IMG/VR virus record: IMGVR_UViG_3300037584_002078
Location: 1 to 29,724 of that record
Strand: one strand, 5' to 3'
DNA from: a virus
DNA length: 29,724 bases
Shown: piece after piece, positions 1 through 29,724 of the stretch
How the letters are laid out: the number at the start of each line of letters is the position of its first letter
Position numbering within the stretch: the stretch's first letter is position 1
Notes under the pieces: model-generated
Databases searched by the model: none
The model's input: only the letters and a program-made list of their open reading frames with translations
Told to the model about the DNA's origin: nothing
Position numbers and translations under genes: made by a program

Positions 1-159
1 GGTCACACACCCAAGGCCAAGCGACGCTTTGCCCAACGCGTTGTGGCTGTCGTTGAGTTCCTGCTCGAAGCCCCTGTGCAGATGACTGCCACGGAGTTGC
101 TCGCCTCCTTGGAGGAGCAGATTGCCGAGGATATGGTCGCCGAATTGACTGCGTCATGA
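1..159 (+). CDS. 3' end of an unidentified phage gene (partial)
   Basis: Reading frame 1 is open from the left edge and stops at TGA 157-159, leaving the last 52 residues of a protein whose start lies outside the window. The visible part is Ala/Glu/Leu-rich and probably helical, with a basic patch (KAKRRFAQR) followed by VVAVVEFLLEAP and an acidic end (LEEQIAEDMVAEL). No motif is recognised. It lies on the same strand as the small-gene array downstream but is separated from it by about 300 non-coding bases with structured RNA elements, so it may end the preceding transcription unit. Confidence 0.6.
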   Translation, partial: GHTPKAKRRFAQRVVAVVEFLLEAPVQMTATELLASLEEQIAEDMVAELTAS

Positions 160-204
160 GTAGGTATTGGTTCAGGCGCTACTGCATCGCTGACATAAAG
201 CGGA

Positions 205-233
205 TGTGGGACTGATTAGGATGTAGACCCACA
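205..233 (+). ncRNA. Hairpin with TGATTAGG loop, abutting tRNA-like element A
   Basis: TGTGGG (205-210) pairs perfectly with CCCACA (228-233), a 6-bp stem with a 17-base loop containing CTGATTAG at 212-219. The 3' side ends exactly where the acceptor-like stem of the next element begins (234), so the helices could stack. A second hairpin with a different stem but the same loop motif lies at 289-319. It is seen as DNA complementarity only; transcription is inferred from the flanking plus-strand genes. A processing signal, terminator remnant or protein-binding site are all possible; there is no U-tract. Confidence 0.45.
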
Positions 234-288
234 GGTGTACTTGGAGGACGCTATGCGTCGGGGGCTCGACTCCCCCTGCACCACACCA
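234..288 (+). ncRNA. Compact tRNA-like element A (no D arm)
   Basis: Three stems fit end to end. An acceptor-like stem pairs GGTGTA (234-239) with TGCACC (277-282). After the linker CTTGGAG (240-246) comes a hairpin GACGC/GCGTC (247-251/255-259) with a 3-base loop. A T-arm follows directly, GGGGG/CCCCC (260-264/272-276) with the 7-base loop CTCGACT. The sequence after the acceptor reads ACACCA (283-288), so a CCA-like end is encoded. There is no D arm and no 7-base anticodon loop, so this is not a normal tRNA. The layout recalls the tRNA-like domain of tmRNA, but no tag reading frame is seen. The same design recurs at 372-442. Confidence 0.45.
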
Positions 289-319
289 TTCGCGTGATTT
301 GATTAGGTAGCAGCGCGAA
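289..319 (+). ncRNA. Second hairpin with TGATTAGG loop
   Basis: TTCGCG (289-294) pairs perfectly with CGCGAA (314-319) around a 19-base loop that contains TTGATTAGG at 299-307. It begins immediately after the ACCA end of tRNA-like element A. The stem shares no sequence with the hairpin at 205-233, while the loop core is identical, which suggests the loop is the conserved part. CTAATCAG at 332-339 is complementary to either loop (8 bases with 212-219, 7 bases with 300-306), so a long-range or alternative pairing is possible. Confidence 0.4.
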
Positions 320-371
320 ACCTGTCGGGTGCTAATCAGCCACGGACAAGGAAGTCTACTTAATTGTAGCA

Positions 372-442
372 GGTGTGCTTGGAAGGAGGGGTCGGTTATC
401 TTCGGAGCCGTTATCCTCGGGGGTTCGATTCCCCCCACACCA
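372..442 (+). ncRNA. Compact tRNA-like element B (no D arm)
   Basis: This has the same architecture as element A. GGTGTG (372-377) pairs with CACACC (436-441), followed by linker CTTGGAAG (378-385). A longer hairpin runs 386-418: GAGG pairs with CCTC, then an internal loop, then CGGTT/AGCCG around the 8-base loop ATCTTCGG at 398-405. A canonical T-arm follows, GGGGG-TTCGATT-CCCCC (419-435). Relative to A, two acceptor pairs differ while pairing is kept (A-T to G-C and T-G to T-A). A 41-base spacing between acceptor and T-arm is normal for a tRNA, but no D stem forms. It could be a degenerate or D-armless tRNA, or a tRNA mimic. Confidence 0.45.
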
Positions 443-464
443 CAAACACTTAAACCCATACATT

Positions 465-743
465 ATGGACAACCTCAAATACAGCCCCGAGATGGCTCAA
501 ACTCTCTCTGCCGCTTTGAATTGGCTCACCATGAAGGGGCACTCGCCCTCGCTCCGTTGGGAGCATTGGACCGCTGACAAGCCCGTCATCACCATCCATG
601 TCCGGACGTTCACCGAGGACCACAAGTTCCTCGATGCGATAGCCGTATCCATCAGCGAGCCATGGCAAATCGACCGCTTCGCGGCCCAATGGCAAGCCCA
701 TGTGGACGAGATGGAAGCACAAACCGAAACCATCGAAGCATAA
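465..743 (+). CDS. Small hypothetical protein (92 aa)
   Basis: An unrecognised soluble protein. The frame is open upstream to 375, but that part runs through the tRNA-like element, so ATG 465 is chosen; its context CCCATACATTATGGA nearly repeats that of the gene at 1550. The protein is rich in Trp and His (SLRWEHW, WQIDRF, WQAHVDE) with a mixed alpha/beta look and no signal peptide or membrane segment. It is the first gene of the small-gene array, and its TAA stop overlaps the ATG of the next gene by one base. Function unknown; the position suggests early expression. Confidence 0.7.
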   Translation: MDNLKYSPEMAQTLSAALNWLTMKGHSPSLRWEHWTADKPVITIHVRTFTEDHKFLDAIAVSISEPWQIDRFAAQWQAHVDEMEAQTETIEA

Positions 744-850
744 TGGAACCCATGACAGCCCAAATGCCTGACACAACTCTCGTGTGGATGGGCATAATCA
801 TAATCACTCTTCTCATCGGCTTTGTTGCCGCAATTACCAAGAACACATGA
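743..850 (+). CDS. Membrane microprotein (35 aa)
   Basis: A 35-residue protein starting at ATG 743, which shares one base with the stop of the previous gene, and ending in an ATGA overlap with the next. A short polar N-terminus is followed by a single hydrophobic helix (VWMGIIIITLLIGFVAAI) and the polar end TKNT, so an inner-membrane single-pass microprotein is expected. Overlaps on both sides support real translation. It resembles two other membrane microproteins in this array (2043-2135 and 5905-6006) in size and position rather than in sequence. No function can be assigned; small phage membrane proteins often inhibit host envelope or defence functions. Confidence 0.6.
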   Translation: MEPMTAQMPDTTLVWMGIIIITLLIGFVAAITKNT

Positions 851-1245
851 AGGTAGAACTCAACATCGACGACAAGCGCTTGCACGACGTCTTCTGCAAC
901 GCCATGTACTCATCCCGTGACCTCCTCGTTGTACAGGAAGAGTGGGACAAGATAGACGAGTATTGGAACAGCCCCCTGAACAAAGACGTTCGGGAGGCGC
1001 ACCCCGACCCGTACATCGAACGCAAGATGTGGGCATACATCGAGGCGGGCAAGTCCATTGCCTTCTACGACGAGTATCAGGAGCAGTTCTGCGAGCTGTC
1101 ATGGCATCGTGTCGCTGACGGCACAGCCAAGATGGCCAAGGACTACGATTGGCACTTCATGAACATCATCACCGAGGACGACGACGCCATCACGGCAGAC
1201 GTGTGGCTCCAATGCGTACTGCTCGGTGAAGTAGTCTACGGATAA
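847..1245 (+). CDS. Conserved phage protein of unknown function (132 aa)
   Basis: Begins MKVELNIDDK at ATG 847 inside the ATGA overlap with the preceding microprotein; a longer in-frame start at 784 would run through that gene and is rejected. A central KMWAYIEAGKSIAFYDEYQ region, a C-terminal TADVWLQCVLLGEVVYG and an acidic DDDA stretch recall a small protein family scattered through phage early regions, usually ending in a G-E-x-V-Y-G-like sequence. Resemblance is by eye and the family has no known role. No membrane segment or signal. A G/C-rich hairpin follows the stop (1251-1279). Confidence 0.7.
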   Translation: MKVELNIDDKRLHDVFCNAMYSSRDLLVVQEEWDKIDEYWNSPLNKDVREAHPDPYIERKMWAYIEAGKSIAFYDEYQEQFCELSWHRVADGTAKMAKDYDWHFMNIITEDDDAITADVWLQCVLLGEVVYG

Positions 1246-1250
1246 TCAAC

Positions 1251-1279
1251 AAGGGGAGGGGGACTCACCTCCTCCCTTC
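1251..1279 (+). terminator. GC-rich intergenic hairpin without U-tract
   Basis: AAGGG-GAGG (1251-1259) can pair with CCTC-CT-CCCTT (1268-1278), leaving a 2-base bulge and the loop GGGACTCA, in the 53-base gap between two genes. No run of T follows (CAAACCC), so it is not a typical intrinsic terminator. It may be an attenuator, a processing site or an mRNA-stabilising hairpin. A similar G-rich hairpin lies in the other large early gap at 7825-7854. Confidence 0.3.
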
Positions 1280-1298
1280 AAACCCTTAATTCAATACA

Positions 1299-1526
1299 AT
1301 GGCTTACTCGAAAGCATACGACGTAACCAACCGCCTCATCGACTACGAGTGCGGACACCTCGACGACTCGGCAACCCTTCGCCTGTTCTCTGAACTCGTC
1401 AAGACAGGCATGGCTTGGACACTCCAAGGACACTACGGACGCACAGCGCAAGCACTCATCGACGATGGGTGGCTCGAAGCGGACGGCAATTTCGGAATCA
1501 AGGTAGATACTCTACCACTCAACTAA
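1299..1526 (+). CDS. Small conserved phage protein (75 aa), GHYGRTA motif
   Basis: The protein has the pattern YDVTNRLIDYECG, then LDDSATLRLFSELVKTGMAW, then TLQGHYGRTAQALIDDGWL. This fits a widespread small phage protein of about 70 residues that I associate with the DUF7417 family (name from memory). No enzyme motif is present; the fold appears helical and the charge is acidic. The start at 1299 follows TTAATTCAATACA, a leader type repeated before several genes here, with no Shine-Dalgarno sequence. It is the first gene after the hairpin at 1251-1279, so it may open a transcription segment. Confidence 0.75.
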   Translation: MAYSKAYDVTNRLIDYECGHLDDSATLRLFSELVKTGMAWTLQGHYGRTAQALIDDGWLEADGNFGIKVDTLPLN

Positions 1527-1549
1527 TTTTCATTTCAATCCCATACATC

Positions 1550-2068
1550 ATGGAAGAATCAATCAAAAACCTTTTGGACCACGCCCAACTTCAGTCCGAC
1601 CTTCACGGAGGCCGTGCTGATTTCTGTAAGGAAGTTCAACGCGTCATCAAGGAGCAGGCAGATGAGATTGCCAAGCTCAAAGCCGACGCTGAGTCTAACA
1701 TCGGGGACACATGCCCAAGTACATTCACCAAGGCATTCCTGCTCGGTGCAGGGTATGGTGCTAACTATCAAACATCGTACGTCCAAGACGAGGTGCGTGA
1801 CTACGAGGCCGACATCTACACAACCGTCTGCGACGGCGGGATGTACATGGACATCAGCGGCACGTACACCCTTGACTCGTCGGACTTGGTAGACCACCTG
1901 CACTTCCGCTCAATGAACCTCTCTGACTTGGAGGACATCCGCGCCTTCCTCGACATGAAGGACGAAGAAATCATGGACAACCTCGCTCGCATTGGCATTG
2001 GCCCGCGACAACTTCCAATCAACCTTGACAAATCAACAGACAATGAGACGCAACAGAATGAGTCCTGA
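1550..2068 (+). CDS. Hypothetical protein (172 aa), helical N-terminus
   Basis: Not recognised. ATG 1550 is preferred over in-frame 1415, which lies inside the previous gene, because of the CCCATACATCATGGA context shared with the gene at 465. Residues 1-55 form a charged helical stretch (FCKEVQRVIKEQADEIAKLK) that could be a coiled coil. The middle is Gly/Tyr-rich (LLGAGYGANYQTSYVQDEV), and a second helix-rich acidic part follows (LSDLEDIRAFLDMKDEEIMD). Two Cys are far apart, so no zinc site is evident. The last 26 bases overlap the next microprotein in another frame. Confidence 0.7.
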   Translation: MEESIKNLLDHAQLQSDLHGGRADFCKEVQRVIKEQADEIAKLKADAESNIGDTCPSTFTKAFLLGAGYGANYQTSYVQDEVRDYEADIYTTVCDGGMYMDISGTYTLDSSDLVDHLHFRSMNLSDLEDIRAFLDMKDEEIMDNLARIGIGPRQLPINLDKSTDNETQQNES

Positions 2069-2135
2069 TGTGTGGCTGTGGTTCGCCTTCCTTGCATGGT
2101 TGGCGTTCCTCGGCTCACTACTTACAATCCTCTAA
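2043..2135 (+). CDS. Membrane microprotein (30 aa)
   Basis: ATG 2043 to TAA 2133-2135 encodes a 30-residue peptide with a basic start (MRRNRMSPD) and one strongly hydrophobic Trp/Phe-rich helix (VWLWFAFLAWLAFLGSLLTIL). It overlaps the end of the upstream gene by 26 bases and fills the gap before 2146. The positive N-terminus predicts N-in topology. Being very short it could be a chance open frame, but the clean hydrophobic design, position and two sister microproteins in this array argue for a real gene. Confidence 0.5.
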   Translation: MRRNRMSPDVWLWFAFLAWLAFLGSLLTIL

Positions 2136-2145
2136 CCCACTATGA

Positions 2146-2424
2146 ATGAAGCAAGCAAACCTAACCCAAGTACAGAAAGCATTGCTGTACATCAAGGCGC
2201 TCGGACACACCGAGGCCGACATTGTCCGCACGGGTGACGACCCTGTGGATGATGGTTTTACAGTGACCGTTCACTCCAAGCAAATACTCATCGAGGGCGA
2301 CCCTCCTGTGTACCAATCTCTGTACATCAGGTTGCATCAGTCCGACGTTGAGGCGTTCGCGGGAGCGTACGACACACAGGTAGAATACTTACAACCACAA
2401 AGCTCTTTCAAACCTTATCAATAA
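2146..2424 (+). CDS. Small hypothetical protein (92 aa)
   Basis: Starts MKQANLTQVQKALLYIKALG; a competing ATG at 2142 in another frame gives only about 30 residues and is not favoured. A helical N-terminus leads into beta-rich sequence (FTVTVHSKQILIEG, YQSLYIRLHQSDVEAFAGAY) and a polar tail. No cysteines, metal site, membrane segment or known motif. The next gene follows six bases later, so the two are probably co-transcribed. Function unknown. Confidence 0.7.
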   Translation: MKQANLTQVQKALLYIKALGHTEADIVRTGDDPVDDGFTVTVHSKQILIEGDPPVYQSLYIRLHQSDVEAFAGAYDTQVEYLQPQSSFKPYQ

Positions 2425-2430
2425 GTAACC

Positions 2431-2628
2431 ATGGCAAAATACCACGGCACAGGTGAACACAACGGCATCACCTTCAACATCGAGAACGGAGGCTACGGCC
2501 TCAGCAGAGGTATCGCAGAAGTCAACGGCAAGGAACTCGTAACCGAGTGGGCTTACCGCGACGAAACGTACAGCTACCAAGCAATCCGTTCACTCATCGA
2601 CAACGAAACATCAACCCATCAATACTAA
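2431..2628 (+). CDS. Small hypothetical protein (65 aa)
   Basis: A short protein opening MAKYHGTGEHNGITFNIENG, Gly- and aromatic-rich, with a predicted beta-type core (GLSRGIAEVNGKELVTEWAY) and a helical end (YSYQAIRSLIDNE). Polar throughout, without cysteine pairs or a membrane helix. It sits six bases after the previous stop and five bases before the next start, the spacing expected inside an operon. No family is recognised. Confidence 0.65.
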   Translation: MAKYHGTGEHNGITFNIENGGYGLSRGIAEVNGKELVTEWAYRDETYSYQAIRSLIDNETSTHQY

Positions 2629-2633
2629 TAACT

Positions 2634-3074
2634 ATGTCTAAGATTAACAAGGACTCCGGTTCCTACTGGGACCAAGAAGGCAAGTACCAAGCAGAGTACG
2701 ATGCTGCATGGAAAACACTCATCCCTGCATCAGGTGCGGCAGAGGATGGACTACCCGAAGCACTGCGTGCAATCTCCCGGGTCGGCTACGACTACTACAA
2801 CAACGGGTTCTGCAACCTGTGGCATGAGTGGGAGGACGTTGACGATTGGGGTGGTGACATCACAGTACGCGAGATGGACTCATACTACGAGGACTTGGTG
2901 GACTACCTCGCCTACCACGTACCGGCCAAGATGTACAATGAGTTCAAGGATTGGCTACCCACCGTCAACTACGGGAGCATCACGTGGGGTGCCAACGGCG
3001 ACGACGTCATCGACCGCATCATCAACCACATCATCGAGCAGATGCTCAAAGAAGAACTAATCGCCAAGGCATGA
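2634..3074 (+). CDS. Acidic hypothetical protein (146 aa)
   Basis: ATG 2634 (MSKINKDSGSYWDQEGKY) is chosen because the longer frame from 2547 would overlap the upstream gene by about 80 bases. The protein is strongly acidic and aromatic, with YDYYNNGFCNLWHEWEDVDD in the middle and a helical C-terminus (DDVIDRIINHIIEQMLKEEL). Acidic aromatic proteins of this size in phage early regions sometimes mimic DNA or block host proteins, but that is inference from composition only. The stop overlaps the next start by four bases (ATGA). Confidence 0.7.
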   Translation: MSKINKDSGSYWDQEGKYQAEYDAAWKTLIPASGAAEDGLPEALRAISRVGYDYYNNGFCNLWHEWEDVDDWGGDITVREMDSYYEDLVDYLAYHVPAKMYNEFKDWLPTVNYGSITWGANGDDVIDRIINHIIEQMLKEELIAKA

Positions 3075-3493
3075 AACAGACAGGACCATTGACAGAGTTC
3101 CCAAAGGACATGACCCGCAGGAACAAGAGAGTGTGCCAAGAAGGGTACCAAAAAGAGATGCAGGGTGCGGGACTCAACCTCGTAGACTGCGGTAGCTGTG
3201 GCTCTACGTTCATCCATCGTACAAGCCACGAGGAGTTGGAGTGCCCCTTCTGCGACTATCGCTCCGAGCCTTGCGACTTCCCCGACCACTTCCACGATGG
3301 CTTCGCTGACTCAACAACGAAGACAATGACTCGTGAAGAAAAGATTGAACGCTACGTCGATGCCGTAGTGCAGGACATGGATTGGAAAACCATGTACCTG
3401 TCCCTCTGCGACTTCCTCTACGAGGACTTGAAGCACGAGAGCGACGAAGAGATTGACCAACGATACAACGAATACTTTGAAGACAATGACTGA
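3071..3493 (+). CDS. Zinc-ribbon protein (140 aa)
   Basis: Starts at ATG 3071 in an ATGA overlap with the preceding gene. Residues about 38-65 hold two CxxC knuckles, DCGSCGSTFIH and ECPFCDYRSEPC, with about 17 residues between, which fits a zinc ribbon. The C-terminal half (from TREEKIERYVDAVVQDMDW) is acidic and helical, ending in EEIDQRYNEYFEDND, and looks like a separate domain; an internal ATG in context lies near 3327. Zinc ribbons of this type bind nucleic acid or protein partners; which applies here is unknown. The stop overlaps the next gene's start region by 8 bases. Confidence 0.7.
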   Translation: MKQTGPLTEFPKDMTRRNKRVCQEGYQKEMQGAGLNLVDCGSCGSTFIHRTSHEELECPFCDYRSEPCDFPDHFHDGFADSTTKTMTREEKIERYVDAVVQDMDWKTMYLSLCDFLYEDLKHESDEEIDQRYNEYFEDND

Positions 3494-3725
3494 CGAAATC
3501 CTACACAACCTCCGACTGGAGGTAAGCTCTTGCTTCAATGCCAACCATGGTTGCGTGAATGCAAGTACAGGCACCACACTCATCAGCGCATATCAACACC
3601 TATCTCAGTTGATGATTGACGAGTACGACCTCGGACACTACGAAGTTGACAACCTTGTCGCAGACATCGAGCAACTAATCGCAGAGAGAATCGCAGAAGA
3701 ATCACCAAAATTCCAAGACGAATGA
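3486..3725 (+). CDS. Small hypothetical protein (79 aa)
   Basis: ATG 3486 (MTDEILHNLRLEVSS) overlaps the end of the zinc-ribbon gene by 8 bases; an earlier in-frame ATG at 3453 would lie fully inside it. Mainly helical and acidic (TLISAYQHLSQLMIDEYD, NLVADIEQLIAERIAEE), with two cysteines too far apart for an obvious metal site. The stop overlaps the next start by 4 bases, indicating translational coupling. Not recognised. Confidence 0.65.
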   Translation: MTDEILHNLRLEVSSCFNANHGCVNASTGTTLISAYQHLSQLMIDEYDLGHYEVDNLVADIEQLIAERIAEESPKFQDE

Positions 3726-3916
3726 GACTTCCAAGATTCAAAGACAACCTATGGATTGTGGGCGACAACGTGTGTAGCTACGGCGTGCCCGTGGCTCGCA
3801 TCGAAGGCGACACATTGCAACAGCTAAAAGGTATGGTGTCTGTTACAACACAGAGGCACATCAACTATGCGGCTGAACAACTCAAACTCAAACTCAGAAA
3901 ACCTAAGAACAAATGA
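3722..3916 (+). CDS. Small basic hypothetical protein (64 aa)
   Basis: Linked to both neighbours by 4-base ATGA overlaps. The first half is beta-like (MRLPRFKDNLWIVGDNVCSY, VPVARIEGDTL), the second a basic helix (HINYAAEQLKLKLRKPKNK). Its basic character stands out in an otherwise acidic gene array and would allow nucleic-acid contact, but no domain is recognised. Confidence 0.65.
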   Translation: MRLPRFKDNLWIVGDNVCSYGVPVARIEGDTLQQLKGMVSVTTQRHINYAAEQLKLKLRKPKNK

Positions 3917-4251
3917 TTTTCAATCTATTCAAACGCAAGTCCCGTGAGGAGTTCGACTACCGAGCGGGCGGCATGCTCATCAAGCGCATCCCAAACCTCA
4001 AGGGTGAAGAGGGTATGCGCATCCGCATCGAGGTGGGCAACAAAGACTTCATCTCTCTGTCCAACTGCTTGCACATCGGCAGGGCAGCACAGCTCGCCAA
4101 GCACGAGGCTGACCCGATGAATCAGTTTAAGTTCAACGGCAGAGTCAACAAGCAAATCAACACGCTTCGTTACCTGTCAACTGCACTTGTCAACGAGCAC
4201 CGAGCAAAGAAAGGCAAGGAACCTCTTGCGGTTATGGATTCTAATGACTAA
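3913..4251 (+). CDS. Hypothetical protein (112 aa)
   Basis: Begins MIFNLFKRKSREEFDYRAGG at the ATGA overlap with the preceding gene. Basic overall, with a beta-like middle (MRIRIEVGNKDFISLSN) and a helical C-terminal half (LRYLSTALVNEHRAKKG). The amphipathic start could touch the membrane but is too short and charged for a transmembrane segment. No catalytic or metal-binding pattern. Function unknown. Confidence 0.65.
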   Translation: MIFNLFKRKSREEFDYRAGGMLIKRIPNLKGEEGMRIRIEVGNKDFISLSNCLHIGRAAQLAKHEADPMNQFKFNGRVNKQINTLRYLSTALVNEHRAKKGKEPLAVMDSND

Positions 4252-4261
4252 CTTTATCAAC

Positions 4262-4537
4262 ATGGAAGAGTATATCTTACAGGAAGACACTGACAATCAG
4301 TACGTTGTGTTCGTCACGTACGAGTACCATCCGTACCGTCCTGACAGTGACGTCGACCCCGGTAACCCTGAGTACGTGGAGGTTGACCGTGTGTACATCA
4401 AGAGCACACGCCCTGTTGTCGAGCCCAACGTGGTACCCGAGGAGCCCATCGACATCACGGACTTTCACCTCGCTACTCTCATGGACTTCGCTGCTCTCGA
4501 GGAGCAGATACTACAACACCTAAATTCATTTAAGTAA
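4262..4537 (+). CDS. Acidic hypothetical protein (91 aa)
   Basis: Two starts are possible: ATG 4244, overlapping the upstream stop, and ATG 4262 (MEEYILQEDTDNQYVVF), which has the leader context seen at other starts here; the second is chosen with modest certainty. The protein is very acidic, beta-rich in its first half (VVFVTYEYHPYRPDSDVD, YVEVDRVYIKS) and helical at the end (LATLMDFAALEEQILQHL). The last base of its TAA stop is the first base of the next ATG. No family recognised. Confidence 0.6.
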   Translation: MEEYILQEDTDNQYVVFVTYEYHPYRPDSDVDPGNPEYVEVDRVYIKSTRPVVEPNVVPEEPIDITDFHLATLMDFAALEEQILQHLNSFK

Positions 4538-4734
4538 TGACAGATTTTGAAGAACGCAGATTCCTTGTCGGTTGGTCTGACGACGGCAAGGATTACGCCA
4601 CGATGGTGTGGCTGTGCCAAGTGCCTATCAGTCACAAGGGCTACAGCATCCACACACTTGATGGCTCGTCAGACTTGTTCGTAGTCGCCCCCGATGGCGG
4701 TGTAGTGGGTAATGCCAAATCGTACGAGGTATGA
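4537..4734 (+). CDS. Small hypothetical protein (65 aa)
   Basis: The start shares one base with the previous stop (TAATG) and the stop overlaps the next start (ATGA). The sequence alternates hydrophobic and polar residues (RRFLVGWSDDGKDYATMVW, SSDLFVVAPDGGVVG), suggesting a small beta-sheet domain. No cysteine pair, helix-turn-helix or membrane segment. Not recognised. Confidence 0.6.
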   Translation: MTDFEERRFLVGWSDDGKDYATMVWLCQVPISHKGYSIHTLDGSSDLFVVAPDGGVVGNAKSYEV

Positions 4735-5144
4735 GTGGGTACTACAAGCTGCGCTACCACTTGGGGCGTGGCAAGAACTACAAGAAGTGGCAGCTCAAGC
4801 ACATGTCCCCCGTGGGCAAGTTTGCATTGGGTACATTCTACCGAGACCCTGATGCCTTCTGCGCCCTGTTGCACAACTGTCGACTGCGCAACCATGGCAC
4901 GGTAGCCAAGAAGATTCATGACGGCATGAACAAGACTGTGTGTGCATGGATTGAGTTCGATGACTACCACGAGATAAGGGGCACCCACGTGCCACGTCTC
5001 GTCATGGAGCAGACAGACAAGAAGTACAGGTATAACCCACACAAGGCACCGCATTGGGTAAGCGACACGTGCGACAACGAAGACGACACTGTCATCCCTT
5101 TGATTCTTGTGTACAAAACAAACCTTTATGGAATCACAGAGTAA
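4731..5144 (+). CDS. Basic hypothetical protein (137 aa)
   Basis: Starts MSGYYKLRYHLGRGKNYKKW in the ATGA overlap with the gene before. It is basic at the N-terminus, with many His, Tyr and Lys, a middle segment DAFCALLHNCRLRNHGTVAKK and a mixed C-terminus (DTVIPLILVYKTNLYG). Four cysteines are scattered without CxxC pairs. Its end overlaps the next gene by 17 bases. The basic face might bind nucleic acid; this is speculation from composition. Confidence 0.65.
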   Translation: MSGYYKLRYHLGRGKNYKKWQLKHMSPVGKFALGTFYRDPDAFCALLHNCRLRNHGTVAKKIHDGMNKTVCAWIEFDDYHEIRGTHVPRLVMEQTDKKYRYNPHKAPHWVSDTCDNEDDTVIPLILVYKTNLYGITE

Positions 5145-5574
5145 GGATGCTATGTACAAGGCATGCTACATGCAGTTCATGTACGGTGGCTCGACAGTCT
5201 CTCCATACACGGGAGAGGTACCTACCACAGGCTACATGGTAGGACGTAGCGACTTGGCCGAGACCATCTTTGTGCAGTCAGTCTACGACCCCGCCATGGG
5301 AGCGATGGACCTGCCGCAGATACAGGTGCCACGCAATGAGTACACGTCGAACCTAGCGATTGCTTGGACCATTCAGATGAGTGCCATCAAGAAGCTCAAG
5401 CAGCACACGCTGCGCTCCAAGATGTACGTCGGAACGTGGGACAACAAGCAGGGCTCGACAGAGGTAGACATCTCACAGCGATTCGATGAGCTAGATGACG
5501 CGCTTGACAAGTGCCGACTACTCGGAGAGAAATGTGTGTGGGACCTATCAAACAACGAAGAAATCTATGTTTAA
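5128..5574 (+). CDS. Hypothetical protein (148 aa)
   Basis: ATG 5128 (MESQSKDAMYKACYMQF) is chosen over in-frame 5107, which extends deeper into the upstream gene. Visible parts are an N-terminal Tyr/Met-rich stretch, a central hydrophobic helix (TSNLAIAWTIQMSAIKKL) and a C-terminal unit MYVGTWDNKQGSTEVDISQ followed by FDELDDALDKCRLLGEKCVW. The last unit resembles a small phage domain that describes values or columns of a YVGTW type, but I cannot name it. No membrane helix of full length. Confidence 0.65.
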   Translation: MESQSKDAMYKACYMQFMYGGSTVSPYTGEVPTTGYMVGRSDLAETIFVQSVYDPAMGAMDLPQIQVPRNEYTSNLAIAWTIQMSAIKKLKQHTLRSKMYVGTWDNKQGSTEVDISQRFDELDDALDKCRLLGEKCVWDLSNNEEIYV

Positions 5575-5590
5575 TTCAATTACAACAACC

Positions 5591-5908
5591 ATGTCTAATT
5601 TCAAGAGACGCTGGTCACAGAAGGAAGTGGCCATTGCAACCGAGCACATCACGTCTGACGTGCCACTCACGTTCAACAACCCTACCATCAACAAGGTGGC
5701 AACACTTGTGGGACGCTCACCTGAATCGGTGTGCGCCAAGATGACTCAAATGCGAATCAACGCACGGCAGTCAATCGAGCTCAGTACTAGCGAGCGCAAC
5801 GCAGCAGTGCTCGTCATGTCCCGCATGCTGTTCCACGATGAGGTAGACGGGGAGCTGTACTTCAAGCTCATGCGCATCATCCACGAGAACAGCACGACAA
5901 TTCGATGA
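5591..5908 (+). CDS. Putative Myb/SANT-like HTH protein (105 aa)
   Basis: Starts MSNFKRRWSQKEVAIATEHI at ATG 5591, after the TTTAATTCAATTACAACAACC leader. The first 50 residues, with RRWSQKEV, then INKVATLVGRSPESVCAKM, resemble a Myb/SANT-type helix-turn-helix in which the LGRSxxSVxxK helix contacts DNA. The match is by eye and moderate. The second half is helical (ERNAAVLVMSRMLFHDEVDG, FKLMRIIHE). A DNA-binding regulator at the end of the small-gene array and ahead of the replication block would make sense as a switch factor, but this is inference. Confidence 0.55.
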   Translation: MSNFKRRWSQKEVAIATEHITSDVPLTFNNPTINKVATLVGRSPESVCAKMTQMRINARQSIELSTSERNAAVLVMSRMLFHDEVDGELYFKLMRIIHENSTTIR

Positions 5909-6006
5909 CAGAACGGGGATGGCGCAGACATCTGCTTATACTAAGGATTGCACTAGCACTATACATCTCGTTCATTATCAAGATGTTATGGTGGCGATGG
6001 CACTGA
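5905..6006 (+). CDS. Membrane microprotein (33 aa)
   Basis: ATG 5905 overlaps the previous stop by four bases and the frame ends at TGA 6004-6006. A basic start (MTERGWRRH) is followed by a hydrophobic helix (LLILRIALALYISFIIKML) and the aromatic-basic end WWRWH. This looks like a single-pass inner-membrane peptide with an interfacial Trp anchor. It is the third such microprotein in the array and the last gene before the gap at 6007-6113. Confidence 0.5.
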   Translation: MTERGWRRHLLILRIALALYISFIIKMLWWRWH

Positions 6007-6063
6007 TGTGTGGAAAACTTTTTCCGCATATCGTGCTGTCGAATCCTTGATTTTGTCAAAAAT

Positions 6064-6094
6064 AGTTCCGAACTTTCCCCCGATAAATCGGGAA
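6064..6094 (+). promoter_or_regulatory. Inverted repeats upstream of erf
   Basis: The 107-base gap before erf is the AT-richest non-coding stretch of the early region. CCCGAT (6079-6084) pairs with ATCGGG (6087-6092) around two A bases, and the flanks GTTCC and GGAAC are also complementary. GTTCCGAAC just upstream is itself a near-perfect palindrome. These symmetric sequences suit an operator or a short hairpin controlling the replication block. TTG and TAG motifs upstream (6047-6064) are not spaced like the Bacteroidota promoter consensus, so the promoter itself is not assigned. Confidence 0.35.
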
Positions 6095-6113
6095 CAACAC
6101 AATTTAATATCAC

Positions 6114-6746
6114 ATGAATACAATCATTCATAAGCTATCCGACGTGCAGGCACGCCTGAAAGCACCCAAGGGACAATTCAACTCCTTTGGTAAGTACAAG
6201 TACCGCTCGTGCGAGGACATTGTAGAATCTGTAAAACCTCTACTTACTCAACACGGACTGGCTCTCGTGATGAGTGACAGCATTGTCGAGACAGGCGGAC
6301 GTGTATATGTACACTCCACTGTGACGGTCACTGACGGAGAGTCAGAGGTGTCCGCCTCAGGCTTTGCTCGAGAAGAAGAGAACAAGAAGGGGATGGATGG
6401 CTCGCAAGTCACAGGTGCTGCTTCGTCCTATGCGAGGAAGTACGCACTCAATGGTCTGTTCTGCATCGACGATGGCAAGGACAGCGACTCTACCAACACA
6501 CATGGTAAGTACGTGCCACAAGAAAGAATCACTGCACCTCCTGTCAAGGACGGCAAGATTAAGCCACAGGTAGACGATGAGACTATGGACAAGGCTATCG
6601 CCTTCATTCAGAACTCAAAGAATCCACAGCAAGCTTACGCCATGTCCGTGGAGAAGTACACCTTTACTCCTGACCAAGACTCCGAACTACTCGAGACAGT
6701 CAATAAGACCGTCGCAGCTAAAGGCGCAAAGAGTAAGAAGAAGTAA
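6114..6746 (+). CDS. erf: ERF-family single-strand annealing protein
   Basis: Recombinase of the ERF superfamily (type: P22 Erf), which binds single-stranded DNA and anneals complementary strands during phage recombination and genome circularisation. The core is clear: FNSFGKYKYRSCEDIVESVK (about residues 22-41), then ALVMSDSIVETGGRVYVHS, then SQVTGAASSYARKYALNGLF (about 97-116), the hallmark of the family. Residues 125-210 are a linker and a Lys-rich tail (AAKGAKSKKK). Length (210 aa) is normal. The stop overlaps the start of the exonuclease gene by one base, a typical annealase-exonuclease pair. This gene opens the replication block after a regulatory gap. Confidence 0.92.
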   Translation: MNTIIHKLSDVQARLKAPKGQFNSFGKYKYRSCEDIVESVKPLLTQHGLALVMSDSIVETGGRVYVHSTVTVTDGESEVSASGFAREEENKKGMDGSQVTGAASSYARKYALNGLFCIDDGKDSDSTNTHGKYVPQERITAPPVKDGKIKPQVDDETMDKAIAFIQNSKNPQQAYAMSVEKYTFTPDQDSELLETVNKTVAAKGAKSKKK

Positions 6747-7528
6747 TGGAGTTTTCTCTCAAGCTTCAGGAGAAGACAGGCAAGAGTTATCTGTCATACA
6801 GCTCAGTCAAGAATGCGCTCACTGACATGCGTGCATTTGAACTGTACATGGCAGGTAAGCTGAAGAAGGAGTCTCCGGCTCTCACCTTTGGCTCGATGTA
6901 TGACATGATGCTGTTCGAGCCTGACAAAGCTAAGGCTACCTATCAGAAGATAGACCACGACGAAATCATGGAGAAGATGAGCGACAGAGTTAAGGCGCTC
7001 AAGAATCCTAAGAGTTCGTCAGAGTACAAGGCCTCAGTGCAACAGCTCAAGACTGACGCTATCGAAGAAGGCAAGCACCTTGTAGATGAGTCAGAGTGGA
7101 AGACAGCCTTCTTCATGGTGAAGAGACTGATTGACTCAGGCATCAAGGACGAGTACCTCAAGGGTGACTATCAAGTAGAGTTCAACGAGTTCATTGACGA
7201 CATCCCCGTGCGCGGCTTCTTTGATTGCCAAGGCCAGTACTATGTGTCAGACAGCAAGAGCACGAGGTCCATCCCGGGCTTCAGGTACGATGTAAACAAA
7301 TTTTCTTATGACATTCAAGCGTATATCTACACGCAGGTTGCGGGTCTTGATGACTTCTTTTGGGTTGCTCAGGAAAAGACGTACCCGTACCCGGTGGCTG
7401 TCTACAAGGCGAAGGAAGAGACGATTCTGAGAGGCAAGTTCAAGTTTGAACAGGGCGTCGAGAAAATAAAAGATTGGCTTTTCCTTGACAAACCCGTGGT
7501 CAATGACTACATTTACGAAGAAATTTAA
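6746..7528 (+). CDS. RecE/YqaJ-like PD-(D/E)XK exonuclease
   Basis: Probable 5'-3' double-strand DNA exonuclease that makes the single strands used by the adjacent ERF protein. The N-terminal part SYLSYSSVKNALTDM, then ALTFGSMYDMMLFEPD, matches the opening of RecE-like phage nucleases (PDDEXK domain DUF3799 type), although the usual His of the GxxxH position is replaced (MYD). Catalytic elements are visible: VRGFFD with D160, then YYVSDSKST with D169 and K171, and YDIQAYIYT with Gln191. The C-terminus holds an aromatic VAQEKTYPYPVAVY strand. Its start overlaps erf by one base. Confidence 0.82.
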   Translation: MEFSLKLQEKTGKSYLSYSSVKNALTDMRAFELYMAGKLKKESPALTFGSMYDMMLFEPDKAKATYQKIDHDEIMEKMSDRVKALKNPKSSSEYKASVQQLKTDAIEEGKHLVDESEWKTAFFMVKRLIDSGIKDEYLKGDYQVEFNEFIDDIPVRGFFDCQGQYYVSDSKSTRSIPGFRYDVNKFSYDIQAYIYTQVAGLDDFFWVAQEKTYPYPVAVYKAKEETILRGKFKFEQGVEKIKDWLFLDKPVVNDYIYEEI

Positions 7529-7545
7529 TTCAACATTCTATTCAC

Positions 7546-7800
7546 ATGGATAACAAACCAACCACAGACCGCGTGTTCATCGGCGATGTAACACAGGTCA
7601 AATCATCAGCTCGCCTCAAGTTCACCCTTGCCGAGTTGGAAGAGATGAAGAAGTACGCAACAGAGAAAGGCTCAGTCTATGTCTCAGTTGTGTTGACTCC
7701 AGACAAGGAGCGCTTCTCGAAGTCAAATGCTTGGGCATCAGTCTACGACCCACGTGCTGAGTCCGGCAAATCAACGAAGTCTTCGGACGTACCGTTCTAA
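7546..7800 (+). CDS. Small replication-block protein with SSB-like DVPF tail (84 aa)
   Basis: The first part (MDNKPTTDRVFIGDVTQVK) and a helix-rich middle (KFTLAELEEMKKYATEKG, SVYVSVVLTPDKERF) are not recognised. The end, KSSDVPF, closely resembles the C-terminal tip of single-stranded DNA-binding proteins (consensus ending D-I-P-F), which recruits exonucleases, RecO and primase. The protein follows the annealase and exonuclease genes directly. It may be a reduced SSB or an adaptor that borrows the tail; no full OB fold is identified. A G-rich hairpin follows the stop. Confidence 0.65.
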   Translation: MDNKPTTDRVFIGDVTQVKSSARLKFTLAELEEMKKYATEKGSVYVSVVLTPDKERFSKSNAWASVYDPRAESGKSTKSSDVPF

Positions 7801-7824
7801 GGTAAACTGTTTCATGTTGATTAG

Positions 7825-7854
7825 GGGGAGGCGCTTGGGTTAGGCGTCTTCCCC
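7825..7854 (+). terminator. Stable GC-rich hairpin between replication genes
   Basis: GGGGAGGCGC (7825-7834) pairs with GCGTCTTCCCC (7844-7854) with one G-T pair and one bulged T, around the loop TTGGGTTAG. It fills the 64-base gap between two same-strand genes. No T-run follows, so a classic intrinsic terminator is unlikely; partial termination, attenuation or RNA processing are possible. The third copy of TGATTAGG in non-coding DNA (7818-7825) touches its 5' side. Confidence 0.4.
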
Positions 7855-7864
7855 GCTTCATGTC

Positions 7865-8116
7865 ATGAGAGACATTTACTACTACGAGCTCAAGCTTCGC
7901 GTAACCAAAGGCAAAAAGAAATTCACCGAGCACACCAAGATGGACTACGCTGTGACCAGTGCAGAGGAACCTGAAGACATCCTCAAGGGTCACACGTGGG
8001 AAAGGATGTATCGCTCTTACTACGGACCTAGATACGATGGCAAAGTCGAAATCAAAATTGAGGAAATCCTCTCGAAAAAAAGGGTGGGTTCCAAACTACG
8101 TGGTAAAGAGGGGTAG
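7865..8116 (+). CDS. Small basic hypothetical protein (83 aa)
   Basis: Opens MRDIYYYELKLRVTKGKKKF, with alternating hydrophobic and charged residues typical of a beta strand, then EEPEDILKGHTWERMYRSYY and a basic end (KIEEILSKKRVGSKLRGKEG). No motif recognised. Its 3' part overlaps the possible start of the next gene by up to 80 bases. Lies in the replication block directly after the hairpin at 7825-7854. Confidence 0.6.
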   Translation: MRDIYYYELKLRVTKGKKKFTEHTKMDYAVTSAEEPEDILKGHTWERMYRSYYGPRYDGKVEIKIEEILSKKRVGSKLRGKEG

Positions 8117-8462
8117 CCTCGAGGAGTTGACGCAAGCACGCGATGCTTACTACGAAGCTGTCGGCTATGACTTCTTGCCGGACAGCAGGCTGCAGATGAA
8201 CGTCATCCTTCGGGTTGCGTTCGCAGATGCAATGCAACACTACTTCACAATAGTCTCGATTGCTAAGTGTCTTGGCAAGGACCACAGCAGTGTGTGCTAC
8301 TATGTGAAGAACGCTGACTTGTACAGCGAACAGTTCTCCTTCTACAAGATGCTGAGAGAAACAGCAAGCTGCATCTATCACATGGAGGTTGGGAACACAG
8401 CAATGGGTGTAAGACTCAAGAACAACATCAAGCAATATGTCGAAGCATTGGAATCATCGTGA
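8037..8462 (+). CDS. DnaA domain IV-like helix-turn-helix protein (141 aa)
   Basis: The segment IVSIAKCLGKDHSSVCYYVKNA (about residues 73-94) strongly resembles the DNA-binding domain IV of bacterial DnaA, where a GxDHxxV signature helix reads DnaA boxes. No AAA+ ATPase domain is present, so this is a stand-alone origin-box binding protein. It may recruit host initiation proteins to the phage origin or block host initiation. ATG 8037 gives a very basic N-terminus that overlaps the previous gene by 80 bases; GTG or TTG codons near 8098-8127 would reduce the overlap, so the start is uncertain. The end overlaps the next gene by 26 bases. Confidence 0.7.
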   Translation: MAKSKSKLRKSSRKKGWVPNYVVKRGSLEELTQARDAYYEAVGYDFLPDSRLQMNVILRVAFADAMQHYFTIVSIAKCLGKDHSSVCYYVKNADLYSEQFSFYKMLRETASCIYHMEVGNTAMGVRLKNNIKQYVEALESS

Positions 8463-8823
8463 CTTTGTGCGCGAAGTTAGAGGCGTGTGCAATGAACTAA
8501 TGTCACTGCTAACAGAAAAAAACCGGAGGTATGGCAACGCTGCACTAGACCCAGCGCGTATCTTTAGCAAGGCAAGCTCGCACGAGCAGCTGCTAGTTCG
8601 CATTGACGACAAGCTGAACCGCATCAAGAATTGGGGGACAGACGACGTGGATGAGGACACACTGCTAGACCTCATGGGATACTTGATGTTACTACGGATT
8701 AACATGAAACATGACACAAGTGATAACGATATTCGAGGACCTTTACAACAAGAAGCCGCTGTATATCACAGTGGAGACAGCACTGCAACGCATCCAATCT
8801 GGCAAACAGAAACAGAAGATTGA
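8437..8823 (+). CDS. DUF1599-like phage protein (128 aa)
   Basis: The conserved core runs KNRRYGNAALDPARIFSKAS, then LLVRIDDKLNRIKNW and TLLDLMGYLMLLRI (about residues 28-88). It matches a common phage protein that I associate with DUF1599 (also called nucleotide modification associated domain 1); the exact label is from memory. The role is unproven; a nucleotide-related function has been proposed for the family. The last 38 residues overlap the start of the helicase gene by 113 bases in another frame and look like a non-conserved extension. Confidence 0.72.
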   Translation: MSKHWNHRDFVREVRGVCNELMSLLTEKNRRYGNAALDPARIFSKASSHEQLLVRIDDKLNRIKNWGTDDVDEDTLLDLMGYLMLLRINMKHDTSDNDIRGPLQQEAAVYHSGDSTATHPIWQTETED

Positions 8824-10498
8824 GCGAGTCCGCGAGGGCGACAAGGAAGCAAAGAAGCAGTTGCCTGTTGTGCTGTGGAGTGGCAGGTTCAAGGAAAGAA
8901 AGGATGACTCGCTGCAAAAGCACAGCGGCATCATTGTCCTTGACTTCGACCACGTATCAGATGTAGAAGACGCTAAGTCTAAGCTTGCCTTTGACCAACA
9001 TGTGGTTGCATGCTGGACCTCACCGAGTGGTGACGGGGTCAAGGCAATCGTAGAGATTAGCAACCCGGAGAGACATCGAGACCACTTCCGTTCTCTCTGT
9101 GAATACTTTGAAAGAAAGCATGGCCTTGAGGCTGACCCCTCAGGCATCAACGAATCGCGTGCGTGTTTTGAATCGTACGACGACAACATCTGCATCAACT
9201 CTGAGCCCACAAGATTCGGTGGACTCAAATCGGAGCAGCATGCAGAGCCAAACCCTACCGAGGTAAAGGGGCGTACTGACTATGAGAAGCTACAAATCGC
9301 CGCTCAGATGATTCGGTACGCCCCCGATGGGGGCAAACACGCAGCACTTGTGCGTGCCTCATACTTGTTGGGTGGCTTCATCGCTGCAGGTCGGGTCGAA
9401 GAGGACGAGGCCTTTCGTATGCTCGTTCGTGAAATCGAAGCGCGGAATCCTCTCGACCTTGACCAAGCCCGCAAGACAATCATCGACGGGATAGAGCAGG
9501 GTAAGCTTGCACCTATCGGAGAGATTGTCCGAGAGCTTGAGAAGATACGGCACGAGATGCGTGTCAATGACGGCGATATGTCCTTCATCGCATCCGACGA
9601 CACCGACTACGACTGGATTAAGAAGTACGTGACGGGACAGATAGAGCTTGGGCTAGGCACAGAGAACGAGAAGTTCGACGAGTACTTTAGGTTCAAGCGT
9701 GAGTTCCTAATGATTAACGGGCACAGCAACGTGGGTAAGACAACCTTTACGCTGTGGCTGATGGTAGCTGCCTCCATGCTACACGGCTGGAAGTGGTTGG
9801 TCTACAGCGCAGAGAACCCTACATGGGCAAACAAGATGAAGGTCATGCAGTTCTGTATGGACATGCCTATCAAGCGCATGAACCACAAGGAACTTACAAC
9901 AGCACACGATTGGGTCAACAAACACTTTACATTTATTGACAACCACAAGAACTACAGCTACTCCGACATCCTCGTGTTCGCGGAGAAGGTGATGAAGTAC
10001 GAAGGGTTGGACGGTGTGCTCATAGACCCATACAATGCACTGCGCATTGACATGAGCGCACATCGCGGTATCAGTACCCACGAGTACCACTACGAGGCAG
10101 CTAGTGAGTTCCTGACCTTCAGCGTCAAGAATCAGGTTGCCATGTGGGTGAATGCTCACGCCTTCACTGAGGCGCAACGACGCAAGGGCGATGACGGTTT
10201 GCCCACTGCCCCGTACGCTGAGGATACTGAAGGTGGTGGTAAGTTTGTGAACAGAGCCGATGGCTTTATCACATTACACCGCAAGATTCAAGCGCAAGAG
10301 TGGAGTGACCGTCGCACTGTCGAGATGCACGTGAGGAAAGTTCGCATGACAGAGACTGGCGGCCACCCTACTCCCCTTGATTTTCCACTACGATTCGAGT
10401 TCAGTCAAGAGCAATCAGGATTCAACTTTGTGTCACCCGGGCCTAGGTTGTTCCGACCTTTATGTGAATTACTTGTGGGAAAACAGACCAGCATTTGA
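8711..10498 (+). CDS. BT4734/VirE-N-like domain plus RecA-fold helicase (595 aa)
   Basis: Likely the phage replicative primase-helicase. Residues about 45-115 (LPVVLWSGRF, HSGIIVLDFDHV, ACWTSPSGDGVKAIVEI) match the BT4734-like/VirE N-terminal domain common in Bacteroidota mobile elements and linked to primases. Residues 195-265 form a helical unit like a primase C-terminal domain. Residues 330-560 are a RecA-type ATPase: Walker A GHSNVGKTT at 337-345, Walker B GVLIDPYNALR at 435-445, and a motif resembling the sensor strand at AMWVNAHAFTEAQR (477-490). The start matches the family's usual opening, so ATG 8711 is kept despite the 113-base overlap. Primase catalytic metal residues are not evident. 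Confidence 0.85.
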   Translation: MTQVITIFEDLYNKKPLYITVETALQRIQSGKQKQKIERVREGDKEAKKQLPVVLWSGRFKERKDDSLQKHSGIIVLDFDHVSDVEDAKSKLAFDQHVVACWTSPSGDGVKAIVEISNPERHRDHFRSLCEYFERKHGLEADPSGINESRACFESYDDNICINSEPTRFGGLKSEQHAEPNPTEVKGRTDYEKLQIAAQMIRYAPDGGKHAALVRASYLLGGFIAAGRVEEDEAFRMLVREIEARNPLDLDQARKTIIDGIEQGKLAPIGEIVRELEKIRHEMRVNDGDMSFIASDDTDYDWIKKYVTGQIELGLGTENEKFDEYFRFKREFLMINGHSNVGKTTFTLWLMVAASMLHGWKWLVYSAENPTWANKMKVMQFCMDMPIKRMNHKELTTAHDWVNKHFTFIDNHKNYSYSDILVFAEKVMKYEGLDGVLIDPYNALRIDMSAHRGISTHEYHYEAASEFLTFSVKNQVAMWVNAHAFTEAQRRKGDDGLPTAPYAEDTEGGGKFVNRADGFITLHRKIQAQEWSDRRTVEMHVRKVRMTETGGHPTPLDFPLRFEFSQEQSGFNFVSPGPRLFRPLCELLVGKQTSI

Positions 10499-10523
10499 TT
10501 GGCTGTTGACCTAACTTTACACC

Positions 10524-10961
10524 ATGGCACGGCGTAAAAGCATGAACCGTGGTGGCAAGAAACTCAAGTCTGGTCTTGAGGTGTACTGCTATGACAAGTT
10601 GAAAGAAGCTAAGCTCAAGTTCGACTACGAACCTGAGAGCTTTACTCTCGTCGATAGGTTCATCTACCCCGGTATCTATTTCAAGTCGACCAACAGGCGA
10701 CCTGACATGATGGATTACTCAGGGAAGATGGTCAGGAAGATGGAGTACACACCGGACTTTGTGTCTCACGAGCACAAGTTCATCATCGAAACCAAGGGGT
10801 ACCAGCGTACCCAGCACGGGTTCCCACTTAGGTGGAAGCTTTTCTTGAGACAGATGGTTGATACCGGGAATGGCGACTACATGTTGTTCGTGCCAAAGAA
10901 CAGCAAACAAGTAGACAAGGTCATTCAAATCATCAAAGATGAAATTAAGAAAGCTAAGTGA
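10524..10961 (+). CDS. T7 endonuclease I-like Holliday junction resolvase (145 aa)
   Basis: Branched-DNA endonuclease of the PD-(D/E)XK fold that resolves recombination and replication intermediates before packaging. The active-site pattern follows T7 gp3: Glu19 in KSGLEVYCYDKL, Asp78 in YTPDF, then Glu89-x-Lys91 in FIIETKG. The motif FDYEPE after the first helix also matches. The length is close to T7 endonuclease I (149 aa), although an insertion sits between the first Glu and the YTPDF motif. The C-terminus is a Lys-rich helix. Its last 23 bases overlap the next gene. Confidence 0.82.
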   Translation: MARRKSMNRGGKKLKSGLEVYCYDKLKEAKLKFDYEPESFTLVDRFIYPGIYFKSTNRRPDMMDYSGKMVRKMEYTPDFVSHEHKFIIETKGYQRTQHGFPLRWKLFLRQMVDTGNGDYMLFVPKNSKQVDKVIQIIKDEIKKAK

Positions 10962-11151
10962 ACTGTACTCGTTCTCCACGCAGGAGATTCAGAGGCTCAC
11001 AACAGAGCTGTACGAGTCACTGCATGACGATGCAGGCAAGCCCATACACTCTACCGAAGAGATAGCGGAGCTAGTCAAGGACTTCCGCATGAAGGTCAAC
11101 ATTGAGGTGGCAACCATCAAGGACGCCTGCCTTGAATACAACCACTCATGA
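10939..11151 (+). CDS. Small hypothetical protein (70 aa)
   Basis: Overlaps the resolvase gene by 23 bases and the nuclease gene by 4 (ATGA), so it is translationally sandwiched between two nucleases. All-helical and charged (YSFSTQEIQRLTTELYESL, STEEIAELVKDFRMKVNIEV). A degenerate helix-turn-helix is conceivable in the last part, but nothing definite is recognised. Confidence 0.65.
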   Translation: MKLRKLSELYSFSTQEIQRLTTELYESLHDDAGKPIHSTEEIAELVKDFRMKVNIEVATIKDACLEYNHS

Positions 11152-11753
11152 GCAAGAACTTCCTCAAGGACCAAGACCTCGGTGACCTCGGAGAAGAACT
11201 GTGGGCTGCATGGATTAACGCCAAGGGTGGTGATGCCACCATCTCGCAGAACGGTCTAACTGAGAACGGAGAGACTCGCAACTGGGACGTGTATGACAAC
11301 ACTACCGGGGTGTACTATGAGGTCAAGATGGATGTCAAGGCACACTACTGGGCAGAGCGCAGAGGCGAGCCAGTCAATCTGTTCCTAGAATACGAGACAG
11401 TAAAAACCCACAAGCCCTGTGGGATTATGAAGACTGATGCTCAGTACTTGGTGTACATCGTGCGCAACCCGCAGGACCTTCACATCGCATACACCTTTGA
11501 CTTGGAGATGCTGTGCGCTTATCTTTGGGAAGCACACAAGCTCAAAAGATTCCCTGTTCGCAAGCCTGTGATGCACGGAATCGGCAACGTCAATGGCTGG
11601 ACTCCACCACTACATGAACTGGTAAACGACAAGGCTGCTGGCTTTATCAAGCTCTGCATCCTTCCGCTATCACTACTGAACCCATCACATGAAACAAACG
11701 TATCAGAACTGTCGCTGCTTGAGACAGAAAATCGACAGCTTACTTCAGAGTAA
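11148..11753 (+). CDS. PD-(D/E)XK nuclease-like protein (201 aa)
   Basis: The N-terminal half fits a restriction-endonuclease-like fold: helix GDLGEELWAAWINAKGGDA with Glu17, then NWDVYD with Asp47, then YYEVKMD with Glu58-x-Lys60, a complete E-D-ExK set. The following ETVKTHKPCGIMKTDAQYLV and YTFDLEMLCAYL strands also occur in phage nucleases of this kind. The C-terminal 60 residues are unrecognised. A role in DNA processing or host DNA degradation is likely; substrate unknown. Its end overlaps the next gene by 65 bases in another frame. Confidence 0.68.
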   Translation: MSKNFLKDQDLGDLGEELWAAWINAKGGDATISQNGLTENGETRNWDVYDNTTGVYYEVKMDVKAHYWAERRGEPVNLFLEYETVKTHKPCGIMKTDAQYLVYIVRNPQDLHIAYTFDLEMLCAYLWEAHKLKRFPVRKPVMHGIGNVNGWTPPLHELVNDKAAGFIKLCILPLSLLNPSHETNVSELSLLETENRQLTSE

Positions 11754-11889
11754 CTCGTCGTATCAAGCGCACAACATTGGCATAGGAACTACTCCAGAAG
11801 AAAAAGAGGAGGTGAACCGCTACTGTTACGAGCAGTTCATCCTCCCCATTAAAGACTTGGACGAAGGGTTCTTTAAGTCTATCAGCTGA
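11689..11889 (+). CDS. Small hypothetical protein (66 aa)
   Basis: The last plus-strand gene before the strand switch. It starts inside the nuclease gene (65-base overlap) and its TGA stop lies within the palindrome at 11880-11891, sharing 8 bases with the end of the converging minus-strand gene. The sequence MKQTYQNCRCLRQKIDSLL has a CxC pair, and the rest is polar and helical (PEEKEEVNRYCYEQFILPI). No function assigned. Confidence 0.5.
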   Translation: MKQTYQNCRCLRQKIDSLLQSNSSYQAHNIGIGTTPEEKEEVNRYCYEQFILPIKDLDEGFFKSIS

Positions 11890-11891
11890 TA
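11880..11891. promoter_or_regulatory. Palindrome at the convergent gene junction
   Basis: TATCAGCTGATA is a perfect 12-base inverted repeat that contains the stop codons of both converging genes: TGA 11887-11889 on plus and, on minus, TGA read from 11884 to 11882. Its central position between the early and late transcription units could suit a protein-binding site, although too short for an effective bidirectional terminator. Coincidence is possible because two TGA stops overlapping tail to tail form part of the symmetry by themselves. Confidence 0.35.
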
Positions 11892-12385
11892 ACCTTTGCA
11901 CCACCCATGGCCATGCCAACCATGTCCTTTGGGTCACGCATCATCTTCATAGCTCCGCCTCCTTCGTACTCCATCTTGCCGCCCATGCCCATCTTGCTTT
12001 GCTTGTACTCAGCAATCATGGCTTTGGCTTCTGACTCGTCGACTCCTGCCGACTTCATAATCATCTTGACGACTTCCTCTTCTGGTGGCATCTCCTTCAT
12101 GCCGTCGAGCATCTTCATGACAGCGGCTTTCTTCTCCATCATGCCGCCTTCTTGATACTCCATCATACCACCCTTCTCCATATCCTTCTTCTTCATCATG
12201 GCGCCCTCCTCCATCATCATACGGCGCTTCTCCATCATGCCACCACCGGGCATCTTCTGTTCCTCCATCATGCCGCCTTCGGCCATCATTTGCTTTTTCA
12301 TGTGCCCACCACCGGGCATCATCTGCATTTCTTTATCCATCATGCCACCCTGTGCCATCATGGCCTTCTTTTTTCCTTGTTCCAT
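11882..12385 (-). CDS. Methionine-rich repeat protein (167 aa)
   Basis: About a quarter of the residues are Met (42 of 167). The first 85 residues hold about six imperfect repeats built on GGMM or GAMM followed by charged residues, for example GGMMDKEM, GGMMEEQKMPG, GGGMMEKRR, GGMMEYQE. The middle (MPPEEEVVKMIMKSAGVDES) is an ordinary acidic helix pair, and the end (GGGAMKMMRDPKDMVG) returns to Met/Gly. No signal peptide. Met-rich segments can bind Cu(I) or form amphipathic helices at membranes; similar low-complexity proteins occur near phage structural genes, and the role is unknown. It is the last gene of the late operon, preceded by a TATATTTG box. Confidence 0.65.
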   Translation of the reverse strand: MEQGKKKAMMAQGGMMDKEMQMMPGGGHMKKQMMAEGGMMEEQKMPGGGMMEKRRMMMEEGAMMKKKDMEKGGMMEYQEGGMMEKKAAVMKMLDGMKEMPPEEEVVKMIMKSAGVDESEAKAMIAEYKQSKMGMGGKMEYEGGGAMKMMRDPKDMVGMAMGGAKVIS

Positions 12386-12389
12386 ACCG

Positions 12390-12397
12390 CAAATATA
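12390..12397 (-). promoter_or_regulatory. TAnnTTTG box before the Met-rich gene
   Basis: Read on the minus strand, TATATTTG lies four bases before the ATG of the Met-rich gene, in TATATTTGCGGTATGG. It matches the Bacteroidota -7 promoter element (TAnnTTTG). An almost identical block, TAAATTTGCAGTATGG, precedes the gene at 27805-29094. A -33 element is weak (TTTA, 18 bases upstream). If it is a promoter, transcription would start at or inside the start codon region, giving a nearly leaderless mRNA; alternatively it is a shared translation-start motif. Confidence 0.35.
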
Positions 12398-12399
12398 AG

Positions 12400-12927
12400 T
12401 TATTCTTCTCTTCTGTAAATCAGGCGAGAACGCATGCCGTCAGTAGCAATGTAGTACCCGCGCTCACGCAGCACCACCTCCTGACCAAACAGGTTGTAGT
12501 ACCGAGTAGGAACGAATGGTTCCTGCGTAATCTCACGCACATCAGTGATAGGGTCGTTGCATCCAACGGTAACCCATTGCTCGGGGTTGTCTTGCGGCCA
12601 TGTACCGAGCGAATCAATCCAGTCTACGTCAGACAAGAACCCATACGACACCGTGTCTATAGTTAAGTAGGCACCGTTCCATCCGTCGCCGTAGCTGTCC
12701 ATCATGTGGATAATGAACCTGTCTGGGTCGGGCATCAGGGCTGCACCAAAGTACGGTGCGCCACCGCCTAACAGAATCATGCTGTCGCATGTCATAATCT
12801 CCCACGAGATTTCATCAGGGTAATCACCGGGTGAGCACTCCACGAATACAGGAGTGACGTTAGGCTGCGCCCACACAGGAGACAGCATAAGTACCGTGGT
12901 GATGGTAGAAAGTAACTTCTTCATCAT
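12400..12927 (-). CDS. Secreted DSYGDGWNG protein with T9SS-like C-terminus (175 aa)
   Basis: Residues 1-21 form a Sec signal peptide (MMKKLLSTITTVLMLSPVWA, cleavage likely after WAQ or just before it). The middle has a conserved MMDSYGDGWNGAYLTID motif, found in many exported Bacteroidota proteins and thought to form a small beta-sandwich or calcium-type module. The end, RYYNLFGQEVVLRERGYYIA followed by RSRLIYR, looks like a type A sorting domain that sends proteins through the type IX secretion system. Four Cys may form disulfides. ATGA overlap with the thioredoxin-fold gene upstream. Such a cargo in a phage late operon is unusual; surface exposure in the infected cell is inferred. Confidence 0.7.
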   Translation of the reverse strand: MMKKLLSTITTVLMLSPVWAQPNVTPVFVECSPGDYPDEISWEIMTCDSMILLGGGAPYFGAALMPDPDRFIIHMMDSYGDGWNGAYLTIDTVSYGFLSDVDWIDSLGTWPQDNPEQWVTVGCNDPITDVREITQEPFVPTRYYNLFGQEVVLRERGYYIATDGMRSRLIYRREE

Positions 12928-13295
12928 TGAAACTTTTTTAGAATAATGTCGTCAATCTCTTCTTGGATTTCATCCTTGGTGGCAGCAAGCTGCATCATGA
13001 TTGTTGGGTTGAATCTCAACACCTCTAGCCCGTTGTCAAACACGACAACTGTTGGTACGCTACTAATGCTGTACTGACCGACCGCCTTGGGTTGAAAGTC
13101 AATACACATGCGGTACGCTCTGCAGTCACTGAGGTCATTGAGGAAGGCTACCTCGTTGGACTTGTTCCACTCAGCCCAGAACTCAACAACCGTAATCCCC
13201 TTGGACTTCTTGGCATCAAGCTCACCTAGCTCCAGAAAGCTTTGCGAGAATGCTGTGGTGGGCAGCAACAACAACAGGAGAAGCAACTTATTCAT
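12924..13295 (-). CDS. Exported thioredoxin-fold protein lacking CxxC (123 aa)
   Basis: A signal peptide (MNKLLLLLLLLPTTAFSQ) precedes a short thioredoxin-like domain. VVEFWAEWNKSNEV occupies the place of the usual V-x-F-W-A-x-W-C-x-x-C, so both redox cysteines are replaced by Asn. YSISSVPTVVVFDNG preserves the cis-proline loop. Two other Cys (DCRAYRMC) could form a disulfide. Without the active site it cannot act as an ordinary oxidoreductase and may bind proteins in the periplasm. It overlaps the neighbours on both sides (8 bases upstream, 4 downstream), so it is firmly part of the operon. Confidence 0.72.
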   Translation of the reverse strand: MNKLLLLLLLLPTTAFSQSFLELGELDAKKSKGITVVEFWAEWNKSNEVAFLNDLSDCRAYRMCIDFQPKAVGQYSISSVPTVVVFDNGLEVLRFNPTIMMQLAATKDEIQEEIDDIILKKFQ

Positions 13296-13563
13296 ACAGC
13301 TTTTCCTTAATCATCTTGATGTCCTCCTTCATTTCGGTGACATCCTCTTGTGTCGTCATGATAGTCTGACGGACAAGCTGGTCTTTCATGTCAAACTCCA
13401 TACGAGTAATCTCTGGCTCGTTGGGCTTGGGCAACTCCTTAGCTACAGCGATGTCGGCCTGAAGTGAGAACCACATAGCAACCATGCTGCCAATTCCAGC
13501 AGCTACCATCCCCAGTGTCTTGAGGTCTAGGGTAACCTCTGTGTTCTCTCCGACCTTCGCCAT
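13288..13563 (-). CDS. One-TM coiled-coil protein, XhlA/holin-accessory-like (91 aa)
   Basis: After a short polar start, TLGMVAAGIGSMVAMWFSLQ (about residues 16-35) is one membrane helix. The rest is charged and helical, with heptad-like MTTQEDVTEMKEDIKMIKEK near the end, suggesting a cytoplasmic or periplasmic coiled coil. Small proteins of this shape (XhlA-type, or spanin-like accessory proteins) sit beside holins in many phages. Its position two bases after the beta-barrel gene and close to a 3-TM-type holin supports a lysis role. No catalytic residues. Identification is structural, not by family match. Confidence 0.65.
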   Translation of the reverse strand: MAKVGENTEVTLDLKTLGMVAAGIGSMVAMWFSLQADIAVAKELPKPNEPEITRMEFDMKDQLVRQTIMTTQEDVTEMKEDIKMIKEKLYE

Positions 13564-13565
13564 AG

Positions 13566-14591
13566 TTAGAAGAATAAGTAATTGAAGCCTGCGCGGCCTG
13601 CGTATGAGTTAATCTGCCAGTATTGTAAGTGTCTGGCTTCCACAAATATACTAAGATGTTTGTTAAGCTTTGCTCCAATGATGAGACCCGCGTCCCACTC
13701 AATGTCCATGTTGTCTTCGTACTCAAACGACAACTCGCTCAACCCTCTGTGCATAGAGTATAGAGAACACCAGCCATGCACCCAAGACTGCTCTGTGTAG
13801 TGGTAGTAGTCCATACCCATCACAGCTGATAGCTCCTGCTGCAAACCAAACTCATTTAGCTCTCTTCTGTTGTAGTCATTCACAATCCTACCGAAGTGGT
13901 AGCCATAGAACTCTACGTCTGACTGAGCAATGACATCCCCATTGAGACGCCATACTTCCTCGTCGTCACTGTAGAATCCGTACTCGTTGGCAAGCTGCCA
14001 CCAGTGCTTGTTGGCTGGGTCGTCAAACCACGCCTCGATGGGGGAGTAGCCGTACACCGGGTGTGCCCTGTGAGCTGCGCCTACGGTGAAGTCAAACTCA
14101 CCGAGTCTCTTGCGTAGCCTAACCTCTGCTTGAGTGTACTTGAGATTGACCAGTCCGTTCTGAATGTAGCTACCACGAACTGTAAACCAGTTGCCTGAGT
14201 AGCGCAACCTGTACTCCTGCTGAGTGAACACGTCGTTCCTGTTCCGAACAGCTGAGTACTCCAGCAGATACTCCCAACCGGGAGCGTTCGACACCGTGGC
14301 GTTGTCGCTAATCTCGTTCTCCTGACCTGTGTAGAACTGGCCTTGCTTGACCTGATAGTCAAACCTTGCCAGCTTGCGCAGGCCAACACTGAAGACGTAG
14401 TTGGCTTTGTTGACTTCGGTAATCTCCTCAAGGTATCCAGAGCCTGCTACCCCGTTGACCCTGTACACAGAGTTTTCTACAAGTGGGGCGTTGGCTGTAA
14501 GGCTACCATACAACGTAGAAAAGCGCAGCAGCTGTCCTTGAGCGACAGTTGCCACGCTTAACAATACGCATGCTAAGAAGAACCTTAACAT
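13566..14591 (-). CDS. Outer-membrane beta-barrel candidate with signal peptide (341 aa)
   Basis: A longer in-frame start exists at 14693, but ATG 14591 places a signal peptide exactly at the N-terminus (MLRFFLACVLLSVATVAQG), so it is chosen. The mature protein is a series of aromatic, amphipathic strands with tight turns (YVFSVGLRKLARFDYQVK, WFTVRGSYIQNGLVNLKY, LGEFDFTVGAAHR) and ends in GRAGFNYLFF; a terminal Phe is the hallmark recognised by the BAM machinery. About 12-16 strands would fit. It lies between holin and coiled-coil genes. Possible roles are superinfection exclusion, outer-membrane disruption at lysis or altered uptake. A barrel on a phage genome is rare, hence some caution. 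Confidence 0.7.
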   Translation of the reverse strand: MLRFFLACVLLSVATVAQGQLLRFSTLYGSLTANAPLVENSVYRVNGVAGSGYLEEITEVNKANYVFSVGLRKLARFDYQVKQGQFYTGQENEISDNATVSNAPGWEYLLEYSAVRNRNDVFTQQEYRLRYSGNWFTVRGSYIQNGLVNLKYTQAEVRLRKRLGEFDFTVGAAHRAHPVYGYSPIEAWFDDPANKHWWQLANEYGFYSDDEEVWRLNGDVIAQSDVEFYGYHFGRIVNDYNRRELNEFGLQQELSAVMGMDYYHYTEQSWVHGWCSLYSMHRGLSELSFEYEDNMDIEWDAGLIIGAKLNKHLSIFVEARHLQYWQINSYAGRAGFNYLFF

Positions 14592-14592
14592 C

Positions 14593-14727
14593 TTACCCAC
14601 TGCAAGATTCACAGTCCTCCGGGTTCTCGATGTTGCAGGTAATCTCACCTGATTCAATCTTTTCTTCCTGCTTCTTGAGCTTGTCTTGGTCAAGAAATTT
14701 GCAGCTTCCGAAGTCCTCTTCGTTCAT
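14593..14727 (-). CDS. Small cysteine-containing protein (44 aa)
   Basis: Opens MNEEDFGSCKFLDQDKLKKQ at an ATGA overlap with the holin gene and stops two bases before the next start signal, so it fits the operon without gaps. Very acidic and polar, with four cysteines (SCKF, ITCN, DCESC). The end, CNIENPEDCESCSG, could hold a metal ion or a disulfide. No signal peptide or membrane helix. Its position between holin and beta-barrel genes hints at a lysis or virion role, but nothing identifies it. Confidence 0.55.
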   Translation of the reverse strand: MNEEDFGSCKFLDQDKLKKQEEKIESGEITCNIENPEDCESCSG

Positions 14728-15164
14728 CTCTTTGATTTTTCAATGGTTCTACCTGCGAAGTACGCACCAAATGCTGTGAGCATAAGGATTTCTAGCAAAG
14801 ATACATAGGAATCTTTTACGTTAAATGGCAGATTGTCAAGTGAATCGAGCACCATGGTTAGCATGAACATCGACATGAGAGCAATCAATGTAACTGGTCT
14901 GATGAGCTTTGCAAGTTTGACGTCGCTGCTCATGTCAGCCTTCCATCTTTCGCTGACGTTGTTCTGGAACTGCACCTCCGCATCGAGCATTGCCTTAGCC
15001 TCTGCCGGGTCAACACTTGGCTCGTTGTCAAGCAGGTTCTTTACGATGCCCAAGCCCCCTTGGTCTGGGAGCAAGTCAGCAACTTTGTCGAGGACTCCGG
15101 GTGCGGCCTTCTTTAGCCACGACCCAAGCTTGGTGTCCTTAATCTTTTTTCTTTCTTCCTTCAT
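14724..15164 (-). CDS. Holin, 3-TM (GTA-type) family (146 aa)
   Basis: Pore-forming inner-membrane protein that times lysis. A charged, helical N-terminal domain (about 1-85, with LKKAAPGVLDKVADLLP and DAEVQFQNNVSERWKADM) is followed by two hydrophobic helices, RPVTLIALMSMFMLTMVLDS (89-108) and YVSLLEILMLTAFGAYFAG (120-138), and a basic end. This matches the holin family first described for gene transfer agents (GTA_holin_3TM); the first amphipathic helix counts as the third segment. It overlaps the giant gene by 26 bases and the next gene by 4. No endolysin is visible here. Confidence 0.8.
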   Translation of the reverse strand: MKEERKKIKDTKLGSWLKKAAPGVLDKVADLLPDQGGLGIVKNLLDNEPSVDPAEAKAMLDAEVQFQNNVSERWKADMSSDVKLAKLIRPVTLIALMSMFMLTMVLDSLDNLPFNVKDSYVSLLEILMLTAFGAYFAGRTIEKSKR

Positions 15165-18100
15165 ACTGTTCTAAGTATTGTTTGTTGAATGAGAGCACAA
15201 GTCTGAGCATCTCCTGTTCTAGTTTGTCGACCTCTCTCGCCTTGAGAGCCGGGTCAATGTCTCTGTCCTTAATGGCCCTGATGTCTTTACGCATTGCCTG
15301 CAAGGCCTTGTCAACCTTTCTACCTTCCGATTCAAGCGCAGCAGCAGCTCGCGTTCTTGGCTCGTCGAGGTTCAAGTTTTCCCTAGCTTCGACTGCCTGC
15401 TTAACAGTAGTTCTGAACTTGTAGTAGTCAGCCATGTCTACGCGAGAGTTGTATGTGCCGTAGCCCACACGCACAATCGGCATCGTAGAGAGCACCTTAC
15501 CTGCCACCTCCTCTTTGTCGTCAGAGTACCCCTGCAGATGCTGCACCGGAGTCTCGATAGTCTTGTAGGTGTTCTTGAGGAACCTGTATCCACCACCACC
15601 GTAGTACTCGAAGGCATGCCAGATTTTGTCTGGAGACATGTCAAGGTATCCCTTCTCATACTCGTTGCCGTCTGTCACGTCGTTCAGGAACATGGTTACG
15701 TCACGGAGCCACTCAGGTGAGCGCGAGCCTAGCGAAGACATAGGCAGGTTCTGACCCGGTGCATTGTCCTTGTACACCTGAGTCCCGAAGTAACTTTCGT
15801 TCATGTAGATTTCTACGAGAGGTCTCAGGAACGTGGGGGTGCCTGCTTTACCAAGCTTGTTAAGTAGAGTGCTAGATTCGCCAAACGAGATTGGAATGAA
15901 GGAGTTAAACATACCTCCGACCATGAACGCGCCAGCATCTCCTACGGTTCTGATGCCAGTAGCCGCTTCGTATGACATGGTGCCCATGTTGTGGAAGATG
16001 TTGTATCCATAGGGCAAAGGAACCTTGATGTAGTCCTTGCCGCCAATCATCACAATCATGTTGCGCTCCTTGACGTAGTCAGGAATCTTCTCGTAGAAAG
16101 TTCTGCCGTCCTCGTCCTCATCAGAGATGGCTTGGTTCAGCGCAGCCTGAGCGGCAGCAAACAGCGTCATGCCCATGGCAATCTTCTGTGAGCTGTTGAG
16201 CGTTCTGTAGTATCCACCACGTCCGTTAGGAACCTTCTTGAGCTGCAGCATTGTGCGTGCAAACTTGGCTGTACCCTGAACGCCTGCGTTGAAGAACAGG
16301 TACAAAGCGTTAATCACAGAACCACCACTACCGCTTCTGTTAAAGTTGATGGTGAGCTCCTTGGCCAAGTACGCTGCCTTCTCCGCATTCATGCCTGCCT
16401 CTCTGGCCGACTGGAACACAGCAAATCTGATTGCGTTCTCAACCGCCATGTTGGTGTTGTTCACGTAGTCAGCGATTGCTTTGAGCCCCTTGACAGCAGT
16501 AACCCCAGCTCCACCCTCCTGCATTCTAGTCAGGGTCTCGAGGTCTGAGCGCAGTTTGTCTCTGTTCTTGGCGTATGGCCAATCAGTGATAGCTCCTGAG
16601 TCTTGGAACTCCTGCCACGCCTTGTACATCGGGTGGCTTGTGTCCTCAACGCCCTGCAAGTTTTTGTACAGGAACGCGAGAGATGGGAGGTGCTTCTTGA
16701 GTGTAGACTTGACAAGGTTCTCACCGAACGCTTGACCGCCCTCAATCTCCTGCTCAGCAAGCAGTGACCCCAAACCAAACTGCAAGTCGCGTGTGAAGTT
16801 GGCTACAATAAAGTCAGGGGAGTAGCTTGTAAAGGTGCTTGACAGGAATCTACCAAGGCCACGAATGGCATTGAATATCATACCGGGGACGCCCTCGGGT
16901 GACTTGAGGATGTTGTGCTTGTTGACTGCACGAGCCACGGCAGAGTTGGCAAACTCCATGAAGAACGACTCACCGTTGATGACAACCTCGACGAACCTGT
17001 CGTTGTTGCGCATCTCATCGCGGGTCATGCCACGGCGCTTGCCTCTCAGCACTGGCGTAGCATCCTTCGGTCCGTAAATTTTGTACAGGTCCTTGTCCGG
17101 GTTGTCAGCCAAGAGGTTGAGCAGTCTAGAGTTGGCAAGGTTCTTCTCGCCAGCCATGACTGTTTGGTACCGTCTCTCGAAGATGTAGTCAAGTGGGCTG
17201 TCAGCCAAGCTGGTACGACCCTCTGCTCTTCTGATTCCACGGAACACTCTTGCTTGGTGCATGTGCAGGTAGCCTGCCTCACGCGCCTCGCTACCTCCGT
17301 CCTCGTCAATGGCGAATCCGCTAAGCGGGACGTAGCTTGGGTACAACGCCTCAAGCTTATCGACAGTAGCCTGTGTCTCCAGCCCGTACTCTACAATCAA
17401 CTTGCGAGTCTCTGCTTGGAACTCCATCACCATGTCGTAGGCCTGACGCATTCCTTCACTGTCGAGCTCTTCAATCTCTCTGCGTGCCTGTTCGTCGGTC
17501 TTACCTGAGAAGTTGTCGTTCTCCAGTCTAGCCTCTACGTCAGCCAGCTCTTCTTGCAGGTCAGCAAGCTTCTTGGACGCTTTACGCTTGGCCGTGTCAG
17601 AGGTTTGCTCGTCGTTGATGAGCGCTGCCTGCTTGGCAATCGACTCCATGATAAAAAGCTTCTTGTTGCCGAAGCGCTCGCGCAACACAGTGTTACGATT
17701 CTCTGCGTGCATAGCATACAGGAAGTCGCTCAGCTCCTTGTGCGAGATACCGAACTTGTTCATGACTGAAGCTAGGTCCTCCATGAACATGTCTACACTT
17801 TGCAACCTACGCGATGCCTTACCGTCAAGAAGCGACAGCGCCATGGAGTAGTCTTGCTCCTGCATCACCCTGCCACCGATAGCCTTCTCGATGTCGCGCT
17901 GGTAGCGGATGGCTCTGTAGAACTTGTCGTACACAAACTCCATGATGCCGAGCATGGCTCGCTGTGTCTTGCTCATCTCAGCTTCCCTGTCGATACGAGC
18001 TGGTGGTCTCTCACCACGCAGAGTGTTGATGTCAGCGTCGTAGTCGTCGAGGAATCCCTGAAGCGGCTGCGCCTTGAGGGTTCTAGACTCAGCAGCCTCG

Positions 18101-21100
18101 ATAACTTTGTCTGCAGGAATAATGAGTTCGTTGAGTCTGTCTGTGTTTACAATGACTGCCTCCTGAACTCCTGTTCTACCTGACCCAACATTTTGTTCAG
18201 CCATCTCCATTGCTGGGTTACCCGTCTCGGAGAAGTAGTAGCCATCAAATCCTGCTTGACGAATGATTTCTGCAAACGCCATTCTGGAAACAAGGATTGC
18301 TTCTTTCAGGTCCGTACCCGTAAGCGAACCAACCCCTTCACCTTTGACGCTCATGACGTACGAAACCAAGGCATCAGTGGCTGAGGTTTCAACTCCTCGG
18401 TCTCCGTACATCAGATTGTACAACATCTCAATCGTTGACTCACCGCCGCCTCTTCCACCACGACCCAGTTGTATATTAGTGTCTCGCATTTTGCCTGCTG
18501 TCTCAGAAAGCAATATGCTTGTAAACAGCTCCGGGTTTATGCCGACAACGCTTACAAGTTCTGTTTCTCTAAATGTATTTTGACCCTTGGCGCGACGAGT
18601 AGCGTCAGCAATCGCTTTAATCGCAATCTCGCTATCGACGCTGGCGTCGTTCAGTTTGTTCAGAGCTCTCGTTACCTGAGCGCCAATGCGGAAGTTGTAC
18701 ATGTTGGCTAGGCGAAGACCGCTTGAGTCAACATACACAACATTCTTTCCGTACATAGCCGCCTTGTTTACATTACCTGTGAGGTATGTGCCAAGTCCGT
18801 GTAGTCCCGGACTAAAAGGTCCGAAGGCTAGTTTGTTAGAAAATTGCGTGAACTCTTTATTGGTTCCGTGCAACAAGATACCCGCTTCAGCAAGCGTCCT
18901 CCAAGTAGCCCCAGCATTTTTTCCCGACCCGGGCAGCGAGTCTATCGGCTGCGCCTTTACTTCTGTGCCGGGCTCTTGCGGGGCGCGGTATTTCTCAATG
19001 CCTTTAGAATCTGCTCTACTGACGGCAGTTTCCCGTTTTGCTTCAGCCGCGTCAAGGTTGACTCCAGCTGCCGCAAGTCTTTGTCTTGTATCATTGTCTA
19101 GGTCCATTCTCGAGGCGACGTTGTCAATCGCCATCGCATAGTTTTCACTCCGTGTGTTCGCACCCATGCTCCTCCACAGCTCTTGCTCGAAGTACCACAT
19201 GGTTGCCTGCAGTTCTGCAGTTGTCAGTCCAAGCTCATTAGCCGCCTGAGTCACAGCTTCGGCCTGAAGTCTGCGCTCTGATTCGCTACGAGGAACCTCG
19301 ACGATAGTCTCCCTACCGCTCACCGTGTCAATCATGGTGCCTGCGTATCTGTTCCAAGTTCTGTTAAACCACAGGTCAGATGTCAGAGACTCGCCCAGCC
19401 CCTCCATGTTGAGAAAGAAGCTACCTACCTTTTCTCCGAGGATGTACGAGCCCTTACGTCTACCGGGTGCAGGGTTCTTGTTAACCTTGCCCTTAGTGTC
19501 AGGCACGGACTTATTGAACTCTCTGAGCACCTCGATTGGTTGGTCTGTCGTAAGGAACTTGACCACAGCCTCAGGTGTTTTGAATCTCTCGAACAGCGCT
19601 TGAAGCTTGTCAAGCTGCTTAGCTACAGTCTTACCCCTAGTGGTGTAGCCAGTGGGCTTAGGGTATCCAGCCTTCATGTCCTTCTTGGCAATCTTGACGC
19701 GGAAGTTCTGTCCGTTTTTGTACTTGCTGTCTCGACCCAAGGCGTCTACACCTTGAACGATGAAGTGCGTTTTAGTTTCTTTAACAACTCTACCTGACGC
19801 TACTGACTTGCCCTTCTTGTCGACGAAGCTCATCTTGTCTCCTGCCCAGTTACGTGAGAAGTTGCCTGAGCGCTGCTGGTCGATTGGTGTGTTGCGCAGT
19901 ACGGCAGCCAGCGTAGTCATGTTGCCGATAGGGCTGTTGCCCGGAGACAGTACAGCAAGCAACGCTGTGCCGATGCTACCCATGGCCTCGCCCTGCAGGG
20001 CAGGGAACATAATCCCCATCTTCTGCTTGGCCTCCTGAATGTCCTCGGTGTACCACGTGATACCGCCAGTGCGTGCATCCTTTTGGTTCAGGTAGAACCC
20101 GGCCTCCTCGTACACGTTGTTGAGGAAGCGCGTCATCATCTCGCCTTCACTCTTCACAGGCTCACCTGCAAACTTGTTGAGTGCGCGAGCTACTTGAATG
20201 CTTTGCGTCAGCTCTCCCGGTGTCTCTGAGTTGATGGCATCAATGGCGAGTTGCTGTGCCTTGGTGACTCCGGTAACCTCAGGTGGGTCGACATCAGGCG
20301 GTGTGTCGTGAGTCCATCTCTCGTCGAACGTGTAGCCCTTCTTCTTCTCAATGTAGTTGATGAAGTTCTTGACGTGCTTCTCGTCCGTAAACTTTCTGCG
20401 TACCGTCCACTTACGACCCGTGTCCGTGTTGAACTGAATGGTAGCCTCGATGGCCTGAGCCTTGGTAGTGGTCCCGAACGCAGCGATGTACTCCTCTCTA
20501 ATCTGCTCAGGGGTCATGCCCGGGAACAGTACGTCGAGCTCGGCCAAGTCGTCGGCCTTCATCTCCTTGTCTCTTGTCTGGAGGTACTTCTCGTCTGGTT
20601 CCGGCTTAAACTGGAACTCCGCGTTAAACTGCCTGTCTTCTTCTCTTGCTTCCTCAATCTCCTTCTGAGTCATGAACTGCTCCTCCCTGAAGTCTTGCAG
20701 CCTTTCTACAGCTGAAGAGAAGAAAGTAAACAACTCAATGTCCGGCACTCCGTCCTTACCAAGCGCAAGCTCTTGGGTGGCTTGGTCTTCTGCAGGGCTA
20801 AGCTGGTCAAGGTTTGTGCGAGCCACACGAACCATTGATTCACCATTCTTGTATCGTGCTACAAAGCCAAACTTCTCGTAGTACTTAATAAGCTTCTTGG
20901 CTGCCGCCATGTTCTGCGTTTCAGTGCCCTGATAGTTTCTTGTGGGGTAGGCCATGAGCTCCACGTCAACGCCAAGCTCATCAGCCACCTCCATGGCCAT
21001 AGTCAGGAAGCGAGTTCCAAGTCCGGTGCCCCTGTTGTCTCCCTTGAGCAGCTTGCCATCTTTATCCATGGGCTTTGATACAAACCACTCGTCGAGTTTA

Positions 21101-24100
21101 ATTACCCGATTCGCATCGTCTACGGGTCTAAAGGTAAACTCGATGTGTCTGTCCGGTTGTCCGTCAGGAGTCTTGGCAATTTCATTGTCGACGTAAATCA
21201 TTCTGCCCTGACTCAATCCAGCCAAAATCCCTCTGTATCTAAACACACCTCCATCTTTCTTCCCTGCAGTCTTTGCAAGAAGCTCGTAAAAGCTGCCAAT
21301 AACTTGCCCATCCCCCTCCTTGATTGCCTTTGCATCATCCTCGGTGAACAAGGTGGCTTGGCGCTTGAGAACATCTGAAGTGTCTACAGCACCTTCCCCT
21401 CTGGAACGAGCCATGGCAAGACCCTCGTCGTAAGACTTAGCCCTGACGCCGTCCCCGGGCTTTGCGTCAAGCGCAGCCGCAGGGTCGTAAGCCATGAAGA
21501 CTAGGTCTGGTTTGTCACGCAGGGTTGAGTTAGGTGCATCCCATCCCTCGGGAGCCCTATCTACATCGAATGGGATTCTGGCCACAGGGACAAAGCCTGC
21601 AGCAATGTTGTTCTTTACAAGGTAGGTGTCGAAGCACTCGAGGTGGTTACCCCCATCCTCGATACGCTTACGCAGCATCTCAGCCTGCACCCCACGAAGT
21701 GGTACGTCCGGATGCTTGGTGAGTCCACCCATGTAGCCGTCCTTGTCCACGTAGGACACGACGCCCGAGCTAAGTCTGTTGTTGCCGACGTAGAACGTAG
21801 TGCCCTCGTCCATCATGCGTTGGATGGTCTCCTCTTTCAGTGGTGTTGTCTGACCGTCAACCCCCGTCCCCTTCTCTTTGTGTGCTGCGATTGCTTCCCG
21901 CATATTCCTTGCGATAGCCGCCACAGCGTATTCGTTGTTCTTGGCAGGGGAGATGTCGCCCTCTGTCATGCGAGTGCCAGCAGGTGAGTACCCACCGTTC
22001 TCGTCAGGACGTACAGGAACCCACATGTCCACACGCGCAGTGTTGCGCCACTTGGTGACCATGCCATCGAAGCCCTGCTTGCGAGCCTCGTACCCAATCC
22101 ACTCTGCTTGCCTGTTTCCGTCGAATGCAACGACGTTACCCGCATCCCTAAACGCCTTGAGCGCTGTGTCGTACAGGTTGAGTGGGTCCTTGAACAAGTC
22201 GTACAGCATTTGCGGTGGCACCGTAGCCTCGTAGGCCCGGCCAGTCACCATTCTCTCTTGGTCCTCAGGCTTGACGTAGAACATTGCAACCTTGTCACCA
22301 CGCTGGTCAGTGGTGTATGGCTGCTGACCAAATCTACGCGGGTCAATAAACCCACCCTCCAAGTCCTGTGGCCCCACATGAGTCAGCTTGACGTTGCCGT
22401 TGGCATCAAACGTCATTGCTTCCTTAGTCCAGTCACCTAAAACACTGGGTTCGCTCAACCTATCTTGTGCTTTTACTGTAGAATCAAGGTCGTCTGACTG
22501 CTGATGCGCTTGAGCTCTAGTCTGAGCGTTCCTGTGACGACGCAATTCGCGCCTGTTTAAGACACCTTCTATACCCAGTCCGGGTCTAAGTGTGCCTGAT
22601 GCGTCTAAAACGGCAGCAAGGGCCCCCTGAGCGCCTCCTTCACCCTCTGAGAAGTACTCTGCTGCGTCACGAAGACCGTTGGCTACGTCTTGGAGCACAG
22701 GTGTGTTGGTCATCTTAACCCCTTTTGCGCTCAGCGCTTGCTTCACAAAACGTGCAAAACCGCTTACGATTCCCTTGTGGAACTGAATGTCAATTTCCCC
22801 ATCGGCCATGTCACTAAACACCTCAGCCAAAAACTCCTCAGCCTTGAGCGCCTCAGATACGTTACCGTATTCGTTCACGAAATTGCCGTACTTGGCAAGC
22901 TGCGCTTTGGTCATGCCTCTGCGCAGGGCAGATGCCAAACGAATCATGGCTTCGCCACGGTTTACTCCGTCCTTGAGCATCTGACGGTACACCGATTGGT
23001 GAAATCCCTCGTGGTACCCTGTGTTTGTCTTGAGAGCAGGGGCGTAGAGGACTACAGTACCCCCGTCCCTAGATATGTGCATACCTCGAGAAAGCTTTAC
23101 TTTACTTGGCGACACCTTCCCTGCCTTGGCTACCTCGCGCTGAAACGCTTCTTTGCTGTTGACCAAGATGACCTCTGCGTCAGGGTTGTCTGCCTTGATT
23201 GCTTTAGCCATGTTGAACGCCCCGACGATGCCGTCACGAATCTGTTCTGCTGTAGCAAACCTAGTACCCTTGATTCCCTTGGCAAGGAGGCGAGATAGAA
23301 TCGTGTCTGTGTTGTTGTCAGTTAAGACAATCTTTCCTGCACCAGTGTTGCCCTGTCCCTCTGTTACGCTGTCCCACTCGCGGTCTACATTCAGGATGTC
23401 ATCCACAAGTCTTTCTACCTCTTTGTTGTTGCGCGTTTGCGCCTCCACGTCCATGTCAAATCCAGCGTTAGCCGACTCGTACTTGTTCTCAATCTCCAGC
23501 TTCTGCGCCATCAGACTGCGTACGTCATTGGCCAGCGCATCCAGTTGCGTCTGATTTGTCCGCCCCTCTGCTCTTGCAAGGTTTCTTGCTCTTTGACGCT
23601 TCTTAGAGATTTGTTGGTTGAGGTCAATGATAGATTGCATATCCTCAGCCTCCATCTGATTGTAAAAATCAATGTCTTTACGGACTAGTCTATTAGCGTC
23701 TTCTGTAATCTTAGTTATCTCAGCCATGATAGACTTCCTCTCTTCTCTAGAAAGGTCATCACGCTCAAGCTGCTCTTTCAAAAACACTGACCTGTCCTTG
23801 AGCTCAAGTCTGTCAAAGAGTGTGAACTTAGAACCGATAGCGCTAGCCCCTTTCGCCGCGATGTATGGGGACGCACCCACACCGCCACCAAGAAAACCTG
23901 CGAGTCCCGCATCAATGATTGCGTCAAAATTCCAGTACTCATCAATCGCCTCTTGCGCAGTCATCCTTCCGGACACCACCTCAGAGTTGACTCTATTGAT
24001 TTGGTCCAGCGTAGCAATAAGTCCCTCTTCTTTACCCTCTCCAATCCAAGCCCTTACCGCTTGTCCAGCTTCAGAATCAAAAATCTTTTTGACTCCATCC

Positions 24101-25983
24101 CTAACAGCCTTAACTCTTGCTTTTCTGCTAGAAGCAGTAAGCACGTCTTTAGTTAGGTCGATACCTTTCTTAATAGACTGCGTCTGAAGGTTCTGCAACC
24201 CCACGAAGTATCTGGTGACACCAGCTTCGATAATACCTGCCCTCACGCCTACCTCAATCGCTTCTGTTCCTGTAACGTCTGGTCTATTTGCGTATTCACC
24301 CGAAGTCTGAGACAAAGCGTCAACACCAAATACAGCAGCCATCAGGTTGGGTCCGCCAATGTAGTTGGCAGCGACAGCCTTAGTCATGTCGGGGGCTAAA
24401 TCGAAGATAAATCCCACTGTGTTTATTGCCGCCGCCTCGTAGTTTTTATCTACAAAGTTTGCCCAAGCACCTTTCTGTGCCTGCTCTTCACTCATGACCT
24501 TGGCAGAAATGAGCTCTGCTGAAACTTGACCAAGGCCTCCTGAGTAGTTGTAGTCTCTTGAGTAGACGTCAGCCATCTTGATGGCGTGCTCTCTGTCGGC
24601 CTGCAGTTTCTTTCTAAACTCTCTGAGCTGGTCCCCTGTAATGTTTTGATAGGCCTCTTTTCCTACCGTAGTGTAGTAGTTATTTTTTTGAACAGGGTTC
24701 AGAAAGTCTGGGCGCTGCAAGGTCTCCTTGGACATAGCCATGATTTCCCTGCCAGTAATGTTGTTGTAGAGAAGACGGCCAAACTTATTGTACGCCTCAT
24801 CGCTCATACCCGGCCCCCCGAGCTCGTTGATGATGTCGTCAACATCTGAGATAACCTCAGCAAGCTGCTCGTCACTGGCTTTTCCTTTGGCAAACATCAA
24901 TCCATCAAAATCTGCGATGCCAAAGCCAGTCCAAGCATTCTTAAATCGCTCAGTAATCCAGCTACCCTCCTCGATTTCCTTGCCCTGTTTGATTGCGTCA
25001 TACGCACCTTCCTTCTTCCCAACCCTGCCCGTAAGCTCATAGGACCTCATGCCTGACATTCCTGAGAGCGCAGCGGCAAAGTTTCTTTTCTCTGCGTTTC
25101 TAAAGGCGTAGTCTGCAAACTCGTCGAGGTTCATGCGCTCAACTCTTTCTCTAAAATCAGGCGGAATGCTTTGCGTGTACTGCTCCTTCAGGTCCTTAGC
25201 CATGTTCACAGCTTGCTCTCCTGACGCACTCTTCCCCGTCAAAAGCCTGACCATATCATCTTCAATCAGCATAAGACTCTTAGAGGAATCTTCAGCAAGG
25301 CGCTGGAACTCGTCGTCTACGGCTAGTGCAGAGTTGGCTTTCTCCTCGTCCATGAAAAAGGACTCTCCACCCGCAACCCTAGAAAGACGCTCTTTCTCTA
25401 CAGAGTCCATGTCGAGAACAAGGCTTGCAAGTTCTCCCTCAAAGAAAATTTGCTGCGCCTGCTCGGACTCAAACCCAAGAGCTTTTGCCTGCTCCGGGAT
25501 GTCTCGCACAACAGCAATGGCCTCTTCAACAGTCGTGCCAAAGTTCGGGACGGCATCATTGAAATCTGTTACAGGGATAGACGGTGCGGGCGCATCAAAG
25601 CGCAGCGCATCTGACTCAGCCTGCTCAGTGAGACCTAGGTCGAGAGGTTCCGGTAACTGTGGCTCTGCAGGCTCAGGCTCTGCTAGAACTGAAGCCGAAT
25701 CTCCAGACTCTTGTTCTGGTGGAGGAGCCGTAGCTGAGGTAGATTCCGTAGAAACCTCTTCCTGCTGAACAGCCGATACTGACGTATCGTCTTTTTTTTT
25801 TACACCCATCAAGGTGCCGAACTCATCAAGGCTTTTGTTGTATCCTGTCTGAGTGAACAGGTTGTAAGCATCCTGAAGAGCTTCGTCGTTGGAGTTGAGC
25901 AAGTTGACGAAATCGTCAAAGGAATTGTTGTATCCCTCCTGTTGGAACAGAGTGTAAGCGTCCTGTAGTGCCTGTTCGTTCAT
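15139..25983 (-). CDS. Giant polyvalent virion-ejected protein (3614 aa)
   Basis: One uninterrupted frame fills more than a third of the window. Domains seen in order: two tandem 30-residue repeats (1-60); a Pro/Glu/Ser linker (60-130); helical and hydrophobic stretches (500-720); coiled coil (725-870); a zincin metallopeptidase region with HEGFH at 991-995; an ADP-ribosyltransferase-like region (about 1195-1325); a CFDTYLVKNNIAAGF unit (1445-1500); a GNAT-like region with GDNRGTGLGTRFL and KKLIKYYEKFGF (1560-1725); an unnamed conserved domain with GEKVGSFFLNM (1940-2285); a second ART-like region, LLHGTNKEF and GLGTYLTGNVNKA (2365-2625); and a long helical C-terminus resembling LPD38 (2660-3500). 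Polyvalent proteins of this sort are packaged and injected with DNA to counter the host. Individual activities are predictions. Confidence 0.88.
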   Translation of the reverse strand: MNEQALQDAYTLFQQEGYNNSFDDFVNLLNSNDEALQDAYNLFTQTGYNKSLDEFGTLMGVKKKDDTSVSAVQQEEVSTESTSATAPPPEQESGDSASVLAEPEPAEPQLPEPLDLGLTEQAESDALRFDAPAPSIPVTDFNDAVPNFGTTVEEAIAVVRDIPEQAKALGFESEQAQQIFFEGELASLVLDMDSVEKERLSRVAGGESFFMDEEKANSALAVDDEFQRLAEDSSKSLMLIEDDMVRLLTGKSASGEQAVNMAKDLKEQYTQSIPPDFRERVERMNLDEFADYAFRNAEKRNFAAALSGMSGMRSYELTGRVGKKEGAYDAIKQGKEIEEGSWITERFKNAWTGFGIADFDGLMFAKGKASDEQLAEVISDVDDIINELGGPGMSDEAYNKFGRLLYNNITGREIMAMSKETLQRPDFLNPVQKNNYYTTVGKEAYQNITGDQLREFRKKLQADREHAIKMADVYSRDYNYSGGLGQVSAELISAKVMSEEQAQKGAWANFVDKNYEAAAINTVGFIFDLAPDMTKAVAANYIGGPNLMAAVFGVDALSQTSGEYANRPDVTGTEAIEVGVRAGIIEAGVTRYFVGLQNLQTQSIKKGIDLTKDVLTASSRKARVKAVRDGVKKIFDSEAGQAVRAWIGEGKEEGLIATLDQINRVNSEVVSGRMTAQEAIDEYWNFDAIIDAGLAGFLGGGVGASPYIAAKGASAIGSKFTLFDRLELKDRSVFLKEQLERDDLSREERKSIMAEITKITEDANRLVRKDIDFYNQMEAEDMQSIIDLNQQISKKRQRARNLARAEGRTNQTQLDALANDVRSLMAQKLEIENKYESANAGFDMDVEAQTRNNKEVERLVDDILNVDREWDSVTEGQGNTGAGKIVLTDNNTDTILSRLLAKGIKGTRFATAEQIRDGIVGAFNMAKAIKADNPDAEVILVNSKEAFQREVAKAGKVSPSKVKLSRGMHISRDGGTVVLYAPALKTNTGYHEGFHQSVYRQMLKDGVNRGEAMIRLASALRRGMTKAQLAKYGNFVNEYGNVSEALKAEEFLAEVFSDMADGEIDIQFHKGIVSGFARFVKQALSAKGVKMTNTPVLQDVANGLRDAAEYFSEGEGGAQGALAAVLDASGTLRPGLGIEGVLNRRELRRHRNAQTRAQAHQQSDDLDSTVKAQDRLSEPSVLGDWTKEAMTFDANGNVKLTHVGPQDLEGGFIDPRRFGQQPYTTDQRGDKVAMFYVKPEDQERMVTGRAYEATVPPQMLYDLFKDPLNLYDTALKAFRDAGNVVAFDGNRQAEWIGYEARKQGFDGMVTKWRNTARVDMWVPVRPDENGGYSPAGTRMTEGDISPAKNNEYAVAAIARNMREAIAAHKEKGTGVDGQTTPLKEETIQRMMDEGTTFYVGNNRLSSGVVSYVDKDGYMGGLTKHPDVPLRGVQAEMLRKRIEDGGNHLECFDTYLVKNNIAAGFVPVARIPFDVDRAPEGWDAPNSTLRDKPDLVFMAYDPAAALDAKPGDGVRAKSYDEGLAMARSRGEGAVDTSDVLKRQATLFTEDDAKAIKEGDGQVIGSFYELLAKTAGKKDGGVFRYRGILAGLSQGRMIYVDNEIAKTPDGQPDRHIEFTFRPVDDANRVIKLDEWFVSKPMDKDGKLLKGDNRGTGLGTRFLTMAMEVADELGVDVELMAYPTRNYQGTETQNMAAAKKLIKYYEKFGFVARYKNGESMVRVARTNLDQLSPAEDQATQELALGKDGVPDIELFTFFSSAVERLQDFREEQFMTQKEIEEAREEDRQFNAEFQFKPEPDEKYLQTRDKEMKADDLAELDVLFPGMTPEQIREEYIAAFGTTTKAQAIEATIQFNTDTGRKWTVRRKFTDEKHVKNFINYIEKKKGYTFDERWTHDTPPDVDPPEVTGVTKAQQLAIDAINSETPGELTQSIQVARALNKFAGEPVKSEGEMMTRFLNNVYEEAGFYLNQKDARTGGITWYTEDIQEAKQKMGIMFPALQGEAMGSIGTALLAVLSPGNSPIGNMTTLAAVLRNTPIDQQRSGNFSRNWAGDKMSFVDKKGKSVASGRVVKETKTHFIVQGVDALGRDSKYKNGQNFRVKIAKKDMKAGYPKPTGYTTRGKTVAKQLDKLQALFERFKTPEAVVKFLTTDQPIEVLREFNKSVPDTKGKVNKNPAPGRRKGSYILGEKVGSFFLNMEGLGESLTSDLWFNRTWNRYAGTMIDTVSGRETIVEVPRSESERRLQAEAVTQAANELGLTTAELQATMWYFEQELWRSMGANTRSENYAMAIDNVASRMDLDNDTRQRLAAAGVNLDAAEAKRETAVSRADSKGIEKYRAPQEPGTEVKAQPIDSLPGSGKNAGATWRTLAEAGILLHGTNKEFTQFSNKLAFGPFSPGLHGLGTYLTGNVNKAAMYGKNVVYVDSSGLRLANMYNFRIGAQVTRALNKLNDASVDSEIAIKAIADATRRAKGQNTFRETELVSVVGINPELFTSILLSETAGKMRDTNIQLGRGGRGGGESTIEMLYNLMYGDRGVETSATDALVSYVMSVKGEGVGSLTGTDLKEAILVSRMAFAEIIRQAGFDGYYFSETGNPAMEMAEQNVGSGRTGVQEAVIVNTDRLNELIIPADKVIEAAESRTLKAQPLQGFLDDYDADINTLRGERPPARIDREAEMSKTQRAMLGIMEFVYDKFYRAIRYQRDIEKAIGGRVMQEQDYSMALSLLDGKASRRLQSVDMFMEDLASVMNKFGISHKELSDFLYAMHAENRNTVLRERFGNKKLFIMESIAKQAALINDEQTSDTAKRKASKKLADLQEELADVEARLENDNFSGKTDEQARREIEELDSEGMRQAYDMVMEFQAETRKLIVEYGLETQATVDKLEALYPSYVPLSGFAIDEDGGSEAREAGYLHMHQARVFRGIRRAEGRTSLADSPLDYIFERRYQTVMAGEKNLANSRLLNLLADNPDKDLYKIYGPKDATPVLRGKRRGMTRDEMRNNDRFVEVVINGESFFMEFANSAVARAVNKHNILKSPEGVPGMIFNAIRGLGRFLSSTFTSYSPDFIVANFTRDLQFGLGSLLAEQEIEGGQAFGENLVKSTLKKHLPSLAFLYKNLQGVEDTSHPMYKAWQEFQDSGAITDWPYAKNRDKLRSDLETLTRMQEGGAGVTAVKGLKAIADYVNNTNMAVENAIRFAVFQSAREAGMNAEKAAYLAKELTINFNRSGSGGSVINALYLFFNAGVQGTAKFARTMLQLKKVPNGRGGYYRTLNSSQKIAMGMTLFAAAQAALNQAISDEDEDGRTFYEKIPDYVKERNMIVMIGGKDYIKVPLPYGYNIFHNMGTMSYEAATGIRTVGDAGAFMVGGMFNSFIPISFGESSTLLNKLGKAGTPTFLRPLVEIYMNESYFGTQVYKDNAPGQNLPMSSLGSRSPEWLRDVTMFLNDVTDGNEYEKGYLDMSPDKIWHAFEYYGGGGYRFLKNTYKTIETPVQHLQGYSDDKEEVAGKVLSTMPIVRVGYGTYNSRVDMADYYKFRTTVKQAVEARENLNLDEPRTRAAAALESEGRKVDKALQAMRKDIRAIKDRDIDPALKAREVDKLEQEMLRLVLSFNKQYLEQYEGRKKKD

Positions 25984-26000
25984 TCTGTAAAAATACTAAA

Positions 26001-27818
26001 TTAGTTGTATCTAGAGCCGACACCGCCTGATTCCGCTGCAGGCGCCTGCGTTCCTACGTTCAACCCTCCAAGAGCAGAGTTGATGCGGGTTGTCTCGTTT
26101 AAGTATTGATTCTGCATCGTACCCCAAATCTCTTCGTAGGTTGGAATAATGTCTTTGAATCCCTCTTGCACGACGTCTCCTAGTTCTGAGAACATCAGAC
26201 CTGCTTGGTTGAATCCCGGTCTAATCTCAATCTTAGTTGGCAGCTTTGTGATGGCGCTGTTGGATGCGGTCCAATTCTTCTGCAACTCTACAGCTTCATT
26301 GAGCTGCTCTCTGACCGCCTTCTTCTCGTCAGCAGTTGCGCCGACCATTGAGTTTAGCTGAGACTCAAGACTTTCTACAAGCTGCTTAGCTTGAGATGCT
26401 TCTTCTCTAGCAATCTCCTTGGCCTGTCTTTTGAACTCGGTAGAAGAAATTTCAAAGTACAAAGGCTCCATGAGCTCGTCTTGCTGAGGCTTTCTGTTTG
26501 GATACACTACAGCGTTGAGCTGTACATTTTTGTTGTTTGCACCAATCTTGATAGCATCTTGTGCCCCACCGATGTCAAGTCTGCGTCCAACCTCACGATT
26601 TCCTCCGGGGTCCACAGGGCCCTCAACTCTACGGAAAGAGGTCGGTGTAAGCTTAGCGCTAACTCCAAAGCTTCTTGTCGAACCCTGAGGTGATGGCTGG
26701 TACTGGTTCTTCAGCTTAAACAACGTCTGGTCAGCGGTATTGGTAATCTGATAGCTCAGCGCCTCCTGTCTGTTCTTGATGGCCGCAGCAGTCTGTGGGT
26801 TCAATCCCCCCTTACCGACAGCTTCATCCACGTTAGGGAACGCGATGGTAAAATAACCTTCTGGTTTCTCGTCAGTTTTCTCGTTGTACACAAGCTTCCA
26901 GTCTGTCAAGAACTTGCTGTTGGAGTACAGGTCGATACCACCGTAGTCGGCAGTTGCCTTGTTCATATTATCAACATTCAGGTTCTCCACCCCGTAAGAG
27001 AATGCACCGTACTGCGTAGACACAGCGTCCACAAATGCAGCGGGGTTGGCCATGAAGTCTGTGCGGAGTCTTTGGGCAACACGGCTACCGACGTAATCAG
27101 CGTTAAGGCCCTTCTTCCTGTCACCAGACACATTAAAGATGTCTGCGTCTCCTTCGAGCTGCTTGGAGTAGGTATCGCTGAGCGGGGCGAACATAAAGTC
27201 CGTACCCGGCGCACGACGCGAGGCAATGAAGTTTCTTCCGTTCTGACCGAACACACCCTCGTTTACAAACGTAGACTGCAGGTATTCTACAGGCTCACCG
27301 TCTGCACCCGGCACCACGATTCGCCCACCCACTACTTGGAAAGGAATCTCTTGGTTAAAGGACTTAGCCTCAGCCACAGCCTGCGCTCTTGTGCCGAGAA
27401 GGTTCTGGTCCAGAGAGCCCTTGTTCAAATCGTTTACCTCTTTCTGATAGTCAGCCGTGATGGCCACAGCGTTCTCCTTGATGACAGAATACTGGCTGTA
27501 CGCCTCGTCAGCTGATTGCTTGTTTGCCGCAGAAGGATTGCTGATAGCCGTAAGACGAGCGTCCTCCCAGATGTCGTACGAAGCCTGAAGGACACCATTG
27601 TGTCTGTCCATCACCTTCGTTCGACTCTCGAATCCCCTAATGCCCTCTCTAGCTTTCTTATCCTGCTCTACTTTTGCCTTTTTCTGAGCATCCAAATACT
27701 TCAGAGTCAACTGGTCGTAGTTGGCTCCGAGGGCTGCGAAGTCAGTGGGCTTGAGAACAAAGTCTGTTTTGTTCTCGTAGAAGCCTCCTTGATTGAACTT
27801 TCTCTTACTTACCTTCAT
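26001..27818 (-). CDS. Probable internal virion/structural protein (605 aa)
   Basis: No family recognised. The N-terminal 140 residues are charged and helical (KYLDAQKKAKVEQDKKAREG, then ITADYQKEVNDLNKG). A beta-rich middle follows (FQVVGGRIVVPGADGEPVEY, NEKTDEKPEGYFTIAFPNVD). A second coiled coil spans about 455-520 (EFKRQAKEIAREEASQAKQL). The end is Gly/Ser-rich (AESGGVGSRYN). It begins within the last 14 bases of the upstream gene and ends 17 bases before the giant polyvalent gene. Size, composition and position suggest a virion protein, possibly an internal core or ejection protein. Confidence 0.6.
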   Translation of the reverse strand: MKVSKRKFNQGGFYENKTDFVLKPTDFAALGANYDQLTLKYLDAQKKAKVEQDKKAREGIRGFESRTKVMDRHNGVLQASYDIWEDARLTAISNPSAANKQSADEAYSQYSVIKENAVAITADYQKEVNDLNKGSLDQNLLGTRAQAVAEAKSFNQEIPFQVVGGRIVVPGADGEPVEYLQSTFVNEGVFGQNGRNFIASRRAPGTDFMFAPLSDTYSKQLEGDADIFNVSGDRKKGLNADYVGSRVAQRLRTDFMANPAAFVDAVSTQYGAFSYGVENLNVDNMNKATADYGGIDLYSNSKFLTDWKLVYNEKTDEKPEGYFTIAFPNVDEAVGKGGLNPQTAAAIKNRQEALSYQITNTADQTLFKLKNQYQPSPQGSTRSFGVSAKLTPTSFRRVEGPVDPGGNREVGRRLDIGGAQDAIKIGANNKNVQLNAVVYPNRKPQQDELMEPLYFEISSTEFKRQAKEIAREEASQAKQLVESLESQLNSMVGATADEKKAVREQLNEAVELQKNWTASNSAITKLPTKIEIRPGFNQAGLMFSELGDVVQEGFKDIIPTYEEIWGTMQNQYLNETTRINSALGGLNVGTQAPAAESGGVGSRYN

Positions 27819-29094
27819 ACTTCTCTGCGTCTTTGTGGAACTTGTTCAGGGTCTTGCGAACGAACTTATGCAGGGGTGAGTTGCCCTTCTTCGCTTCGCG
27901 TGCCATCTTGCCAGCTTGCTGCGGGTTAAAGATGTACTCGCCCCCTGTCATCTCTCCAATCTTGGCTCCCTCCTGCACGATGTCAATAGGGTTGGTGTCG
28001 TGAGAAAACTCTCCCGGTGTAACCTTTGCACCCTGCTCTGCGCCGAACGTGACAGCGGTTCTTGCAACGCCTGCTGCTGTACCGACGATGCCCTGAGCAA
28101 TCTGCTGTCTTGCGTACTGCTCTCTAGCCTGCTCTGCCTTGAGTTGGTCGAAGGCCATGCCAATGTCAAAGGTAGCACGCTGCTCTCTTCTCTGAATCTC
28201 TCGCTCTCTGGCCTGAGCCAAAGTGCCAAGGGCGCCAGTCTGGAGTCTCTGCTGCTGCAGAACCTCCTGCTGTTGGGCACGCTGTGCCTGTGCTGTGGCG
28301 GCCAAGGTCGCACCCAGTCCGCGAGCTCCGTACTGCTGAGCTGCCGCTACGTTAGTTGCAAGCCCACGGTTGATGTCCTCTACACGCATGGCCATGAGTC
28401 TTTGGTCATAGGCCTCCTTCTGCATGTTGTAGAACTCAACGGGCGTGCCGAGCCCGGGGCGGGTGGCGTAAGCGTCTCTAACAGCGCCCTCTGCGCCTGC
28501 AATGTCTACATCTTTTAGGGCTCTTGCCCCCATTACGATGTTGGTGACACCGCCTACAATCTGACCAACCCCACTAGCTGCGCCTGCAGCCTTTGCTAAA
28601 CCGTCTCCTCCTCCTTTGCTTTCAGTGTCCGTGGTTTCTGTAGCTGCCGCTTCAGGCTCGGGTGGGGTCTCTGTGACTGGTGCGCCAATCTCGCTTTGGG
28701 TTCTATACTCCGGCGGCATAGTAGGTCCGGTGAGCGGGTCCTCGATAGCGCGTGTATCAAACCCACCTGAGTAATCTGTCTGAGGTGCGCCAACGATTTC
28801 GTTTGTCCCGCCGGGACTAATTGTCATTGGGTCAACTTGAGCCTGAGGTACGCCGATGGTGTCTTCATACCCGTACATCATGGGCAAGTCTTGACCGCTG
28901 TCAATCCCGCCCGGGTTGGGATATTGTGAGGCACGTCCAGTTGCGTATGGGGCCAAGCCCACATCCATTCTAGGACCTTCAATTCTGGGAGCCATGTCAA
29001 ACCCAAGGTCTGAGGCTACATCGCTTCTCCTATAAGCATAGAACTCCGGCGAGCCGGGTGTATATGGATTACCGTAGTACTTAAAGTTGGCCAT
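27805..29094 (-). CDS. Probable internal virion (ejection) protein (429 aa)
   Basis: The first 160 residues are Pro/Gly/Tyr-rich and likely disordered. Then come a Gly/Ala hydrophobic helix (AAGAASGVGQIVGGVTNIVM, about 170-189), a long Ala/Gln/Arg helix (about 235-325, QAQRAQQQEVLQQQRLQTGA) and another Ala/Gly stretch (QGIVGTAAGVARTAVTF). The C-terminus, GEMTGGEYIFNPQQAGKMAR followed by a basic helix, recalls proteins at the same position in marine short-tailed phages. Membrane-active Ala/Gly helices plus long coils suit a core protein that forms a channel during DNA ejection. Its ATG follows a TAAATTTG box. Confidence 0.6.
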   Translation of the reverse strand: MANFKYYGNPYTPGSPEFYAYRRSDVASDLGFDMAPRIEGPRMDVGLAPYATGRASQYPNPGGIDSGQDLPMMYGYEDTIGVPQAQVDPMTISPGGTNEIVGAPQTDYSGGFDTRAIEDPLTGPTMPPEYRTQSEIGAPVTETPPEPEAAATETTDTESKGGGDGLAKAAGAASGVGQIVGGVTNIVMGARALKDVDIAGAEGAVRDAYATRPGLGTPVEFYNMQKEAYDQRLMAMRVEDINRGLATNVAAAQQYGARGLGATLAATAQAQRAQQQEVLQQQRLQTGALGTLAQAREREIQRREQRATFDIGMAFDQLKAEQAREQYARQQIAQGIVGTAAGVARTAVTFGAEQGAKVTPGEFSHDTNPIDIVQEGAKIGEMTGGEYIFNPQQAGKMAREAKKGNSPLHKFVRKTLNKFHKDAEKYEGK

Positions 29095-29098
29095 ACTG

Positions 29099-29106
29099 CA
29101 AATTTA
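29099..29106 (-). promoter_or_regulatory. TAnnTTTG box before the 429-aa virion gene
   Basis: On the minus strand TAAATTTG lies four bases before ATG 29094, within TAAATTTGCAGTATGG, and includes the stop codon of the upstream gene. It agrees with the Bacteroidota -7 consensus and with the block before the Met-rich gene at 12390-12397. No convincing -33 TTTG is seen 19 bases upstream. Either an internal late promoter or a conserved translation leader. Confidence 0.3.
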
Positions 29107-29721
29107 GTTAACTCTGTCGTTATGAAGGCGTGAGCGCTCAAAGATAGCGTTCACAGCGTACAGCTCGTTCTTGATGGTGGAGCTGTTAGTAAGTTTGATT
29201 TTTAAGAAATAGTCGCGCAGTGGGTCTCCTGTAGCATGACCTGAGTCAGAAGCGTTCCTTGCAACCAAGTTGTCTGCGTCGGCAAGTCCGCCTGTACCGC
29301 TGACGTTTAGGGTGAACCTGTCATAGACGCCTGTAATTGTGTTGCCTGTGGTAGCACCGTCTGCCGCATCGAACAGTGTGTCCCCAATGTTGAACGGGAT
29401 ATTGTCTACGCGAGACGTAAAGGTTACTCTGTTGTTGGCACCATCAACCCCGGTTGTAGCCACAACCCCAACAGCAATCTCGTCTAGCTTGCTAGTGGTG
29501 CTCGTGTCACCGGGCATATCACAGTACAACATCCCCTCCCGGAACCCATCGCCAGCTCTTATGTTGCCGTCAATGTCTTGGTCCTTCCACATGTCAACCG
29601 TAATGGTAGATGACTGGTCGGAGTTAGACAGCTCGACAGACCACACGGAGTTGCCCTCAAGACCTAGCGCCTTGTACACCTTTACCATAGATGGGTTAAT
29701 CTTGGAGATAGCCTCAATCAT
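29104..29721 (-). CDS. Probable virion structural protein, possibly 5'-incomplete (205 aa visible)
   Basis: ATG 29719-29721 would open MIEAISKINPSMVKVYKALG, but the preceding codon is sense (TCC) and the frame remains open to the window edge, so the true start may lie outside. The sequence is rich in Thr, Ser, Asp and Gly with beta-type stretches (VWSVELSNSDQSSTITVDMW, NRVTFTSRVDNIPFNIGDTL, YDRFTLNVSGTGG), as in head or tail structural proteins. It ends NAIFERSRLHNDRVN, nine bases before the next gene. No catalytic motif. Specific role unknown. Confidence 0.6.
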   Translation of the reverse strand: MIEAISKINPSMVKVYKALGLEGNSVWSVELSNSDQSSTITVDMWKDQDIDGNIRAGDGFREGMLYCDMPGDTSTTSKLDEIAVGVVATTGVDGANNRVTFTSRVDNIPFNIGDTLFDAADGATTGNTITGVYDRFTLNVSGTGGLADADNLVARNASDSGHATGDPLRDYFLKIKLTNSSTIKNELYAVNAIFERSRLHNDRVN

Positions 29722-29724
29722 GGA

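Follow-up and report, generated by a model that had tools for sequence, protein, structure and literature searches.

The window, an IMG/VR phage contig of 29,724 bases, starts inside the MLFTAT gene. The 3′ end of this gene occupies positions 1–159 (+), as judged from its translation and from a protein alignment of relatives, in which MLFTAT family proteins have 149 amino acids; the stop codon in the window is TGA, at 157–159. A hairpin at 205–233 (+; TGTGGG...CCCACA), identified by RNAfold and by comparison of relatives, abuts with its 3′ end exactly the 5′ side of the first of two tRNA-like elements (234–282 and 372–441, both +). The hairpin has the form GTGG...CCAC in close relatives and is absent from L005, L019, L028 and L065. 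Element 1 begins 74 nt past the upstream stop codon and element 2 more than 200 nt past it, both at one gene border. In the sequence, element 2 is followed by an A-rich leader of 23 nt (442–464, +), which runs up to the start codon of the next gene. The downstream gene (465–743, +) encodes 92 amino acids; it is syntenic in most relatives and has no match in Pfam or PHROG.

For the upstream MLFTAT protein, an AlphaFold model had a pLDDT of 59 and comparison with the PDB gave no useful match; the protein may be an RNA-binding autoregulator. The primase/helicase encoded in the window is similar to those of flavobacterial phages and carries a BT4734-like domain, so that the host of the phage is probably a member of the Bacteroidota. 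Elsewhere in the window, a very long frame of 3614 amino acids (15139–25983, −) has an LPD38 domain, as a phage polyvalent protein, and a low-complexity frame of 167 amino acids (11882–12385, −) is rich in methionine, glycine and lysine. A 95-residue antisense frame (172–459, −) contains GGIEPP and GGVEPP. Such motifs are the usual by-product of T arms read backwards, and we therefore do not take this frame as a gene.

Both tRNA-like elements have a 6-bp acceptor, a CTTGGA linker, a single hairpin and a canonical T arm. The acceptor of element 1 pairs GGTGTA (234–239) with TGCACC (277–282), and between the two strands lie the GG-containing linker CTTGGAG (240–246), the hairpin GACGC-TAT-GCGTC (247–259) and the T arm GGGGG-CTCGACT-CCCCC (260–276). 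Element 2 consists of the acceptor GGTGTG (372–377)/CACACC (436–441), the linker CTTGGAAG, again with GG (378–385), a hairpin at 386–418 and the T arm GGGGG-TTCGATT-CCCCC (419–435). As in tRNA (RF00005), the 5-bp T arm has a TTCRANY-type loop and is stacked on the acceptor. Element 1 is defined by sequence, RNAfold, covariation, a structural scan and homologues in the same place; element 2 by sequence, relatives, RNAfold, covariation and the structural scan.

The minimum free-energy structure predicted by RNAfold for each isolated element is the fold described above. Nevertheless, folding energy alone is insufficient proof of this fold, because the energy z-scores of both elements are unremarkable (only about −1.5) and because the minimum free-energy structure of a 331-nt context keeps the central hairpins and T arms and re-pairs the acceptors elsewhere. 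We scanned both strands of the window for a 5-bp T arm with a T-type loop, a 6-bp acceptor, a 5–9-nt linker and an abutting hairpin of at least 5 bp. The scan returned exactly two sites, elements 1 and 2, and none in 400 dinucleotide shuffles. The two compact tRNA-like elements proposed in the first-pass annotation are thus confirmed by sequence and by structural scan; their positions were right, and the 3′ ends, given there as 288 and 442, were slightly too long.

No U run was found straight after a GC hairpin (the longest T run in the 20 nt past an element is 0–4, and is 3 for element 1). An intrinsic terminator is ruled out, since there is no U run 3′ of the elements.

The element recurs in related phages. 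A search with the linker and T-arm pattern yielded seven related contigs, and a search with the upstream protein added five; of these, L013, L014 and L019 extend as far as the element. The element directly follows the MLFTAT gene in L003–L008, L013, L014 and L019; the gene that it follows in L028, L054 and L065 is a homologue with only ~25% protein identity. The acceptor of these last three is ATGGTA/TACCAT or ACGGTA/TGCCGT, as against GGTGTA/TGCACC, and the hairpin and T stem are altered alongside it. The linker reads CTTGGA in all but L019, where it is CACTGGTG, and the GG is always present. Because L019 was found by protein homology and not with the pattern, it confirms the element independently. 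The hairpin that separates the linker from the T arm ranges from 13 to 48 nt, with unrelated loops of 3 to ~40 nt. Across the loci of the window's own family (family A) the spacing from element to start codon is 21–24 nt, with the exception of L002; in the window this is true of element 2. A copy of the window's element 2 that has a single internal difference lies among other genes in L002, so that the tRNA-like unit appears to be mobile, transferring between phages.

Covariation proves the fold. In a structural alignment of 14 elements, 12 of the 17 pairs have changes on both sides, compared with a mean of 4.9 in 2000 column shuffles, none of which reached 12. The fold is kept by selection on RNA structure. 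The suggestion of D-armless, tRNA-like elements under such selection, made initially from the two copies in the window with covariation across homologues as its check, is now supported by independent homologues as well as by covariation. One of the two compensatory pairs on which it drew, A239–T277 to G377–C436, is a true double change; the other, T238–G278 to T376–A437, is one-sided.

A wider search, in which further patterns and a scanner blind to the linker sequence were applied to phage contigs, revealed the same fold in unrelated phages. Most of these copies are without the hairpin and consist of an acceptor, an 8–14-nt linker with GG, and a T arm. The stack of acceptor and T stem is 11–13 bp long, mostly 12–13 (7+5, 6+6 or 7+6). 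The copies usually lie −2 to +30 nt past a stop codon, and in these other phages the next start codon follows 12 to 93 nt after the element. Four copies are found at adjacent gene junctions in L202, one of them with a compensatory T-stem change, and four at gene junctions in L269. There are two differing copies each in L238, L288, L293, L040 and L059, and the copy in L251 is 9 nt past the stop codon that ends the major capsid gene (PF05065). In L202, L238, L241, L293 (copy 2), L025, L059 (copy 1) and L096 the acceptor begins within the stop codon itself.

Many loci were fetched for holding one copy, and the following counts therefore describe position, not frequency: structured pattern matches lie at most 40 nt past an ORF stop in 18 of 27 distinct cases, compared with 18 of 107 for matches without acceptor pairing (Fisher p ~1e-6), and linker-free matches with GG all lie −2 to +13 nt past a stop (12 of 12; four of these, from L269, were pattern-fetched, and the remaining eight, which are free of that bias, all fall in the same range). 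The linker-free scan with 12 control loop sequences gave zero such matches. This is a real, selected and recurrent RNA element. Stop-codon readthrough is rejected as an account of it: in L028 and in the fourth copy of L202, the frame that continues past the stop ends immediately.

A protein search for relatives of the L202 phage returned only itself. BLAST of the element region and of pieces of L202, L238 and L269 against cultured phages gave no match, and the scanner found no element in the cultured Bacteroidota phages lotta8-2 (whole), Panino, phi38:1 and elemoE (first 50 kb each). Our literature search found no report of repeated tRNA-like elements at phage cistron ends; as far as the literature searched shows, their recurrence on stop codons in unrelated phages is undescribed.

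In L238 (after 8828), L288 and L293 (after 3405 and after 4470), the tRNA-like elements are followed by another conserved structured stretch, which contains GGCAACGGC and has stems that vary. Separately, the 4-kb contig L105, which looks like a single-stranded RNA phage, has GGTCAG-TCTTGGA...TTCGATT...CTGACC near 2064–2135, 15 nt past an ORF stop. This occurrence may be chance; a cut there would cut the genome itself.

How do the elements compare with known RNAs? ARAGORN found no tRNA and no tmRNA, in agreement with the first-pass view that these are not canonical cloverleaves, and Rfam returned no family at gathering threshold. The best sub-threshold Rfam match of element 2 is tmRNA, at 19.4 bits against a threshold of 47. 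Compared with the tRNA cloverleaf (RF00005), the elements have no D arm and no kept anticodon loop. A decoding tRNA is ruled out because the central hairpin is freely variable, and absent from other members of the class, and nothing like a 7-nt anticodon loop is kept. The idea of a tRNA mimic, raised at the outset, has thus survived, whereas that of a D-armless decoding tRNA has not.

Like the tRNA-like domain of tmRNA (RF00023), the elements lack a D stem, carry TGGA where the D loop would be, and have the T arm stacked directly on the acceptor. Unlike tmRNA, the window elements have no G3:U70 pair (pair 3 is not a G:U in either acceptor, whichever numbering is used), no encoded CCA end, and no messenger part or tag frame, there being only 14–33 nt between linker and T arm. 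D-armless, anticodon-less tRNA-like genes were also noticed in genomes of Peregrinibacteria (L136, near 69–145, +), another Patescibacteria (L132, near 1455–1530, +), Dehalococcoidia (L175, near 2659–2730, −) and Bacteroidales (L129, near 7515–7585, −). All four have G3:U70 (alanine identity), three of the four have an encoded ACCA end, and they give sub-threshold tmRNA matches. Downstream of the genes in L136 and L132 come a promoter-like box and a short stretch that could pair with the central hairpin by complementarity.

Among the closest known systems are mascRNA and menRNA (Rfam mascRNA-menRNA), which form the 3′ ends of MALAT1 and MEN beta. Shared features are a non-decoding tRNA-like fold at the end of a longer RNA, stems that abut without linker nucleotides, two Gs that face the T loop, and an extra-long or compact hairpin that replaces the anticodon arm. 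With their conserved GG and T loop in a tRNA-like fold that does not decode, the elements fit the definition of mascRNA-like RNAs (PMC11693755). Unlike mascRNA, which has a reduced D arm, the window elements and the rest of family A have a linker only, and they lie between cistrons of a phage operon. Moreover, mascRNA is a known substrate of RNase P and RNase Z (PMC11693755), whereas processing of the window elements is putative.

Relatives whose sequence includes the region 5′ of the MLFTAT gene have a second tRNA-like element there, family B, which separates the start of that gene from a non-coding leader. It comprises a 7-bp acceptor, a D arm of 3 bp and 4 nt, a hairpin and a T arm, which is the arrangement of mascRNA, including the 3-bp D arm with its 4-nt loop. 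The MLFTAT gene is flanked by tRNA-like elements, and this would fit excision of its message. The leader itself is conserved, from ~1000 to 480 nt upstream of the family-A element, in L003, L005, L007, L008 and L019; a conserved leader of the same type lies upstream of the MQVRIY gene in L108 and L110. It matched no Rfam family. In addition to the mascRNA-like family-B element it holds a covarying structured stretch (GATACnnGCCAGCnnGGGATTG...TATCC) and the motif AGTTCTTTGACATATTG, which may be boxA-like.

Hairpins of an acceptor and a T arm serve as RNase P substrates, and phage RNAs are among the natural targets of the enzyme, M3 RNA, the C4 antisense RNA of P1/P7 and T4 gene 32 mRNA being the phage substrates listed (PMC11143913). 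In mascRNA and menRNA, which have a reduced D arm and no linkers, the two conserved Gs and the T loop are needed for both RNase P and RNase Z (PMC11693755). The parts kept in the phage elements (acceptor/T stack, T loop and two Gs) are those that RNase P and RNase Z read. These kept features, the literature and the placement 3′ of stop codons are together best explained by a cistron-end processing element; the covariation, and the same place 3′ of a gene homologue at only ~25% identity, support it too. We would give an even chance to the proposal that the elements are cis-acting cistron-end processing signals in the phage operon transcript, read by tRNA-maturation enzymes. Slightly short of even is our confidence in the broader proposal of a widespread new class of phage RNA element: a minimal tRNA mimic that does not decode, sits at or immediately past stop codons, and would serve phages of several unrelated lineages to recruit tRNA-maturation enzymes that cut or cap the ends of individual cistrons within a polycistronic mRNA. 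A cis-acting role at cistron ends was not among the proposals of the first-pass annotation.

In the proposed mechanism, the linker GG and the T loop would form a tRNA-type elbow on the ~12-bp acceptor/T helix, and by this elbow host tRNA-maturation enzymes would recognise the fold inside the polycistronic RNA. Cleavage would be made by RNase P at the 5′ side and/or by an RNase Z-type enzyme at the 3′ side. The upstream message would be left with a structured or tRNA-like 3′ end that may resist exonucleases, and the downstream gene would gain a short, defined leader. The central hairpin would be a tolerant spacer in place of the anticodon arm. Absence of CCA from the elements is no objection, because the phages' own tRNA-Arg gene has no encoded CCA either.

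In the window, a cut at 233/234 would spare both the stop codon and the terminal hairpin at 205–233. In L202, L238 and others the acceptor starts inside the stop codon, so that a 5′ cut by RNase P would remove the stop; copies that overlap a stop are compatible only with a 3′ cut, a mere exonuclease barrier or no cut, and they count against 5′ cleavage. Counting against processing more generally are the window acceptor, with 6 bp, an A-A mismatch and 11 pairs in total, and the opening of the acceptors in the structure predicted for the long context.

Mitochondrial tRNA punctuation and the t-elements of plant mitochondria offer a precedent: tRNA or tRNA-like folds stand at gene borders, and RNase P and RNase Z separate the messages. 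The phage elements are likewise tRNA-like folds at gene borders, and in the other phages these borders lie between co-oriented genes and the elements are repeated along the operon. The mitochondrial system is organellar and uses mostly complete tRNAs; the phage folds, by contrast, are minimal, lacking a D arm and often the anticodon arm as well, and are tied to stop codons.

The copies right after stop codons, the one behind the major capsid gene and the overlap of acceptor and stop would all agree with a structural barrier that works without cleavage. Such a barrier, in which the compact elbow fold halts 3′-to-5′ exonucleases and protects the upstream message much as REP hairpins or the tRNA-like structures of viral 3′ ends do, strikes us as unlikely. 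A plain GC-rich hairpin would suffice for this purpose, and the T loop, GG linker and 11–13-bp stack kept in unrelated lineages would be left unexplained.

More doubtful is a translational insulator, a fold near the stop that would recycle or block terminating ribosomes so that the next gene initiates independently. The elements do overlap or adjoin stop codons, and in family A the distance to the next start codon is a constant 21–24 nt. However, in the window the elements begin 74 and more than 200 nt past the stop, elsewhere the next start is anywhere from 12 to 93 nt away, and an insulator has no need of a conserved T loop.

Marginally less probable again is a small RNA acting in trans, the decoy that the first-pass annotation had also offered: the released fold would occupy tRNA-binding or tRNA-processing enzymes, or anti-phage nucleases. 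A tRNA-like fold without an anticodon would suit this role, and the same processing could release a stable small RNA. A decoy, however, could sit anywhere, and the fixed place of the copies after stop codons, at repeated gene junctions and in unrelated phages, argues for a cis-acting cistron-end or processing element instead. A remnant of a tRNA or tmRNA, or a phage attachment site copying a tRNA 3′ end, is very improbable: the T arm and acceptor do resemble a tRNA 3′ end and there is the weak tmRNA score, but both acceptor strands covary, several different copies occur per phage, and tyrosine integrase (PF00589) is absent from 13 phage records, which may be fragments, the same search being positive in 14 of 14 control genomes.

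Elements that process or punctuate transcripts through a tRNA-like fold are already known as a kind, and the phage cistron-end form would be a variant. If the cistron-end processing reading is true, there is tRNA punctuation in viruses of bacteria, and it would be a compact way to set message ends and stability in a long operon by means of host enzymes that the cell needs. The combination of a 12-bp stack, GG, T loop and stop codon, to which standard tRNA finders are blind, is a searchable signature for phage genomes. The elements also illustrate how much of a tRNA can naturally be lost and, should processing be proven, leave it readable to RNase P or RNase Z.
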